The notes under the pieces: model-generated | The model's database searches: none | What the model was told of the DNA's origin: nothing | The model's input: the letters and a program-made list of their open reading frames with translations, nothing else | From: Pediococcus acidilactici | Lineage (GTDB): Bacteria; Bacillota; Bacilli; Lactobacillales; Lactobacillaceae | NCBI GenBank assembly: GCA_024970065.1 | Contig: CP103908.1 | Location: forward strand, 372,001-436,000 | Direction of reading: 5' to 3' | DNA length: 64,000 nucleotides | Shown here: positions 1-64,000 of the stretch, piece after piece | How positions within the stretch are numbered: position 1 is the first letter of the stretch | How the letters are laid out: the number at the start of each line of letters is the position of its first letter | Translations under genes and position numbers: made by a program

Positions 1-41
1 ATTTCAAACCAGCATGAAGAAATTTTTTAACGGTTTGAAAT
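1..41 (-). terminator. Terminator-like hairpin after corA-type gene
   Basis: Ten-base inverted repeat ATTTCAAACC / GGTTTGAAAT at 1-10 and 32-41 lies 18 bp beyond the stop of the minus-strand CorA-type gene. The window edge hides any T tract, so terminator function is inferred from position. Confidence 0.45.
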
Positions 42-58
42 ACTGTATTTTTGTGGAA

Positions 59-997
59 TTATTTTTTGAAGAAGTTACTCCAGTTAACGATTAGATAAAC
101 AATTAGAATTAATAAGGAAGAAATTTCTAAGGTGACGAGCCAACTCCAATCCTGATCCGCTAGCGGTAATTTAACGTTTTGCCCAAAGAAGCCAAAGACA
201 ATGTTAGGAACCGCTAAAACAATCGAGAGAATTGTTAAGAATTTCATGGTATTATTCAAGTTATTGTCTAAAATATCCGAATAGGATTTAGAAACTTGTT
301 CGATAATGTCTGAAGATAGCTGGGCCATTTCTTGACTTTGCTCAGATTCAATAATGATTTCCTCCAACCGATTGCGTTGGGCCTTAGTCAAGTTGAGGTT
401 GGGGAGACGCATCATGCTATTAAGCAACGACGTGTTGGACTTTAAAGAAGTCAATAGGTAGATTAAACTAGTTTCTAATTGCAACATGCTTTGAATGCCA
501 CTATGGTTTAGGCGGGTTTTAAATTTATCTTGGATTGCTTGGCGATCGTAATTAATTCGGGAGACCGCGTCGTTAAACCGCATGGTGAGTTCATAAATCG
601 TGTTGAAAACGGCATTCACCATTAGGGAGCTGTTCAGCTGCACGGGCTTATTGAGCGTTTTTCGAAGTAAAGCTTTTAAATTACGATCCATAATTTTATT
701 AACGTAGTGGGTAGAATCGTGAGTAAAAATTACCAGCGCCTTTGGCAGAAATAGAAAAGCCGCCGGTTCGGTCTGAATTCCGGCGTTAAACTGGGAACTT
801 AAAGCGTGGAAAATAATCAAAAAACTGTTATTTTCTTCGTCAATTTCCGCACGGGCACGTTCGTTAGGGTCAATCGCGTAACTTAGCGTTTCGGAAGTGG
901 CGTGGTAAGTTTTTACTAAGGTCTGTAATTCCAAAGTGCTCGGATTCGAGACTTGGATCAGCGAAAAATCATTCACGGTTTTGCTTACTTTTAACAT
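59..997 (-). CDS. CorA-family divalent-cation transporter
   Basis: 312 aa. A long soluble N-terminal part (about 1-245) is followed by two C-terminal hydrophobic segments (about 250-270 and 285-307), the CorA arrangement, in which a homopentamer carries Mg2+ or a related ion across the membrane. The signature loop after the first membrane helix, normally GMN, reads G-Q-N here (FFGQNV, near residue 273). That is a variant at the selectivity loop, so the ion specificity is uncertain. The ATG at 997 has a GAGG ribosome site upstream. The gene is divergent from the TerC gene across about 108 bp. Family call is firm; Mg2+ as the substrate is inference. Confidence 0.85.
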   Translation of the reverse strand: MLKVSKTVNDFSLIQVSNPSTLELQTLVKTYHATSETLSYAIDPNERARAEIDEENNSFLIIFHALSSQFNAGIQTEPAAFLFLPKALVIFTHDSTHYVNKIMDRNLKALLRKTLNKPVQLNSSLMVNAVFNTIYELTMRFNDAVSRINYDRQAIQDKFKTRLNHSGIQSMLQLETSLIYLLTSLKSNTSLLNSMMRLPNLNLTKAQRNRLEEIIIESEQSQEMAQLSSDIIEQVSKSYSDILDNNLNNTMKFLTILSIVLAVPNIVFGFFGQNVKLPLADQDWSWLVTLEISSLLILIVYLIVNWSNFFKK

Positions 998-1105
998 AAT
1001 CTGGTCCTCGTTGTTTGTATTAACCTAAGTGTAACCCTTAATGGGTGAAAAAATATACTAAATCGATTAAAATATATTATTTGGAGCTTAAGGGAGAAAT
1101 CTATA

Positions 1106-1840
1106 TTGAACATTTTAACAAATTTATACGGTCCCTTCTTCGACCTCAACAATTGGAAGACGGTACTAGAGTCCAGTTCCGACTGGCTGGTTATTTTATC
1201 ACTGGTAATGATTGAATGTTTATTATCGGTGGATAATGCCGTAGTCCTTGCGACCCAGACTCAAGTACTGGGAGATAAGGTGGAAAGGGAGAAATCATTA
1301 TTTTACGGTTTGTGGGGCGCGTACCTATTCCGATTCTTAGTCATTGGAATTGGAACGTACCTCATTCACCTATGGGAAATAAAAATCATCGGGGCACTTT
1401 ACCTTGCTTACCTAGTATTCCGATATTTCGACAAGCGCAAACGGGGGCGTCGAACCCGCAAATTAGTGAAACCACAAGGTAGAATTTCACTTTTTTGGCG
1501 GGTGGTAATCCAAATTGAATTTATGGACATCGTCTTTTCAATTGATTCGGTACTGGCTTCGTTGGCGATTTCTTCTAATCCAGTCATTGTGTTGCTGGGT
1601 GGATTAATTGGAATCTTAGCGATGCGGGGAATTGCCGAAGTGATCATGAAATTAATGCACCGGATTCCGGAGCTAGAGACAATGGCCTACGTGCTGATTG
1701 GAATTATTGCCTTGAAGCTTTTCTTGTCGATTCCCGCAATTGACATTGAAATTAACTCGGGAATTTTTGCCGGAATCGTAATGCTTGCATTCTTGATTAC
1801 GATTGCGATTCACTACCTCAAAAAAAGCGCACGCAAATAA
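1106..1840 (+). CDS. TerC family integral membrane protein
   Basis: 244 aa with about seven hydrophobic segments. It carries the paired acidic motifs of the TerC/YkoY family: ECLLSVDNAVV near the N-terminus and EFMDIVFSIDSVLAS in the second half. Members are linked to metal (Mn2+) export and metal loading of exported enzymes; the exact substrate here is unknown. The start is a TTG at 1106 preceded by AAGGGAG at a normal distance. It is followed after 40 bp by trxA, which has its own extended -10 promoter, so cotranscription is possible but not required. Confidence 0.85.
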   Translation: MNILTNLYGPFFDLNNWKTVLESSSDWLVILSLVMIECLLSVDNAVVLATQTQVLGDKVEREKSLFYGLWGAYLFRFLVIGIGTYLIHLWEIKIIGALYLAYLVFRYFDKRKRGRRTRKLVKPQGRISLFWRVVIQIEFMDIVFSIDSVLASLAISSNPVIVLLGGLIGILAMRGIAEVIMKLMHRIPELETMAYVLIGIIALKLFLSIPAIDIEINSGIFAGIVMLAFLITIAIHYLKKSARK

Positions 1841-1848
1841 TGCTATAA
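1840..1848 (+). promoter_or_regulatory. Extended -10 promoter of trxA
   Basis: TGCTATAAT (TG-n-TATAAT) starts at the terC stop codon and lies 33 bp upstream of the trxA ATG. No good -35 hexamer is visible, as is usual for extended -10 promoters. Confidence 0.6.
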
Positions 1849-1880
1849 TCTATATACTATAAACAAAAAGGAGACTCCTC

Positions 1881-2210
1881 ATGGCAGCTACGGTAACAAG
1901 TGAAAATTTAGCTGAAGTAACTAAAGATGGACTAACCATTGTTGACTTCTGGGCCCCTTGGTGTGGTCCCTGCAAGATGATGGAACCTATTTTAGAAAAT
2001 CTGGAGCAAAGTTACGGGGACCAAGTTCATTTTGGCAAGCTTAACGTTGACCACAACCAAGAACTGGCCCAATCGTTTAAAGTAATGAGTATTCCTTCAT
2101 TAGTTTTATTTAAGGATGGCAAGGCAATCGAAAAGGTTACTGGCGTTTATCCCGAAGCAAAACTAGCGAAATATATAGAGAAGAAGATTAATGAAAATGA
2201 ATCAAAGTAA
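1881..2210 (+). CDS. trxA: Thioredoxin
   Basis: 109 aa, the usual thioredoxin length. It has the FWAPWCGPCKMM active site near residues 26-37 (redox Cys pair in WCGPC) and the cis-proline segment SIPSLVLF. It reduces cytoplasmic disulfides. The ATG at 1881 follows AAAGGAG. Its last 20 bases overlap the next gene (degV type), suggesting translational coupling. Confidence 0.97.
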   Translation: MAATVTSENLAEVTKDGLTIVDFWAPWCGPCKMMEPILENLEQSYGDQVHFGKLNVDHNQELAQSFKVMSIPSLVLFKDGKAIEKVTGVYPEAKLAKYIEKKINENESK

Positions 2211-3057
2211 AACGGCAATTGTGATCGATAGTTCGGCTAACCTTGATCCTGCGATAGCGCGGAAGTATAACATTACGGTAGTTAATCAACCAATTATGTT
2301 TGGAAAGCACGTCTATCACGAAAACGTTGATATTGATGCGGATGAATTTTACCGCATGTTGAAATTAGAAAAGTACCATCCCACCACTTCGCAGATTCCG
2401 ATTAAGGAAATGCAAAAGGTTTTTGCAAAACTTGCTGCACAAGGCTATACGGCGGCTCTGTGCATTGGATTGTCAGGCGGCTTGAGTGGCTTCATCAACA
2501 GCCTTTCCGCTTCTGTGCCGGTAATTAAAGAATTGCAAGTTTATCCTTATGATTCGGGCTCAATTTTAGCTGGACAAAGTAACGCAGCTATTTTGGCGGC
2601 TAACCTGTTAGAAAGCGGTGTGGACATCCACGAAGTTTTGCGGCAGTTGCGCAAGTACCGTAGTCAAACGGAGGTTTATTTGGCGGTCAACAACGTTAAA
2701 GAGCTTCAAATTTCTGGGAACATTGCCAGTCGGACGTCGTTGGTAAGCTCATTTTTTGGTATGCGCCCAATTTTAACGATTAATCGGCAAGGTCGCTTGG
2801 AGATGGTCGGTAAAGAGCGCAAGATAAAGAATGCCATGGAAGCAATTAGTGAAATTTTCGCTCAACAAGTGGTTGACTACCGCCATTTGACGGTTACGGT
2901 AGTTGATGCTGACGACGCGGATCGCAGTATGCAGTGGCAAAGTGAGTTGAAAGTCCAGTACCCAGGATTGCACGTGGACTCCTGCACAATTGGCCCTTAC
3001 GTGGGGACCTATACGGGAAGCAAGGCAATTGGGTTAATTTGGTCGCCAAAGTTGTGA
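2191..3057 (+). CDS. DegV family fatty-acid-binding protein
   Basis: 288 aa. The N-terminus (AIVIDSSANLDPAIA), the HPTTSQIP-type segment near residue 65 and the GLSGGLSGFINS loop near residue 95 are DegV family features. In Firmicutes this family binds fatty acids, and the FakB members hand them to the kinase FakA for phospholipid synthesis. Start is ATG 2191, inside the trxA 3' end; a second in-frame ATG lies at 2197. No fakA is present nearby, so a FakB role is inference. Confidence 0.88.
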   Translation: MKMNQSKTAIVIDSSANLDPAIARKYNITVVNQPIMFGKHVYHENVDIDADEFYRMLKLEKYHPTTSQIPIKEMQKVFAKLAAQGYTAALCIGLSGGLSGFINSLSASVPVIKELQVYPYDSGSILAGQSNAAILAANLLESGVDIHEVLRQLRKYRSQTEVYLAVNNVKELQISGNIASRTSLVSSFFGMRPILTINRQGRLEMVGKERKIKNAMEAISEIFAQQVVDYRHLTVTVVDADDADRSMQWQSELKVQYPGLHVDSCTIGPYVGTYTGSKAIGLIWSPKL

Positions 3058-3097
3058 TACCATAGTAATTAGGTTAATTAAGAAACGGGTGGATGAA

Positions 3098-3880
3098 ATG
3101 ATTACATTGAAATCAGAACGTGAAATTGAAGGAATGCGGAAAGCAGGCGCAGTTTTAGCGGGGATGCATATTGGACTTCGCGATGTAATTAAGCCAGGAA
3201 TTTCTAGCTGGGACATCGAAAAATTCGCGCTTCGCTATTTAGACGAACACGGCGCAGTTCCGGAAGAAAAGGGCTTTGAAGGTTACGAATACGCAACTTG
3301 CGTGAGTGTTAACAACGAAGTATGTCACGGTTTTCCGCGCAAAGATTTAATTTTAAAGGAAGGCGACTTAGTTAAAGTCGATACCGTAGTCAGCGTAGAC
3401 GGCTATATGGCAGATTCCTGCTGGGCATTTGCGGTTGGCGAAGTTAGTGACGAAGTTAAGAAATTAATGGAAGTTACCAAGAAAGCTTTGTACCTTGGAA
3501 TTGATCAAGCCGTTGAAGGAAACCGAATCGGTGATATTGGCCACGCAATTCAAACTTACGTGGAAGATGAAATGGGATACGGTGATGTTCGTGAATTTGT
3601 TGGTCATGGTATTCAACCAACGATGCACGAAGATCCAATGGTACCGGGCTATGGCGAAGCTGGTCACGGTCCACGGCTCCGGAACGGAATGACCATTACT
3701 ATTGAACCAATGGTAAATACCGGAAGTTGGCAATGTGATACGTCTGCTCCAGACGGTTGGACGGTTACTACCATGGACGGCAGTTTGTCTTGCCAATACG
3801 AACATACTTTAGTGGTTACGCCAGATGGCCCTAAGATTTTAACTTCACAGGATCCAGTGGGGGACGCTAAGTACCTTTAA
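3098..3880 (+). CDS. map: Methionine aminopeptidase, type I
   Basis: About 260 aa. It removes the initiator methionine from nascent proteins. Metal-ligand segments of the family are visible: VKVDTVVSVDGYMADSC (first Asp pair), EFVGHGIQPTMHEDP (His), TITIEPMVN and QYEHTLVV (Glu ligands). I place the start at ATG 3098 (MITLKSE), because GGTGG sits 5 bases upstream and lactobacillar homologues begin MITLK; an upstream GTG at 3089 is in frame but overlaps that ribosome site. A strong terminator follows. Confidence 0.95.
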   Translation: MITLKSEREIEGMRKAGAVLAGMHIGLRDVIKPGISSWDIEKFALRYLDEHGAVPEEKGFEGYEYATCVSVNNEVCHGFPRKDLILKEGDLVKVDTVVSVDGYMADSCWAFAVGEVSDEVKKLMEVTKKALYLGIDQAVEGNRIGDIGHAIQTYVEDEMGYGDVREFVGHGIQPTMHEDPMVPGYGEAGHGPRLRNGMTITIEPMVNTGSWQCDTSAPDGWTVTTMDGSLSCQYEHTLVVTPDGPKILTSQDPVGDAKYL

Positions 3881-3901
3881 TACAAATGATTAATTATTAA
3901 T

Positions 3902-3941
3902 AATAGAGGCTGGGAATTTGGCGTTCCCAGCCTCTATTTTT
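3902..3941 (+). terminator. Intrinsic terminator of map
   Basis: Perfect 15-bp stem AATAGAGGCTGGGAA / TTCCCAGCCTCTATT with a 7-base loop and a short T tract, 22 bp after the map stop. Confidence 0.9.
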
Positions 3942-3968
3942 GTAATATGGGTGTAGATTTGTTAGGTT

Positions 3969-4298
3969 GCGAGATGGTCGAAACGTGCACTAAGCCCCCA
4001 ACTCTCTGCGGTTAACCAAATTAATTCATCAATCGCTAAACCCACGATTAATGAAACTTGTTCTACTGTGAGATGGTCGAGACGTGTTCCAGCCCTCAGA
4101 GTTCTGCGGATAACCAGATTTGATCCTTAACCGCAGAACCCAAAGTTAGAGGAGCGTGTTCTACTGCGACAAAGTCGAAACGTGCTCACAGTCCCAACTC
4201 CTTCCGGTTAACCAAGTTTTAAGCTCAATCGCCAAATCCACGATTAAGCTTAAAACTCAGTTAATCCTCAGGAGCTACCCGGCACTGGGAGCACTCTG
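3969..4298. repeat. Tandem of three related hairpin repeat units
   Basis: The 420-bp gap between map and the VOC gene holds three head-to-tail units near 3969-4065, 4066-4163 and 4164-4298. Each opens with a GTCGAAACGTG-like block (GTCGAGACGTG in unit 2). The third unit is the most complete: outer arms 4182-4195 / 4281-4294 and a 17-bp inner stem 4215-4231 / 4241-4257. Units 1 and 2 are shorter, with inner stems 4025-4035 / 4044-4054 and 4101-4109 / 4131-4139. The third unit shares its flanks with the element at 22890-23010. No ORF is supported here. Confidence 0.75.
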
Positions 4299-4300
4299 AT

Positions 4301-4675
4301 TTAATAATTCGCCACTTCCACCACATTTCCGTCCGGGTCCTTTATCAATAGCGATTGGACCTTTCCGTGAGTTCCTTGGCGTTGCTTTGGTTCATCGATG
4401 ATTTCCACAAAGTAGCTCTTTAAATGGTTGACAATTTCGTCCATCGGATTTTTGGCAACCAGTGACAGTGCAATACTTCCGGAAGTTGGTTGTGCCGGAG
4501 CAATTGCCGGTTGTGCGTCCTTAGTTGTAAAATAGATTCGCTGCTTCCCCGCACGTACTCCCGGGAATGGAGCGTCGGTTAGGATTGGCATATCAAAGAC
4601 CTCGTGGTAAAAACGTTCACTGCGAGCAACGTCTGCCACGGTTAGGGTAATATGATCAATTTCTCGAATATTCAT
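4301..4675 (-). CDS. VOC / glyoxalase family protein
   Basis: 124 aa, a single vicinal-oxygen-chelate domain. The N-terminus has the typical IDHITLTVADVARSERFYHEVF pattern (His and Arg-x-x-x-FY) and the C-terminus ends in IKDPDGNVVEVANY, a standard VOC ending with the metal-ligand Glu. Likely a small-molecule lyase, dioxygenase or resistance-type binding protein; the substrate cannot be told. The stop codon lies directly beside a dispersed hairpin repeat. Confidence 0.85.
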   Translation of the reverse strand: MNIREIDHITLTVADVARSERFYHEVFDMPILTDAPFPGVRAGKQRIYFTTKDAQPAIAPAQPTSGSIALSLVAKNPMDEIVNHLKSYFVEIIDEPKQRQGTHGKVQSLLIKDPDGNVVEVANY

Positions 4676-4793
4676 AATCTATAAATCCTCCTTGTAACCT
4701 GTACAAGTATAGCATAGGTAAATTCAATTGACGTTTTGTGGTAGTTCATGCTACGGTGGTTACTAGTTATTTTAAAAAGACAGGGTGAAAAAA

Positions 4794-6341
4794 ATGAGTT
4801 TGCTATCAGTTGAACATCTGAGCCACGGTTTTGCGGACAAAGAACTGTATGAAGATGCAAGTTTCGAACTGAATAAAGAAGATCACATGGGAATTGTCGG
4901 GCAAAATGGTGCCGGTAAAAGTACGCTAATTAAAATTTTGACTGGCGAAACTTTACCAGATAAAGGCCGGATTGTTTGGCAAAATAAGGTCACTTACGGA
5001 TATTTAGACCAGTATGCGGATATTCCGCAAAATGATACGTTGTATGAGTTCTTAACCACTGCGTACGCAGATTTGTTTAAGCAACGTGATTTAATGGAAA
5101 AATACTACGCCGAATATGCCGAAAATTTGGATGACAAATTGTTGGAAAAGGCGGGCCGAATCCAAGAAAATTTGGATGCCAACAATTTTTACGAAATCGA
5201 TACCGAAATTAACCGGGTAATGACCGGTTTAGGACTTGATGACATTGGTAAAGATCACATTGTCAGTGAAATGAGTGGGGGCCAACGTTCCAAAATTATT
5301 TTGGCAAAGCTCCTACTGCAAGATCCCGACGTATTGATTTTAGACGAACCGACCAACTATTTGGATACTGCGCACATTAATTGGCTGGCAGACTACCTTA
5401 ACGGCTTCGAGGGAGCTTTCATGGTGGTTTCTCACGATTATGAATTTCTGCAAAAGGTAACCAATTGTATTTGCGACGTTTCGTTTAACAAAATTACTAA
5501 GTACCGGGGCGATTTCCAATCCGCAATGCGGCAAAAGGAAGCGCGGCAAGAAGCACAACTAAAGGCTTACGAAAAGCAACAGGTGGTCATTGAAAAGGCC
5601 GAAAACTTTATCCGCAAGAATAAGGCTGGCCAACGCTCGACAATGGCGAAATCCCGGGAAAAGATGCTTAATCGGATGGAAAAGATCGATCCGCCTAGTG
5701 AAAACTTGAAGGGGCATTTCGATTTTCCATACCTAGATACGGGCTCGCAAAATGCCGTGGCGGTTAATAAGTTAGCCGTTGGTTATGGTAAAAAGCAACT
5801 TTTGGAACCAGTGACTTTCTCCATGGTGGCGGGTGAAAAAGTGGCCTTCTCTGGGTTTAACGGAGCCGGAAAGTCGACGTTAATTAAGAGTATCTTAGGT
5901 TTGATTCCGGCTTTAGGTGGGGAAGCTCATTTTTCACCATCAGCTAAGGTAAATTACTTTAGCCAAGAATTAGTTTGGGATAACCCTGACTTAACGCCAT
6001 TACAAACGATTCAAGAAAAATATCCGACCATGTTACCAAAAACAATTCGGACTAAGTTAGCTAAGTGTGGAATCAACGCAGCGGATACCCAAAAGCCCAT
6101 GCACCAACTAAGTGGTGGTGAGCAAACTAAGGTTAAGCTAGCTTTGATGGAATTAATTGAATCCAACTTCTTGATCATGGACGAACCGACCAACCACCTT
6201 GATGATGAAACCAAGCAAGCCCTAAGCGAAGCTTTGCAACGCTTTAAAGGAAATTTAATCGTGGTGTCTCATGAAAGTAGTTTTTATAACGGTTGGATTG
6301 ATAAAGTGATCAACGTGGAAAAATTACGTTTGGATCGCTAA
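4794..6341 (+). CDS. ABC-F family ATPase (ribosome-associated type)
   Basis: About 515 aa, two ABC domains in one chain and no membrane segments, which defines ABC-F. Domain 1 has Walker A GQNGAGKST, signature MSGGQRSK and Walker B LILDEPTN. A charged helical linker (about 240-305) follows. Domain 2 has GFNGAGKST, LSGGEQTK and FLIMDEPTN. ABC-F proteins act in the ribosomal E site, either in translation regulation or antibiotic target protection; which applies here is unknown. I prefer ATG 4794 over GTG 4785, because AGGGTG lies just upstream. Confidence 0.92.
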   Translation: MSLLSVEHLSHGFADKELYEDASFELNKEDHMGIVGQNGAGKSTLIKILTGETLPDKGRIVWQNKVTYGYLDQYADIPQNDTLYEFLTTAYADLFKQRDLMEKYYAEYAENLDDKLLEKAGRIQENLDANNFYEIDTEINRVMTGLGLDDIGKDHIVSEMSGGQRSKIILAKLLLQDPDVLILDEPTNYLDTAHINWLADYLNGFEGAFMVVSHDYEFLQKVTNCICDVSFNKITKYRGDFQSAMRQKEARQEAQLKAYEKQQVVIEKAENFIRKNKAGQRSTMAKSREKMLNRMEKIDPPSENLKGHFDFPYLDTGSQNAVAVNKLAVGYGKKQLLEPVTFSMVAGEKVAFSGFNGAGKSTLIKSILGLIPALGGEAHFSPSAKVNYFSQELVWDNPDLTPLQTIQEKYPTMLPKTIRTKLAKCGINAADTQKPMHQLSGGEQTKVKLALMELIESNFLIMDEPTNHLDDETKQALSEALQRFKGNLIVVSHESSFYNGWIDKVINVEKLRLDR

Positions 6342-6361
6342 AACTTAATTACAACAAAAAA

Positions 6362-6398
6362 ACGGAGCCCAACATCAACAAGATGTTGGGCTCCGTTT
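6362..6398. terminator. Bidirectional terminator, ABC-F / aldo-keto reductase
   Basis: Perfect 15-bp stem ACGGAGCCCAACATC / GATGTTGGGCTCCGT with a 5-base loop, flanked by A and T tracts on both sides, between convergent genes. Confidence 0.9.
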
Positions 6399-6421
6399 TG
6401 TTTAGCGATTAGTAATATTAA

Positions 6422-7273
6422 CTAGAACGTTGCTGTATCGGGGTCGGTTGGGGCACCTGCTTGACCATGGAAGCCATCGATGGTTTTCATGTCGTCAGCA
6501 GATAGTTCGAAGTCGAATACTTCGGTATTTTGTTGAATACGATCCGCGTGGACAGACTTTGGTAATGGCAAGAAGCCGTGTTGCAATGACCAACGAATAA
6601 CTACTTGGGCCACCGACTTGTGGTACTTTTCAGCAATTTCCTTAAGTTCGGGAATGCTGAAGATTTTACCAGTTCCTAGTGGGCTGTAAGCTTCGGAAAG
6701 GATGCCGTGTTCTTTGTTATAAGCAACCACTTCGTCTTCGGTGTCGCTAGGGTTGAGGAAAATCTGGTTAACTGCGGGAGTTACCTTAGCAGTTTTCAAT
6801 AACTCATCCAAGTGATGGGGCCGGAAGTTTGAAACTCCAATTGCCCGAACTTTGCCAGCTTCTAGAGCTTCTTCCATTGCACGCCACGATTCAGCGTTCT
6901 TTTGTTGCCATTCATCACGGAATTTAACGGGGTTAGGCCAGTGAATTAAGTACAGGTCAAGGTAGTCTAGACCAAGCTTTTGCAAACTTAAATCAAGGGC
7001 TTTTTTCGTTGCTTCGTAACCGTGGTCTTCGTTCCATAGCTTAGAGGTGACAAAGAGGTCTTCGCGGGCAACGCCACTGTCTTTAATGGCTTTTCCCACG
7101 CTTTCTTCGTTGCCATAGGCTGCAGCAGTATCGATATGACGGTAACCAGTATCTAAAGCAGCTTTAACTGCTTGGTATGCTTCTTCACCATCTTTAGATT
7201 GCCAAGTTCCAAAACCAATTACGGGAATTTTAACCCCGTTATTTAAAGTATAGGTATCGGTGAGTTTATTCAT
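6422..7273 (-). CDS. Aldo/keto reductase
   Basis: 283 aa, cytoplasmic NADPH-dependent oxidoreductase of the 2,5-diketo-gluconate reductase group. The catalytic tetrad is visible: Asp48 and Tyr53 in HIDTAAAYGNE, Lys78 in VTSKLW, His111 in LIHWPNP. The cofactor-binding end (LPKSVHADRIQQN) is also present. Substrate is not predictable. Good GGAGG ribosome site upstream of ATG 7273; shares the 6362-6398 terminator with the convergent ABC-F gene. Confidence 0.93.
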   Translation of the reverse strand: MNKLTDTYTLNNGVKIPVIGFGTWQSKDGEEAYQAVKAALDTGYRHIDTAAAYGNEESVGKAIKDSGVAREDLFVTSKLWNEDHGYEATKKALDLSLQKLGLDYLDLYLIHWPNPVKFRDEWQQKNAESWRAMEEALEAGKVRAIGVSNFRPHHLDELLKTAKVTPAVNQIFLNPSDTEDEVVAYNKEHGILSEAYSPLGTGKIFSIPELKEIAEKYHKSVAQVVIRWSLQHGFLPLPKSVHADRIQQNTEVFDFELSADDMKTIDGFHGQAGAPTDPDTATF

Positions 7274-7391
7274 GAGAAATTCCTCCTTTATTTAACCTTA
7301 CTTACTATATGATAGCTTTTTTGCCTAGAATTAACCAGCCATAAGCCCGAAAATTTGCCAGGGGATATGCAAAAAAGGTGGTGGGAATAAA

Positions 7392-7425
7392 AAATAGAGG
7401 GCGGAAAAAATCCGGTCCTCTATTT
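7392..7425 (-). terminator. Terminator after prolyl iminopeptidase
   Basis: Stem AAATAGAGG / CCTCTATTT with additional inner pairs, followed on the minus strand by a T-rich run. Confidence 0.75.
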
Positions 7426-7433
7426 AGAAACTA

Positions 7434-8348
7434 CTATTTATTAAAAGTACCTGCTTCTACTTCGCGAAGGTAGTCGGCAAGGTGCTTGAAGTAAACGGGA
7501 GCGTTATCGATCATGTGATGATGACCGCCGTCCGGAGTAGTAACTAACTTAGCGTTAGGGATTACTTCAGCCATCCGTTGTGCCGACTTCAATGGCATTG
7601 TTTCATGTTCACCAAAAGTTAACAAGGTTGGTACCTTGATGTTATGAATTTGGTCGCGAACGTCCCATTCCTTCAACTTACCAGTAACAACGAATTCATT
7701 GTCGCCTTGGAAAGCGTTGTAAACGGGAGTTGCCATGGTTGGAACCAAGTGACGAATTGCCACTGGTTGTTTACGATCTACGTAACCAGCATTAAGCACG
7801 TCAACTAGTTTTTGGTAACGTTCGTTATCCCAGTCTCCGGACTTTTCGCAGTCACGCATGAATTGAGCATCTTCAGGAGCAAGAGCTTCGTCCCGAATTG
7901 CGTCTTGATGTTCAAGGTATTCATCGATATTATCAACCATGGAAGAGATGATGGCACCCTTTAAGTGTTCACCGTACTTCAATGCGTACATCATGGTCAA
8001 TGCGCCACCCCAAGACTGACCGATCAAGTAGAAATGGTCAATGCCAAGTTTTTGGCGAACTTCTTCCACTTCATCGAGGAAGTAGTCGTAGCTGAGGTAT
8101 TTTTCAGCAATTTCAGGGTCGGAGTAGTCGGGTTGGTCAGAATACCACGAACCCAGTTGGTCATAATAGTGAACTTGAACGTCCAAACCTTGTTTTAAAA
8201 GTTCGTCGTGGAAGTTTTCCCAATATTCGTGGTTACCACCGGGACCACCATGAAGGGCCAAGAGGTGGATGGAGTCGTTAGTACCATCCGTATGTGACCA
8301 TAAGTGATATCCGTTATCTAGTGTTAAAATTGTTGTACCTTGTTTCAA
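7434..8348 (-). CDS. pip: Prolyl iminopeptidase (alpha/beta hydrolase)
   Basis: 304 aa. Releases N-terminal proline from peptides, part of the proteolytic system of lactobacilli. HGGPGG (33-38) is the oxyanion motif diagnostic of this peptidase family. The nucleophile Ser112 lies in GQSWGG. An acidic residue in FGEHET and a His in GGHHHM complete a plausible triad near residues 250-285. No signal peptide. Monocistronic with its own terminator. Confidence 0.92.
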   Translation of the reverse strand: MKQGTTILTLDNGYHLWSHTDGTNDSIHLLALHGGPGGNHEYWENFHDELLKQGLDVQVHYYDQLGSWYSDQPDYSDPEIAEKYLSYDYFLDEVEEVRQKLGIDHFYLIGQSWGGALTMMYALKYGEHLKGAIISSMVDNIDEYLEHQDAIRDEALAPEDAQFMRDCEKSGDWDNERYQKLVDVLNAGYVDRKQPVAIRHLVPTMATPVYNAFQGDNEFVVTGKLKEWDVRDQIHNIKVPTLLTFGEHETMPLKSAQRMAEVIPNAKLVTTPDGGHHHMIDNAPVYFKHLADYLREVEAGTFNK

Positions 8349-8532
8349 GATATTTCACCTAGTTTCTTAAATTTAAGCCTATAATAGCAGATTTATTAGA
8401 AAGTGACCAGATTAAATGAGAAGCGTTTAAGCGTAAAAAATCGCGGAAATGCTGGTATAACCGACTTAGTGCTTAAATTAAAAAATTAGAAAAAATTAAT
8501 TATTTTCTGCAGCTGATTAAGGAGTAATTTTA

Positions 8533-9315
8533 ATGCAAATTAATGTCGCACGACTACAAAATGAATTTCCAGATGAAAAAATTGAATATTTTGACCAAGT
8601 CGGCTCTACCAATGACGTAGCTTTTGCGCGGGTGCAAGAAAACCCTGGAGTGGCGGGAATGGTGATTGCTAACCAACAAACCGCCGGGCGGGGAACTAAC
8701 CAACGCCAATTTTATTCACCAACGACGGGAATTTACTGTTCGATTTACCTCCCCTTAGGTACCAAGGATGTTTTACATCCCGGGCGCGTAACGGCAAACG
8801 TGGGCGTAATCGTTGCCGAAGCGGTGCACCGAGTTTTTGGGCAACCCCTCGGTATTAAATGGGTTAATGATTTATATTTACATAACCAAAAGGTGGGCGG
8901 CATCCTATGCGAAGCCGTATCCAGTGACGATAACCAACTAATTGGGTTGGTGATTGGGATGGGGCTAAATATCTTAACAACGACCTTTCCCCAAGCGATG
9001 TTACGAACGGGAGGGCCGATTGCTACCCAAGCTAATCCCGAACAAGCAACCGACCTATTAATTGCAATTAACCAAGCTATCCAAAAAAAGCGCCAGACAC
9101 TCGCGTCTGACGCAATTGATGCAAAGTATTTAGAGCTGTCGATTTTACAAAATCAATGGGTGATCATTGCCCAACCTGAAGGCCAGCTTACTGGAAAAGT
9201 AACGGGGATCACACCCGAAAACGAACTGGTAATTAACGATGGTCATCAAGTGCGGACCGTTACGAACGGTCGGATATTACGTTGGCAAGCCGCACCTTTA
9301 AGTGGCTTTGATTAA
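8533..9315 (+). CDS. birA: Biotin-[acetyl-CoA-carboxylase] ligase without DNA-binding domain
   Basis: 260 aa. Activates biotin with ATP and attaches it to carboxylase subunits. Motifs: QVGSTND near residue 21, the biotinyl-AMP loop QTAGRGTNQR near 50-59 and GIKWVNDLYL near residue 115. The protein starts almost directly with the catalytic domain; the N-terminal helix-turn-helix of bifunctional BirA is absent, so it cannot act as a classical biotin repressor. The last 56 bases overlap the 3' end of convergent pepX. Confidence 0.9.
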   Translation: MQINVARLQNEFPDEKIEYFDQVGSTNDVAFARVQENPGVAGMVIANQQTAGRGTNQRQFYSPTTGIYCSIYLPLGTKDVLHPGRVTANVGVIVAEAVHRVFGQPLGIKWVNDLYLHNQKVGGILCEAVSSDDNQLIGLVIGMGLNILTTTFPQAMLRTGGPIATQANPEQATDLLIAINQAIQKKRQTLASDAIDAKYLELSILQNQWVIIAQPEGQLTGKVTGITPENELVINDGHQVRTVTNGRILRWQAAPLSGFD

Positions 9316-11716
9316 GTTGCAACGAATATTGCAGGTCTTGGTTACCCCGAATGGTGGTTTCAAAGTCGGTGGCGTAAATTACCAATCCTAATTGGTGGCC
9401 TGCAGGTAGGTGATAGAACGTTGGTTGCAATTGGAGCGTTACGTCATAGAATTGATTAGGAACAACCTTGTCAACCCGGTAGTTGTTAGTCCGGTTCTGC
9501 AGATTAATGTGGCCCTTGCTAATCATTTTCCACGGGGTGACGCTCTTTTGTTGCGTAAATTCTCGCAAGTCGTCGGTTCGCCAGTCGTAACTACCGCTTA
9601 ATGAACGGGGCTGGATTAGGCTTGGAGAAACGTTTAGGCGCCGGGCATCGCCGAAATCAACTAGTTGAAAACTAAGCATCCCAAATGGTTTATTAACCGC
9701 CACATTAACTTTAACTTCGGCCGCACCATCAATGTACCAGTCGCGATCAAGTTGAGCCGACTTGAAAATCAACCGGTTATCCCGCATTTGATTTTTACCA
9801 TTGGTGGCGTGTTCCGTATTAAGAAGGTCGGTATGCCACTGCGTAAGGTTATTTTTGTACATTTCAAAAACTTCCGGATCGAGGACGTCTTTAAACGAGG
9901 CGGCCTCGTTTTTAGTTGGCAAGTTGGCGTCCACAAGGGTTTTGGCTTGAAGAGTGAATTCGCGCACTTCGTCATTTGCATCTTGCCAATCGGGATAAGT
10001 ATGCCAAGTTTCGGGTTCCACGTTGTCTTGGATAATTACGTTTGGCAATACTTCAGGAGCGTTATTTTCCACGCCAAACAATTTATAGCTCAACCATAAG
10101 TTCATCATGTCGGTAAAGTCGATGGACCGGAAGTTGTTGATGTAAATGTGCTGCCCTTGATGAAGAATAACTTTTTTATTAATTGGTAGATCACGAACGG
10201 CATCCCACAGGTTAGCAACGTTGCGAGGTTTAACGTTCCAGTCATTCAAGCCGTGCACTAAAATTAGGTCAGCCTTGATGTTTTTGGCTTGGTTAAGGTA
10301 GTTGCGACTATCCCAATAACGGGAATAGTTACCGCTCTGCCGGTCTTGATCATGGTTGATACGGTTTAGAACTTGATCAAATTTTCCACGAACTTTCAAA
10401 GCATCCCCAAGGTCTTTTTGCCGACTAAAGACTTCGGCAGCGAGGACGTCCATATCTTCACCTTGGAAAGTATCGGGAGCTGCTACCAAACCGCCGTCCC
10501 GGTAATAATCGTACCAACTTGAAATGGCTGCTTCCGAGATGATGGTTTCGAGACCTTCGACCCCGGTAGTGGCTGCCGCAGTGGCTAACGTACCTAAGTA
10601 AGAACGACCGGTCATGGCGATTTTATGGTTGCACCAGTCCGCCTTGATCTCAATGTTATCAGTTTTGTTAGTGAACGCTCGCCGATTTCCCGCAAGCCAT
10701 TCAATAATTGCCGTGGTAGAAATGGTTTCCGCAACCGAACCGGTATCTCGAAGTCCTTCTGAATCACGAGTTCCAATCCCCGCCGCGTAAACTACCGCAA
10801 ACCCACGAGTTAGAAAATAATTATTTAAGGTGTAAGGTTGTTCGCGGGCAAAGTGTTCGCAAGCATGTTCAGCTTGCCCCTTAACTTGTCGTTCGGGTGG
10901 TAGTTCTGGAGCGTAAGGTTTAGCCGTTACGTCTTCACGAGTGAGGCGGTTGACTGGTTTTTCAGTTAAAGGTACGTCAACATCATGAGTTACTTGCTCT
11001 CCCCAATGGTCGTTAGTTCCTTGGTTGTAGGGGCTTGCGGTATACAAAATCGGAGCTCGGTAATCCTGATTAGTTTGAGCTGGGCGTAAAATTTCTGCTT
11101 TTAGTAAATCACGTTTGCCATCGTGGTCGGTATCTAACGGAGCTTCTACGTAAACGACCTCCCGAATAATCTGGTGAGGATCAAAAACGGCTTGAGCCTT
11201 TCCATTAAAGAATAACGGAGCGGTCGTGGTTGCATAAAATGGGGTGAAATAACCTTGTTGGGTAAGGTGATCAAGGTAGGTTTCTCCATTTTTGGTGTGA
11301 GTCGTTAAAATGGCGTACCAGGCATGGGCGACGTCTGCGCTAGTTTCAAGAGCATCAAGAGCAATCCGAGGTAAGTTGATTTTAGCAACTGCGGCTCGGG
11401 GGTCGGTAACTGCAAAATCAATTCCGGCTTCGAATTGTAAAAGCTGCAAAGAGATCAAATAAAAAATGTCCAGAGTTAAGGGTTCGGCACCCGCAAAAAA
11501 ATCTGCCGCAGTTTGGTTAGGCGTTGCAAGTAGGTTGCCTAACTTTTGTTGAAAAGTGGACTCTTGGGTGCTGATTAAAAAGGAGCGTCTGAGAAAATCC
11601 TCAAACTGTGCCTTAGGATTGGCAAGCAATTCCTGATCGATAAAATGAATTGCCTTTAGTTCTTTAATTTCTTCATCTTGGTCAATATCGATTCGGCCAA
11701 ATTGATTGTTTTTCAT
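9260..11716 (-). CDS. pepX: X-prolyl dipeptidyl aminopeptidase
   Basis: 818 aa, the length of lactobacillar PepX (S15 family). Cleaves Xaa-Pro dipeptides from the N-terminus of peptides, central for use of proline-rich milk or plant peptides. The nucleophile Ser372 sits in TGRSYLG; the Asp lies in VHGLNDWNVK and the His in HQGQHIY. Cytoplasmic, with no signal peptide. Start MKNNQF has GGAGG upstream on the minus strand. Its C-terminal codons overlap birA by 56 bp in antisense. Confidence 0.97.
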   Translation of the reverse strand: MKNNQFGRIDIDQDEEIKELKAIHFIDQELLANPKAQFEDFLRRSFLISTQESTFQQKLGNLLATPNQTAADFFAGAEPLTLDIFYLISLQLLQFEAGIDFAVTDPRAAVAKINLPRIALDALETSADVAHAWYAILTTHTKNGETYLDHLTQQGYFTPFYATTTAPLFFNGKAQAVFDPHQIIREVVYVEAPLDTDHDGKRDLLKAEILRPAQTNQDYRAPILYTASPYNQGTNDHWGEQVTHDVDVPLTEKPVNRLTREDVTAKPYAPELPPERQVKGQAEHACEHFAREQPYTLNNYFLTRGFAVVYAAGIGTRDSEGLRDTGSVAETISTTAIIEWLAGNRRAFTNKTDNIEIKADWCNHKIAMTGRSYLGTLATAAATTGVEGLETIISEAAISSWYDYYRDGGLVAAPDTFQGEDMDVLAAEVFSRQKDLGDALKVRGKFDQVLNRINHDQDRQSGNYSRYWDSRNYLNQAKNIKADLILVHGLNDWNVKPRNVANLWDAVRDLPINKKVILHQGQHIYINNFRSIDFTDMMNLWLSYKLFGVENNAPEVLPNVIIQDNVEPETWHTYPDWQDANDEVREFTLQAKTLVDANLPTKNEAASFKDVLDPEVFEMYKNNLTQWHTDLLNTEHATNGKNQMRDNRLIFKSAQLDRDWYIDGAAEVKVNVAVNKPFGMLSFQLVDFGDARRLNVSPSLIQPRSLSGSYDWRTDDLREFTQQKSVTPWKMISKGHINLQNRTNNYRVDKVVPNQFYDVTLQLQPTFYHLPAGHQLGLVIYATDFETTIRGNQDLQYSLQLNQSHLKVRLANVISDRS

Positions 11717-11868
11717 AAAAAATCCTCCACAGTGGTTTATGGTTCATATTATACGCCTTACTGATAAAACAGCTAATTTAGGAAGTTTACAGTTCGGGAA
11801 GAATAAAAAAGTTTATATAATGCTGATTTTTTATAAAAATAATGCAAAAAAACATCCGTTTTATAGTA

Positions 11869-11881
11869 AAACACGAACTAT
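11869..11881 (+). promoter_or_regulatory. Possible PurBox half-site
   Basis: AAACACGAACTAT matches the AWWWCCGAACWWT PurBox of Gram-positive PurR at 11 of 13 positions, just upstream of the purine permease promoter. A weaker inverted AGTTCGG lies near 11789. Speculative. Confidence 0.3.
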
Positions 11882-11886
11882 AGAGG

Positions 11887-11915
11887 TTGATAAATGAAAT
11901 AAAGTATGGAATAAT
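11887..11915 (+). promoter_or_regulatory. Promoter of the NCS2 permease gene
   Basis: TTGATA (11887-11892), 17-bp spacer, AATAAT (11910-11915); the gene starts 43 bp downstream. Confidence 0.65.
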
Positions 11916-11957
11916 CAGTTTGTAAATAAAACAATTTATCACACGGAGGGTCAAATC

Positions 11958-13304
11958 GTGGAACAAAACTTAAAGGAAGTCTCATCATTAGGGATTTTGG
12001 ACAAAACGTTTCATCTAAGTGAAAACCAAACCACTGTGAAACGGGAAGTTTTAGCAGGGTTAACAACGTTTGTTTCGATGGCGTATATTTTATTTGTAAA
12101 TCCTAGTATTTTGGGGCAGGCTGGGATGGATAAGGGTGCAGTATTTACTGCAACGGCACTTTCCGCAATTATTGGTTGTGTACTAATGGCGTTTTTAGCT
12201 AATTATCCAATCGCGGTCGCTCCCGGTTTGGGGGATAATGCCTTTTTTACCTTTTCCGTGGTTTTAGGAATGGGGATTCCGTGGCCTAAGGCAATGGCTG
12301 GAGTATTTATTGCTTCGGTGTTATTTACGATTCTTTCTTTGGTGAAAGTTCGTGAAATGGTGATTGACGCAATCTCGCAAGATTTAAAGTTGGCAATGGC
12401 TGCTGGAATTGGTATTTTTATTGCATTTATTGGCCTACAAGGTGGGGGATTAGTCACGGCTAGTAAAACGTCCCTAGTTGAAATGGGGTCATTGTCGGTG
12501 CCAACGACTTGGCTAACAATTTTTGGTGTGTTTGTAATTGCAATTTTAATGGCGCGTAAAGTTCCTGGCTCAATTTTTATTGGACTAGTAGCAACCGCAT
12601 TATTAGGCTTAATTACGGGTTTAATTAAAATGCCAACTAGCATCATTTCACTCGCTCCTAGTATGAAACCAACCTTTGGAGTAGGAATTCACAACTTGCC
12701 TTCGATCCTTGACCCACAAATGTGGGCAGTTGTGCTGATTTTGTTATTAGTTGCTTTCTTTGATACTGCAGGGACACTAATTGGTTTGGCGCAACAAGCT
12801 GGAATTATGAAAAATAATAAGATGCCTCGGATTGGTCAAGCGCTCATGGCAGACTCATTTTCAATGCTTGCTGGTTCCGTAATGGGAACGACCCCTACCT
12901 CAGCTTACGTAGAGTCTTCTGCGGGAATTGCCGTAGGTGGGAAAACTGGATTAACCTCATTAACGGTGGGAGTGCTCTTCGTCTTCAGTATGCTATTTTC
13001 TCCACTATTAACGGTAGTTACCACGCAAGTTACTGCACCAGCATTAATTATTGTTGGGGTGTTGATGGCTTCAGCATTAAGAGAGATTCAATGGGATAAG
13101 TTTGAAATTGCGATGCCAGCGTTCTTGACAATTATCGGTATGCCATTAACGTATAATATTTCCTATGGGATGGCATTTGGTTTTCTAACTTACCCAATCC
13201 TTATGACCGTAGCAGGTCGGCGCAAGGAAGTTAACTATATTGTTTGGATATTAATGTTTGCCTTCGTGTTAATGCTTTACGTATTGAATATGTTACCAAA
13301 ATAA
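11958..13304 (+). CDS. NCS2-family guanine/hypoxanthine permease
   Basis: 448 aa, about 12-14 hydrophobic segments. Begins with the REVLAGLTTFVSMAYILFVN block and contains AVAPGLGDNAFFTF and FFDTAGTLIGLA, hallmarks of the AzgA/PbuG/PbuO branch that imports guanine, hypoxanthine or adenine by proton symport. The start is GTG 11958, supported by CGGAGGG upstream. There is no guanine riboswitch in the 240-bp upstream region; a PurBox-like site is the only candidate control element. Ends at a strong bidirectional terminator. Confidence 0.9.
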   Translation: MEQNLKEVSSLGILDKTFHLSENQTTVKREVLAGLTTFVSMAYILFVNPSILGQAGMDKGAVFTATALSAIIGCVLMAFLANYPIAVAPGLGDNAFFTFSVVLGMGIPWPKAMAGVFIASVLFTILSLVKVREMVIDAISQDLKLAMAAGIGIFIAFIGLQGGGLVTASKTSLVEMGSLSVPTTWLTIFGVFVIAILMARKVPGSIFIGLVATALLGLITGLIKMPTSIISLAPSMKPTFGVGIHNLPSILDPQMWAVVLILLLVAFFDTAGTLIGLAQQAGIMKNNKMPRIGQALMADSFSMLAGSVMGTTPTSAYVESSAGIAVGGKTGLTSLTVGVLFVFSMLFSPLLTVVTTQVTAPALIIVGVLMASALREIQWDKFEIAMPAFLTIIGMPLTYNISYGMAFGFLTYPILMTVAGRRKEVNYIVWILMFAFVLMLYVLNMLPK

Positions 13305-13316
13305 TTAAACCAATAA

Positions 13317-13362
13317 AAAGAACAGGCTCCCCTCCTAAATTTAGGAGAGGAGCCTGTTCTTT
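13317..13362. terminator. Bidirectional terminator, NCS2 / APC permease
   Basis: Long near-perfect stem AAAGAACAGGCTCC… / …GGAGCCTGTTCTTT between convergent permease genes. Confidence 0.92.
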
Positions 13363-13376
13363 CGCATCTATATAGG

Positions 13377-14765
13377 TTATTCAGCCAATTTACTATGTCG
13401 CATGCCATAGCTAAAGTAAATGATTAAGCCGATTGCAAACCAGATTGCCGAACCAATCCAAGTTTCTAATGAAAGGGTCGAAATCAAGTAAACACACGCG
13501 ATAACTGAAATGATTGGGATCACTGGGTAACCAGGTACTTTAAAGCCGGTCCCTGGGATGTCAGTTCGGCGACGTAAGGGGATTACCCCTAACGAAATTA
13601 GTCCGAAGGCAAACAGCGTTCCCATGTTTACTAGGTTGGTAAGCTGGTCAAGGGGAACGAAACCGCCGAGTAGCGCGATGAAAATCGTAACGACTACCAA
13701 AGCGTTTTTAGGAGACCGGTGCGGGCCTTCTAGTTGGCCTAGCAAGCGCGGCAAGAGACCGTCCCGCCCGGTTGCGTAAACTAAACGAGAACTACCATAA
13801 ATCATGGAAATCATCATGGTGGTCATCCCAGCCAAGGCACCTACAGATAGCAATCCAGCAATCCAATTTTGGTGGACTAGTTGTAAGGCGAAGGATACGG
13901 GGTTGGCCACGTTGAGTTGGCTATAAGGCACCATTCCAGTTAGGACCACTGCTACCGCTACGTAAAAGATTGTGGCAACAATCAATGTACCGATGATTCC
14001 AATAGGCATGTTTTTAGCTGGATTTTTAACTTCTGCTGCGGATGCCGAAACGGTGTCAAAACCTAAGTAAGCAAAGAAGACGGTGGATGCACCGGCCAAG
14101 GTCCCGTGAATTCCAAATGGAAAGTACGGTTGCCAGTTACTTGGTTTAACGTAAAAAATACCCACACCGATAAAGATCAAAATAATCGCAATTTTGACGA
14201 AAACCATTAAATTATTAATTCGAATCGAAGATTTAAAACCTCGGTTGAGTAGAAAACCGATTAAAAGTACGATGATTACGGCAAATAAATTAATATAGGT
14301 TCCGTGTTGCGGATCAAATGGTCCAGCAATCGCGGCGGGCAGATGACCACCAAATCCCTTAACTAAAGATCCGAAGTAAGCGGACCACCCGGTGGAAACT
14401 GCCGCCACCGCCAGGACGTACTCTAAAATCAATGCCCAACCTAGCAGCCAGCCGAGTAGTTCGCCGTAAATAATGGTTCCGTAGGAGTAGGCACTTCCTG
14501 CAACGGGAATTGAAGCGGCAAATTCTGCGTAACACATCCCTGCCAGAGCACAAACTAAGGCAGCAATCACGAATGAAAGGGTGATTGAAGGACCGGCTTT
14601 TAACGCCGCCACGGTTCCAGGAAGGATAAAAATCCCGGTCCCAATCACCGCACCAATTCCTAAGGCTAAGAGATCCTTAGCACCTAGCGTCTTTTCAAAT
14701 TGAGAATCTACTTTCAGATAATTAGCTAACGATTCTTTACGAAAAATATTATGTTTTAGTTGCAT
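13377..14765 (-). CDS. APC-family amino acid permease
   Basis: About 462 aa, 12 or more hydrophobic segments. The GIGAVIGTGIFILPG segment near residue 40 is the unwound first helix that binds the amino-acid backbone; the overall pattern fits the YfnA/CAT cationic-type branch. I choose ATG 14765 (MQLKHNIF), because GAGAGGAAG lies six bases upstream. An upstream in-frame ATG at 14900 would add 45 residues without APC character. Substrate unknown. Confidence 0.9.
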   Translation of the reverse strand: MQLKHNIFRKESLANYLKVDSQFEKTLGAKDLLALGIGAVIGTGIFILPGTVAALKAGPSITLSFVIAALVCALAGMCYAEFAASIPVAGSAYSYGTIIYGELLGWLLGWALILEYVLAVAAVSTGWSAYFGSLVKGFGGHLPAAIAGPFDPQHGTYINLFAVIIVLLIGFLLNRGFKSSIRINNLMVFVKIAIILIFIGVGIFYVKPSNWQPYFPFGIHGTLAGASTVFFAYLGFDTVSASAAEVKNPAKNMPIGIIGTLIVATIFYVAVAVVLTGMVPYSQLNVANPVSFALQLVHQNWIAGLLSVGALAGMTTMMISMIYGSSRLVYATGRDGLLPRLLGQLEGPHRSPKNALVVVTIFIALLGGFVPLDQLTNLVNMGTLFAFGLISLGVIPLRRRTDIPGTGFKVPGYPVIPIISVIACVYLISTLSLETWIGSAIWFAIGLIIYFSYGMRHSKLAE

Positions 14766-14917
14766 AGGCCACTTCCTCTCTAATGTTTTTCTAATAATAC
14801 GGGACAAAGTTAAGGCTGTCAACGGAAACCAAAAATCTGTGCAGGTTAAATTTGCTAAACTAGTGCAATTAGAGACTGGTATAATTAAAAAAGTAAGCAA
14901 AAAACGGAGGAATGGCG

Positions 14918-15337
14918 ATGGCTTTAGAATTGGATGGTGGAGCAGTAGTTTACCAAATGCGTGCGGGAATTCCGTATTATTTATTATTAAAGAGCGCTAC
15001 AAGCGGCTTTTGGGGCTTTCCTAAGGGACATTTAGAAAACACGGAATCAGCGATTGAAGCGGCCGAACGAGAAATTAGGGAAGAAACGGGCATTGTTACT
15101 AGGGTCGACGACCGGTTCTACGATGTTTTAAACTATCGGGTTGGCGAAAATGATAAAAAAGTAACTTTGTTTACGGCCCGGGTTCCAGAAGACACGGTGG
15201 TGCGTTTGCAAAAAGAAGAAATCAGTATGGCGGCGTGGCTTGATTATGCAGCTGCGAGAAAAAGGCTAACCTACCTCAACTTAAAGCAGGCGTTAGACAA
15301 CGCAGACCAATATGTTCGGAAAGCCGAGCAGCAATAA
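14918..15337 (+). CDS. NUDIX hydrolase, Ap4A-type
   Basis: About 139 aa. The NUDIX box spans GHLENTESAIEAA-REI-REETG in the middle third (G-x5-E-x7-RE-x2-EE-x-G). The preceding GFWGFPKGHLE is typical of asymmetrical diadenosine tetraphosphatases and related housecleaning hydrolases. ATG 14918 is preferred over ATG 14912, because GGAGG lies too close to the latter. Confidence 0.88.
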   Translation: MALELDGGAVVYQMRAGIPYYLLLKSATSGFWGFPKGHLENTESAIEAAEREIREETGIVTRVDDRFYDVLNYRVGENDKKVTLFTARVPEDTVVRLQKEEISMAAWLDYAAARKRLTYLNLKQALDNADQYVRKAEQQ

Positions 15338-15365
15338 GAGCTTCGACTTTCAAAGCAAACAAAAA

Positions 15366-15394
15366 GAGGCCATGACATCGCGGGTCATGGCCTC
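15366..15394 (+). terminator. Hairpin after the NUDIX gene
   Basis: Perfect 11-bp stem GAGGCCATGAC / GTCATGGCCTC with only a short, interrupted T stretch after it. It may act in both directions. Confidence 0.6.
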
Positions 15395-15431
15395 CTTGCT
15401 TGCGTTTGATAAAGCTTTTTAAGAGTTAAAG

Positions 15432-15608
15432 TTATGCTAACTTGCTGAATGAATTTTCTTCGAGGCTTTGAAGATTTTGAATCGCTTCTTCAATGGTTAC
15501 GCCTGTAGCTTGAAACTCTGGTTGGGCTTTATCATTAGCGATAAAAACCTGTTTTTCAGTATCAAGTGCGATACTGTACCAAGCTGTACTGTACTTTTTA
15601 AATTGCAT
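15432..15608 (-). CDS. Small HicB-like hypothetical protein (58 aa)
   Basis: 58 codons from ATG 15608 with GGAGG upstream on the minus strand to TAA 15432-15434. The protein begins MQFKKYSTAWYSIAL and ends in …FSKLA. The segment ATGVTIEEAIQNLQSLEE resembles the GxTxEEAxxNxxEAL helix of HicB-type antitoxin folds, but no DNA-binding tail and no HicA-like toxin gene is adjacent. It may be an orphan small protein. The codon pattern and ribosome site support it as real. Confidence 0.72.
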   Translation of the reverse strand: MQFKKYSTAWYSIALDTEKQVFIANDKAQPEFQATGVTIEEAIQNLQSLEENSFSKLA

Positions 15609-15728
15609 AATGATAAACCTCCTAAATCATGAATTTTAGAAGCGGGAAAAGCGCTTCCAATTGATACGATACCTTAATTTACAATATTTTAAACAAAAAT
15701 GCAAATATTTAAGCTTGGAGTAAGGGAA

Positions 15729-16298
15729 ATGAATAAGATTATTGTAATAGCAGGGCCTACGGGTTCGGGAAAAACCACGGTGGCAGATTATTTTAACCAA
15801 CGTTACGGAGTTGCAAAAGTAATTACCCACACCACTCGCCCTCAAAGAACTAACGAAAGGCAGGGGGTAGATTATTATTTTGAAACGGCGGAGTCGTTCG
15901 ACCAGAATCATTATTTGGAACAAGTTCAATACGCGCATTACCGGTACGGTTCCTCTTATGAAGGGCTCACCCAAGCGTGGCAAAAGAATCCGGTTGCTTG
16001 CATAGTGTTGGATACGGCCGGTGCGATTACCTACCAACAAAAATTAGGTGATCAAGTAGCAATTTTATTTTTGCGAGTTCAAAAAGAGGACACGCTGAAA
16101 AAAAGGTTGTTAAAGCGGGGCGATAGTTTAGCATCAATTACTAAACGAATTAATAGTCCCGAATATCGTCGTGATATGGAATTGCCAAAAGAACTACAAG
16201 GGAAAGCAACCGTAATCGACAACGATGATTGGCAAACTACTAAACAAAAGCTTGATGCATTTTATATGGAAATTAAAAAGCAGACGTTGGACGTTTAA
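15729..16298 (+). CDS. Guanylate-kinase-like P-loop protein
   Basis: About 189 aa. P-loop GPTGSGKTT at residues 9-17; THTTRPQR and GVDYYF match the GMP-binding region of guanylate kinases, and the RLLKRGDS arginine patch resembles the lid. It is shorter and more divergent than housekeeping Gmk, so it is probably a paralogue. ATG 15729 is chosen, because GGAGTAAGGG precedes it; an ATG 30 bases upstream is in frame but lacks such a site. Confidence 0.8.
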   Translation: MNKIIVIAGPTGSGKTTVADYFNQRYGVAKVITHTTRPQRTNERQGVDYYFETAESFDQNHYLEQVQYAHYRYGSSYEGLTQAWQKNPVACIVLDTAGAITYQQKLGDQVAILFLRVQKEDTLKKRLLKRGDSLASITKRINSPEYRRDMELPKELQGKATVIDNDDWQTTKQKLDAFYMEIKKQTLDV

Positions 16299-16327
16299 AT
16301 GCGCCCCTAAATATGTTAATGTAAAGC

Positions 16328-16338
16328 GTAATAATTAC
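16328..16338 (+). promoter_or_regulatory. Possible Fur/PerR box
   Basis: Palindromic GTAATAATTAC about 20 bp before the Fur-family gene resembles the core of Per boxes (TTATAAT-ATTATAA). It would allow autoregulation. Inference from position and symmetry only. Confidence 0.4.
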
Positions 16339-16358
16339 TATTTACGAGGTGGCAAACA

Positions 16359-16811
16359 GTGGATAAAAGCCCAATTGCGATTGCGATTAAAATATTGAAA
16401 GCGAATGGCTATAAAATTACGCGTCAACGGCAGAGTTTGTTAGAGCTACTTGCACAAAGTGGTGATCGTTATCTGGAATTAACCGAATTAGACCGCTTGA
16501 TGCGCCTAGAATTTCCAAAAATGAGTCACAACACGATTTACCGAAACGTTAAAGAATTTGCGGCGCTGGGGATTGTTGAAGAAAACCAAAATGAAAGTGA
16601 TGGAAAGACGGAAGTAAAGTTGGATTGTAACGAACACCACGCGCACCATCATCACTTTATCTGCAACCAATGTGGAAAAGTACAGGAGTTAAAAATGTGT
16701 CCATTAAGCTTTTTTAGCGATCAGCTCCCAGGTGCTGAGATCACCGGACACCATTTTGAATTGTACGGCGTTTGTGCGGAGTGTGCAGAAAATGCCCGCG
16801 TAACAAAATAA
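16359..16811 (+). CDS. perR: Fur family regulator, PerR-like
   Basis: 150 aa. Winged-helix N-terminal part with RQSLLELLAQ…MSHNTIYRNVKEFAALG, the DNA-recognition block of Fur proteins. The metal and dimerisation part has a His-rich stretch (HHAHHHHF), then CNQCGK and CAEC, the two CxxC pairs of the structural zinc site. Lactobacilli usually have a single Fur family member of PerR type sensing peroxide through iron or manganese, hence the symbol; Zur or Fur function is not excluded. Start is GTG 16359. Confidence 0.85.
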   Translation: MDKSPIAIAIKILKANGYKITRQRQSLLELLAQSGDRYLELTELDRLMRLEFPKMSHNTIYRNVKEFAALGIVEENQNESDGKTEVKLDCNEHHAHHHHFICNQCGKVQELKMCPLSFFSDQLPGAEITGHHFELYGVCAECAENARVTK

Positions 16812-16928
16812 ATAAATTGTCAATTTTATCGAAGAAAGTTTTAAAGTTATTGCAAACTTGGGGAAGATTTGGTTACCCAAGCGCGTTTTTTTGGTATGCT
16901 AACGTTTGGAAATATGGAGGGAGATAGA

Positions 16929-17450
16929 ATGGCATACAGAACACCACCTTTTTTAACGCCAATTGCCATCGTTACCATGGTAATTGCGCTGAGTGCGACG
17001 AACGTAATTGTTAATAAAGCTACTAATACTTCTGAAGGGGCTCCAGTGCGTTCTTCAAAAGTTGTTGAAAGCAGCGAACCAGAAAAGAAACCTTCGAGTG
17101 ATGATGAACATTCTAAGGATAAATCAGCAGAATCATCATCTAGTGCTGAAGAGAGCAGCAAACCGAGTGAAGATACTTCAAGCAGTGAGGAAAGTTCTCA
17201 ACCGACTGATAATCAAACCCAGGACAACTCTTCCTCAACAACGACCAAAGACGCCAATGGAAACGATAATACAACGAGTGGCGCAAACAATGATGACCAA
17301 ACCACGACGGATAATTCAGCAGATGCTAGTTCAGGATCGGGGGCAGCTACTTCAGAAGGTCAAGGCAGTTCCCAACCAGCAACGAATCAAAAAGCTGCCG
17401 TCCAAAAGGCTACGACTACCAATACTAACACCGCGAATGCCGGCCAATAA
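16929..17450 (+). CDS. Membrane-anchored Ser/Asn/Thr-rich protein
   Basis: About 173 aa. One hydrophobic segment at residues 9-27 (TPIAIVTMVIALSATNVIV) is followed by a low-complexity extracellular tail of Ser, Glu, Asp, Thr and Asn. There is no lipobox and no LPxTG. It looks like a cell-wall-spanning stalk; function is not recognisable. ATG 16929 is chosen, because GGAGGG lies eight bases upstream. It is followed after 12 bp by the DUF6681 gene, so the two are probably cotranscribed. Confidence 0.72.
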   Translation: MAYRTPPFLTPIAIVTMVIALSATNVIVNKATNTSEGAPVRSSKVVESSEPEKKPSSDDEHSKDKSAESSSSAEESSKPSEDTSSSEESSQPTDNQTQDNSSSTTTKDANGNDNTTSGANNDDQTTTDNSADASSGSGAATSEGQGSSQPATNQKAAVQKATTTNTNTANAGQ

Positions 17451-17462
17451 GGGGGGATAAAT

Positions 17463-18311
17463 GTGATTTCATTTCTAACATTATTAAGCCATTACATGGG
17501 CATGATTAGCGTTAAGAGTAAGTTGAAAAACCAAATTTACACCATCATGGCCTTTGTGGGAAATTGGTATTTGTTATACATTGGGATTCGCTTTATCCAA
17601 AATGGCGGATATACGCGAGGATTATTGCTACTAGCAATTTTCTTGATTTTCCTTTATTTCTCAATTATGAACATTTACTATTATTTCACCAATAAGCAAG
17701 CGCCGTTTGATATTTCTCCAATTTTGGAAAAATACATCGGGGGCGCACCTGAAGAAGTGCGGGAAAAAGAAGAGTTTCGGCGCCGCCTTTCGCGGGTAGA
17801 AAGGCAAAGTCGCCAAGTTGCAAGCCCAGGCGGGTTTTTTGACCAAAAGGCGTTACTGCCGGCAACCATCACTTCATCTGCTCAGCAACAAAAAAACATT
17901 CAACAAATTGCGGAAAAGATGATCCAAACGGGAATGGCCTTTGTGGATTACGGAGGACGTACTGACGATGAGTTACGGACGGAAATGCCTGCGCAACAAA
18001 CTGAGACGTACGCAATCGGTGATATGGGGGTCACCATCCCGTATGCAGAAGTTCAACTTGTCAATGGTAAACCCACCATCATGGCCGGAATGAACCGAAT
18101 GGAAGCCGTTCCGGTGGGGGAAATTACCAAAGTTGGCTTATCTAGTTATCAAGCTGCTAAAGCTGAAAACCATTTGTATTTAGCAAACGCCTTTTTAGTT
18201 GGTGGCGAGAAAAAAGTGCGCGGTCGTTCTGGAATGATTGTGGAAAATGAACCATACCGCTTAAAAATTAATATTGCTTATAAACGGCGCCAATCCTCAC
18301 TTTCTAAGTGA
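17463..18311 (+). CDS. DUF6681-type membrane protein
   Basis: 282 aa. Two hydrophobic segments near residues 28-45 and 52-73, then a long soluble region with alternating charge (FRRRLSRVERQSRQ). The N-terminal layout, including NIYYYFTNKQAPFDISP, matches what I recall of the DUF6681 family, which is confined to Lactobacillaceae and has no known function. The start is GTG 17463 with GGGGG upstream. Cotranscribed with the preceding Ser-rich protein and followed by a good terminator. Confidence 0.78.
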   Translation: MISFLTLLSHYMGMISVKSKLKNQIYTIMAFVGNWYLLYIGIRFIQNGGYTRGLLLLAIFLIFLYFSIMNIYYYFTNKQAPFDISPILEKYIGGAPEEVREKEEFRRRLSRVERQSRQVASPGGFFDQKALLPATITSSAQQQKNIQQIAEKMIQTGMAFVDYGGRTDDELRTEMPAQQTETYAIGDMGVTIPYAEVQLVNGKPTIMAGMNRMEAVPVGEITKVGLSSYQAAKAENHLYLANAFLVGGEKKVRGRSGMIVENEPYRLKINIAYKRRQSSLSK

Positions 18312-18330
18312 TTAGGCGCGTAATTATTAA

Positions 18331-18367
18331 GACCTGTCAATGTATTTACTTTGACAGGTCTTTTTTT
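18331..18367 (+). terminator. Terminator of the DUF6681 operon
   Basis: Perfect 10-bp stem GACCTGTCAA / TTGACAGGTC followed by seven T. Confidence 0.93.
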
Positions 18368-18453
18368 GTCCAGTATAGTCAATATAACCAAAAATTTATC
18401 TAATTTTAATCTTTTATTAATGCAAACGGGTAAATGGAAATGGAGGGATCAAG

Positions 18454-19194
18454 ATGTCGATGATCGAATTTCATAATGTGGAAAAGTATTACGGAAAGTT
18501 TCATGCCTTAACCAACGTTAATCTAACCATTGAAAAGGGAGAAACGGTGGTGTTGATTGGACCATCTGGTTCAGGAAAAAGTACCTTGATTCGAACCATT
18601 AACGGTTTAGAGAGTATCGATAGTGGTCAATTAATTGTCAACGGATTTGACTTGGCTAACCGACAAACCAATATTAATAAGATTCGGCGAGAAGTGGGGA
18701 TGGTTTTCCAGCATTTTAACTTGTACGATAACAAGTCCGTTTTAGAAAACATTATGTTAGCTCCCCGGGTCGTGCTTAAACGGCCCGAAGAGCAGAACCG
18801 GCAGTTAGCTATGGAATTGCTTGACCGAGTGGGACTAGCAGAAAAGGCTGATAGCATGCCTGCCATGTTGTCAGGAGGTCAAAAGCAACGGATTGCGATT
18901 GCTCGCAGTTTAGCTATGCAACCCAAATGCATCTTATTTGACGAACCAACTTCTGCGCTTGATCCCGAAATGATCGACGATGTTTTAAACGTAATGAAGC
19001 AAATTGCTCGTGATTCGGCCATGACGATGGTGGTAGTAACCCACGAAATGGGCTTTGCTCGCGAAGTAGGGGATCGGGTAATTTTCATGGACGGCGGACG
19101 AATTCTAGAGGATGACCGTAAGGAAGAGTTCTTTGACGGGCAACCATCTAACGAACGGGCTCGGCAATTTCTCAGTAAAATTATCAAACACTAG
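18454..19194 (+). CDS. Polar amino acid ABC transporter ATPase
   Basis: 246 aa. Walker A GPSGSGKST, signature LSGGQKQR, Walker B ILFDEPTSALDPE, switch His in VVTHEMGFA: the GlnQ/HisP-type ATPase that powers amino-acid import. First gene of a four-gene operon (ATPase, binding lipoprotein, two permeases) with gaps of a few bases or overlaps. ATG 18454 is preceded by GGAGGG. Confidence 0.95.
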   Translation: MSMIEFHNVEKYYGKFHALTNVNLTIEKGETVVLIGPSGSGKSTLIRTINGLESIDSGQLIVNGFDLANRQTNINKIRREVGMVFQHFNLYDNKSVLENIMLAPRVVLKRPEEQNRQLAMELLDRVGLAEKADSMPAMLSGGQKQRIAIARSLAMQPKCILFDEPTSALDPEMIDDVLNVMKQIARDSAMTMVVVTHEMGFAREVGDRVIFMDGGRILEDDRKEEFFDGQPSNERARQFLSKIIKH

Positions 19195-19206
19195 GAGGTG
19201 GGTCCC

Positions 19207-20040
19207 ATGCGCAGACGTTTTAAAATGCTTTTTATGGGGCTGACGGCGTTGCTTTGTCTAGGCTTTTTAAGCGGTTGTACAAAGCAGGAAGCAAAACAAC
19301 GTGACGCTTGGCAAGCCGCTCAGCAAACTAAAACCCTTACTTGGGGCGTGAAGGCCGATACCAAGCTGTTTGGGTTAATGGACGTAAAGGACTCCCAAAT
19401 TAAGGGGTTTGATATTGACATTGCTAAAGCGTTGACGAAGCAAATGCTGGGAAAAGACGCGCAGGCTAAGTTTGTTCAAGTAACTAGTCAAACCCGGATT
19501 CCACTGCTGAAGAATGGTAATTTGGATGCAGTGATTGCGACGATGACGATCACTAAGGACCGGCAAAAAGTAGTTGATTTTTCAGACTCCTATTTTGATG
19601 CCGGACAATCCCTGTTAGTTCCTAAAGACAGTAAGATCCACAGTGTAAAGGATTTAAACCATCCGGGGACTAAGGTGATTGGAGTGGTTGGTGCTAATTC
19701 GGTCAGCAACGTTAAAAAAGTTGCTCCTAAGGCACAGGTAATTCAGCTGCAAGATTATGCTCAAGCACTTACGGCACTAAAATCCGGACAGGGAGCGGCT
19801 TTAACTACGGATAACGGTATTTTATTTGGGATGGCGGTTGATAACCCCCAATTTAAAGTAGTCGGGAAGGCGTTCACTAAGGAACCTTATGGGATCGCCA
19901 TTAACCAAAACCAACCAGCATTGAAGAAACACATTAACCAAGCGTTGCAAGAAATTATTGCAAACGGGGAGTATAACCGACTCATCAAGAAATGGTTTGG
20001 CGATATTCCTGGATTTAATTACCGGGAGGTGGAACGATGA
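19207..20040 (+). CDS. Amino acid ABC transporter substrate-binding lipoprotein
   Basis: About 277 aa. Lipoprotein signal: basic N-terminus, hydrophobic core and lipobox LSGC with Cys24 as the likely lipidated residue. The mature part is a family 3 solute-binding protein: KGFDIDIAKAL, ATMTITKDRQKVVDFSDSYF and the C-terminal KKWFGDIPG. The MTITxxR/DFSxxYF block is typical of glutamine, glutamate or aspartate binders, but the ligand is not certain. ATG 19207 is preferred over GTG 19198, which overlaps the AGGAGG ribosome site. Confidence 0.93.
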   Translation: MRRRFKMLFMGLTALLCLGFLSGCTKQEAKQRDAWQAAQQTKTLTWGVKADTKLFGLMDVKDSQIKGFDIDIAKALTKQMLGKDAQAKFVQVTSQTRIPLLKNGNLDAVIATMTITKDRQKVVDFSDSYFDAGQSLLVPKDSKIHSVKDLNHPGTKVIGVVGANSVSNVKKVAPKAQVIQLQDYAQALTALKSGQGAALTTDNGILFGMAVDNPQFKVVGKAFTKEPYGIAINQNQPALKKHINQALQEIIANGEYNRLIKKWFGDIPGFNYREVER

Positions 20041-20687
20041 TTAACATTTTAACTAATCATAGTGCAGAGCTCTTTAGTGGACTCGGACAAACGCTACTTT
20101 GTAGTTTGATTGCGTTATTTTTTAGTTTAATAATCGGTTCCCTTTTTGCTATCATGGAAGTTTTACCCAGCCGGTTAGCACGGACCATTGGACGTATTTA
20201 TGTGGAAGTGGTTCGAAACATTCCGCTACTGGTAGTGACCATGTTCTTTTACATCGTGATTCCCCGGTACATTCCCGCCGTGAACGGCTTTACCGCCGGA
20301 ACCATTGGATTGACCATTTACACTTCGGCTTTCATTGCCGAAACGGTGCGGGCGGGAATTCAATCGGTAAGTGGGGGCCAAATGGAAGCAGCCCGGTCAA
20401 ACGGAATGACGTTTAGCCAAGCAATGCGTTATATTGTTTTGCCCCAGGCCTTTAAAATCGTGATTCCACCCCTCGGGAACCAATTTATTAACCTAGTTAA
20501 GAACTCCTCAGTGTTAGCTTTCGTGGCTGGATTTGACCTAATGTACGTGGGTAACGACATTGCCTCCACCACTTTTGACACGATTAACTCCTACCTAGTA
20601 GTGGGAGTACTGTATCTAATTATTACGATGCCGCTAAGTTACTACATGCGGTACCTAGAAAAACGGACGAATCGAGGTGTCGCCTAA
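20037..20687 (+). CDS. Amino acid ABC transporter permease 1
   Basis: 216 aa, about five hydrophobic segments. Has the EAA-type loop that docks on the ATPase (GGQMEAARSNGMTFSQAMRY-IVLPQA) and the VVRNIPLLV segment of His/Glu/Gln permeases. Its ATG overlaps the stop of the binding-protein gene by four bases (ATGA), indicating translational coupling. Confidence 0.94.
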   Translation: MINILTNHSAELFSGLGQTLLCSLIALFFSLIIGSLFAIMEVLPSRLARTIGRIYVEVVRNIPLLVVTMFFYIVIPRYIPAVNGFTAGTIGLTIYTSAFIAETVRAGIQSVSGGQMEAARSNGMTFSQAMRYIVLPQAFKIVIPPLGNQFINLVKNSSVLAFVAGFDLMYVGNDIASTTFDTINSYLVVGVLYLIITMPLSYYMRYLEKRTNRGVA

Positions 20688-21340
20688 TGCACGCATTTAT
20701 GGAAGCCTATTCCGCGGTAAATTTAGCGTTCTTGTTAAAGGGGCTGTGGATAACTATTGAAGTTTCGGTGATTTCGATTATTTTTAGCTACGTGCTCGGT
20801 GGTATTCTTGGATTAATTCGGTACCTTAACGTGCGTTATTTATCAGCATTTGTGGGGCTTGTGATCGACGTAATTCGGAATTTACCCCTTTTGCTAATGT
20901 TTTTCTTCGTCTACTTTGGATTGCCTAATTTAGGAATTCGGTTGGGAATCTTACCATCTTCAATTTTGGCACTAACGGTGTTTGAATCAGCCATGATTGC
21001 GGAAATTATTCGGGGCGGAATTGTTTCGATCGATAAAGGCCAAATGGAAGGCGCCCGGGCGAACGGGTTATCGTATTGGCAAGCAATGCGTTACATTATT
21101 TTGCCACAGGCGCAGGTCCGGATGATTCCCGCTTTGGTTAGCCAATTCATTTCGTTGATTAAGGATACCTCTTTAGCGACGATCATCATGCTTCCGGAGA
21201 TGATGTATCACGCGCAAATCATTTACGGGCAAAACACAAACTATATTATTCCAATGTTTGTAGCTCTAGCAGGAATGTACTTCGTGGTCTGCTATACGTT
21301 GTCGATCGTCTCGCGAAAACTAGAGAAGAAATTAGCCTAA
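20687..21340 (+). CDS. Amino acid ABC transporter permease 2
   Basis: 217 aa, paralogous to the preceding permease, with its own EAA loop (KGQMEGARANGLSYWQAMRY). The two form the heterodimeric channel. Start overlaps the previous stop (TAATG). The operon ends at the terminator 21357-21409. Confidence 0.94.
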   Translation: MHAFMEAYSAVNLAFLLKGLWITIEVSVISIIFSYVLGGILGLIRYLNVRYLSAFVGLVIDVIRNLPLLLMFFFVYFGLPNLGIRLGILPSSILALTVFESAMIAEIIRGGIVSIDKGQMEGARANGLSYWQAMRYIILPQAQVRMIPALVSQFISLIKDTSLATIIMLPEMMYHAQIIYGQNTNYIIPMFVALAGMYFVVCYTLSIVSRKLEKKLA

Positions 21341-21356
21341 GCTTTTTAAGATTAAT

Positions 21357-21409
21357 AAAAACGGCATTCAAACCCATTCGTTATCGAAACAGGGTTGAAT
21401 GCCGTTTTT
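21357..21409 (+). terminator. Terminator of the amino acid ABC operon
   Basis: Stem AAAACGGCATTCAAACCC / GGTTGAATGCCGTTTT followed by T. It lies between convergent genes and may serve hflX too. Confidence 0.85.
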
Positions 21410-21430
21410 GCGTTAAGTGCTAACGAAATT

Positions 21431-22723
21431 TTAAATTTGATCTTCCGGTTGGACAACGTACTGGGCAAGCCGTTGATAATCACTGTCCTTTAGTTCGGCG
21501 GTGATTTTAGTTCCTTGATCGGTGTAGGAAGTTTTCTTTACGTCGGCGTTGCCGTTTAAGAAGTTGACCACTTGACCTTCATCAAAAGGAATTAAGAAAT
21601 CAGCACGTACGTAGTTTTTAAATACTTGCTTTTTAATTAACGAAGTTAGCATTTCAAGTGATTGAAGCTGCTTGGCCGAGTAGGTGAGTTCGGTTCCATC
21701 CAGCGTAGGGTAAGCGATGCCTGCCCGGTCGGCCTTGTTAAAGGCGTAGATCATGGGAACGTCGGTAACCCCGATTTCTTGGAGGGTATCTGCAGTAGTT
21801 TGCATCATTTCCCGATAATGCGGGTCGGATACGTCCACAACTTGCACAAGGAGGTCCGCTTTAGCAGCTTCCGATAGGGTAGAACGAAAGGCCTTTACCA
21901 ACTGGTGCGGTAAATTGCTGACAAACCCAACCGTATCACTGAGAATCAGTTCCTTTTGGTCCGGGAAGGTTAGTTTACGCACACTAGTGTCCAAGGTGGC
22001 AAACAACATGTCCTTTTCGAACACCTGCTTGTCTTCATTGCGGCCGTACATACTAATCAATCCATTCATCGTGGTCGACTTTCCAGTATTGGTGTACCCC
22101 ACCAAGGCCACGCTAGGGATGTCCTTTTTATCCCGGCGCTGGCGTTGCACGTTGGCCGAAGTGGACATTTCTTTAAGTTCCTGGTTGATGTGGTTGATCC
22201 GGTTGCGGATCGTCCGCCGATTTAATTCTAGCTTAGTTTCACCAGCCCCCCGGTTAGTGAAGCCACCGCCGGTATTTCCGGCAGTTTGTTGGTCAAGACG
22301 CTGGGTAGCGCTAGTCCGCAAACGGGGGAGCTGATATTGCAACTTGGCAAGTTCAACTTGGAGACGGGCCTCTTTTGAACGAGCCCGGTTAGCAAAGATT
22401 TCTAAAATCAAACCGGTGCGGTCGATAACCCGCAGCTGGGTTTCCTTTTCTAAATTACTAAGCTGACTAGGGGTTAATTCGTCATTAACCACCAGGGTTT
22501 CGACTTCGCGAGCCGCAGCTACTTGGGTTAATTCTTCAATCTTTCCCTTACCAAAATAGGTTGCGGCGTTAGGCCGTTCTAACTTTTGGGTAAGCTGGTC
22601 CATCACACTCATGTGGTTAGCAGACGCTAACGACTTAAGCTCTGCCATGGCGTAATCCAAGTTAACGCCAGGAAGTTCTAGACCGGCAATAATAATTGGT
22701 TCTTCGTTAATTTCTTCGTTCAT
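21431..22723 (-). CDS. hflX: GTPase HflX
   Basis: 430 aa. N-terminal HflX domain (Y-x-GKGKIEEL, then the helical Arg-rich linker) and a TRAFAC GTPase domain with G1 GYTNTGKST, G3 DTVGFVSNLPHQL and G4 NKAD. HflX splits stalled ribosomes under stress. The GTPase core begins near residue 205. ATG 22723 has GGAGG upstream. A cre-like site lies in its promoter region. Confidence 0.95.
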   Translation of the reverse strand: MNEEINEEPIIIAGLELPGVNLDYAMAELKSLASANHMSVMDQLTQKLERPNAATYFGKGKIEELTQVAAAREVETLVVNDELTPSQLSNLEKETQLRVIDRTGLILEIFANRARSKEARLQVELAKLQYQLPRLRTSATQRLDQQTAGNTGGGFTNRGAGETKLELNRRTIRNRINHINQELKEMSTSANVQRQRRDKKDIPSVALVGYTNTGKSTTMNGLISMYGRNEDKQVFEKDMLFATLDTSVRKLTFPDQKELILSDTVGFVSNLPHQLVKAFRSTLSEAAKADLLVQVVDVSDPHYREMMQTTADTLQEIGVTDVPMIYAFNKADRAGIAYPTLDGTELTYSAKQLQSLEMLTSLIKKQVFKNYVRADFLIPFDEGQVVNFLNGNADVKKTSYTDQGTKITAELKDSDYQRLAQYVVQPEDQI

Positions 22724-22745
22724 ATAAGAATGGCCTCCAAATTAT

Positions 22746-22759
22746 TGAAAACGTTTATA
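22746..22759 (-). promoter_or_regulatory. cre-like site upstream of hflX
   Basis: TGAAAACGTTTATA fits the catabolite-responsive element consensus TGWAANCGNTNWCA at 13 of 14 positions. It sits between a -10-like TATAAT (minus strand, about 22762-22767) and the hflX start. Confidence 0.4.
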
Positions 22760-22889
22760 TAATTATATCATGGATTAAGCGGGCGTAAAAAAATAAGCAT
22801 TTTATGGGGTGATAAACTGCGAATTCGTTAAGTGATCAAAAACGAGCAGTGTGGCGGTGGCTGTATTTGTTTGGGGTCGTGGAGGTACA

Positions 22890-23010
22890 GTTGAAACGTG
22901 TTCCCAGCCCCAACTCCTTCCGGTTAACTAAAAAATAGACCTAATTGTCTCGACAATTAGATCTATTTCTCAGTTAATCCTCACGAGTTACCCGGGGCTG
23001 GGAACACTCT
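22890..23010. repeat. Dispersed nested-hairpin repeat, copy 2
   Basis: Outer arms GTGTTCCCAGCCCC (22898-22911) and GGGGCTGGGAACAC (22994-23007) pair over 14 bp. An inner 17-bp stem runs 22933-22949 / 22952-22968. The single-stranded linkers AACTCCTTCCGGTTAAC and CAGTTAATCCTCA are shared almost exactly with the copy at 4164-4298. The right end extends into the 3' end of the phosphatase gene whose stop codon is at 22981. Confidence 0.8.
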
Positions 23011-23661
23011 GCCAAAATATTCCACCACTCCATCTTGGTCCCTCAATTTCAATTTGGTAACACTCCCGTTGCGGGGGCTATGGGACACGTCAATTTCTGG
23101 GTTGAACATAGAAGTCAAAATTCGAATCAAAGTTCCGTGCGATACCACTAACACGTTATCACCATCGTTAGCTTGGTCAAATGTGTAGTCCAAGCCTTGT
23201 TGCAAACGGGTGGTGATTTCCGTATAGCTTTCGGCATCGTGGAACGGATCCACGTTTTTCCACACGTCGATGGCCGCCTTGATACCATGCAAAGCGGTCA
23301 TGGCGTTCAGGGTCGGTTCAATTGTGGAATGTTGTTGATAAAGTTTAAATTCGGTTTCTACCGAATTAGCACCTTCGAAATAACCAAAAAATTGTTCCCG
23401 AAAAGCTGCAATTGGTTCAATGCTTTTTTCGGGTAGCGGGTGGTGATTTCGTTGGTTGATGAACCGAGCTGTTTTAATTGCCCGGGTAGTATCCGAACAG
23501 TAAGCGCGGGCAAAATCCACATTCGCTAAGAAATCACCTGCTTGTTGGGCGTCGTGCACCCCTTTTTCGGTAAGTGGTGAATCGGACCAGCCTTGTAAAT
23601 GACGGTACCGGTTGAATAAGGTTTGTCCGTGACGTACAAAGTAATAGTTAACAGTTTTCAT
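22981..23661 (-). CDS. Histidine phosphatase family protein, copy 1
   Basis: 226 aa. Catalytic FVRHGQT (His11) and second His in VVSHGTLIR place it in the phosphoglycerate-mutase-like phosphatase superfamily; physiological substrate unknown. It is a paralogue of the gene at 25345-25992, and the two flank a permease. Its C-terminus (…FGRVFPAPGNS) is encoded by the dispersed repeat 22890-23010 and does not match the paralogue's ending (…LIEYNN), so the repeat has replaced the native end. Only 4 bp separate it from the upstream permease gene. Confidence 0.88.
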   Translation of the reverse strand: MKTVNYYFVRHGQTLFNRYRHLQGWSDSPLTEKGVHDAQQAGDFLANVDFARAYCSDTTRAIKTARFINQRNHHPLPEKSIEPIAAFREQFFGYFEGANSVETEFKLYQQHSTIEPTLNAMTALHGIKAAIDVWKNVDPFHDAESYTEITTRLQQGLDYTFDQANDGDNVLVVSHGTLIRILTSMFNPEIDVSHSPRNGSVTKLKLRDQDGVVEYFGRVFPAPGNS

Positions 23662-23665
23662 GAAT

Positions 23666-25297
23666 CTATGCTTTCTTAAATGATTTTCTAAAGATGTTAA
23701 AGAAGAGGAAGTAAACCGCTAAGGTAATGACCACGATAATTCCCCAAGCAATCACGCCAGACCAAACGTCGGCACTGTAGTGACCCTTAATTACTAGGTA
23801 GGCGCCCACAATGAAGGTTAAGATTGCAAATGGGTAGGAAGCCCGAGAAGTCTTCTTCAAATGGTTCCGTTCTACCCAGGCCATGTAAGGAAGCAACGCG
23901 GATAGGGCAATGAAAATTACCGGTATGATAATGTTCAAGGCTAATTCCTTATCGTACAAAGCGGTTCCTGGCGTCGCGTCGGTTGGACGAACCCCTAATA
24001 ATGAGAAGACGATGGTGATTACAAAGCACCAAGCTCCCACTAACCAAGCAAGAACGTCGTTTTTAATGAAGACGTAATCACTGTGGAATTCTTTACTCTT
24101 TTGCCGAATGCGCATGAAGGCAAAGAAGACAAAACTGGTTACGAACGGTGAAACAATTCCGTTGATGTTCAAAAGCCAATTGAACATGTCGTTAATGCTT
24201 GGTAGCCAGTTACTGAGGAAGAGTACCAGCGAAACGATTCCGGTAGTTAACCAGTATCCGTTGATTGGCAAACCATCGCTATTTAACTTACCTAATGATT
24301 TAGGCAGGTACTTCATAGCGACGTCAGACAAGAAGATCCGCGTGCTGGCGTCCAAAATAACCGCCAACTGGGCAAACATGTAAAGGGCTTGGCTCACTGC
24401 AAAGATGTACATGAGGGTGTCCCCAATTCCAAATTCCTTTCCTAACGCTTGGAAGGCGTAGTAGGAACCGTTCATCTTCAAATCGTAAGGGAGGTGGTGA
24501 GCGTTAAAGAACACCGCTAACGAGAACGAACCAAAGACGGTGAGGAAAATCGTCATTAATAGGAGCATCATCATGGCTTTCGGGAAGTCCCGTTTACCAT
24601 CCTTCATTTCCTTAACGTATGGGGCGGCTAGTTCAGCACCGTTAATCGCGAAAATTAACAACCCAAAGGTAGAAAGGAAATGACCGTCAATTTTAGGGAT
24701 GAATGCTTTTACGTTAAAGGGTTGTGTGGCAATGTGGCGACCGTGCATCAAAGCAGCAACCGTCATTACCACGAAGAGGATCGTCATTACGAACATGGCC
24801 CCGCCGCCCAAAGTACTAAGGATCTCCAACGAGCGGTTGCGGAAAAAGTGCTGGAACCAAATGAAAACTAAGAAGACTACCGCGGTGAAGAGGGCAAAGG
24901 CAATCGTGGGCATGTAGGATTGTAAATCTCCGTTACCCTTAACTAACCAACTAATCGAAACCACCACGGAGTTAGCAACGTCAACTACGTATGGTAATCC
25001 CGCAATCCAATAGAAGAAGGCCACGATGTATCCGGCGAGGTCCCCGTTAGTTGCGCGAACCCAGGACGCTAAACCACCACCGTCTTCGTTGAAAGTTCCG
25101 CCAAGTTGGCCAACCATCATTTCGTAAGGCCAAACAAAAAGTAAAATCATTAAAACCCAAGTAGAAACAATTGCTAAACCTTGGTTGTGAAAATTATAAA
25201 TTAAATCGTCAAAGCCAATTACGGTAACAAAGTCCATTAGAGCAACTACCGGCCAGCTAATGTACCTTTTTTTTGCATCTAAAGGTGAATTTTCCAT
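23666..25297 (-). CDS. APC-superfamily amino acid permease (AGT/YjeM-like)
   Basis: 543 aa, about 12-14 hydrophobic segments. The N-terminal VTVIGFDDLIYNF and the GLASWVRATNGDLAGY segment resemble the glutamate/GABA antiporter branch (GadC, YjeM) rather than YfnA-type permeases. Substrate not predictable. It is embedded in a same-strand cluster phosphatase 2 - permease - phosphatase 1 with gaps of 47 and 4 bp. Confidence 0.85.
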   Translation of the reverse strand: MENSPLDAKKRYISWPVVALMDFVTVIGFDDLIYNFHNQGLAIVSTWVLMILLFVWPYEMMVGQLGGTFNEDGGGLASWVRATNGDLAGYIVAFFYWIAGLPYVVDVANSVVVSISWLVKGNGDLQSYMPTIAFALFTAVVFLVFIWFQHFFRNRSLEILSTLGGGAMFVMTILFVVMTVAALMHGRHIATQPFNVKAFIPKIDGHFLSTFGLLIFAINGAELAAPYVKEMKDGKRDFPKAMMMLLLMTIFLTVFGSFSLAVFFNAHHLPYDLKMNGSYYAFQALGKEFGIGDTLMYIFAVSQALYMFAQLAVILDASTRIFLSDVAMKYLPKSLGKLNSDGLPINGYWLTTGIVSLVLFLSNWLPSINDMFNWLLNINGIVSPFVTSFVFFAFMRIRQKSKEFHSDYVFIKNDVLAWLVGAWCFVITIVFSLLGVRPTDATPGTALYDKELALNIIIPVIFIALSALLPYMAWVERNHLKKTSRASYPFAILTFIVGAYLVIKGHYSADVWSGVIAWGIIVVITLAVYFLFFNIFRKSFKKA

Positions 25298-25344
25298 TCT
25301 TAAGTCTCTCCTATGTAAATTTTTTAGATCCTAAATCTACTATC

Positions 25345-25992
25345 TTAATTGTTGTATTCAATTAAATGAATTCCATCGTCATCGAGGGTAAACCGGGTAA
25401 TGCTTCCGTTTTTAGGCCCCCAGGTAATATCTAGTTCGGGATCAGCCTTCGCAGCAATCGAACGGATTGTCGTTCCGTGGCTGACGATGAGGATTTGATC
25501 GCCATCGTTAGCGGACGTTAGCAAATCATTAAATCCGCGGTTGATTCGTTCCCAGAACTCGGCGTTATTTTCTGCATCGTGAAAAGGATCGGCAGCTTTA
25601 ATAGCGTCCTTAGTTTCCGCGATGGGGCGTTCTTCAAGAAATTCGTGGAACGAGCGTTTCCCAGAGATTGGCATCAAAACTTCGAACCAAGTTTGGGCTG
25701 AATCGTTACCTTCAAAATAACCGTAGAATTCTTCCCGAAATTCAGATTTCGGTTGGATTTCGGCGGTAGTTTGCTTATTTTCAGCTAAAATGGCCCGGGC
25801 GGTGTTCATTGCCCGAGTGGTATCTGATGCGTATACTGCGTCAAACTTGGTGTCACTTAAGCGAACGCCAGCTTGGTGGGCGTCTGCGTACCCCTTTTCG
25901 GTTAAGGGGGAGTCGGACCAGCCTTGCATCCGATTGTACTTATTAAAAATGGTTTGTCCGTGACGAACAAAGTACAGCTTTACTTGTTTCAT
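25345..25992 (-). CDS. Histidine phosphatase family protein, copy 2
   Basis: 215 aa, FVRHGQT (His11) and IVSHGTTIRS. First gene of the three-gene cluster with the permease and the second phosphatase. Similarity to copy 1 runs along the whole chain (RMQGWSDSPLTEKG versus HLQGWSDSPLTEKG), so a gene duplication is likely. Substrate unknown. Confidence 0.9.
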   Translation of the reverse strand: MKQVKLYFVRHGQTIFNKYNRMQGWSDSPLTEKGYADAHQAGVRLSDTKFDAVYASDTTRAMNTARAILAENKQTTAEIQPKSEFREEFYGYFEGNDSAQTWFEVLMPISGKRSFHEFLEERPIAETKDAIKAADPFHDAENNAEFWERINRGFNDLLTSANDGDQILIVSHGTTIRSIAAKADPELDITWGPKNGSITRFTLDDDGIHLIEYNN

Positions 25993-26131
25993 CAGCTTCT
26001 GTCCTTCCTTATTTTTTGTAAAACCTCAATCATTCTATCATAAAATAAATTCCCAAAATGGCTTATTTCTTTGTGAAAACGCATAAAAAGGAGTAAAATT
26101 TATGTCTAACAAAACCGAGAGGTGAGATAGA

Positions 26132-28429
26132 TTGGCAGACGAAATTTTTAAATATGAAGAAAAACATTTAGCAGAGGTCTTGGACAAGGTGGATATTGCC
26201 ATGCAAAAGGCCCAAAAAGATGCTAAGAATGCCGAAAATGATCGCGGAGCAATCCAAGATAATTTTTACAACGATGTCCGGATCAACACTTCTAGTTATT
26301 CGGGAATGATGGATACAGCAATTTCAATTCGCCAACAGCAACAACTACTTGAAGAGCGTGAAAATAGTTGGCAACACGCAACCAAACAAATTAAAACACT
26401 TAAACAAATGAAAAAAAGGCCTTATTTTGCACGGATTGATTTCCACGAAGAGGGCGAGAAGAACGACGAAACCATCTATATTGGGTTGGGGTCGTTTTCG
26501 GATACTCCAGACCACTTCTTAATTTATGATTGGCGGGCGCCAATTTCGAGCGTCTATTATGATGGCAAAATGGGCCACGTTGAGTATTCAACCCCGGATG
26601 GGCAACAATCCGTGGATCTAAAGTTGAAACGGCAATTTACAATCGAAGACGGTAAGCTAATTTCGGTTTACGACACGGACGAAACGATTGGCGATCAAAT
26701 GTTATTGAACGCTTTAGGTTCACAATCGGACGTGAAGATGAAGAGCATCGTTTCCACTATTCAACGGGAACAAAATCAAATTATTCGAAACACGTCCGCG
26801 GACCTTTTATTTGTCCAAGGGGCGGCTGGTTCAGGAAAAACGGCGGCAATTTTACAACGGGTCGCGTTCTTGTTATACCGTTACCGGGGAAAGCTAACGG
26901 CGGGCCAAGTTATTATGTTCTCGCCAAACCAGCTGTTTAACGACTACGTAGACCAAGTGTTGCCTGAATTAGGGGAACAAAACATGGTCCAAATGACCTA
27001 TTACCAATTTGCCCGGCGGCGGATTCCTAACTTAGATGTGGAAAACTTGCAGCAGCGTTTTGATAAACAACTTACCGACGCGGAACGAAAAATTGACCAG
27101 TTTAAGGGAAGTTTACAGTTCTTTAAAGCGTTAACTCGTTACGCACAACACCTTGGAAAGGGTGGGATGCGGTTTAGAAACATCCTATTTAAGGACAAAC
27201 CCTTCGCTAGTAAAGAGAAGATCAAGGAAATCTACTACTCCTTTAACGATACCTATAGTTTGAGCAACCGAATTGACGGCACCCGAGAAGCCCTAATTCG
27301 GATGCTTAACCAAAAGGTCGGCAGTGAACTGCGGACGAAGTGGGTTGAAGAAGCGGTGCAAAACTTGAGTCAGGAAGAAATCCACGAGTTGTTTAAGAAC
27401 GAACCCCGTGAGTTCAAGGATAATGACGAAGAATTTAAGTTTTTAGCCCGGCAAATCGTGGTTAAGGAGTTAAAACCGGTTCGTAATGCAATTATGCGGA
27501 ACCGCTTCTTAAGCATTAACGCGCAGTACGTACACATGCTTCGTACCTTACCAAAGTGGTATAAGCTGGAAAAAATTGGGGTTACCGAAGCACAATGGCA
27601 AGCCCACGTGGAAAAAATGGTGGAAAACCTCAAAAATCGGCAACTATCGATGGTGGATACCACGGCCTACCTTTACCTATATGATTTAATTACTGGTAAA
27701 CGGGGCGACCGCTCAATGCGCTACGTATTTATTGATGAAATTCAAGACTATAACGCCTTTCAGTTAGCTTATTTGCGGTACAACTTCCCACGGGCGAAGT
27801 TTACTTTACTGGGGGATTTAAACCAGTCAATTTACGCAAACGAAACCAGCAAGACGCTCTTAGCGGAACTTTCGACCATGTTTGATCCAGAAAAGACTAA
27901 GGTAGTTCAATTGGCGAAGTCGTACCGTTCAACGCAACCAATTACGGACTTCACCAAGGAAATTTTAGAAGAAGGCGAAGCAATCGAAGCGTTTAATCGC
28001 CAAGGGGAATTGCCCCGAGTCGCCGTTACGCAAGACCAAGCTAAAATGCTTAAGGTGGTCCAAGCTCAATTAGCCCGCGATCGCCAAGACCATGAAACCA
28101 CCGCAATTATTGGTCGGAGTTTAGCAGAGTGCGAGCAAATTACGAAGCAATTGCAAGCTGCGGGCGAAAAGGTCACCTTGATTCGCACGGAAAATCAACG
28201 GTTGGTTGAAGGAACCCTCGTGGTACCTTCCTTCCTAGCGAAGGGATTGGAATTTGATTCGGTAATCGTTTGGGATGCGAACGCGAAGAATTACCAAAGT
28301 CATCGTGACGAGCAGTTGTTATACACCATCTGTTCTCGGGCTATGCACCGGTTGTTAGTGGTGGCAGAAGGACAATTAAGTCCGCTGATCGCAAAAATTC
28401 CCCAATCGTTATACCAAACGATCGACTAG
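26132..28429 (+). CDS. helD: HelD, RNA polymerase recycling ATPase
   Basis: 765 aa. A long coiled-coil N-terminal arm (about 1-90) is followed by a UvrD/Rep-like split helicase core: Walker A GAAGSGKTAAIL near residue 235, motif II FIDEIQDYNAFQ near 535, the QLAKSYRST motif and a C-terminal motif near FLAKGLEFDSVIVWD. This is the HelD layout; HelD uses ATP to release stalled RNA polymerase from DNA. The start is TTG 26132 with GAGAGGTGA upstream. Confidence 0.92.
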   Translation: MADEIFKYEEKHLAEVLDKVDIAMQKAQKDAKNAENDRGAIQDNFYNDVRINTSSYSGMMDTAISIRQQQQLLEERENSWQHATKQIKTLKQMKKRPYFARIDFHEEGEKNDETIYIGLGSFSDTPDHFLIYDWRAPISSVYYDGKMGHVEYSTPDGQQSVDLKLKRQFTIEDGKLISVYDTDETIGDQMLLNALGSQSDVKMKSIVSTIQREQNQIIRNTSADLLFVQGAAGSGKTAAILQRVAFLLYRYRGKLTAGQVIMFSPNQLFNDYVDQVLPELGEQNMVQMTYYQFARRRIPNLDVENLQQRFDKQLTDAERKIDQFKGSLQFFKALTRYAQHLGKGGMRFRNILFKDKPFASKEKIKEIYYSFNDTYSLSNRIDGTREALIRMLNQKVGSELRTKWVEEAVQNLSQEEIHELFKNEPREFKDNDEEFKFLARQIVVKELKPVRNAIMRNRFLSINAQYVHMLRTLPKWYKLEKIGVTEAQWQAHVEKMVENLKNRQLSMVDTTAYLYLYDLITGKRGDRSMRYVFIDEIQDYNAFQLAYLRYNFPRAKFTLLGDLNQSIYANETSKTLLAELSTMFDPEKTKVVQLAKSYRSTQPITDFTKEILEEGEAIEAFNRQGELPRVAVTQDQAKMLKVVQAQLARDRQDHETTAIIGRSLAECEQITKQLQAAGEKVTLIRTENQRLVEGTLVVPSFLAKGLEFDSVIVWDANAKNYQSHRDEQLLYTICSRAMHRLLVVAEGQLSPLIAKIPQSLYQTID

Positions 28430-28520
28430 GTTTTTCACAGGTGGATAAATGGGATTCTAGCAAATAGAGTTAGTAGAAGTTAAAAAAGCGGCATTTACCC
28501 GATCCACGGTAATAAAATTC

Positions 28521-28548
28521 TGATATAGTAGTTATGTAAACACTTTCA
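28521..28548 (+). promoter_or_regulatory. Extended -10 promoter with cre site, alsSD
   Basis: TGATATAGT (28521-28529) is an extended -10. TGTAAACACTTTCA (28535-28548) matches the cre consensus at 13 of 14 positions and covers the expected transcription start, where CcpA binding usually represses. The alsS start is 20 bp further on. Confidence 0.6.
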
Positions 28549-28567
28549 AGACCCCCTAAGGAGGAAA

Positions 28568-30247
28568 ATGATGATTCAAAGCAGTTATACGGGAGCGGAT
28601 TCGATTTTGGACAGCCTCATCAACCACGATGTGGATTATATTTTTGGGATTCCAGGTGCCAAAATCGACTTACTATTCGAGCAGTTAGAGCATTCTAATC
28701 GGGCGCGTAAGCCACGGTTAATTATTACCCGGCACGAACAAAATGCAGCCTTTATGGCGGCTGCGGTCGGCCGGATTACCGGAAAACCAGGAGTGGTCTT
28801 GACCACCTCCGGTCCCGGCGTGGGAAACTTAGCTACCGGATTAGTTACCGCGACGGCAGAAGGGGATCCGGTGTTAGCGATCGGTGGACAAGTTCCGCGT
28901 AACGACCTTTTGAGGTTAACCCACCAAAGCATGCGCAACGCGGCCTTATTTGAACCAATCACCAAGTACAGTGTGGAAGTGCAAGAACCAGAAAACATCT
29001 CGGAAGTCTTGGCAAATGCTTATCGGGCAGCCGAGTCGTCTAAACAAGGGGCAAGTTTTGTGAGTTTTCCACAAGACGTGGTGAACGCGCCAGTTAGCAC
29101 CCAGCCAATCCAGCCCTTGAAAAAGCCCATTTTAGGGCCGGCGAGTCCTGATGAAATCAAGAAATTGGCGGAAGCCATTAAAAACGCCCAACTCCCCGTG
29201 TTATTACTAGGAATGCGGGCTTCTTCACCAGAGGTTACCCAAGCAGTGCGCCAGTTAGTCAAGGAATCTGATTTACCGGTTGTGGAAACTTTCCAAGGGG
29301 CGGGAATTATTTCCCATGATTTGGAAGATCACTTCTACGGTCGGGTCGGACTTTTCCGCAACCAACCTGGGGATAAACTGTTGAAGCATAGTGACCTGGT
29401 TATTACGGTCGGGTACGATGCAATCGAATATGAACCGCGCAACTGGAACGCGGAAGGGGATGGCAAGATTCTCGTAATCGATGACTCACCATCCGAAATT
29501 GATCATAACTTTGAACCTGAAAAAGAATTAGTGGGCGACATTGCCCAAACTATTAACCTCTTAACACCACACCTTACGGGTTACCAAATTAGTAATGACG
29601 GAGAGCAGTACTTAGAGCAGTTACGGGAACAACAAAACCAACAGGACTTACCACCCGAAGCAGAGGCCGATACCCAACGGATTCATCCGTTATCACTAAT
29701 TTCGGCGCTACAATACCGGGTCGACGATGAAATGACGGTTTCGGTAGACGTGGGGAGTTTCTACATTTGGATGGCGCGGCACTTTAGAAGTTATCAACCA
29801 CGGCACCTCCTATTTAGTAACGGAATGCAAACTCTAGGAGTTGCCTTACCATGGGCGATTTCAGCGGCATTGTTACGTCCAGGACACAAGTCAGTTTCCG
29901 TTTCAGGCGACGGGGGCTTCCTGTTCTCCGCCCAAGAATTAGAAACGGCCGTGCGGGAAAATCTAGATATTGTGCACATTATTTGGAACGATGGGCACTA
30001 CGACATGGTTAAGTTCCAAGAAGAACTAAAATATGGTAAGGCTGCGGGGGTAAACTTCGGACCAGTTGACTTTGTTAAACTGGCTGAAAGTTACGGCGCC
30101 AAAGGCTTACGAGTTGATGGACCAGCAGATTTAGGAAAGAAGCTTGACGAAGCGTTTCAAACAAAGGGACCGGTAGTGGTCGACATTCCAGTTGATTATC
30201 GGGACAACGTGAAGTTAGGACAATCTTTGCTGCCAGATCAACTATAG
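28568..30247 (+). CDS. alsS: Acetolactate synthase, catabolic
   Basis: 559 aa. TPP enzyme condensing two pyruvates to alpha-acetolactate and CO2. [12 protein letters not shown] holds the TPP-activating Glu; [16 protein letters not shown]…NDGHYDMV is the TPP/Mg site. No small subunit and no FAD-rich anabolic neighbours (ilvC, ilvN); pairing with alsD instead marks the acetoin pathway that disposes of pyruvate and acid. Two ATGs (28568, 28571) are possible after AAGGAGG. alsD follows after 11 bp. Confidence 0.95.
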
Positions 30248-30258
30248 GGGGATTAAAT

Positions 30259-30963
30259 ATGGCAAAATTATTTCAACACGGTACGTTAGCAATGCTAGTG
30301 GACGGCCTTTTTGGCGGTACGTTGACTGCCGAAGAGTTACTAAAACATGGCGATTTTGGAATTGGGACTGCTGAAGGTCTCGATGGGGAAATCATTATCT
30401 TAGACGGAGTGGCTTACCAAGCTTTAGCTGACGGCACCGTCCGAATTTTGGCATCCGACGCCATGTTGCCCTTTGCCGACGTTAACCCGGCAGATTTCGA
30501 AGGGCACGTGGTTTTGCCAGAAATTGAAATGACTGAAGTAGCTGCGACACTAGCTAAGGAATTGTCATACCAAAATACGTTTGTGGCAATTAAAATCAGT
30601 GGGACCTTCTCGCGGGTGCAAACCCGCGTGGTTAAGGGCCAACAGCGTCCTTACCCAACGCTAAGCGAGACCGCCGCGAAGCAACAAGTCTTTGATGCAC
30701 AAAACATTAAGGGGACCGTTGTGGGATACTATAGTCCGAAACTATTCCACGGAGCAAGCGTTGCCGGAATGCATTTGCATTTCATCGATGATCAGCACCA
30801 ATTTGGCGGTCACTTGTTAGATTTTAAGGCTGATCAAGTTAAACTTTCCTGGCAGCTGCTAGACGGCATTGACTTGAGTTTACCGATTAAAGATTCTCAA
30901 TTTATGAAACACCAAGCTAGCGATATCCGGGAGATTCAACGATCCATCGCTGAGTCAGAATAG
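30259..30963 (+). CDS. alsD: Alpha-acetolactate decarboxylase
   Basis: 234 aa. Converts alpha-acetolactate to acetoin. The zinc-binding His cluster is visible in GASVAGMHLHFIDDQ…FGGH near residues 170-185, and the conserved Glu region precedes it. Second gene of the alsSD unit; coaA follows after 36 bp on the same strand. Confidence 0.95.
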   Translation: MAKLFQHGTLAMLVDGLFGGTLTAEELLKHGDFGIGTAEGLDGEIIILDGVAYQALADGTVRILASDAMLPFADVNPADFEGHVVLPEIEMTEVAATLAKELSYQNTFVAIKISGTFSRVQTRVVKGQQRPYPTLSETAAKQQVFDAQNIKGTVVGYYSPKLFHGASVAGMHLHFIDDQHQFGGHLLDFKADQVKLSWQLLDGIDLSLPIKDSQFMKHQASDIREIQRSIAESE

Positions 30964-30999
30964 TTAAAGGAATTAATCGAAGACGAGGATTTAGTAATC

Positions 31000-31917
31000 A
31001 TGCAGGCACAAGGATATTTCACGTTTGACCGTACCGCGTGGCAAAATTTATCAAATCGGGCCGAATTACCGCTGACTCAGCAGCAATTAGCCGATATTAA
31101 GGCACTTAACGACCGGATTTCCTTAGAAGACGTCCAGGACGTTTACGTTCCGTTGGTACGGTTACTGCAAAAGAAGTACGCTGATTTTGAAAAATGGAAT
31201 TGCGATAAATTGGACTTTTTACAAATTCCGGTTAAAAAGACACCGTTTATTGTGGGAATTTCGGGGAGCGTGGCGGTAGGCAAAAGCACCACTGCCCGTC
31301 TGCTGCAGGTGCTATTAAGCAACTGGTTTAGTGATTTGAAGACCCAGTTGATTACCACGGATGGTTTTTTGTACCCCAACGCTGAATTAAAGCGACGCCA
31401 CCTAATGAGTCGGAAAGGATTTCCTGAAAGTTACAACATGAAGGAATTGATCCACTTTTTAAACGCGGTGAAAACGGGGCAAAAGCAAATTAAGGTGCCC
31501 AAGTATTCCCACCAAGTCTATGACGTTATTAAGGACGAATACGACGTAATTGACCAGCCCGATATTTTAATTGTGGAAGGCATTAACGTGCTCCAATTGC
31601 CGGCTAACGAAACCATTTACGTCAGCGACTTTTTCGATTGGTCGATTTATGTGGACGCAGAGGCGGATTTGATTGAAAAGTGGTTCTTGGAGCGGTTCGG
31701 CGTGTTATTGGATACGGCATTCCACGATCCGAGCAACTATTACTATCAGTATGCCCAGATGCCCCGCGAGGAAGCCTTTGCCTACGCGAAAAAGATTTGG
31801 CGTGACATCGATTTGAAAAATTTAAAGGAATACATTTTGCCAACCCGTTTTAGAGCGGACATGATCCTGCATAAAACGGAGGGGCACGTGATGGATAATA
31901 TTTTAGTGCGGGTGTAG
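31000..31917 (+). CDS. coaA: Pantothenate kinase, type I
   Basis: 305 aa. Phosphorylates pantothenate, the first and controlling step of CoA synthesis. P-loop GSVAVGKST near residues 90-98, TTDGFLYPN and the [11 protein letters not shown] segment are characteristic of type I CoaA. It is probably transcribed with alsSD and ends at the terminator 32041-32081. Confidence 0.95.
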
Positions 31918-32040
31918 GCAACACCGGTGTCTAAATGGGTACAAAAAATGGCTCCCCGTACTGACGGCTATCCAAAAGTGGGCTAACTTAACTAGAGAAG
32001 AAAGTGGCACAACAGTTGGGGAGTTTGTGAATATTACTGA

Positions 32041-32081
32041 AAAACGACCATTATGCTTGAATTTAGCATAGTGGTCGTTTT
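32041..32081 (+). terminator. Terminator of alsSD-coaA
   Basis: 16-base arms AAAACGACCATTATGC / GCATAGTGGTCGTTTT with a 9-base loop and T tract. It is closely related in sequence to the hairpin at 55223-55272. Confidence 0.9.
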
Positions 32082-32376
32082 TGGTTAAGCAGATCAGACT
32101 GATATTTGGCTGGATTAAAGGTGAAACGCCAAAACGATTTTTAGAAGAGTTTGCATCCGTAAAAACGATTTTTTTCTCGGCTTCTTTTTTGTGCAAAAAC
32201 TCAATGGAGATTAAACTATCTAGGGGTGCTAGCCAGCTTGAACGGTAGGAGATGGGGCTTTACGAACTCTTTTAATTAGGTACTCTGGATAAGGCTTAGC
32301 ATCACAAATCGAAAGACCAACCCGGTTGGAATTATTAACTAGAGAGTACTAAATGCTTTTCTTTTTAAGATGATGA

Positions 32377-32385
32377 TGCTAAACT
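32377..32385 (+). promoter_or_regulatory. Candidate extended -10 promoter of the tcyP leader
   Basis: TGCTAAACT (TG-n-TAAACT) places transcription start near 32392, about 33 bases before the leader ORF. The -35 region is poor, so this is a candidate only. Confidence 0.35.
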
Positions 32386-32424
32386 TACTAAAAATACATA
32401 AAAACGCTAAGGGAGCTAATTACT

Positions 32425-32457
32425 ATGAAGATGTGTTGTTGTTTGATATCAGTCTAA
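32425..32457 (+). CDS. Cys-rich leader peptide of tcyP (MKMCCCLISV)
   Basis: Ten codons, ATG 32425 to TAA 32455-32457, with a second in-frame TAA immediately after. GGGAG lies nine bases upstream. Residues 4-6 are three consecutive Cys (TGT TGT TGT), extremely unlikely by chance in a ten-residue ORF in front of a cystine transporter. Bases 32435-32449, covering these codons, are complementary to 32530-32544 (13 of 15 paired, including one wobble). An intrinsic terminator follows at 32578-32615. The set fits ribosome-mediated attenuation: slow reading of Cys codons under cysteine shortage would alter folding and allow read-through into tcyP. The peptide itself probably has no function. Confidence 0.75.
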   Translation: MKMCCCLISV

Positions 32458-32577
32458 TAAATAAGTGATCAAAATATGGATTCTCTTATTTGTTAGCGAA
32501 CTAACTTGTTTTCATTTCAAGGGAAATTCATATCGATCATCAACATACCTTCTATTAATTTTTTTACTGTGCAATAA

Positions 32578-32615
32578 GGGTTGGTGTCTATTTGAATAGA
32601 TCCCAACTCTTTTTT
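32578..32615 (+). terminator. Attenuator terminator in the tcyP leader
   Basis: 15-base arms starting GGGTTGGTG and ending CCCAACTC (one mismatch, two wobbles) followed by six T. No gene ends here, since coaA has its own terminator 500 bp upstream, so it is best explained as a conditional terminator before tcyP. Confidence 0.75.
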
Positions 32616-32631
32616 GTTAGGAAGAAAAATT

Positions 32632-32691
32632 ATGGTAAATAAAAGATTAGTTAAACTACTGGGTAAGCATCGTGGAGGCCAAACTTGTTGA
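32632..32691 (+). CDS. Possible 19-codon ORF between attenuator and tcyP
   Basis: ATG 32632 is preceded by AGGAAG at a normal distance. The ORF encodes MVNKRLVKLLGKHRGGQTC and ends TGT TGA. It is basic, with Cys as the last residue. It might be a second leader ORF or chance; coding support is only the ribosome site. Confidence 0.3.
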   Translation: MVNKRLVKLLGKHRGGQTC

Positions 32692-32762
32692 TTAAGTCTA
32701 GCTATAAAACAATTTAAACGACTTTTATAATAACTTAATTAATAAGAGGGAATGAGTATAAT

Positions 32763-34148
32763 ATGAATGATTTGATAACCATGGCGGTTGTTGGAAGTGC
32801 CGCCCTGATACTGTTTATTTTGGCTTTTTTACAGCGAAAGAACGTCAGCTTTAACAAATTAGTGCTGCTGGGATTAATTCTTGGATTGAGTTTTGGGGCA
32901 ATCAACCAGGTCCTTTTTGGGGCGACGAGTAAAATCGTCACTACGGCAGTTGATTGGATCGGAATTGTGGGAAATGGCTACATTTCGTTGCTGCAAATGC
33001 TCGTGATTCCGTTAATCGTAATCTCCTTAATCAGTGCGTTTACTAAGCTAGGAAACGCTAAAAATCTGGGAAAAATCGCGAGAAATGTGTTAACGGTACT
33101 ATTGTCTACCACTGCAATTGCAGCGTTTATTGGAGCAATTACCGTTATCGCTTTTAATTTGCAAGGAGCGTCGTTTGTAAAGGGAACGGCGTCAAAAGAT
33201 AACCTGGCCTTCTTACAACAACACCAACACGCGCTGAGCGAGTTGACGATCCCGCAAAAAATTGTGAGCTTCTTGCCACAAAATATTTTTGAAGACCTTG
33301 CCGGTACGCGCGCAACCAGTACGATTGCGGTAGTGATCTTCTCTTTAATCGTGGGGATGGCGTATATATGGTTAAAAGAACACTATCCTAACGATGCCGC
33401 GGCTTTTGCACGGGGCACCGATATTCTGGATAAATTGATATCCAGAATGGTACGCATAGTTATTAATTTGACCCCGTACGGAATTTTTTCGTTGATGGTG
33501 AAGACGATTGCGGTGAATAGCATTAAGACTATTATGGGCTTGGCGTACTTTATTGTGGCTGTTTACGTAGCCCTATTGCTAGTGTTAATGGTGCATACCA
33601 TCATTTTGCTCTTCATGCACACTAACCCAATTGAATACTACAAAAAAGTATGGCCGACCCTGATCTTTGCATTTACCTCACGAAATAGCGCGGGGACGTT
33701 ACCAATGAACGTCGAGGTACAAACTAAGCAATTGGGAATTAACAAGGCAATCGCGGATTTTTCGGCCAGTTTAGGACTTAGCATTGGGCAAAACGGGTGT
33801 GCCGGTATTTATCCAGCGATGATTGCGTCAATAACGGCTCCCGTAGTGGGGATCAACATTGTTTCGGTGAAGTTTATTCTAACGCTAATCGTTATCGTAA
33901 CCATCTCATCCTTCGGGGTCGCGGGCTCGGGCGGCGGTGCAACCTTTGCCGCTTTAATCGTCCTAGGGACCTTAAACTTACCCGTGGGGGTTATGGGAAT
34001 TGTGTTGGCAATTGATCCGATTATCGACATGGGACGCACGCTGGTGAACGTTAACGATAGTATCTTAGCAGGATTGGTAACCGCTAAACGAAGCGATATG
34101 TTTAACGAGGACGTTTTCAACGGAAAAGAAAAAATTGAGCAAGCTTAG
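32763..34148 (+). CDS. tcyP: L-cystine/proton symporter TcyP
   Basis: 461 aa, DAACS-type (glutamate/dicarboxylate carrier fold) with about eight to ten hydrophobic segments and re-entrant loops. It closely resembles Bacillus TcyP: QRKNVSFNK at the N-terminus, ISAFTKLGNAKNLGKI, FAFTSRNSAGTLPMN, SIGQNGCAGIYPAM and ISSFGVAGSGGGATFAAL. It imports cystine. The Cys-rich leader peptide and attenuator upstream support cysteine as the regulating signal. Monocistronic; ends at the terminator 34189-34229. Confidence 0.92.
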   Translation: MNDLITMAVVGSAALILFILAFLQRKNVSFNKLVLLGLILGLSFGAINQVLFGATSKIVTTAVDWIGIVGNGYISLLQMLVIPLIVISLISAFTKLGNAKNLGKIARNVLTVLLSTTAIAAFIGAITVIAFNLQGASFVKGTASKDNLAFLQQHQHALSELTIPQKIVSFLPQNIFEDLAGTRATSTIAVVIFSLIVGMAYIWLKEHYPNDAAAFARGTDILDKLISRMVRIVINLTPYGIFSLMVKTIAVNSIKTIMGLAYFIVAVYVALLLVLMVHTIILLFMHTNPIEYYKKVWPTLIFAFTSRNSAGTLPMNVEVQTKQLGINKAIADFSASLGLSIGQNGCAGIYPAMIASITAPVVGINIVSVKFILTLIVIVTISSFGVAGSGGGATFAALIVLGTLNLPVGVMGIVLAIDPIIDMGRTLVNVNDSILAGLVTAKRSDMFNEDVFNGKEKIEQA

Positions 34149-34188
34149 TTAAGTGAAATGAATTAGTTTTTTATAATCTTAATTAAAG

Positions 34189-34229
34189 GACCCTTTCAGG
34201 AATTTTTAGATTCTGAAAGGGTCTTTTTT
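34189..34229 (+). terminator. Terminator of tcyP
   Basis: 11-bp perfect stem GACCCTTTCAG / CTGAAAGGGTC and six T. Confidence 0.92.
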
Positions 34230-34298
34230 ATTTTAACTAAAAACGTTATTTCTTAAATGCTAGTTCGATGAAGTATTGATGGGATAACTAAAAATAAC

Positions 34299-34976
34299 CT
34301 ATTCAATTAACGTTAAGCCCGTTGTATCAAGAATTTGTAGTTGGTGGCCGGGGAGCTTTTTAATCAAATGGCGGTTTTCCCAACGCTTGAAATAACGGCT
34401 GATGGTTTCTGGAGTAGTTCCTAACAACGTCGCCAAATCTTTATTTTTGAGCGGTAGGGTGAAGGGGTTGGCTTGTAAGCCAGCTGAAGTTTCAATAAGG
34501 TAATCGGCTAGGCGTTCAGCGACCGAAGCCGTATTGGTCTTGGTTGCTTGGGCCTCGAGAGTTAACAACCGGTTGCCGAGGGTATTCATCACGTTTACGG
34601 CAATTTGTGGGTTTTGGGTCAATAAACGTTGAAAATCCGTGCGAGCAATCGTACAAACGGTGGTCGGGGTCAGGGCCGTAGCTGTAGAGTGGTGTTCAAG
34701 CTGGTTAAATAAGGCGGCTTCGCCATTGATGTCGCCACTTTGCAATAGGTACAGCAGGTGTTCTTTACCATTTTCAGCAGGGCGTACCACCTTAACCTGT
34801 CCCTTAGCAATGATGGTGAGGGCGTCCACGGAATCGCCGGCGTGATAGAGATTTTGCTGAGCCGCAACGTGATGGTGATGGACAATTGCTTCGATTTGCT
34901 GACTTTGGTCAGCGGACAGATTTTTAAAGATGGGAACTAAAGGTACGCAGTGGTGTGCGTCGACGAGAGTGGTCAT
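34299..34976 (-). CDS. Crp/Fnr family regulator (Flp-like)
   Basis: About 225 aa. N-terminal cyclic-nucleotide-type beta-roll (GDINGEAALFNQ) and C-terminal winged helix with the recognition segment LLGTTPETISRYFKRW near residue 185. Few Cys residues are present and no clear iron-sulfur cluster motif; LAB Flp proteins sense redox through Cys pairs or metal. ATG 34976 (MTTLVDAHHC) is chosen, because GGAG lies upstream; an earlier in-frame ATG at 35015 lacks this. It is divergent from the metal operon across a palindromic operator. Confidence 0.88.
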   Translation of the reverse strand: MTTLVDAHHCVPLVPIFKNLSADQSQQIEAIVHHHHVAAQQNLYHAGDSVDALTIIAKGQVKVVRPAENGKEHLLYLLQSGDINGEAALFNQLEHHSTATALTPTTVCTIARTDFQRLLTQNPQIAVNVMNTLGNRLLTLEAQATKTNTASVAERLADYLIETSAGLQANPFTLPLKNKDLATLLGTTPETISRYFKRWENRHLIKKLPGHQLQILDTTGLTLIE

Positions 34977-35015
34977 TAGAATTCTCCTTTGTTTAATGAA
35001 CCAAATTTTTGTCAA

Positions 35016-35035
35016 AAATTGACCGGGGTCAATTT
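35016..35035. promoter_or_regulatory. FNR-type operator between flp and the metal operon
   Basis: AAATTGACCGGGGTCAATTT has 9-bp perfect arms around a 2-bp centre. The TTGAC-N4-GTCAA core fits an FNR/Flp-family site. Its placement in a divergent promoter region beside a Crp/Fnr gene makes regulation of both sides likely. Confidence 0.7.
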
Positions 35036-35090
35036 CAGTCCGGACGTTCGCTTCTATGCTTAATATATCAAAGCAAGGAGGAAATATAAA

Positions 35091-35321
35091 ATGACTAAAG
35101 TTATTCTGCAGTTGGATACGTTAACCTGTCCAAGTTGCATGACAAAAATTCAAAGTGCGATTACTAAATTAGCAGGGGTCCAAAACGTTAAGGTCCTATT
35201 TAACGCTAGCAAGGTTAAAGTCCTAGTTGACGACCAGCTGAGCGGGGAAGACTTAAAACGGACGGTTGAAAAGCTGGGCTATCAGGTGCAAAACGTGAAA
35301 ACAAGGGAGGTTGTTGGATAA
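35091..35321 (+). CDS. Heavy-metal-associated domain protein (CopZ-like)
   Basis: 76 aa, one HMA ferredoxin-like domain. The metal-binding loop is LTCPSCMTKI (C-x2-C near residues 12-15) instead of the usual MxCxxC. Likely a metallochaperone for the ATPase two genes downstream, which has no HMA domain of its own. AAGGAGG ribosome site; stop overlaps the next ATG (TAATG). Confidence 0.88.
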   Translation: MTKVILQLDTLTCPSCMTKIQSAITKLAGVQNVKVLFNASKVKVLVDDQLSGEDLKRTVEKLGYQVQNVKTREVVG

Positions 35322-35866
35322 TGGCTCAATCAATTGAAGAACAGTACCTAGCCGAACAAAAGCAAGCTGAAATTGATCATCACCAACCAACGGCTGGAGC
35401 GATGACTGACCACGTTTTAGCAAATTTACGGGTGTTATCTAACAAGTTAATCCAGGCGGTTTGGTATGTGAAGGGACCAAACTATTTTGCGGATCGCGAA
35501 TTCTTACTCCGGTGGCAGCCAAAAGTTGACCGTGCCTTTCTTGAGTTAGGTGAACAGCTCCGGGCCGTGGGTGCCAAGCCAGCCTCGGTCACTGCGGAAT
35601 TTAGTGAATATAGTATGCTAAGCGAGGATCCGCGGATCAAGTATTATACGACGGAAGCCATTTTGGAGGAGCTGGTAGCGGATTGTCAAACTAGTTTGAT
35701 GTTTATTCAACGGGCCGTGACCTTGGCTAACCAGGAAAATAAGCTCCCCTTAGCTAACTTTCTAATTGAACTTAACGGGCAATTTAACCAAGTCTCACGA
35801 GAATTACAAGCCCGGTTAGGAAAGGAACCGTTGGAGGGCCTAGAAGAGGACGAAGACGATGATTAA
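35321..35866 (+). CDS. Dps/ferritin-like protein
   Basis: 181 aa, four-helix ferritin-like pattern. The DREFLLRW… and LRAVGAKPASVTAEF…LSEDPRIKYYT stretches resemble Dps-family proteins of lactobacilli. The ferroxidase signature is incomplete by eye (the usual NxHWxxxGxxF reads VWYVKGPNYF), so iron oxidation is uncertain. The acidic tail EDEDDD is unusual. It overlaps the start of the P1B-ATPase gene by 8 bp, so it is translationally coupled to metal export. Confidence 0.75.
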   Translation: MAQSIEEQYLAEQKQAEIDHHQPTAGAMTDHVLANLRVLSNKLIQAVWYVKGPNYFADREFLLRWQPKVDRAFLELGEQLRAVGAKPASVTAEFSEYSMLSEDPRIKYYTTEAILEELVADCQTSLMFIQRAVTLANQENKLPLANFLIELNGQFNQVSRELQARLGKEPLEGLEEDEDDD

Positions 35867-37775
35867 AATCCAACAGTGGTTTGCTAAAAACGGTAATTGG
35901 TTGACGGGAATGGCGGCTGTTTTAACCGTAATGGGCTGGCTATTACAACACGGCAAATTTTCTCTAGAATGGGGAATGATTGCGTACAGCTTAGCCACGT
36001 TAGCAGCGGGGATGCCAATTCTTTTAAAGGCAATCAGCGCGGTGCGCGCCCGAATAATTAGCATTGAGCTGTTGGTAAGCATTGCCGTGGTGGGCGCTTT
36101 GGCAATTGGAGAATTTGAAGAGGCGGCGATGGTGACCTTGTTATTTGGCTTAGGAAATTACCTGGAACAGCGCACTTTAAAAAAGACCCACCAAGCGTTA
36201 ACCAACTTAACCGAAATGCAACCCACGCAGGCGATCCTAGTGGAGGCGGGGCAAACCCGGGCAATTGCGGTTGACGATGTTGCGGCTGGCGACCATTTGT
36301 TAGTACGCATTGGTGATCAAATCCCGGTCGACGGACAGGTGGTTTCAGGAACGGCAACCGTCAACGAAGCCGTGATTACTGGGGAAGCACGGTTAGTTAA
36401 CAAAGTGCCTACAGATTTGGTGTACATGGGGACGGTTGTGGAAAACGGCTCAATCGTAGTTGAAGCGCAGAAGGTTGGGGAAGCCACCACGTTTGGCAAG
36501 ATAATTGAATTGGTAGAAGAAGCACAGGATAATCAGGCTCCGGTCAGTCGATTTATTGATCGCTTCGCCCGGTTTTATACGCCAATAGTCTTAGTGTTGG
36601 CGATCTTAACGGGATTGGTGACCCAAGACTTTCGTTTAGCGATTACGATTTTGGTATTAGCGTGTCCAGGCGCATTAGTAATTGGAACGCCGGTCTCCAA
36701 CGTTGCGGGGATTGGACGAGGAGCCCAAAGCGGGATCTTGATTAAGGGAGGCCAAGTCATTGATCAATTGGCAAAGGTGAATACCATTCTCATGGATAAA
36801 ACCGGAACGGTGACTACCGGAAAGCCAAGTGTTCAGAGCTTTTATCCATATACGCAACAAGATTGGTTAATGGTGGCGGCCCAATTAGAATCACAAACTA
36901 ACCATCCTTTAGCCGCGGCCGTGGTGGAATTTTATGAACAACGGGCGGCCCAGTCTGTGCAAAACCAAGATGTCCAGATTTCCACCATTAAGGGAATCGG
37001 GATTGCCGCAACTTGGCACGGCCATCAGGTAAAATTAGGAAGTCCGCGAATTTTAGAACTAGGTTCCCAGCCACTTTCAAAAAAACAGGCGACTGATTTA
37101 CAAAAACTGCAGGAAGCTAGACAATCGATAATTTTAATGACGGTAGACGGTCTTTTAGTATTGGCAATCGGCTTATCCGACCAAATTCGGCCCGGCGTAG
37201 CTAGCGCGCTTAAGCAACTTCGTCAAGCTGGAGTGACGGATCAATGGATGGTAACTGGCGACCAGCAAATGGTTGCCGAATCCGTTGCAAAGGCGGTAGG
37301 GGTGACCCAGGTTAAGGCAGGCAAGTTGCCCAACGAAAAGGCCCAATTCTTGAATGAACTCCAAGCAAACGGCCAACCAGTACTGTTTGTTGGCGACGGA
37401 ATTAACGATAGTCCCGCGATTGCCCAGGCGGCGGTGGGAATTGCGATGGGGAGCGGTACCGACGTCGCGATCGGAACCTCGGACGTGGTGCTGATTAATC
37501 CCGATTTTAAAAACATTGTTTTTGCACGACAACTTGCGCAAGCGACGGTACGTAACATGATGGAAAACGTGATAATTGCGGTTGGTACGGTGGCATTATT
37601 AATGTTAGGAGTCAGTTTAGGTTGGGTAAATATGGCAAGCGGGATGTTTTTTCACGAGGTTAGCATTTTAGTAGTAATTTTCAACGCGATGCGTTTGCTG
37701 AAATTAAGACGGCCAACTTGGGAAGTTTTTTCCACAAAAACTAGCGGTGAGAGCCCTTCCAGTGAAACTATCTAA
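35859..37775 (+). CDS. P1B-type heavy-metal-transporting ATPase with CPG motif
   Basis: 638 aa, lacking an N-terminal HMA domain. Actuator motif VITGEA, metal-site segment LACPGALVIGTP in the sixth membrane helix, phosphorylation site MDKTGT, the SQTNHPLA HP motif and the hinge GDGINDSPA. The transmembrane metal motif is Cys-Pro-Gly, not CPC or SPC, and the terminal helix reads HEVSILVVIFNAMRLL. Together with the Dps-like partner this suggests a non-copper ion (Fe, Zn, Co or Cd), unproven. A CCTT/AGGG-type hairpin overlapping the 3' end (about 37752-37796) may terminate the operon. Confidence 0.88.
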   Translation: MIKIQQWFAKNGNWLTGMAAVLTVMGWLLQHGKFSLEWGMIAYSLATLAAGMPILLKAISAVRARIISIELLVSIAVVGALAIGEFEEAAMVTLLFGLGNYLEQRTLKKTHQALTNLTEMQPTQAILVEAGQTRAIAVDDVAAGDHLLVRIGDQIPVDGQVVSGTATVNEAVITGEARLVNKVPTDLVYMGTVVENGSIVVEAQKVGEATTFGKIIELVEEAQDNQAPVSRFIDRFARFYTPIVLVLAILTGLVTQDFRLAITILVLACPGALVIGTPVSNVAGIGRGAQSGILIKGGQVIDQLAKVNTILMDKTGTVTTGKPSVQSFYPYTQQDWLMVAAQLESQTNHPLAAAVVEFYEQRAAQSVQNQDVQISTIKGIGIAATWHGHQVKLGSPRILELGSQPLSKKQATDLQKLQEARQSIILMTVDGLLVLAIGLSDQIRPGVASALKQLRQAGVTDQWMVTGDQQMVAESVAKAVGVTQVKAGKLPNEKAQFLNELQANGQPVLFVGDGINDSPAIAQAAVGIAMGSGTDVAIGTSDVVLINPDFKNIVFARQLAQATVRNMMENVIIAVGTVALLMLGVSLGWVNMASGMFFHEVSILVVIFNAMRLLKLRRPTWEVFSTKTSGESPSSETI

Positions 37776-37847
37776 GTGATAGGGCTATGGTTTTTCACAA
37801 TTTTCCTGTATGATAGAGGATAAGAATGAAAAGATGAGGTGAAGGAC

Positions 37848-39401
37848 TTGGCAAACACAGATTTATCAAATTTTGATAAAATCATTGTTTTGGATTTTGG
37901 TAGTCAATACAACCAATTGATTACACGCAGAATCCGTGAATTTGGGGTTTACTCAGAGCTTCTTTCTCATAAAATCACTGCGGAAGAAATTAAGCAGATT
38001 AATCCTAAGGGAATTATTTTCTCTGGAGGACCGAACAGTGTTTATGATGACGATGCTTTTCGAGTTGATCCTGAAATTTATCAATTAGGAATTCCAATTT
38101 TAGGAATTTGTTACGGAATGCAATTGATGGCTTACAACTTGGGCGGTCGGGTTGAATCTGCGGATAACCGTGAATACGGCCATGCAGACATTAACGTGAC
38201 TGACGACCAAGCAGCGTTGTTTAAAGACCTGCCAGCTACCCAAACGGTTTGGATGAGCCACGGTGACTTGGTTCGCGAAGTTCCAGCCGGTTTTAAGACG
38301 GTGGCTACTAGCGCAAACTGTCCAATCGCTTCCATGGCGGATGACGAACGGAAGTTTTATGGGGTTCAATTCCACGCAGAAGTACGGAATACACAATACG
38401 GTAACGATATTTTACGGCACTTTGCCTTTGATGTTTGTCAAGCTCAAGCAAATTGGTCGATGAACGACTTCATTGACATGCAAGTGGAAAAGATTCGCGA
38501 AGAAGTTGGCGATCGTAAAGTGCTTCTCGGACTTTCTGGTGGGGTTGACTCAAGCGTTGTCGGCGTATTGTTGAACAAAGCCATTGGCGATCAATTAGTA
38601 TGTATCTTTGTGGATCACGGTTTGTTACGTAAAGGTGAAGCAAAGCAAGTTATGGATAGCCTAGAAGGCAAATTCGGCTTGAACATTATCAAGGTTGACG
38701 CACAAGACCGCTTCTTAAGCAAGTTAGCCGGAGTTACTGATCCTGAACAAAAACGGAAGATTATCGGTAACGAATTCATCGAAGTCTTCAATGACGAAGC
38801 TCAAAAGCTTAAGGGGATTGATTTCTTAGCTCAAGGTACCCTTTACACTGACGTAATTGAAAGTGGAACGGATACTGCGCAAACAATCAAATCCCACCAT
38901 AACGTGGGTGGATTGCCAGAAGACATGCACTTCGAACTAATCGAACCGCTTCGGACCTTGTTTAAGGATGAAGCACGTGACCTAGGTGAAAAGTTGGGAA
39001 TGCCAGAAGATCTAGTTTGGCGGCAACCTTTCCCTGGTCCTGGTCTAGGAATTCGGGTGTTAGGTGAAATCACCGAAGATAAATTGCAAATCGTTCGCGA
39101 TAGTGACTTGATTCTACGTGAAGAAATCAAGAACGCTGGTTTAGACCGCGACATTTGGCAATACTTCACCGTATTACCAGGAATTCGCAGTGTTGGGGTA
39201 ATGGGTGACGGCCGGACTTACGACTACACAGTCGGAATTCGTGCAGTTAACTCAATCGACGGAATGACCGCCGACTTCGCGCGGATCCCATGGGATGTAC
39301 TCCAAAAAATTTCGGTACGAATCGTAAACGAAGTTGACCACGTTAACCGCGTAGTGTACGATATTACGTCCAAGCCGCCGGCAACAGTGGAATGGGAATA
39401 A
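37848..39401 (+). CDS. guaA: GMP synthase (glutamine-hydrolysing)
   Basis: About 517 aa. N-terminal class I amidotransferase with Cys in [12 protein letters not shown] pyrophosphatase domain with [12 protein letters not shown] near residue 230; C-terminal dimerisation domain ending PPATVEWE. Converts XMP to GMP. I prefer the TTG at 37848 (MANTDLS), six bases after GAGGTG, over GTG 37839, which overlaps that site. The 3' end of guaA is a known integration point for genomic islands in other bacteria; a foreign-looking segment begins just downstream. Confidence 0.96.
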
Positions 39402-39473
39402 TTGGTAAGTGACAAAAAATATTTTATAAGTTAATTAGACGTTTTGTTAGTGAATTTAATAAATTTTATAAGA

Positions 39474-39509
39474 AAAAAGCCGTTGTTACGCTAGTAATTA
39501 CGGCTTTTT
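39474..39509 (+). terminator. Terminator of guaA
   Basis: AAAAAGCCGT / ACGGCTTTTT with inner pairing GTTAC/GTAAT and T tract. Confidence 0.9.
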
Positions 39510-39569
39510 AGATATGTATATCATGATAAAATATGATCAATGAGTTTAGGATACGGAGGAAAAGTCGAC

Positions 39570-40451
39570 GTGATAGAATTTAGAACAAAATCTCAAGAAA
39601 CACTAGCCAAAAGAGGCTTTTTAAATAACATTATACAAGGTGATTCTATAGAAAAAATGTCTAAAATTCCAGATGATTCCGTGGATATGGTTTTAGTTGA
39701 CTTACCCTACGGAACAACCCAAAATAAATGGGATAGTGTTATACCCTTGGATAAACTTTGGGAACAATATCATCGGATTGTAAAGTTGAATGGAGCTATG
39801 GTATTTACGGCATCTGGGGTGTTTACTGCCCGTTTAATGCTTTCAAATGTAAATGAATATAAGTATAAATATGTTTGGGAAAAGTCTAAAGCTACGAACT
39901 TTTTAAATGCAAAAAAGCAACCTTTGAGAAAGCATGAAGATATTCTTGTATTTTATAGAAGACAACCAACATATCATCCTCAGATGACTTATGGAGAAGC
40001 CTACTCTAAAGGAATACGAAAAGATCAGGTAACTGGATCATATGGTGACTTTCAACCGACGTTTGTTAAAAGCAAAGGTAGTCGATACCCGGTTGATGTA
40101 CTTTATTTTAAAACTGCAGAAGCTGAAGGCCCAGTTCTGCATCCTACGCAGAAACCTGTAGAACTTGGTCGATATCTTATTAGAACATTCACTGACCCTG
40201 GCGATATAGTTCTTGATAATACTTCTGGATCAGGATCGTTCTTAGTAGCTGCGTTGAAAGAAGGGCGTAATTTTATTGGTATTGAAAAAAATAAGGATGT
40301 TGCTTTATTTAAGAAGCATCCGGTAGACTATATTGAAGTGACAAAGCGTAGAATAAAAGAAGCGATTACAACAATGAAAATAAATGAAAAAGAAACTTTA
40401 AAAAATGTTATTGCTGTAAACTTGACTAAGGAGGCGCATATCAATGAATGA
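39570..40451 (+). CDS. DNA adenine/cytosine-N4 methyltransferase (beta class)
   Basis: About 293 aa. Catalytic motif IV DLPYGTTQNKWD at residues 44-47 precedes the AdoMet motif DNTSGSGSFLVAA (about 216-228), the circular order of beta-class amino-methyltransferases; HPTQKPVEL is the usual motif X region. The catalytic tetrapeptide is DLPY where DPPY is commonest. GTG 39570 is chosen, because GGAGG lies ten bases upstream; the ATG at 39540 has no ribosome site. It overlaps the next gene by 8 bp. Visibly more AT-rich than flanking genes. Confidence 0.88.
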   Translation: MIEFRTKSQETLAKRGFLNNIIQGDSIEKMSKIPDDSVDMVLVDLPYGTTQNKWDSVIPLDKLWEQYHRIVKLNGAMVFTASGVFTARLMLSNVNEYKYKYVWEKSKATNFLNAKKQPLRKHEDILVFYRRQPTYHPQMTYGEAYSKGIRKDQVTGSYGDFQPTFVKSKGSRYPVDVLYFKTAEAEGPVLHPTQKPVELGRYLIRTFTDPGDIVLDNTSGSGSFLVAALKEGRNFIGIEKNKDVALFKKHPVDYIEVTKRRIKEAITTMKINEKETLKNVIAVNLTKEAHINE

Positions 40452-43218
40452 GTCCAAGTTACTAGCTAATGAGCGTAGTGAGGGAGGTGAATTAATTGTA
40501 GAAATGAACTTACTATTTAATCGCTACAATTGGGGGATGAAGTCAGCTGTTGGCGAACTTTCACTTAAAACAGAATTTGCAAGTGATAATCGAAATGGAA
40601 CACTTTTTCCCGATGCTGTTATTTTTGCTGACAACGCAAAAAGTGAAGCTCTCATGGGATGGGAATTTAAGATGCCTGACGTTTCTATTAATGATGATGA
40701 ATTGTATGAAAATGCGTTGGACAAAGCGAACCGAATGGGGACACAAGCTTTTGTGCTATGGAATTTTCAATATGTGGCAATATATATAAAGGAAAATGGG
40801 AAATGGAGTTCTCAGCCGACAAAGTTTTTTAATGACTATGCAGACAAATTAGTAAGTAGGAAGTCTGTGCACGAAAATGAGGATTTATGGAAGAAACAAT
40901 TATTTAATGTCCTTGTATATTTGAATAATGAATTGATAGCAGAAAAATTTGAGTCTGCACCAATTGAATTTAACATTGGAAATTATATTTCTACAATTGC
41001 TGATGTACTAACTCCTGCAGTGGCGGTCAATTATCTTCAAAGCTCAGATACGGAATTAAAAGCAAGAATGAGAAAGTGGCGTAGAACAGAACAAGCTGAA
41101 CTCACTTTAGTAAAGGAAAACGAACCTGATGTCAAAATAGCTAATTCATTTGCTAGAAATGTTGTGATTCGTTGGGTTAATCGAATTATTTTTGCTCATT
41201 TACTTCGTGACAAGCAAAATATTGTTAATGACATATTAGTTCATTTTTCTAATACGTCAGATATACATAGGTTAACTGTCGATTTAAATTCAGTAGTGGA
41301 GAAAACCGATTTTTATACAATCTTTCATGTGAATAAATATGAGGATCGGTTACCTGGACGAGTCACTGCAAGTTTAAATGAATTTAATAAATATCTTGCG
41401 AACACTGATTTTTCAAAAATGAGTAGAACATTTGTATCACAACTATTAGAAAGTGTGATTAGTGTAACAACTCGTGAGTTGATGGGGTTATACACGACTC
41501 CACCAAATTTAGCCAAATTACTTGTTAGCTTAACGGTTAAAAATGCAGATGGAAATTTTGCAGATATAACAACTGGCTCAGGAACGATCGCGCACACCAT
41601 TCAAAATTTACTTAGGAATTATTCAAAATCTGAAGAGTACATTCATGACCATATTTGGGCATCTGATAGATATGGGTATCCCCTTCAGATTGCTAATCTT
41701 AATCTTACTACATCAGACAGTCTCAATTTGAAAAATATAGTATTTCAACATAATGCTCTTGATTTAAAAATTGGTGAGAAGATAAGTATTGTGAATCCTT
41801 CAACAGGTATGAATGAAAACATTGAAATCCCTGCATTTAATTATATAATTTCAAATTTACCATTCGTTGGTAGCAACAATCGAAATGAGGAAGATCAAGG
41901 ATATATTAATGCGATTTTAGAAAAATATTCTGAGTTAGATGACAAGATTGATTTATATCAAGCAATTATACTCCATTTAGAAACTCTACTAAGCAAAGAA
42001 GATAGTGCTAGAATTGGAGTCATAGTTTCAAATTCTTGGACTAAAGTCCAAAGAGACTACAAATCTTTTTTTAAAGTCCTAAATTCTATTTTTGATATTG
42101 AATTTATTATTCAACCTTTAAGAGGGCGGTGGTTCCAAAATGCGAAGGTAGTGGCGAATATCCTTATTTTAAAGCGTAAGTCCAAAGAGCGTTCGAAACC
42201 AATAAGATTTATCATGATAAAAAATGGATTAACGTCTCCTGATAAATATGGAGGACATTTTGGAGAATTGCTTGATGATATTAAATTAGGAGAGCAAAAT
42301 GACTTGTATATAGAACAACAGATTGATGCTTCAAACGTTATTGAGAAAATTAATTTAGGGATTTCTGTTGAAGCAATGTTCGATAATTTAGATTGGATTG
42401 ATGAATTCAAAACAAAAATGGCACCCCTTAATAGATATTTGGAAGGGGGACGAGGGACACGAACTGGTGGCGATCAGCTTTTTATCATGAAAAATCAGAA
42501 TGTAGATGAAACATATATGATTCCGTATCTAAAAACTATTCAGGATGTCCAAACTTTTGAAATTAACAAAACAGAGTATTTTTATTTCTATTTAAAAGAC
42601 GATATGCAAACTCTTAAGCAAAAAGGGATGTATAAAACAATTAAATACTTAGAAACAGTAAAGAACTCTAAAATAGCTATAAGTAGAAAGAAAAAATTGG
42701 GAGATAAATGGTTTAATGCTGATCAGGCCCCTAAGTACGCTGATTTTATTACTTCTATTAATCCTCAAAATAGATACTTTTGGAGTAGAATAAACGCGAA
42801 GATTGCTGTTAATCAACGTGTGACGGCCTTTAAAATAAAAGAAGAGTATGCAAAGGATATAGAATCTCTACATGCTTTGCTAAATAGTTTACCAGTACAA
42901 TATATGCTAGCGGCTTCGGGTTTTGGGCGAGGACAAGGAGTGACAGATTTAACTAAAGATGGTATTATGCAAATCTATATTCCTAGTTTAGATGAGCTTA
43001 ACTTTTTAGACAAAAAAATGCTGATTAAAGCCTGGCAAAAAGTTAAATTAAAACCTGTTCCGACAGTAGAAGAACAAGTTTATGATCCCGATTGGATTGA
43101 ATTTAATAGGATTGTCTTTAATTTATACAAAGTCGATTTCGATAACTTTAAGAAAATGTCAAGAAACCTGTTGGAATTACTTGAACGAAGAGCATCTGCT
43201 AAAAATATTGTTGGTTAA
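40444..43218 (+). CDS. Type IIG-like restriction-modification fusion enzyme
   Basis: 924 aa. N-terminal nuclease-like domain with a PD…ExK pattern (Pro56-Asp57, Glu74-x-Lys76 in GWEFKMPD). A helical connector follows, then a gamma-class N6-adenine methyltransferase: motif X-like GLYTTPPNLAKLL (348-360), motif I FADITTGSGT (372-381), motif IV NLPF (471-474). The C-terminal third, with GGRGTRTGGDQLF and late hydrophobic blocks, would hold target recognition. This order matches single-chain restriction-methylation enzymes. Paired with the upstream methyltransferase by an 8-bp overlap. The site recognised is unknown. Confidence 0.78.
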   Translation: MNESKLLANERSEGGELIVEMNLLFNRYNWGMKSAVGELSLKTEFASDNRNGTLFPDAVIFADNAKSEALMGWEFKMPDVSINDDELYENALDKANRMGTQAFVLWNFQYVAIYIKENGKWSSQPTKFFNDYADKLVSRKSVHENEDLWKKQLFNVLVYLNNELIAEKFESAPIEFNIGNYISTIADVLTPAVAVNYLQSSDTELKARMRKWRRTEQAELTLVKENEPDVKIANSFARNVVIRWVNRIIFAHLLRDKQNIVNDILVHFSNTSDIHRLTVDLNSVVEKTDFYTIFHVNKYEDRLPGRVTASLNEFNKYLANTDFSKMSRTFVSQLLESVISVTTRELMGLYTTPPNLAKLLVSLTVKNADGNFADITTGSGTIAHTIQNLLRNYSKSEEYIHDHIWASDRYGYPLQIANLNLTTSDSLNLKNIVFQHNALDLKIGEKISIVNPSTGMNENIEIPAFNYIISNLPFVGSNNRNEEDQGYINAILEKYSELDDKIDLYQAIILHLETLLSKEDSARIGVIVSNSWTKVQRDYKSFFKVLNSIFDIEFIIQPLRGRWFQNAKVVANILILKRKSKERSKPIRFIMIKNGLTSPDKYGGHFGELLDDIKLGEQNDLYIEQQIDASNVIEKINLGISVEAMFDNLDWIDEFKTKMAPLNRYLEGGRGTRTGGDQLFIMKNQNVDETYMIPYLKTIQDVQTFEINKTEYFYFYLKDDMQTLKQKGMYKTIKYLETVKNSKIAISRKKKLGDKWFNADQAPKYADFITSINPQNRYFWSRINAKIAVNQRVTAFKIKEEYAKDIESLHALLNSLPVQYMLAASGFGRGQGVTDLTKDGIMQIYIPSLDELNFLDKKMLIKAWQKVKLKPVPTVEEQVYDPDWIEFNRIVFNLYKVDFDNFKKMSRNLLELLERRASAKNIVG

Positions 43219-43335
43219 TTTTGTCAAAATAAAAATACAGTATGGACAATAAATGGGTTATCTAGCAATAGCAATGGGTGTGTATAGAAGCTACTAAGGA
43301 AGGCATTACGTTTAACAACGAATTAAATTCCATTT

Positions 43336-43506
43336 TTATTTTTGATAGAAATTCAATGTAGCTGGTATTGATTTTTTTGCTTCAAATATGTTAACGGATA
43401 AATCCTTAATCATGCCCTCCAGAGCTAATGCATCGTTATCCAATAAAAATTCGTCAAAATCTCCGTAAAAGAAGTCGCCATAGTATGAGAATAAACATCT
43501 AATTTA
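43336..43506 (-). pseudogene. Remnant of an unidentified gene
   Basis: Minus-strand frame open from just after a stop near 43504 to TAA 43336-43338, reading …FSYYGDFFYGDFDEFLLDN… and ending …LNFYQK. It has no start codon near the front and no ribosome site. A second, frame-displaced open stretch (…YEGNPAHIPTNFGKVLVGK…) lies at about 43530-43640. Together they look like a decayed gene 3' part. Family not recognised. Confidence 0.4.
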
Positions 43507-43633
43507 GGTGAATGGGAAAGGCTTATAAATCAACGTTTTATATTTCGAAAATGATCGATTCCCAATAGATTTATATATTTCCCTACCAAAACCTTGCCAA
43601 AATTGGTGGGAATGTGTGCGGGGTTACCTTCAT

Positions 43634-43669
43634 AAAAAGCTTTGACAATTATTTTGTCAAAGCTTTTTT
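43634..43669. terminator. Perfect 15-bp hairpin with T tract
   Basis: AAAAAGCTTTGACAA / TTGTCAAAGCTTTTT with a 5-base loop. It is symmetrical and could stop transcription from either side of the gap between the restriction gene and xre. Confidence 0.8.
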
Positions 43670-43694
43670 AAGATTTAAATATACCTAAGAATAA

Positions 43695-43740
43695 AAACAG
43701 GAATTTAGAATGAAAAATTTTTCATTCTAAATTCCTGTTT
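43695..43740. terminator. Perfect 46-bp palindrome, xre terminator
   Basis: A 23-bp perfect inverted repeat beginning AAACAGGAATTTAGAATG, A-rich on the left and T-rich on the right, lies 19 bp after the xre stop. It serves as a terminator for the minus strand and possibly both strands. Confidence 0.85.
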
Positions 43741-43758
43741 TGTACTTTCATAGATATT

Positions 43759-44064
43759 TTATTGAAGTGTTTCATTGGCTTTTTCAATAAGGGATATAAA
43801 TTGTAAGATGCTTTCGGTCTGTTCATCAGTTAAGCCACCCATTTTGAAGGGTAACTCATCAGAAAGCCCTAAAAGGTAATCGGCTGATGTATCTAAAATG
43901 TTACATATTTTTACAAGTGTCTCTAGTGATGGATATGACAATCCTTGTTCGTATGCTGAGATTGTACCTTTACTAACATCTAATCTTTTGGCTAAATCAA
44001 GCTGTGTGAAATGTTTTAATTTTCTAACAGATTTTAAGCGAGTATTGAAAGAAGTAATATTCAT
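43759..44064 (-). CDS. XRE-family helix-turn-helix regulator
   Basis: 101 aa. HTH at about residues 17-40 (FTQLDLAKRLDVSKGTISAYE), followed by YPSLETLVKICNILDTSADYLLG, the standard XRE/Cro layout, and a short C-terminal helical tail. Phage-like type. It diverges from the surface-protein gene, and a three-copy CATGTA array lies between them, probably its operator. Confidence 0.9.
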   Translation of the reverse strand: MNITSFNTRLKSVRKLKHFTQLDLAKRLDVSKGTISAYEQGLSYPSLETLVKICNILDTSADYLLGLSDELPFKMGGLTDEQTESILQFISLIEKANETLQ

Positions 44065-44095
44065 ATGTTTTGCCCTCCGTTCAGGTTAGCAAAAA

Positions 44096-44129
44096 CATGT
44101 ACAAGCATTGCATGTATCAAATGCATGTA
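44096..44129. promoter_or_regulatory. Three CATGTA operator-like sites
   Basis: CATGTA occurs at 44096-44101, 44111-44116 and 44124-44129 (spacings 15 and 13), each within a partly palindromic context (ACATGT, TGCATG). They lie between xre and a downstream promoter-like TTGATA. Likely XRE binding sites; inference. Confidence 0.55.
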
Positions 44130-44131
44130 AT

Positions 44132-44246
44132 ATTGATATAAAATTTCTTTTTTGATAGTATAAAGGGTATTAAGTGTTGGTTATTTTGTTATTAGTAGCA
44201 AACAAATTAAGCATATTAATTTGTTTGCTTAATTTATGCTTTTTTT
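44132..44246 (+). ncRNA. Candidate structured RNA or attenuator upstream of the surface protein
   Basis: A promoter-like TTGATA (44132-44137) with TAGTAT 17 bp later precedes a 14-bp perfect hairpin (44197-44210 / 44216-44229). Its five-base loop GCATA is complementary to TATGC at 44235-44239, after which seven T follow. This could be a short RNA of about 80 nt with its own terminator, or a conditional terminator before the surface gene. Not matched to a known RNA family. Confidence 0.4.
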
Positions 44247-44310
44247 AACCCGCACTTGACGGTAAAAGTTGGAAATACATAAAGACAATATTTTATTTTG
44301 GAGGAATAAT

Positions 44311-46998
44311 ATGTCGAATAAATCGAATCTTACTATATTAACTACTACGATTGCTGCTACTGGCGCGGTTGTAGTTGGCACTGGTACAAATGTGCATGCG
44401 GACACGGTTAAAGCATCCACCCCTGAACAAGTGCAAACGGTTAAGGCCCAAGACCAAAAACTAGATGATGACATCAACCAAGCGCAAAACGACGTTAACG
44501 ATGCTCAAAAGAATGCTGATCAAACCCAAAACGCGGCTAACGATGCTAAGCAAACTGCTGATGATTCTCAAAAGCATGCTGACCAAGCATCTGACCAAGC
44601 TAACCAAGCACAAAACGATTTAAATGACGCCAAATCTAATGAACAAGCCGCTCAAGATAAGGCTGACCATGCTACTGATGACGCCATTAACCAAGCGCAA
44701 AATGATGTTGATGACCAAAAGAAGCAAAATGACCAAGCTAACCAAGACGTTGAAAACGCCCAAAATGACGTTAACCATGCCCAAGACAACGTCAATGACG
44801 CCAAGTCAAATGCTAACCAAGCGCAAAACGATGCTAATCAAGCGGATGATGCGGCATCTAAAGCGCAAGATGATGTGAATAATGCCCAAGCTGACCTTGA
44901 TAAGGGCAACCATGCTCAAGCGGATTTAGACCAAGCGCAAGATGATTTAAACCGTGCTAAAGACAACGCATCTAAGGCTGAAAACGGTGCCAATCAAGCG
45001 GACCAAGCTGAAAATGATGCGGCTAAGAAAGCTAATGATGCGAAGAAGAAAGCTGACGATGCTACTAAAGCGCAAAACGATGCCCAACATAAGGCGGATG
45101 CCGCTAACAAGGCTAAAGATGATGCTCAAAAGGCGTTGGATGATGCTAAGAGTCATCAAGGTAATCCAAATCAAGTGCATTTAAGTCAAGATTATCTTGA
45201 TGCGTTAAAAGCCTTTAGTAATTCTTATTATGGTGACCCAAATTATCAAACTTTGTTAGATAACTTGGCAAAGGCTGCTCAAAAGAATTATGAAGCAACT
45301 GGGTATGTTTCCGTTGATGGTAATACCCAAATCAAAATTAACAGTCAAGCTGATTTGGATAAGTATCTTAACGAATTAAACCAATATGCTCAACAATTGA
45401 TTAATGGTATCCGTGACCAATTGGGCACTAAAGGTGTTGAACTTTCAAAGGGTTCTGAAGAATTAAGCCGCCGGTTATCTGATGCATACACAAATAACAA
45501 TTGGGATGGCATGGCTAATGGTCATGATGCTACTACAAATACTGAAGTCGCTAATGGAATGGGACTTGATGGTAGCAGTGCGCAAGACCTTGCTTCTGGT
45601 TTTTTCACGTCTAACACACACGGGGATTGGAGCTTCACACTCGATGACTTTATGAAAGCTTTATATGATTCGGTTATTAAGTGGATGTTTGATGATGAAA
45701 TTAGTGAATGGGGTCACGCTACTAGTGTTGCTGGCTTGGATACTTTGGATTCCGATTACACACAATATATTGGAATTGGATTCTGGAAATTTAATCCGGA
45801 TGGCGATTATATGGGAATTCCAAACAGCGATGGTATGTTCCGGTTAGATACGATGTTGAATTTAACTTATGATTACATGATTCCAGAAAACTCGGAATTT
45901 GACACCACCCCAATCAAGTCTGACGTCCCTTCCCAATCGACGATTGACCAATTAACGAACGACTTGAAAACAAAGCAAGCGGATGCAAGTGCTGCTAATA
46001 ATGCTTTGGCAACCGCTAAAGCTAATAACGCAAAAGCTCAAGCTGCCCTAAATGCCGCTAATGCAGCTTTAAATGCGGCTAAAGCTAACCAAGCTAAAGC
46101 CCATGCTAACTTAACTCAAGCTCAAGCTGCCGTTAAAGATGCTCAAGCAGCGGTTACTGCGGCTCAAAAGGCTCTTGATGAAGCAAATGCTAACCATGCC
46201 GCTAAGCAAAAAGCGTTGGATGATGCCAAAGCTAAATTGGCGGCTGCGAAAGCCAACCAAGCTCAAAAGCATGCCATTTTAAATGACGCGAACGCTAAAC
46301 TCGCGAAAGCTAATAAGGCATTAGATGATGCGAAAGCTAAATTAGCAGCTGCCCAAGCAGTTCTTGCCGCTGGTCAACAAGCTTTAGCGGATAAAGAAGC
46401 TAAGTTAAATGACTTGAAGAACGCTGATAAGGCTCTTGCTGATGCTAAAGCGGCTGTTGAAGCGGCTCAAAAGGCTTATGACAATGCTAAGACTGCAGTT
46501 GACAAGGCTCAAGCTCAAGCTGATGCTGACGAAGCAACTTATGAACGTCTTCAATCAATTGCTGATAAAGCTGCCAAAGCCTTGGCGGATGCGAAAGCTC
46601 GTTTGGCTCAATTAGAACATCAACGCGACATCAACGATGCGATTGACGATGTTGATAACGGTTCAAAAGATTCCGACAAGAATCGGGATGGAAACAGTAA
46701 CCACAATGGTTCAAATGCTTCTAACGAATCAAATTCATCAAACACAAGCAATATATGGGATGATCCAACCGTATCAAACAACAGTGCAATATCTAATGGC
46801 TCATCTGCCGTAGTTACCCCAGCAATGGTTGCAGCCCGTGCAATGTCGAATCGTTCACGTCCTCAAGTGGTTAAAGCTTCAATATTACCTCAAACTGGTG
46901 AAACTAATAATAACGAAGGCTCGATGATTGGACTGGCTTTACTTTCATTATTAGGTGCGTTTGGACTGGCAAAAACTAGCCGGCGTCGGATGCATTAA
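44311..46998 (+). CDS. SEC10/PgrA-type LPXTG surface protein
   Basis: About 895 aa. Signal peptide (cleavage likely after NVHA, residue 31). Residues about 40-290 and 550-790 are Asn/Asp/Ala/Gln- and Ala/Lys-rich coiled coils with heptad-like QAQNDVNDA and AKAKLAAA repeats. Between them lies a globular domain with NNWDGMANGHD, GLDGSSAQDLASG and EWGHATSVAGLD, which matches SEC10/PgrA surface-exclusion domains. The C-terminus carries LPQTGE, a hydrophobic segment and SRRRMH for sortase anchoring. ATG 44311 is used, because GGAGG precedes it. Probably adhesion or cell-contact function; in enterococci relatives limit conjugation. Confidence 0.88.
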   Translation: MSNKSNLTILTTTIAATGAVVVGTGTNVHADTVKASTPEQVQTVKAQDQKLDDDINQAQNDVNDAQKNADQTQNAANDAKQTADDSQKHADQASDQANQAQNDLNDAKSNEQAAQDKADHATDDAINQAQNDVDDQKKQNDQANQDVENAQNDVNHAQDNVNDAKSNANQAQNDANQADDAASKAQDDVNNAQADLDKGNHAQADLDQAQDDLNRAKDNASKAENGANQADQAENDAAKKANDAKKKADDATKAQNDAQHKADAANKAKDDAQKALDDAKSHQGNPNQVHLSQDYLDALKAFSNSYYGDPNYQTLLDNLAKAAQKNYEATGYVSVDGNTQIKINSQADLDKYLNELNQYAQQLINGIRDQLGTKGVELSKGSEELSRRLSDAYTNNNWDGMANGHDATTNTEVANGMGLDGSSAQDLASGFFTSNTHGDWSFTLDDFMKALYDSVIKWMFDDEISEWGHATSVAGLDTLDSDYTQYIGIGFWKFNPDGDYMGIPNSDGMFRLDTMLNLTYDYMIPENSEFDTTPIKSDVPSQSTIDQLTNDLKTKQADASAANNALATAKANNAKAQAALNAANAALNAAKANQAKAHANLTQAQAAVKDAQAAVTAAQKALDEANANHAAKQKALDDAKAKLAAAKANQAQKHAILNDANAKLAKANKALDDAKAKLAAAQAVLAAGQQALADKEAKLNDLKNADKALADAKAAVEAAQKAYDNAKTAVDKAQAQADADEATYERLQSIADKAAKALADAKARLAQLEHQRDINDAIDDVDNGSKDSDKNRDGNSNHNGSNASNESNSSNTSNIWDDPTVSNNSAISNGSSAVVTPAMVAARAMSNRSRPQVVKASILPQTGETNNNEGSMIGLALLSLLGAFGLAKTSRRRMH

Positions 46999-47031
46999 TA
47001 ATAGTAGATTAGTTTGAGAGGATTCATTAAT

Positions 47032-48057
47032 ATGAATAAAAAAATTTTACTTCCAGTTATGATTTGCTCAATGGTTCTGTTGGCAGCTTGTGGTAAACAA
47101 AGTTCAAAAAGTAACGATACGCAGTCTCAGTCTACACAATCATCGGCTACTAAGTCTTCATCAAAAAGTAGTCATGAATCGGTAAAAAAACATGAAGATA
47201 TCACAATGAATCTTAAACAGATTCAAAAGGGTGATTATAGTAGTTTACTTCATGGTGATTGGAAAATGATTGGAGCTAAGGTTAACTACCATAAGGGGAA
47301 TGGCCTTGAATTTGATCGAAGCCAAGTAGATGGTCAAATATCAATCACGAGGGATAAGATTGTTGATGGACCATTAACTCTAAAACGTAATAGCGTATCG
47401 GTTGATGGTAATGAAGAAATTGCCGAGGTCCAAAATAACGGAAAGACGTTATCTATTTCAACTAACAATACTGATGAAAAAAACTGGTCTGTAACTTTCT
47501 ATCCAGCAGGTACATCAAATGAGTACAACAATGGCAGTAAAAACTTAATTACTGTTTGGATGAGTGATGATAATTACACCGAGGTCTTTGAGGAACAAAA
47601 TTCGGATAATAACAGTAAATCAAGTTTCATGACTAAGAAAAAAACAAAAAGCAGTAGTTTATGGAACGCTAGCAAGGACGAAAAATTATCGTCATTTATT
47701 GACAAATGGTCGGTAACGATGGATCAAGATTACGATAAATATGATGGGGTAAATGATATAGAAACCTCGACGGGAACCACCTATCCACGCGATTTATCTA
47801 ATGTAACGGTTAACGGACAGAGCAGTTCAATTGGATGGAGTAAAGATGGAAAAGGTGATTATGAATATAATGTAGTGGCGATTTACAATCACGATGGAGA
47901 CGTGCCGCCATTACCAAACCATATTACTTATTTCTTTGCTTATCATAATGGCGAACCGGTAGTATTGGTCGACCAAAGTCGAGATGGTACGCCGGATCTT
48001 ACTGAGACACAAAATGCTCAATTAAATGCCGGTTTTAACCGGATCGCTGAAAACTAA
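47032..48057 (+). CDS. Lipoprotein with DUF6287-like and DUF4767 domains
   Basis: About 341 aa. Signal peptide with lipobox LAAC (Cys about 20), Ser/Thr/Lys-rich spacer, then a first domain beginning MNLKQIQKGDYSSLLHGDW, which resembles DUF6287, and a C-terminal domain WNASKDEKLSSFIDKW…YPRDLSNVTV…, typical of DUF4767. Both occur in exported proteins of lactobacilli with unknown function. ATG 47032 is chosen, because it starts the signal peptide; a TTG at 47014 is in frame. Lies 34 bp after the surface gene. Confidence 0.8.
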   Translation: MNKKILLPVMICSMVLLAACGKQSSKSNDTQSQSTQSSATKSSSKSSHESVKKHEDITMNLKQIQKGDYSSLLHGDWKMIGAKVNYHKGNGLEFDRSQVDGQISITRDKIVDGPLTLKRNSVSVDGNEEIAEVQNNGKTLSISTNNTDEKNWSVTFYPAGTSNEYNNGSKNLITVWMSDDNYTEVFEEQNSDNNSKSSFMTKKKTKSSSLWNASKDEKLSSFIDKWSVTMDQDYDKYDGVNDIETSTGTTYPRDLSNVTVNGQSSSIGWSKDGKGDYEYNVVAIYNHDGDVPPLPNHITYFFAYHNGEPVVLVDQSRDGTPDLTETQNAQLNAGFNRIAEN

Positions 48058-48075
48058 ATTATATGGGAGTAGATT

Positions 48076-48480
48076 ATGGATTCGAAGTTAAAAAATTGGG
48101 TAGAATCAAAGAATCTGTCAAAAAAGCAGATTATTGAGATTTTAGCGGGAATTATTTTAGTGATTGGGGTAATTTTTGCCCTAATGCCTAAGGGTTTAAA
48201 TGGAACTTATGAATTAAGTAAAAATTACGTGGTTGGTAAGGATACGGATACAATTGTTTTTAGTGGAAAAAACTATAGAGAAACCGTAACTACAGTTGAT
48301 ACAGGTTTATTTGGGGGGTCAGAATCAAAAGAAGTAAAAAGATATTCTGGAACTTATAAAGTTACTGATAGAGAAGTGACTTTTTCGGGTGACTTCCCAC
48401 ATTCAGCAACGGCAAAATTATCCAAAGATAAAAGAGTGTTGACCCTCCAAGATGGGGACCAATATGTAAAAAAGGATTAA
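48076..48480 (+). CDS. Small membrane-anchored protein, lipocalin-like tail
   Basis: 134 aa. One hydrophobic segment at about 24-40 (EILAGIILVIGVIFALMP), then an extracellular beta-rich domain of about 90 residues with alternating strands (TIVFSGKNYRETVTTVD…SGTYKVTDREVTFSG). The layout and strand pattern resemble the divergent 145-aa protein downstream. Function unknown. Ends at a strong terminator. Confidence 0.72.
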   Translation: MDSKLKNWVESKNLSKKQIIEILAGIILVIGVIFALMPKGLNGTYELSKNYVVGKDTDTIVFSGKNYRETVTTVDTGLFGGSESKEVKRYSGTYKVTDREVTFSGDFPHSATAKLSKDKRVLTLQDGDQYVKKD

Positions 48481-48505
48481 ATTAAAGAGATATAAATCCC
48501 AAATA

Positions 48506-48545
48506 AAATGCACGCCGATAATATTTTCTCGGCGTGCATTTTTTT
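48506..48545 (+). terminator. Terminator of the surface locus
   Basis: 13-bp perfect stem AAATGCACGCCGA / TCGGCGTGCATTT followed by T. Confidence 0.92.
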
Positions 48546-48589
48546 ATAAGTTAAGCTGGGCTAGAGTGAGGTGTTGATGTTGTTCATCC

Positions 48590-49027
48590 TTATTTTGCTT
48601 GAACCCACCATTCACTGATCTCTCCAGATGAATCTTTTTCTGGAAAAGCAACATGACCATTAATTTTAGTTTTAGCACTTAAATCGACGTAGTCATCGTC
48701 TTCCGATTCTGAGCCAGTTTCTTCTTCAGCATCAAAATGGATGTACATTTTGTGATCTTTAATTTTCCAGTCTCCACTAGCTAAGAAGCCACTAGTAGTT
48801 CCATCGTTATGAAAACGTACGTAGCCTTCACTATCATTTTTAGCATCATCATAACTTTCAGGCTTTTCGCTTTCAGTTACAACATAATAAGAATGCCCAT
48901 TAAAGTCCCGCGCAGGGTTATTCAGCGTTTTAAATGCAAAAAATACACAGAGTACTATAACAATCACTCCAACAAGCTTGATAGTCTTGCCATTTTTTCC
49001 GTTCAAAGTTTCTTTAAGTTTATCCAT
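48590..49027 (-). CDS. Small membrane-anchored protein
   Basis: 145 aa. Hydrophobic segment at about 17-33 (LVGVIVIVLCVFFAF), then an extracellular beta-rich acidic domain (GHSYYVV…GYVRFHNDGTTSGFLASGDWKI…). Same layout as the 134-aa protein on the opposite strand; probably distant paralogues. Follows a lipoprotein gene by about 64 bp on the same strand. No known function. Confidence 0.72.
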   Translation of the reverse strand: MDKLKETLNGKNGKTIKLVGVIVIVLCVFFAFKTLNNPARDFNGHSYYVVTESEKPESYDDAKNDSEGYVRFHNDGTTSGFLASGDWKIKDHKMYIHFDAEEETGSESEDDDYVDLSAKTKINGHVAFPEKDSSGEISEWWVQAK

Positions 49028-49091
49028 TGATCATTTCTCCGTTCTTTTTATGTATTTTCACATGGTATATCTTAAGTTGAGATGTGCGGGA

Positions 49092-49841
49092 TCACCAACC
49101 CGCAGGTACGTTATAGCTGCCGTCTCCGTCAGTATCAGAAGCAAAAGTACCATCCGATTTTAACCCAATGTTTTTTCCATCGGCATTGTCCAAAGACCAA
49201 TATGTGTTACCACCTTCAACGTTTTTTACGTGGACGGTCCAGCCTTGATCACCTTGTTTTTTGGTTGCGTAAGCAATTGCTTCAGCGTCAGTAGTCAGAT
49301 GAACCTTGCCGTGGGTACTGTCAAAACTTTGGGGACTTTTTTGACCTTGGTGAATTTTAACGATGATGTCGTCGACCTGCTTAACCTGTGCAGGTGTAGA
49401 GTAGTAGCGTTGTTCTAATTCAGCTAAACTAATAGTTTTAAATGGGGGGTAGTGTTTATTAGCTTTGCGAGAATATTTTACGTTGTTGCCTTCAATTTGA
49501 TATGAAACGATGCAAACGGGCCCACCATTTCCAACAAAGTTTCCGCCATCATTTTGCCAAATCCCAAAATTGATTTCTTGCATGATATCATCATCGGGGT
49601 AACACATTTGGAAAAGCATTACCGCAATTTTCTCTTTATCCTGAGTTTTGATGGCAGTGTTCTGGGCAGAATGCTTTCGGGCCTTTTTAGTAGTTGTTGA
49701 ACTACTTGACCGCGATTGTTTAGCGACTTTGTTAGTTTTACTAGTTACTGAAGATGATTGCTTTGTTTTAGCTTGGCTGCCGCAGGATCCCAACATTAAT
49801 GGAATGGTAAGTAATGCGACTAAGACGTAACTTTTCTTCAT
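49092..49841 (-). CDS. Lipoprotein of unknown function
   Basis: 249 aa. Lipobox LGSC after a hydrophobic signal (Cys about 20), Ser/Thr/Lys-rich spacer, a middle domain (MCYPDDDIMQEINFGIW) and a C-terminal module AEAIAYATKKQGDQGWTVHV that resembles the C-terminal module of the lipoprotein at 55344-55907. Ribosome site GGAGG upstream. No function recognised. Confidence 0.75.
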   Translation of the reverse strand: MKKSYVLVALLTIPLMLGSCGSQAKTKQSSSVTSKTNKVAKQSRSSSSTTTKKARKHSAQNTAIKTQDKEKIAVMLFQMCYPDDDIMQEINFGIWQNDGGNFVGNGGPVCIVSYQIEGNNVKYSRKANKHYPPFKTISLAELEQRYYSTPAQVKQVDDIIVKIHQGQKSPQSFDSTHGKVHLTTDAEAIAYATKKQGDQGWTVHVKNVEGGNTYWSLDNADGKNIGLKSDGTFASDTDGDGSYNVPAGW

Positions 49842-50309
49842 TTAAACTCCTCCAAAAAGTAAATAGTTAATACGAGTGGATTCTAAAATACGTAGCAATA
49901 AATGTTTTTCAAAACCAACTCCTTTCAAAAAGATAATTGCCTAATTTTATAATGTTAGTATATCAAATAATATATGCATATAAAAATTAGAATGAAAATG
50001 ATATAACAATAACCCAAAACGGTTTGAAAAATCAGCGCAATGTTGTGGTTTTTAAATATCGTTTTGCCGGAATTTTCTACTGATGTGCAAAAATCACTTA
50101 ATATATTCATGAAAACTTAAGTTATATAGTTTATAAAACGCGAGATCATTAAAAATGAACTAATGTGATATCGTCAGCATTAATTAACTGACTTTTTATA
50201 ATTACTACGATAAAACTAAGTTACCAAAGTGTAGTTGCTTGAATGCTTACAAAAAGTTAGCTATCATAGATAGCGTAGATTAAGATTAGCTAATTAGGAG
50301 GAACGGAAA
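49842..50309. other. AT-rich intergenic region with no recognised gene
   Basis: 468 bp between divergent genes. It must contain the promoters of the lipoprotein and the SDR gene, but no unambiguous -35/-10 pair, ORF or stable hairpin stands out. Confidence 0.5.
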
Positions 50310-50954
50310 ATGGCAAAGATATTTATTGCGGGTGGCTCTGGTCGGGTTGCTACCGCCTTAATTAAGAATTTAGTTGCGGATGGTAACGAAGTGGTTGCTG
50401 GAGCGCGGCATCCTGAAAACGTTGTTGAGATGGATCACGTGTCTGCGGTAAAACTTGATTTGCACGACGGGGTAGATGCCATCGCCGACTTAATGAAGGG
50501 AAGCGACGCCGTTTACTTCACTGCTGGTTCGCGAGGCGCCGACTTATTGCAAACTGACGCAATGGGCGCAGTTAAAACCATGCAAGCGGCGGAAAAATTA
50601 GGAATCAAACGCTACGTCATGCTAAGTTCACTATACACATTGGAATCGGAACGTAAGTGGCATGAAGACGGTTTGGCAGACCTCTTGGATTACACCACTG
50701 CCAAGTTCTTTGCGGACAACTACCTCGTTCATGACACTGATTTGGATTACACCATTGTTCAGCCAACTAGTTTGACCGAGGAAGAGGGAACTGGCCAAAT
50801 TTACATCGGTAAAGATTTCCCACAAAAGACCAACCCAATTCCAGACGTGGCAAAGGTTCTAGCAGACGTTTTGAAACATCCAAATACTGTTAAAAAAGTA
50901 TTTATGATGAGCAGTGGTAGTCAAACGATCGACCAAGCGTTGGCTAACGTATAA
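50310..50954 (+). CDS. SDR-family NAD(P)-binding oxidoreductase
   Basis: 214 aa. Rossmann fold with IFIAGGSGRVATAL at the N-terminus (glycine-rich loop) and an atypical SDR pattern (NmrA/NAD-epimerase type), with YVMLSSLYTLE in place of the classical YxxxK region. Likely a flavin- or quinone-linked reductase or NAD(P)-sensing protein; substrate unknown. Ends at a good terminator. Confidence 0.85.
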   Translation: MAKIFIAGGSGRVATALIKNLVADGNEVVAGARHPENVVEMDHVSAVKLDLHDGVDAIADLMKGSDAVYFTAGSRGADLLQTDAMGAVKTMQAAEKLGIKRYVMLSSLYTLESERKWHEDGLADLLDYTTAKFFADNYLVHDTDLDYTIVQPTSLTEEEGTGQIYIGKDFPQKTNPIPDVAKVLADVLKHPNTVKKVFMMSSGSQTIDQALANV

Positions 50955-50982
50955 ATTTTAACCAACTAGAATATCCCCCAGT

Positions 50983-51018
50983 ACGCCAAGAATCCATTAA
51001 CGTGATTCTTGGCGTTTT
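50983..51018 (+). terminator. Terminator of the SDR gene
   Basis: 12-bp perfect stem ACGCCAAGAATC / GATTCTTGGCGT followed by T-rich sequence. Confidence 0.9.
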
Positions 51019-51146
51019 ATATTTTATCCATAAAATATTTTGTTTGTGAAAATGAATTGGACTTTTCATTATAGATTTGACATTTTCCTGAATTATTTTC
51101 ATTATGGTAGAAGCACGTTTGATGAAAATGAGAGAGGAAGAAAAAT

Positions 51147-52556
51147 ATGGAAGCACAAAATACGCGGCACACCAATCCGATGATCGTGGTGGCGGTAGTG
51201 GCGTTGATGTCCTTTATGGGGATTTTGACGGAAACCTCAATGAACGTAACTTTCCCAGCTTTAATGAAAGAGTTTCACGTATCCCTCAACACGGTTCAGT
51301 GGGTGACCGCTGGATACTTATTGATGGCGGCCTTAGTAATGTTAACGTCAGCTTACATGAAACGTCGATTTACCAACCGGCAGTTGTTCACCGCTGCGGC
51401 AATCTTATTTAGTAGCGGTGATCTAATTTGTGGGCTTGCGACTAACTTTTGGGTTTTACTAGCCGGTCGGTTAATTCAGGCAGGGTGTGTGGGGCTATGC
51501 ACGCCCTTGATGGTCAACATCATTCTAGACGTAGTCCCCCAGCATAAATTGGGGACTTACATTGGAATGGCAAACTTGATTATTTTGATTGCACCGGCAC
51601 TTGGTCCCACGTTTGGCGGGGCGGTAGTCGCGTTCAACAGTTGGCGGATGATTTTTTGGTCAACTTTACCCGTTGCGTTAGTGCTAATGTTGCTTGGCAT
51701 GAAGGTCATCAAGCAGTACGCGCCTACTGACCAGCACTACGCGTTTGACTGGACCCGATTCCTTTTGTTGGGGCTGGCGTTAGTTAGTTTGATTGTCGGA
51801 TTGAACGCCCTCGGAGAAATGCAATTGGGGACTTTTGTAGGGTTGCTGGTCGTCAGCATTGGTTTAACCATGCTATTTGTTAAACGCTCGCACACCGCAA
51901 CCAAAGCTTTATTTTCACTGCAAGTTTTTAAACAACCGGCCTTTTTATACAGTTTTCTACCATATATAATGCTGCAATTTGCAAACGTAGGGATTAACTT
52001 CCTGTTACCTAATTACGTGCAGGATGTTTTTCAGGCGACTTCGTTAGTTGGCGGGCTAATCTTACTGCCGGGGAGTTTGTTTAACGGGTTTGGACAACCA
52101 TTGTATGGATGGCTGTTGGATCGGTTTGGCGGAAAAGTGCCCTTGTATACCGGAGACATTTTATTTACCTTAGCGCTGGTCGGCTTAATGTGCTGGGGAC
52201 CTCAATTAGGGGTGGTTGGAATCACGATTGCCTACTTAATTTTTGCGATTGGCCGCTCGATGGCGTTTGGAAATTCGGTCGCGTACGGACTAAAACATAT
52301 TGACAAAGAATTTCAAAACGACGCCAACGCGTTGTATAATACTGGGCAACAGGTTACCGGAGCAATCGGAACGACTATCTTAGCGCTATTGATGGGATCG
52401 GTTAAGCGCCCGGGCTACACCCACGCGCAAAACGTAAGCGCAGGGAGTCAGCTAGCATTTATTTTGCTAGTGATTTTCGGTTGCGTAATCTTTGTGTTTT
52501 TCCACCATTTGGTTAATTTAAAGAATTTGCCAGAAGAAAAGGGCGTTGATTTATAG
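51147..52556 (+). CDS. MFS transporter, DHA2 (drug:H+ antiporter) type
   Basis: 469 aa with about 14 hydrophobic segments. N-terminal LMSFMGILTETSMNVTFPAL and TAGYLLMAA correspond to the first helices and motif D1 of DHA2 exporters; AGRLIQAGCVGLCTPL and the motif-C-like APALGPTFGGAVV follow. Predicted proton-driven efflux of drugs or organic compounds. GAGAGGAAG ribosome site. pepN follows after 26 bp, so the two are probably cotranscribed. Confidence 0.9.
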   Translation: MEAQNTRHTNPMIVVAVVALMSFMGILTETSMNVTFPALMKEFHVSLNTVQWVTAGYLLMAALVMLTSAYMKRRFTNRQLFTAAAILFSSGDLICGLATNFWVLLAGRLIQAGCVGLCTPLMVNIILDVVPQHKLGTYIGMANLIILIAPALGPTFGGAVVAFNSWRMIFWSTLPVALVLMLLGMKVIKQYAPTDQHYAFDWTRFLLLGLALVSLIVGLNALGEMQLGTFVGLLVVSIGLTMLFVKRSHTATKALFSLQVFKQPAFLYSFLPYIMLQFANVGINFLLPNYVQDVFQATSLVGGLILLPGSLFNGFGQPLYGWLLDRFGGKVPLYTGDILFTLALVGLMCWGPQLGVVGITIAYLIFAIGRSMAFGNSVAYGLKHIDKEFQNDANALYNTGQQVTGAIGTTILALLMGSVKRPGYTHAQNVSAGSQLAFILLVIFGCVIFVFFHHLVNLKNLPEEKGVDL

Positions 52557-52582
52557 GCGCCGGGCAAAATAGGAGGAGCAGC

Positions 52583-55117
52583 ATGGCGAATATTGAACGA
52601 TTTTATACTAAATTTCACCCAACTAATTATCAAATTAAGTTAGCAATTAGTCGGGAAACAAAGGAAATTAAAGGAACGACCACCATTACTGGGGAGGCGT
52701 TAAGTTCCCAAATTGACATCCACCAAAAGGACCTGCAAATTGAAGAACTGCAGGTAAATGGTGCAACAGGCGACTTTACCGTTGATCAAGCCGCGGAAGC
52801 AATTCACGTTAAATTACCGCAGACCGGAACGGTAACTTTGGAAATCAAATACACCACCAAGTTAACTGACACGATGATGGGGATTTATCCTTCATATTAC
52901 GAAGTGAACGGGGAAACCAAGCAATTGGTGGGAACCCAGTTTGAAACCACCTTTGCGCGGCAAGCCTTTCCGTGCGTGGACGAACCGGAAGCCAAGGCCA
53001 CCTTTGATTTAGCAATTAAGTTCGACGAACATCCGGGCGAAGTGGTATTGAGCAACATGCCAGAAACTAAGGTCGAGGATGGTTACCACTATTTTGAACG
53101 TACGGTAAAAATGTCTACGTACTTAATCGCGTTTGCCTTTGGTGATTTGCAAAGTAAGCAAACTAAAACTAAGAGTGGCGTTCAAGTGGGCGTTTTCGCT
53201 ACGAAGGCTCATCAACCGCAAGAATTGGATTTTGCTTTGGACATTGCCAAACGAGCGATTGAATTTTACGAAGACTTCTACCAAACCCCGTATCCACTAC
53301 CACATTCATGGCAACTAGCCTTGCCAGATTTTTCAGCCGGTGCGATGGAAAACTGGGGCTTGGTAACTTATCGGGAAGCCTACCTCTTGCTCGATCCAAA
53401 GAACACCACTTTACGCACTAAACAGGTGGTGGCCACGGTAATTGCTCACGAGTTAGCGCACCAGTGGTTTGGTGACTTAGTAACCATGCAGTGGTGGGAC
53501 GACCTTTGGTTAAACGAAAGTTTTGCCAACATGATGGAATACGTGGCCGTTGACGCTTTGGAACCCGATTGGCAAATTTGGGAATTGTTCCAAAATTCTG
53601 AAGCAGGCGCAGCCTTGCAACGGGATGCCACGGACGGAGTGCAATCCGTACACGTCCAAGTCAATGATCCGGCTGAGATTGACGCCCTCTTTGATGGAGC
53701 CATCGTTTATGCAAAGGGAGCCCGAATGTTGGTAATGGTCCGCGCTTTGATTGGCGACGACGCTCTCCGTCAAGGACTGCAAAAGTACTTTGCAAACCAC
53801 CAGTACGGAAATGCTACCGGAAACGATTTGTGGCAAGCACTCGGGGAAGCCGCGAACATGCCAATTGGCGACATCATGCATACGTGGCTAGATCAACCGG
53901 GATACCCAGTGGTGACCGCCCAAGTTGAAAATGGTGACCTGGTACTTGAACAACAACAATTCTTCATTGGTGAAGGACAAGATCAACAACGCCTATGGCA
54001 GATTCCGCTGAACGGAAACTACTCAGAGGTTCCGGCCTTACTACAGACGAAAACCTTGAATTTAGGAGATTACCAAGACTTACGAGACCGAAACCAACAA
54101 CCGTTCCGTTTGAACGTGGGCAACAGTTCGCATTTCATCGTGCGCTACGACCAACGGTTATTAGACGATATTTTAGCTGATTGGGAGCAACTGACCGCAA
54201 TCGACCAGCTTCAACTGTTGCAAGACCTCCGTTTGTTGGCGGAAGGCAAACAGATTTCCTACGCGGAGATCGTGCCTTTATTACCACGCTTTGCGAAAAC
54301 CGATTCTGCGCTCGTAACCGAGATGTTATACCGGGTGGCAAATGGTTTAAAGAAGTTCGTTGCTCCACAAAGTTCGGCAGAAAAACAACTTAAGAAGTTC
54401 TTTGATGAATTAAGTCAAGCACCAGCCCAACGGTTAGGCTGGCAAGCGGCGGCTGGTGAAACCAACGACGACCAGTTGATGCGTCCGATGGTGTTGAAGG
54501 CGGCTTTGTATGCGGAAAATCCAGCAGTTACCGCACAAGCTCACCAATTATTTGTGGAAAATGAAGCGCAGTTGCCAAAATTACCGGCTGCAATTCGTTC
54601 CTTAGTGATCCGAAATGAAGTTGAACACTTTGGTAGCCCTGAGCTTTTTGATCGGTTGCTTAAAGAATATCAACGGACAAGCGACGCGAGCTACAAGAGT
54701 GACCTTTGCCAGGCGCTTACGTCCACACCATCCTTACCATTGATTCAACAACTAGTTCAACAGTTTGAAAATGCGCAAGTAATCAAACCGCAAGACTTGC
54801 GGGCGTGGTTCCGTGGCGTATTGGCTAACCCTCAAGGACAAGGCCCGGCATGGAACTGGATTCGTGACGAATGGCAATGGCTAGAAGACACGGTGGGCGG
54901 CGACATGGAATTTGCCACCTACATTACGGTGATTGCGGGAATTTTCCAAACACCGACGCGTCTAGCCGAATTCAAAACATTCTTTGAACCAAAACTAGCA
55001 ACTCCAGGATTAACTCGGGAAATTACGATGGATATTAAGGTAATTGAAACCCGAGTCGCACTAATTGAAACAGAAAGGGATGCTGTACAAGCTGCGGTAG
55101 CCCAAGCAATTAAGTAA
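52583..55117 (+). CDS. pepN: Aminopeptidase N (lysyl aminopeptidase)
   Basis: 844 aa, the usual lactobacillar PepN length (M1 family). Exopeptidase motif GAMENWG and zinc site HELAHQW with His289, Glu290 and His293, the third ligand Glu in LWLNESFAN. Broad-specificity cytoplasmic aminopeptidase that completes peptide breakdown with PepX and prolyl iminopeptidase elsewhere in the window. AGGAGG ribosome site. Confidence 0.97.
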   Translation: MANIERFYTKFHPTNYQIKLAISRETKEIKGTTTITGEALSSQIDIHQKDLQIEELQVNGATGDFTVDQAAEAIHVKLPQTGTVTLEIKYTTKLTDTMMGIYPSYYEVNGETKQLVGTQFETTFARQAFPCVDEPEAKATFDLAIKFDEHPGEVVLSNMPETKVEDGYHYFERTVKMSTYLIAFAFGDLQSKQTKTKSGVQVGVFATKAHQPQELDFALDIAKRAIEFYEDFYQTPYPLPHSWQLALPDFSAGAMENWGLVTYREAYLLLDPKNTTLRTKQVVATVIAHELAHQWFGDLVTMQWWDDLWLNESFANMMEYVAVDALEPDWQIWELFQNSEAGAALQRDATDGVQSVHVQVNDPAEIDALFDGAIVYAKGARMLVMVRALIGDDALRQGLQKYFANHQYGNATGNDLWQALGEAANMPIGDIMHTWLDQPGYPVVTAQVENGDLVLEQQQFFIGEGQDQQRLWQIPLNGNYSEVPALLQTKTLNLGDYQDLRDRNQQPFRLNVGNSSHFIVRYDQRLLDDILADWEQLTAIDQLQLLQDLRLLAEGKQISYAEIVPLLPRFAKTDSALVTEMLYRVANGLKKFVAPQSSAEKQLKKFFDELSQAPAQRLGWQAAAGETNDDQLMRPMVLKAALYAENPAVTAQAHQLFVENEAQLPKLPAAIRSLVIRNEVEHFGSPELFDRLLKEYQRTSDASYKSDLCQALTSTPSLPLIQQLVQQFENAQVIKPQDLRAWFRGVLANPQGQGPAWNWIRDEWQWLEDTVGGDMEFATYITVIAGIFQTPTRLAEFKTFFEPKLATPGLTREITMDIKVIETRVALIETERDAVQAAVAQAIK

Positions 55118-55222
55118 CGTGATAAATAAAGCGAGCGACTGCGAAAAAACTGAAAGTTCCTTTTGCGGGTTGGTTCTATTAGAGTCAACACACACCAAAA
55201 GCTAGTTTGTCCCGCTTAACCT

Positions 55223-55272
55223 AAAAGCGACCATTATTATGCTAAATTTAGACATAATAATGGTCGCTTTTT
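55223..55272. terminator. Terminator between pepN and the lipoprotein gene
   Basis: 19-bp perfect stem AAAAGCGACCATTATTATG / CATAATAATGGTCGCTTTT around the loop CTAAATTTAGA, followed by T. Homologous to the hairpin at 32041-32081. Confidence 0.92.
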
Positions 55273-55343
55273 AGTTAGTGCTTGCAAACTACCCGACTTT
55301 TGGCCAATGCGCTCGTTTTTAATTTGCCTAAAGTGCGGTGTAG

Positions 55344-55907
55344 TTATTTGTTAACGATTTGGTGGTTGGAAAGGTCCCCGTCCGCGCTTTGGACGTCGCC
55401 ATTTGCGTAAACGTAGTAAGACCCGTGTTTAGGGGAGGTGATGTGGAAATAAATTGGTGAAGACTTGCCAATGGAACTAAAGGCCACTTTCCAATTTTGG
55501 TTGCCGTATTTTTCAGTTAGGAGGGCAACTGCTGCTTGTTCATTTTGAATTTTTTCGTCAGCAAGGGGCCGATTGCCATTCTTCTTTTCTGCCTTCGTTA
55601 AGTCGCTACGGGACATTTGGTTGTCGGTAGAACTACTTGAGTTAGTAGTTGCACTCTTCGAAGATGATGCGGAACTGGAGCTAGTCGAATTTTTTGAAGA
55701 ATTTGCGCTAGCCGACGAGTTAGTATCTTTATCAGTTGAACTCGATTTAGTGTCCTTGCTAGCCGCCGACTTACTTGATAACTTGGCCACCTTTTCGGTC
55801 TTACTAGACTTGGAAGATGTATCAGAGTTAGAAGTAGAATGGGTGCCACAGCTTGCCAAAGTTAATGGTAGGACTGCTAAGATAGCGATTGACGCGATTT
55901 TTTTCAT
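55344..55907 (-). CDS. Ser/Lys-rich lipoprotein
   Basis: 187 aa. Signal peptide with lipobox LASC (Cys20), a long Ser/Thr/Lys/Asp low-complexity spacer (about 25-105) and a C-terminal module of about 70 residues (EQAAVALLTEKYGNQNWKV…). That module resembles the end of the lipoprotein at 49092-49841. GGAGG ribosome site upstream. Function unknown. Confidence 0.78.
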   Translation of the reverse strand: MKKIASIAILAVLPLTLASCGTHSTSNSDTSSKSSKTEKVAKLSSKSAASKDTKSSSTDKDTNSSASANSSKNSTSSSSASSSKSATTNSSSSTDNQMSRSDLTKAEKKNGNRPLADEKIQNEQAAVALLTEKYGNQNWKVAFSSIGKSSPIYFHITSPKHGSYYVYANGDVQSADGDLSNHQIVNK

Positions 55908-56002
55908 GGTAAAATCCTCCCCCGGATCGATGAATTTAATGCTAATAATTTAGTTAATTCTAGCATACTCAAGCAAAACTTCAAGGTACGCAAAAGATTA
56001 AT

Positions 56003-56077
56003 TTAATAACGTTGAAACCGCTTAAAATCCGTTGAGTAATCGGGGAAAAAACGATATAGTGAGATTAATAACGTTGA
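56003..56077 (+). promoter_or_regulatory. cas9 promoter flanked by a 13-bp direct repeat
   Basis: -35 TTGAGT (56032-56037), 17-bp spacer, -10 TATAGT (56055-56060). TTAATAACGTTGA occurs at 56003-56015, upstream of -35, and again at 56065-56077, over the expected transcription start. The repeats might be an operator. Confidence 0.65.
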
Positions 56078-56090
56078 GGAGGAATTTTAT

Positions 56091-59000
56091 ATGGGTGACA
56101 GAAAGTATAACCTTGGTCTCGATATCGGGACGTCATCAATTGGCTTTGCGGCAGTTGACGAAAATAACCAACCCATTCGAGTTAAGGGAAAGACGGCAAT
56201 TGGGGTACGCCTTTTTGAAGAGGGCAAAACGGCGGCGGATCGGCGTGGCTTTCGGACTACGCGGCGGAGATTATCCCGGCGCCGGTGGCGGATCAATTTA
56301 TTAAATGAAATTTTTGATGCGCACCTTGCCGAGGTGGACCCCACCTTTTTGGCACGGCTAAAAGAATCGAACCGGTCAAATTTGGATCCAAAGAAGTCTT
56401 TTCAGGGCTCACTTTTATTCCCAGAACGGAAAGATTATCAATTCTATGAGGAATATCCCACAATTTACCATTTACGAAAGGCGTTGATGGAAGAAGACCG
56501 GAAGTTTGATATTCGGGAAATTTATTTAGCGGTCCATCACATTATTAAGTATCGGGGGAATTTCTTAAACGGAACGCCGATGCGGTCGTTTAAAGTAGAA
56601 AATATTGAGCTCGATACGTTATTTGATCGGCTAAACCAGCTTTATGAAGAGATTATTCCCGACAATGAGCTGGCCTTTGATTTAGAACAAGTGGCGGATG
56701 TTAAGGAAGTTCTTAGCAGCACAACCATCTATAAAATGGATAAGAAAAAACAACTAGTAAAGGTGATGCTGCTTCCCGCAAGCAACAAGGCGTTACAGAG
56801 TGAAAACAAGAAAATCGTTACGCAGTTTGTTAATGCGATTTTGAACTATAAGTTCAAGCTTGACGTGCTCCTCCAAGTTGAGACGGACATGGACTGGTCC
56901 TTGAAGTTAAACGACGAGGGGGCGGACGATAAATTAGAAGAATTTACGGCCGGTTTAGATGAAAACCGTTTGGAAATTGTTGACCTTTTGCAAAGATTAC
57001 ATAACTGGTTTTCATTAAATGAAATTACAAAAGATGGTAATTCGTTGTCTGCGGCGATGGTTGAAAAATATAAAGACCACCGTCACCATCTAGAACTATT
57101 GAAAAAGGTGATTGAGTATCATCCGGATGCTAAGAAAGCAAAAGCGCTGAAGGAAACGTACACGGCCTATGTTGGTAAGACGGACGACAAAACCCAAAAC
57201 AAAGACGATTTCTACAAGGCTGTGGAAAAGAACTTAGATGATTCAACAGAAGCAAAAGAAATTAAACGTTTAATTCAGCTAGACCAGTTCATGCCTAAGC
57301 AACGGACTGGGCAAAATGGGGCAATCCCTCATCAACTGCATCAACAGGAGCTCGACCAAATTATTGAAAAGCAATCTAAATATTATCCATTTTTGGCGGA
57401 GCCGAATCCGAACGTTAAGCGCCGTAAAGATGCCCCTTACAAACTAGACGAATTGATTGCCTTTAAGATCCCGTACTACGTGGGGCCGTTGGTAACGCCG
57501 GAAGAACAAGCTCAAAATAAAGAAAACGTGTTTGCATGGATGAAACGGAAGGCTGCTGGCCCAATTACACCATGGAATTTTGACGAAAAAGTTGACCGGA
57601 TGGAATCCGCAAACCGATTTATTCGTCGGATGACTACCAAAGATACGTATCTTTTTGGCGAAGATGTCTTACCTGCGGAAAGCATGATTTATCAAAAATT
57701 TGTGGTGCTTAATGAACTGAATAATTTAAAAATTAATGGGCGGCATTTGACACTTAAGGATAAGCAAGACGTTTATAATGATTTGTTTAAGCAACAAAGA
57801 ACGGTTTCCATTAAAGCACTCCAAAATTATTACGTTAACGAAAAGAAGGCTGCGACCGCGCCTACCGTGGGCGGATTGGCCGATCCAAAGAAATTTTTAT
57901 CAAGTCTGTCAACTTATATTGGTTTCAAAGACATGTTTGGAGAGCGGGTAAACGATCCACAATTCCAAGAGGATTTAGAACAAATCGTGGAATGGTCGAC
58001 AATTTTTGAGGATCGGGGAATCTTCAAGGCAAAATTACAAGCCCTGGGTTGGCTATCTGAAAAGCAGATTCAACAACTGGTGGCTAAACGTTACAAAGGA
58101 TGGGGCCGGCTTTCCAAGAAGCTCTTAACTGGGCTAAAGAACGCGGAAGGATACTCAATTTTAGACGAAATGTGGCGTTCGACCGAAAACTTCATGCAAA
58201 TTCAAAGTCGCCCAGAATTTGCGGCACTGATTCAACAGGCCAACGAAAAACAATTTGAGGGCAATGACCCGAATAATGTTTGGGAGAATATTGAAAATAT
58301 TTTGGGGGATGCGTACACTTCGCCACAAAATAAGAAGGCAATCCGTCAAGTGGTGAAGGTTGTCCAAGATATTGAAAAAGCAGTGGGTAACCCACCTGAA
58401 AAAATCGCGATTGAGTTTACCCGTGAAGCCGCGGCGAACCCTCAACGGACGCAAAGCCGTTTGCGGACCTTGGAAAAACTTTATGAAAGTGCCGAAGAAG
58501 TTGTAGATGCGGGGTTAACTGCCGAACTAGCTGAATTTAAGGAAAATAAGCACGTTTTATCAGATAAGTACTACCTGTACTTTACTCAATTAGGCCGGGA
58601 TGTTTATACTGGGGACACTATTAGTCTAGATAGGTTGAACGATTACGATGTTGACCACATTTTGCCGCAGTCGTTTATTAAAGACGATAGTTTGGACAAC
58701 CGGGTATTGACGATTCGGGCGGTTAACAACGGAAAAAGCGATAACGTACCAGTTGAACTGTTTGGTAAGAAAATGAGCTCGTTTTGGCGACGCTTGCTGG
58801 ATAATGGGATGATTTCCAAACGAAAGTATAATAACTTAATTACCGATCCGGATAATATCAGTAAATACGCCCAAAAGGGATTTATTAACCGGCAACTTGT
58901 GGAAACCAGTCAAGTTATCAAACTGACGGCTAATATTTTAAATGGGATTTACGATAAGGATACCGAAATTATCGAAGTTCCAGCGAAAATGAACTCTCAA

Positions 59001-60191
59001 ATGCGGAAAATGTTTGATTTGGTTAAGGTGCGGGAAGTTAACGACTATCACCATGCCTTTGACGCTTATTTAACCATCTTTATTGGAAATTATCTGTATA
59101 AATGTTATCCAAAATTACGGCCATACTTTGTCTATGGCAAGTTCAAAAAATTTAGTGACAATGAAGATATCGAGGTTGGAGACGGACGATTTAACTTTTT
59201 GAATCGGATCGAACGGTTGAAAAATGTTACAGATCCCGAAACTGGTGAAATCTTGTGGTCAAACGTGGCACCGAATGAGACCATCAAGCAGATTAAGAAG
59301 GTTTATAACTATAAGTTTATGATTGTTTCTCGGGAAATCACCACTCGAAGAGCAGAATTATTTAACCAAACTGTTTATCCAAAGAATTACCGTGGAAAAC
59401 TAATTCCGATTAAAGAAGACCGGCCTACGGATTTATATGGTGGTTATAGTGGAAATACGGACGCCTATCTTGCAATCGTTGCCTTAGAAGATAAAAAGAA
59501 GGGCAAATATTTCAAGGTGGTCGGAATTCCAACTCGGGCGGCTGCCAAATTAGAGAAGTTAAAGCAACAAGATTCACAGCAGTATTTACAGGCGCTTCAT
59601 GAAGTTATCGCGCCACAATTTACAAAGAGTACTAAAAAGGGAATCAAGAAAACAGAATTCCGAATAGTACTGGATAAGGTGCACTACCGGCAATTAGTTC
59701 AAGATGGTCCCGTTAAAATGATGTTGGGCAGTTCGACGTATAAATATAATGCTAAGCAACTAGTTTTGTCAGAAAAAGCTCTGCAAGTAATTAAGGATGA
59801 CCGAAAATTTGATGAGACGCAGAAAGACGATAATTTAATCGCAGTTTACGATGAAATCTTATCAATTGTTAATCAATCTTTTGATTTATACGATATCAAC
59901 GGTTTCCGGAAGAAATTAAACGATAATCGGAATCAATTTATTGATTTACCAGCCGAAACCAAGTATGAGGGACGGAAAGTAGTTGCACACGGTAAGCGTG
60001 AAATGATTCTGGAGATTTTGAAGGGATTGCATGCTAACGCAACACTTGGCAATTTAAAGCCAATTGGAATTGCGACTCCATTTGGTAAAATGCAAGCGCA
60101 AAATGGTATTGAATTATCAGAAAATGCGATTCTAATTCACCAATCACCATCAGGATTATTTGAACGTAAAATTAAATTAAGCGATCTTTAA
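56091..60191 (+). CDS. cas9: CRISPR effector nuclease Cas9 (type II-A)
   Basis: 1366 aa, typical II-A length. RuvC-I GLDIGTSSIGFA with catalytic Asp11; Arg-rich bridge helix RTTRRRLSRRRWR near residue 65; RuvC-II KIAIEFTREAA with Glu775; HNH DYDVDHILPQS with His856; RuvC-III YHHAFDAY with His988 and Asp991; C-terminal PAM-interacting region ending SPSGLFERKIKLSDL. All catalytic residues are present, so the nuclease looks intact. The ending and several blocks strongly resemble Cas9 of other lactobacilli. It uses a crRNA:tracrRNA pair to cut foreign DNA. Followed by an antisense-oriented tracrRNA, then cas1. Confidence 0.98.
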   Translation: MGDRKYNLGLDIGTSSIGFAAVDENNQPIRVKGKTAIGVRLFEEGKTAADRRGFRTTRRRLSRRRWRINLLNEIFDAHLAEVDPTFLARLKESNRSNLDPKKSFQGSLLFPERKDYQFYEEYPTIYHLRKALMEEDRKFDIREIYLAVHHIIKYRGNFLNGTPMRSFKVENIELDTLFDRLNQLYEEIIPDNELAFDLEQVADVKEVLSSTTIYKMDKKKQLVKVMLLPASNKALQSENKKIVTQFVNAILNYKFKLDVLLQVETDMDWSLKLNDEGADDKLEEFTAGLDENRLEIVDLLQRLHNWFSLNEITKDGNSLSAAMVEKYKDHRHHLELLKKVIEYHPDAKKAKALKETYTAYVGKTDDKTQNKDDFYKAVEKNLDDSTEAKEIKRLIQLDQFMPKQRTGQNGAIPHQLHQQELDQIIEKQSKYYPFLAEPNPNVKRRKDAPYKLDELIAFKIPYYVGPLVTPEEQAQNKENVFAWMKRKAAGPITPWNFDEKVDRMESANRFIRRMTTKDTYLFGEDVLPAESMIYQKFVVLNELNNLKINGRHLTLKDKQDVYNDLFKQQRTVSIKALQNYYVNEKKAATAPTVGGLADPKKFLSSLSTYIGFKDMFGERVNDPQFQEDLEQIVEWSTIFEDRGIFKAKLQALGWLSEKQIQQLVAKRYKGWGRLSKKLLTGLKNAEGYSILDEMWRSTENFMQIQSRPEFAALIQQANEKQFEGNDPNNVWENIENILGDAYTSPQNKKAIRQVVKVVQDIEKAVGNPPEKIAIEFTREAAANPQRTQSRLRTLEKLYESAEEVVDAGLTAELAEFKENKHVLSDKYYLYFTQLGRDVYTGDTISLDRLNDYDVDHILPQSFIKDDSLDNRVLTIRAVNNGKSDNVPVELFGKKMSSFWRRLLDNGMISKRKYNNLITDPDNISKYAQKGFINRQLVETSQVIKLTANILNGIYDKDTEIIEVPAKMNSQMRKMFDLVKVREVNDYHHAFDAYLTIFIGNYLYKCYPKLRPYFVYGKFKKFSDNEDIEVGDGRFNFLNRIERLKNVTDPETGEILWSNVAPNETIKQIKKVYNYKFMIVSREITTRRAELFNQTVYPKNYRGKLIPIKEDRPTDLYGGYSGNTDAYLAIVALEDKKKGKYFKVVGIPTRAAAKLEKLKQQDSQQYLQALHEVIAPQFTKSTKKGIKKTEFRIVLDKVHYRQLVQDGPVKMMLGSSTYKYNAKQLVLSEKALQVIKDDRKFDETQKDDNLIAVYDEILSIVNQSFDLYDINGFRKKLNDNRNQFIDLPAETKYEGRKVVAHGKREMILEILKGLHANATLGNLKPIGIATPFGKMQAQNGIELSENAILIHQSPSGLFERKIKLSDL

Positions 60192-60201
60192 TGAGAGCAG
60201 C

Positions 60202-60358
60202 AAAAAAGAGGAGCCGTCCCATTAAGGGTCGGTTCCTCTTTCACTATGTATTGCCCAGATAGCTGGAACAAATGGATAAACTCCGCACAAAGTGCATTGT
60301 TTGATTTCAAAAAACAGGATGTTAAATCAATAAGGTTAAAAGTTGGGAGCTACCCAAC
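60202..60358 (-). ncRNA. tracrRNA, antisense orientation
   Basis: Read on the minus strand. A short 5' hairpin (GTTGGG / CCCAAC) is followed by an anti-repeat: 60316-60339 is a 24-base exact copy of the CRISPR repeat on the plus strand, so its complement is transcribed. Then come a double-stem nexus (60285-60295 and 60274-60284), a CCAG-loop-CTGG hairpin (60255-60266) and a terminator stem (60205-60241) with six T. A double-stem nexus is described for Lactobacillus tracrRNAs. Needed for crRNA maturation and Cas9 activity. Confidence 0.88.
60205..60241. terminator. Terminator of tracrRNA, also after cas9
   Basis: 13-bp stem GAGGAGCCGTCCC / GGGTCGGTTCCTC with one mismatch. The six-T tract lies on the minus-strand exit, so it serves tracrRNA best; on the plus strand it may partly stop cas9 transcripts. 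Confidence 0.85.
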
Positions 60359-60364
60359 ACCATT

Positions 60365-60393
60365 AATATAAACCAGAATACTGGTAAAATCAA
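60365..60393 (-). promoter_or_regulatory. tracrRNA promoter
   Basis: On the minus strand TTGATT (60393-60388), 17-bp spacer, TATATT (60370-60365). Predicted start about 60358. The promoter sits just upstream of the cas1 ribosome site. Confidence 0.75.
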
Positions 60394-60408
60394 GGAGGTT
60401 TTAAAAAT

Positions 60409-61314
60409 ATGGGATGGAGATCAGTAATCATCACCCAGCACGCTAAATTGTCGTATTCGGCACATGCGATGATCGTGCAGACCAACGACGGAATTAATCA
60501 AATTCCGGTTGACGACGTTAGTCTGTTGCTAATTTCAACGACGCAAGCGGTAATCACGACGGCGTTAATTAGTGAGCTATCAAAGAAAAACGTCAAAATT
60601 ATATTTACCGATGAAGCGCGGGAACCGATTAGCGAAATTTACGGCTATTATCCCGCTAACCGGACCGCCCAGCTGCTACGAGAACAAGTTAACTGGGACT
60701 CACAGTTACAACAAATATTGTGGACGAAGTTAGTGGCTAATAAAATCATCAATCAAATTAACGTTTTGAATTTATTAGATCATTCGACCGATGAACTAGT
60801 AGCGGAATTGGAAAAATTGGAATTGAATGATTTAACCAATCGGGAAGCGGTGGTAGCGCACAAATATTTTCCGTTATTGTTTGAAAGCGGTTTTACGAGG
60901 AGGGACGGTTCGGTTGTTAACGCGGCGTTGAATTATGGTTACTCAATTTTATTATCGGCCGTAAACCAGGAAATCGTGGCGAATGGCTACGTTACATATT
61001 TAGGGATTCATCATGATAGCGAGGAAAACCAGTTTAACTTGGCTTCAGACTTGATGGAACCCTTTCGGCCGGTTGTGGATTGCTGGGTGGCAAATCAAAA
61101 ATTTAATCAACTTACGCCTGACATTAAGTATGGGTTGGTGGAACTTTTGAGTTTGGAACTTAAGTACAACGGTAAGAAGACGATTTTACGTAATGCGATT
61201 ACCGATCACGTACGGAATTGTTTGAAGTATTTAGCGGGGAAAGCTAACAGTTTTACGATTGAAATGGAGTTAAGCGATGAGGTACCGAATAATGCGATTA
61301 ATGATAATGTTTGA
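60409..61314 (+). CDS. cas1: CRISPR adaptation integrase Cas1
   Basis: 301 aa, type II Cas1. The N-terminal strand domain (MGWRSVIITQHAKLSYSAH) and helical C-terminal domain (LMEPFRPVVDCWV) with the acidic/His metal site integrate new spacers together with Cas2. AAGGAGG ribosome site. It overlaps cas2. No clear plus-strand promoter upstream, so transcription may depend on read-through from cas9. Confidence 0.97.
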   Translation: MGWRSVIITQHAKLSYSAHAMIVQTNDGINQIPVDDVSLLLISTTQAVITTALISELSKKNVKIIFTDEAREPISEIYGYYPANRTAQLLREQVNWDSQLQQILWTKLVANKIINQINVLNLLDHSTDELVAELEKLELNDLTNREAVVAHKYFPLLFESGFTRRDGSVVNAALNYGYSILLSAVNQEIVANGYVTYLGIHHDSEENQFNLASDLMEPFRPVVDCWVANQKFNQLTPDIKYGLVELLSLELKYNGKKTILRNAITDHVRNCLKYLAGKANSFTIEMELSDEVPNNAINDNV

Positions 61315-61597
61315 TTTACCAGTTGAGACAGCGGCGCAAAGAAAACAATACCGGCAGTTTAGAAAAGCGTTAATTAACGAAGGCTTTTTGATGATTCAAT
61401 ATTCTGTTTATGTTCGCGTATGCGTGAATAAAAAATCGGCGACGTTTATGGAAAACCGCATCAAAACTTATTTACCCGAAAATGGCACAATTCAGGCCCT
61501 CACGTTAACTGAAAAGCAATATAATGACATGCACTTTTTGGTTGGTGAACGGGTAAAAGACGTGCGTAATACCTCTGATCGGACGGTGATCCTATGA
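61292..61597 (+). CDS. cas2: CRISPR adaptation protein Cas2
   Basis: About 101 aa. MRLMIMFDLPVET, the ferredoxin-like first strand with conserved Asp, then RKQYRQFRKALINEGF. ATG 61292 is favoured, because GAGGT lies upstream and homologues begin MRL; an in-frame ATG at 61277 would add five residues. Overlaps cas1 by 23 bp and csn2 by 4 bp (ATGA). Confidence 0.96.
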   Translation: MRLMIMFDLPVETAAQRKQYRQFRKALINEGFLMIQYSVYVRVCVNKKSATFMENRIKTYLPENGTIQALTLTEKQYNDMHFLVGERVKDVRNTSDRTVIL

Positions 61598-62265
61598 AGC
61601 TAACGTATCGAACCCATGAACCGGTGGAACTTAAACCTCAAGCAATTACGGTTTTAGGAACCAATAATCCCACGGTTTATACCGATTTAGTAAATGGCAT
61701 GCAGGAACGCAACGAATTGATTTTAGCTTTTGATGAAAACTACAAAGAGCTCGAAATTAGTAAAGTTTTCGATTGGGTTGGCGACGTAGGAACCCAAGAC
61801 TTAGTTATTCAAAAGTATTTAACTAAGATTGAACGGGTTTTTGCCGAAGGATTGGTGGATGAGCAACGTAACCAAATTCACGATCAAGTCAACCAACTAT
61901 TTAATACGGTTGCTGAACAATTATTTATGCTAGATTTACCGATTAGCGTTAATTATGATTTTGATTTGAAAAAATTATTGAAATATTGTGGAGTGCACTT
62001 TGATCCGCTAAGTTCTGGTAACCCGTATGGTATAATTGAAGCGATTTTGAAGATCCACGAGGAGTGTGCGATTAATTCGTGTGTTGTGTTAACTAATGTC
62101 GCGCATTATTTAACGGCAACCCAAATTGAAGAACTTACCCAGCTAGTAAGTCAAACGAATCAAGCACTCTTACTAATCGAATTCACAGAAATAGGCAATC
62201 AGGAGGCCTATGGAAATAGCGAATTCTACTACATTGACAATGACTTTGTTGATTGGCATCGATAA
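61594..62265 (+). CDS. csn2: Type II-A adaptation protein Csn2
   Basis: 223 aa. Csn2 forms a tetrameric DNA-end-binding ring required for spacer acquisition in II-A systems; its presence defines the subtype. Length is that of the common short Csn2. The stop lies only 28 bp before the first CRISPR repeat. Confidence 0.95.
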   Translation: MKLTYRTHEPVELKPQAITVLGTNNPTVYTDLVNGMQERNELILAFDENYKELEISKVFDWVGDVGTQDLVIQKYLTKIERVFAEGLVDEQRNQIHDQVNQLFNTVAEQLFMLDLPISVNYDFDLKKLLKYCGVHFDPLSSGNPYGIIEAILKIHEECAINSCVVLTNVAHYLTATQIEELTQLVSQTNQALLLIEFTEIGNQEAYGNSEFYYIDNDFVDWHR

Positions 62266-62293
62266 TTGATGAAATTTTAGTTAGAAAATAACG

Positions 62294-64000
62294 GTTTCAG
62301 AAGGATGTTAAATCAATAAGGTTAAGATCTTGGAATCATGTAAATTGTGGTGATAATCCGTTTCAGAAGGATGTTAAATCAATAAGGTTAAGATCAAAAA
62401 TGGTTAGCAAAGGAAATTGGGATAAGTTTCAGAAGGATGTTAAATCAATAAGGTTAAGATCTACGGATAGCATGTTTGAATACACTCCAGAGTTTCAGAA
62501 GGATGTTAAATCAATAAGGTTAAGATCGTTCCAATTGTTCAATTTCGGTCATGTCGTGTTTCAGAAGGATGTTAAATCAATAAGGTTAAGATCACTAAAG
62601 CCGTGAGAAGCTCCACATCGGCTGTTTCAGAAGGATGTTAAATCAATAAGGTTAAGATCAAGTTGTTTTGGTAGATATTGGATTTTGATGTTTCAGAAGG
62701 ATGTTAAATCAATAAGGTTAAGATCTTAGTAATGATGTTCCTAGTGAACATGCTAGTTTCAGAAGGATGTTAAATCAATAAGGTTAAGATCTTTTTATTG
62801 TTTATAGATAAGATAAAGTCTGTTTCAGAAGGATGTTAAATCAATAAGGTTAAGATCTTGAGTGTTGCTCGTAAACTTTATACTGTGGTTTCAGAAGGAT
62901 GTTAAATCAATAAGGTTAAGATCAGGTTGGAACACCGCGTAAACGGTCTGAAAGTTTCAGAAGGATGTTAAATCAATAAGGTTAAGATCGTAATCGACTA
63001 TAAGTCGGCAGAATGGAAAGTTTCAGAAGGATGTTAAATCAATAAGGTTAAGATCCGTTCACCTTCAGCGCCATCTACCTTTGGCGTTTCAGAAGGATGT
63101 TAAATCAATAAGGTTAAGATCTTTGTCATAGCTTGATAAGCTAGGTTTACAGTTTCAGAAGGATGTTAAATCAATAAGGTTAAGATCCGTTCACCTTCAG
63201 CGCCATCTACCTTTGGCGTTTCAGAAGGATGTTAAATCAATAAGGTTAAGATCTTTTAATAACGGTTCATTGCTCTCGTTGTCGTTTCAGAAGGATGTTA
63301 AATCAATAAGGTTAAGATCTGGATGAACTACACATTGATTATACTGATGGTTTCAGAAGGATGTTAAATCAATAAGGTTAAGATCATTATTTAGTTGGGG
63401 AGGAGGGATTAGATGGTTTCAGAAGGATGTTAAATCAATAAGGTTAAGATCACATTTCTTAACACTGATAATTGTATATCGGTTTCAGAAGGATGTTAAA
63501 TCAATAAGGTTAAGATCACATTTCTTAACACTGATAATTGTATATCGGTTTCAGAAGGATGTTAAATCAATAAGGTTAAGATCACATTTCTTAACACTGA
63601 TAATTGTATATCGGTTTCAGAAGGATGTTAAATCAATAAGGTTAAGATCCGTCCTTTCATCACGTCGGTGTAATCGCCAGTTTCAGAAGGATGTTAAATC
63701 AATAAGGTTAAGATCCAGAAAGGCGACTATCAAGCTTTAAAACAAGTTTCAGAAGGATGTTAAATCAATAAGGTTAAGATCTTCACTTTTTCTATAAATT
63801 CCATCGCTTCAGTTTCAGAAGGATGTTAAATCAATAAGGTTAAGATCAATCTTGACCATGTTATAGTTTTATCTTGGGTTTCAGAAGGATGTTAAATCAA
63901 TAAGGTTAAGATCTCCGTTTCGCAGTCAGAAAAGGAATCATCCGTTTCAGAAGGATGTTAAATCAATAAGGTTAAGATCTAATTACAATGAATAACGCTA
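62294..64000 (+). CRISPR. Type II-A CRISPR array, at least 26 repeats, truncated by window
   Basis: A 36-bp repeat beginning GTTTCAGAAGG and ending GGTTAAGATC recurs with a strict 66-bp period from 62294; the 26th copy starts at 63944 and a 21-base piece of the next spacer reaches the window end. All 26 copies read as identical. All 25 complete spacers are 30 bp. Spacer 12 (63056-63085) equals spacer 14 (63188-63217), and spacers 18-20 (63452-63481, 63518-63547, 63584-63613) are identical, leaving 22 distinct complete spacers. The repeat is similar to that of other lactobacillar II-A systems. Confidence 0.99.

Follow-up and report, generated by a model that had tools for sequence, protein, structure and literature searches.

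Attenuators of the E. coli trp type carry their control codons in segment 1 and operate through the pairings 1:2, 2:3 (the antiterminator) and 3:4 (the terminator). The Gram-positive bacteria of the group considered here sense amino acids at the RNA level mainly by means of T-boxes. Work of Canestrari from 2020 is said to have described polycysteine leader ORFs in mycobacteria. According to the available part of PMC1262725, the actinobacterial cys and cbs leaders contain ORFs with Cys codons, and no conserved terminator hairpin was found in them. The accessible text of PMC13236596 attributes the control exerted by the mycobacterial polycysteine ORFs to translation attenuation and, in a title that it cites, calls these ORFs leaderless. 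The uORFC-8-2 motif, situated before cysS in Rhodobacterales, has two tandem Cys codons and a U run fitting an intrinsic terminator, and is read as ribosome-mediated attenuation in the portion of PMC8632094 at hand. The His leader peptide of hisS/hisZ in bacilli is a case in which a leader peptide and a T-box have been exchanged at one gene; in the available part of PMC2965389, no earlier leader-peptide system of Firmicutes apart from ermC was known to its authors. The literature matches listed, in which subscription journals are thinly covered, included no Cys leader from Lactobacillaceae.

The window analysed here is a stretch of 64,000 nucleotides (bases 372001-436000 of a 2.0 Mb Pediococcus genome). 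It is probable (roughly 0.8) that the tcyP gene in this window is controlled by a cysteine-responsive, ribosome-mediated transcription attenuator. The tcyP leader resembles that of E. coli trp in having its control codons in segment 1 and in its 1:2, 2:3 and 3:4 pairings. Unlike the trp leader, it uses Cys, has 118 bases between stop codon and terminator, possesses an extra switch between two hairpins (P2 and Q) and is followed, behind the terminator, by a conserved small ORF (ORF2). A ribosome on its stop codon, again unlike in trp, leaves segment 2 uncovered and would free the antiterminator.

Like the actinobacterial and mycobacterial leaders, the tcyP leader has consecutive Cys codons in a small ORF ahead of Cys-related genes. 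However, it consists of an ORF led by a Shine-Dalgarno sequence (SD) and an intrinsic terminator, and does not belong to the leaderless polycysteine attenuators of mycobacteria. Tandem Cys codons, a terminator-type U run and the reading as ribosome-mediated attenuation are common to it and uORFC-8-2. The latter belongs to Alphaproteobacteria and a synthetase gene, whereas the genes concerned here are tcyP or a MetQ/NlpA-like gene, so that, judged by the gene served, the tcyP leader falls outside this motif. No counterpart of ORF2 is mentioned for uORFC-8-2 in the available part of PMC8632094. The likeness to the His leader lies in the occurrence of a leader-peptide attenuator in Firmicutes that swaps with a T-box at one gene; the His leader differs in its amino acid, in its host (Bacillus) and in serving synthetase genes. 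Cys leaders have been described from both Actinobacteria and Rhodobacterales, and none from Lactobacillaceae was among the literature matches listed. Attenuation by ribosomes on Cys codons as such is known; the clade, the two transporter gene families and the attached small ORF would be new.

Organization of the tcyP leader

The leader lies in an 845-base gap that separates coaA (31000-31917), which encodes pantothenate kinase, from tcyP (32763-34148, + strand), which encodes an SDF-family cystine symporter of 461 amino acids, named after the annotation of its relatives. A hairpin followed by a T run, recognized by eye at 32043-32079 (+) behind coaA, suggests that the leader is probably not transcribed from the upstream operon. 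The gap contains, in this order, a possible extended -10 element, an SD, ORF1, a terminator, a second SD, ORF2 and tcyP. The candidate extended -10 promoter element, TGCTAAACT (32377-32385, +), was picked by eye and has the counterpart TGATACACT in P. acidilactici DSM 20284; it would place the transcription start near 32391-32393. A simple scan of 31900-32800 listed no sigma-70 promoter. The same scan missed the terminator of the tcyP leader, the sole terminator listed being on the minus strand. Elsewhere in the window, at 43480-43619 (+), there is an Rfam match to the Listeria sRNA rli38, with a score of 58.6 against a gathering score of 49 bits.

ORF1 (32425-32460, +; coding part 32425-32457) is preceded by the SD sequence AAGGGAG (32409-32415, +). 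Its codons are ATG AAG ATG TGT TGT TGT TTG ATA TCA GTC TAA TAA, giving the peptide MKMCCCLISV and tandem stops, in agreement with the initial annotation, which had described a ten-codon, SD-led ORF of this sequence before a TcyP-type symporter. The three consecutive Cys codons that it had noted upstream of tcyP are present, at the corrected position 32434-32442 (+), and their role as control codons is suggested by comparison. The intrinsic terminator reported before tcyP also exists; the coordinates 32578-32615 given for it are replaced by a stem at 32576-32611 (-16.3 kcal/mol) followed by a U tract, the whole spanning 32576-32615 (+). Behind it are the SD sequence AGGAAG (32619-32624, +) and ORF2, MVNKRLVKLLGKHRGGQTC (32632-32691, +), a second conserved small ORF that the initial annotation had missed and that is recognized by comparison. 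Thus the window has the SD-led short upstream ORF, the run of Cys codons and the intrinsic terminator between ORF and gene that characterize an attenuator.

Alternative helices and covariation

Ten leaders of the kind found in the window (type I, see below) were aligned and their stems enumerated, yielding the helices P1, P2, Q, AT (the antiterminator) and the terminator. Segment 1 (32427-32450, +), which contains the Cys codons, forms P1 with 32530-32553 and would act as anti-antiterminator; it has a counterpart in 10/10 leaders. The initial annotation had rightly paired the Cys codons with this region, but its 32435-32449 with 32530-32544 is only part of the full helix. P2 (32454-32496, +) pairs 32454-32465 with 32485-32496 and holds the stop codons in its 5' arm (z -4.5). 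The alternative helix Q (32474-32533, +) pairs 32474-32487 with 32519-32533 (z -2.7) and is exclusive with P2. The antiterminator, which had been left unresolved, is now proposed to be formed by segment 2 (32525-32552, +), identified by duplex energy, and segment 3 (32575-32598, +), which is the 5' arm and loop of the terminator and was identified by alignment and duplex energy. The octamer ACCAACCC at 32316-32323, formerly put forward as complementary to the terminator arm, was rejected because it precedes the inferred transcription start and is absent from about 500 bases upstream in P. acidilactici DSM 20284.

The helices compete through shared strands: segment 2 can enter either P1 or AT, one strand is common to P2 and Q, and the 5' arm serves both AT and the terminator. 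All ten homologous leaders have the same set of mutually exclusive pairings, namely Cys codons with segment 2, segment 2 with the terminator 5' arm, and the terminator itself. Together with the homologous leaders themselves, these pairings support the ribosome-mediated attenuation layout with Cys codons proposed in the initial annotation, as far as sequence comparison can carry it.

Duplex energies were scored against shuffles of one strand. For the window, P1 has -19.7 kcal/mol, with none of 300 shuffles as good, and the AT duplex has -15.4 kcal/mol (p 0.033). AT reaches p <= 0.04 in 9/10 leaders. The mean z values over the ten leaders are -3.0 for P1, -3.6 for P2, -3.1 for Q and -2.5 for AT; the exceptions are P1 in L049 (p 0.07) and L110 (p 0.10), AT in L110 (p 0.38), and P2 (p 0.51) and Q (p 0.73) in L109. 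In several leaders of the genus designated g26 the SD region can in addition pair behind the antiterminator strand (helix P0; p <= 0.01 in L103, L104, L105 and L108, p 0.13 in L109), perhaps as a further check on translation of ORF1. P0 is absent from the window.

The leader L049 illustrates how the pairings are maintained. Columns 31, 135, 174 and 200 of alignment A1 change jointly in it from U, A, U, A to C, G, C, G. These four linked changes leave the 1:2, 2:3 and 3:4 pairings intact: they affect a base of segment 2, the base opposite it in the second Cys codon, the base opposite it in the 5' arm of the terminator, and the 3'-arm base that pairs with the latter. Within the second Cys codon the change falls on the third base (column 31) and turns TGT into the synonymous TGC. 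Among three sequences, P1, P2 and the terminator together have 5 double-changed pairs versus 1.6 in shuffles (3/500 as high); for Q and AT the figure is 2 versus 0.7 (48/500 as high), a weak signal. The consensus fold of the ten leaders holds only Q and the terminator, with double changes in 16 of its 29 pairs.

Partition functions of the nascent RNA, averaged over the ten leaders, give 13.3 expected pairs of P1 and 0.1 of AT when the ORF is free. With a ribosome on the Cys codons P1 falls to 0 and AT has 7.8 pairs; with a ribosome on the stop codon AT is also freed, at a mean of 11.0 pairs. L104 and L106 form little AT in the stalled state (0.4 and 0.2 pairs). Upon equilibrium folding of the complete terminator in three sequences, the terminator has 0.98-1.00 both with the ORF free and with the ribosome stalled. 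The finished terminator thus wins at equilibrium, and control would have to be kinetic. Single-sequence folding was discarded as proof of the antiterminator, being weak for the window, where pairing of the terminator arm in the stalled state is 0.61 versus 0.64 in shuffles and P. acidilactici DSM 20284 is likewise unremarkable. The case for an antiterminator exclusive with both the terminator and the Cys-codon helix therefore rests on comparison, the window by itself giving modest (p 0.033) or no support.

Conservation and survey of Cys-codon leaders

Comparison of the window with P. acidilactici DSM 20284 shows ORF1 and its stops to be identical at 35/36 positions, the terminator at 34/36, segment 2 at 31/34 and ORF2 at 52/60; the values are 57/79 for the part further upstream and 43/71 for the spacer ahead of tcyP. 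Among 301 genomes of the family, DNA similarity matched the leader over its length in only these two Pediococcus genomes. Additional matches were taken as chance: those in L033 and L036 lie within long ORFs, those in L034 and L035 are at the T-box terminator and start of a tyrS-like gene, and that in L037 was viewed as sequence only.

For a wider survey, 31 loci were taken from the 35 genomes matching tcyP, leaving out G124, G149, G172 and G218; removal of L054 and L058, which have less than 500 bases upstream, gave 29 tcyP upstream regions. These loci are related by descent, and those from one genus are no independent cases. In 18 of the 29, from six genera (g1, g54, g26, g5, g12 and g44), there was an SD-led ORF of no more than 45 codons with at least two consecutive Cys codons, and in 15 one with at least three. 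In 100 rounds of dinucleotide shuffling the means were 1.22 (maximum 4) for at least two Cys and 0.04 (maximum 1) for at least three, and the reverse complements of the 29 regions had none at either threshold. The peptides, such as MKMCCCIMSK (L049), MTKLNFKIQLACCCTCYML (L052), MFNVRQANSCCCNCQK... (L066), MFCQKAQQMMCCCQQAMPMSC... (L063), MTNAIFTKSAACCACCAN... (L057) and MNSKRMCCKPL... (L073), differ across genera in nearly everything but the Cys run. A hairpin with a T run stands behind the Cys ORF in all 16 of the 18 loci that were scanned (L068 and L072 were left out), as a raw count; for L052, the hairpin ending in seven Ts was taken in place of the program's pick.

The Cys ORF anticipated in homologous leaders is kept in both tcyP-bearing Pediococcus genomes, in 12/12 tcyP genomes of g54, where it always has CCC, and at the tcyP loci examined from four additional genera, but not throughout the family, the Cys-run leader being absent from 11/29 upstream regions. 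Leader DNA of the L066 kind matched 11 of the 12 g54 tcyP genomes and, by its terminator part only, one more genome. Outside the family but within the order, 16 loci of relatives were read, and none had a CCC ORF in the 500 bases examined.

Four of the 11 family upstream regions that have no Cys leader match the T-box family, L061 above and L055, L056 and L059 below the Rfam cut-off. All four have the aligned specifier AUG and the T-box UGGU, which we take, by the usual T-box rules, to mean Met and not Cys. L059 has a second T-box on the opposite strand (3536-3775). L055, from a g50 genome, contains group II intron domains (Rfam) at 1030-1352 (-), shortly downstream of tcyP and on the same strand.

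Two leader architectures

Type I comprises the leaders of the window, P. acidilactici DSM 20284 and L049, with a 10-codon ORF, an antiterminator strand about 70-95 bases past the stop codon, and ORF2. In type II (the remaining g54 loci, g12 and g5) the ORF has 34-38 codons, and those that follow the Cys run are themselves able to form the antiterminator. L052, with a 19-codon ORF, was placed in neither type.

In the nine type-II loci of g54 and g12 that were folded, a ribosome on the Cys codons gives upstream pairing of the terminator arm of 0.77-0.90, versus 0.05-0.66 with the ORF free, and in two g5 loci the values are 0.63-0.64 versus 0.09-0.27. With the ribosome on the stop codon, arm pairing in type II scatters from 0.02 to 0.80, and folding therefore does not predict the off state consistently. 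Compared with 100 shuffles, stalled-state arm pairing beats all in L063 and L064 and 56-94 in the others outside type I. L073 runs contrary to the model, with arm pairing of 0.90 free and 0.58 stalled.

ORF2 and a second transporter gene

ORF2 represents a family of 18-25 residues with the pattern N-L-L-GK-RGG-C, located between terminator and gene in 10/10 type-I loci. A search of 397 genomes of the family with a 19-residue ORF2 found the two Pediococcus genomes, the L049 genome and seven g26 genomes at E <= 0.007. A profile search of the same 397 genomes recovered the identical ten at E <= 6e-11, with nothing else better than 0.018, and gave no further strong match in 256 genomes of the order; weak profile matches in the family and order searches had E 0.018-0.042. 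A match in G007, which falls out of frame within a cysS-like ORF of 470 codons, was taken as chance. All ten strong matches adjoin a Cys-codon leader, and loci with type-II leaders have no ORF2 match.

Pairwise differences among the ten ORF2 sequences number 213, 130 and 391 at codon positions 1, 2 and 3. Because third positions vary most and nine residues, including a Cys near or at the end, are invariant in the eight distinct sequences, ORF2 is very probably translated. A 25-residue member had no Pfam match, and its only NCBIfam match, PmrR (E 0.083), was below the cut-off.

The seven g26 loci (L103-L106, L108-L110) have a leader ORF with 2-3 consecutive Cys codons, the terminator and ORF2 in the same order as in the window. 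The next gene is alike in all seven and is not tcyP. In L104, the sole locus scanned, it encodes a MetQ/NlpA-like binding protein (Pfam PF03180), the MetQ models remaining below their cut-offs. MetQ/NlpA-like genes at 208-1068 and 1619-2440 flank the Cys leader in L104, and no ABC subunit was evident among the ORFs of this 3 kb region.

Identity and distribution of TcyP

TcyP is a sound name for the symporter because its relatives at 43-53% identity carry the annotation L-cystine transporter or tcyP. Among the NCBIfam models, none specific for cystine matched it, the best models (GltP and others) being below their cut-offs, and cystine is the presumed substrate. The TcyP of P. acidilactici DSM 20284 is 92% identical to that of the window. 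At E <= 1e-80, tcyP occurs in 2 of 12 Pediococcus genomes, and a TcyP relative at E <= 1e-60 in 35 of 397 Lactobacillaceae genomes; in g54, 12 of the 75 genomes searched have tcyP. Relatives in plasmid records are all below 60% identity. In L050 and L051, tcyP was seen by eye to lie closely behind an upstream reading frame.

The TcyP of genome G251 is 73% like that of Pediococcus versus 58-60% like those of its own genus. As its leader is also of type I, this suggests that the whole module was transferred.

Proposed mechanism and alternatives

From the arrangement of the helices we infer that ORF1 is translated, that ribosomes stall on it, and that a kinetic competition makes the switch respond to cysteine. 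When Cys-tRNA is short, the ribosome would stall on the three Cys codons and cover segment 1. Segment 2 (32525-32552) would then be available for base-pairing with 32575-32598, the 5' arm and loop of the terminator; the terminator would thus be blocked, and RNA polymerase would continue into ORF2 and tcyP. When cysteine is ample, the ribosome would complete the ten-codon ORF and depart, allowing segments 1 and 2 to form P1. The antiterminator would thereby be blocked and transcription would stop at about 32612. The exclusive hairpins P2 and Q around the stop codons probably tune the attenuator.

The same RNA switch could be set by a signal other than Cys-tRNA, with thiol oxidation, metal or translation stress being sensed through the nascent CCC peptide or through slow decoding. 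Runs of Cys are redox- and metal-reactive, the computed RNA logic needs merely a slow ribosome, and in ORF2, too, a Cys close to or at the C-terminus is invariant. However, the peptides share little beyond the Cys run across genera and a synonymous change from TGT to TGC is tolerated, observations more easily reconciled with the sensing of codons than of one particular nascent peptide; moreover, the genes under control encode a symporter of the cystine type or a MetQ-type binding protein. We regard such a signal as improbable. Somewhat less improbable, and still unlikely, is a second, translational layer in which the attenuator would act on transcription and the Cys-containing ORF2, by being translated, would govern initiation at tcyP. 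The very probable coding function of ORF2 and its tie to the leader in 10/10 loci speak for such a layer, whereas ORF2 ends 71 bases before tcyP in the window, too far for plain coupling, and is unmatched at loci with type-II leaders. As an addition, this layer would not contradict the attenuator.

There is little to recommend the idea that ORF1 and its terminator are an independent gene for a Cys-rich small peptide, or an sRNA, with the tcyP promoter downstream. The terminator would close such a gene and 147 bases are available between its U tract and tcyP, but the covarying antiterminator and the link between leader and transporter genes would be left without a reason. A degenerate T-box or a riboswitch of unknown type, the ORF being incidental, is the least credible explanation of all. 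T-boxes do precede tcyP in other genera of Lactobacillaceae. Nevertheless, an Rfam search of the tcyP leader at E up to 10 gave only nine sub-threshold matches to unrelated families, the best being mir-15 (E 0.011, 21.5 versus 57.3 bits), so that neither the T-box (RF00230) nor any known riboswitch reaches the cut-off, and none of the 18 matches of a T-box search in the genome itself is at this leader.

For the family as a whole, the Cys-codon attenuator and the new 18-25-residue family, made only on read-through, may constitute a portable cysteine-regulation module of Lactobacillaceae that has been joined to two unrelated transporter families and moved between genera, other lactobacilli having apparently unrelated Cys attenuators before tcyP. 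ORF2 would then be a working peptide of cysteine homeostasis, acting for example on the importer or its translation, and not debris. We consider the arguments for and against this wider proposal to be evenly balanced.

Within one family, the upstream region of a single gene, tcyP, has a T-box in some genera and a probable Cys-codon attenuator, homologous or seemingly unrelated, in others, which opens the replacement of one regulatory RNA by another at the same gene to direct tests. The analysis also reveals a small protein family, ORF2, the one member scanned having no Pfam or NCBIfam model, and it predicts that transporters in lactobacilli and Pediococcus would be under the control of cysteine.
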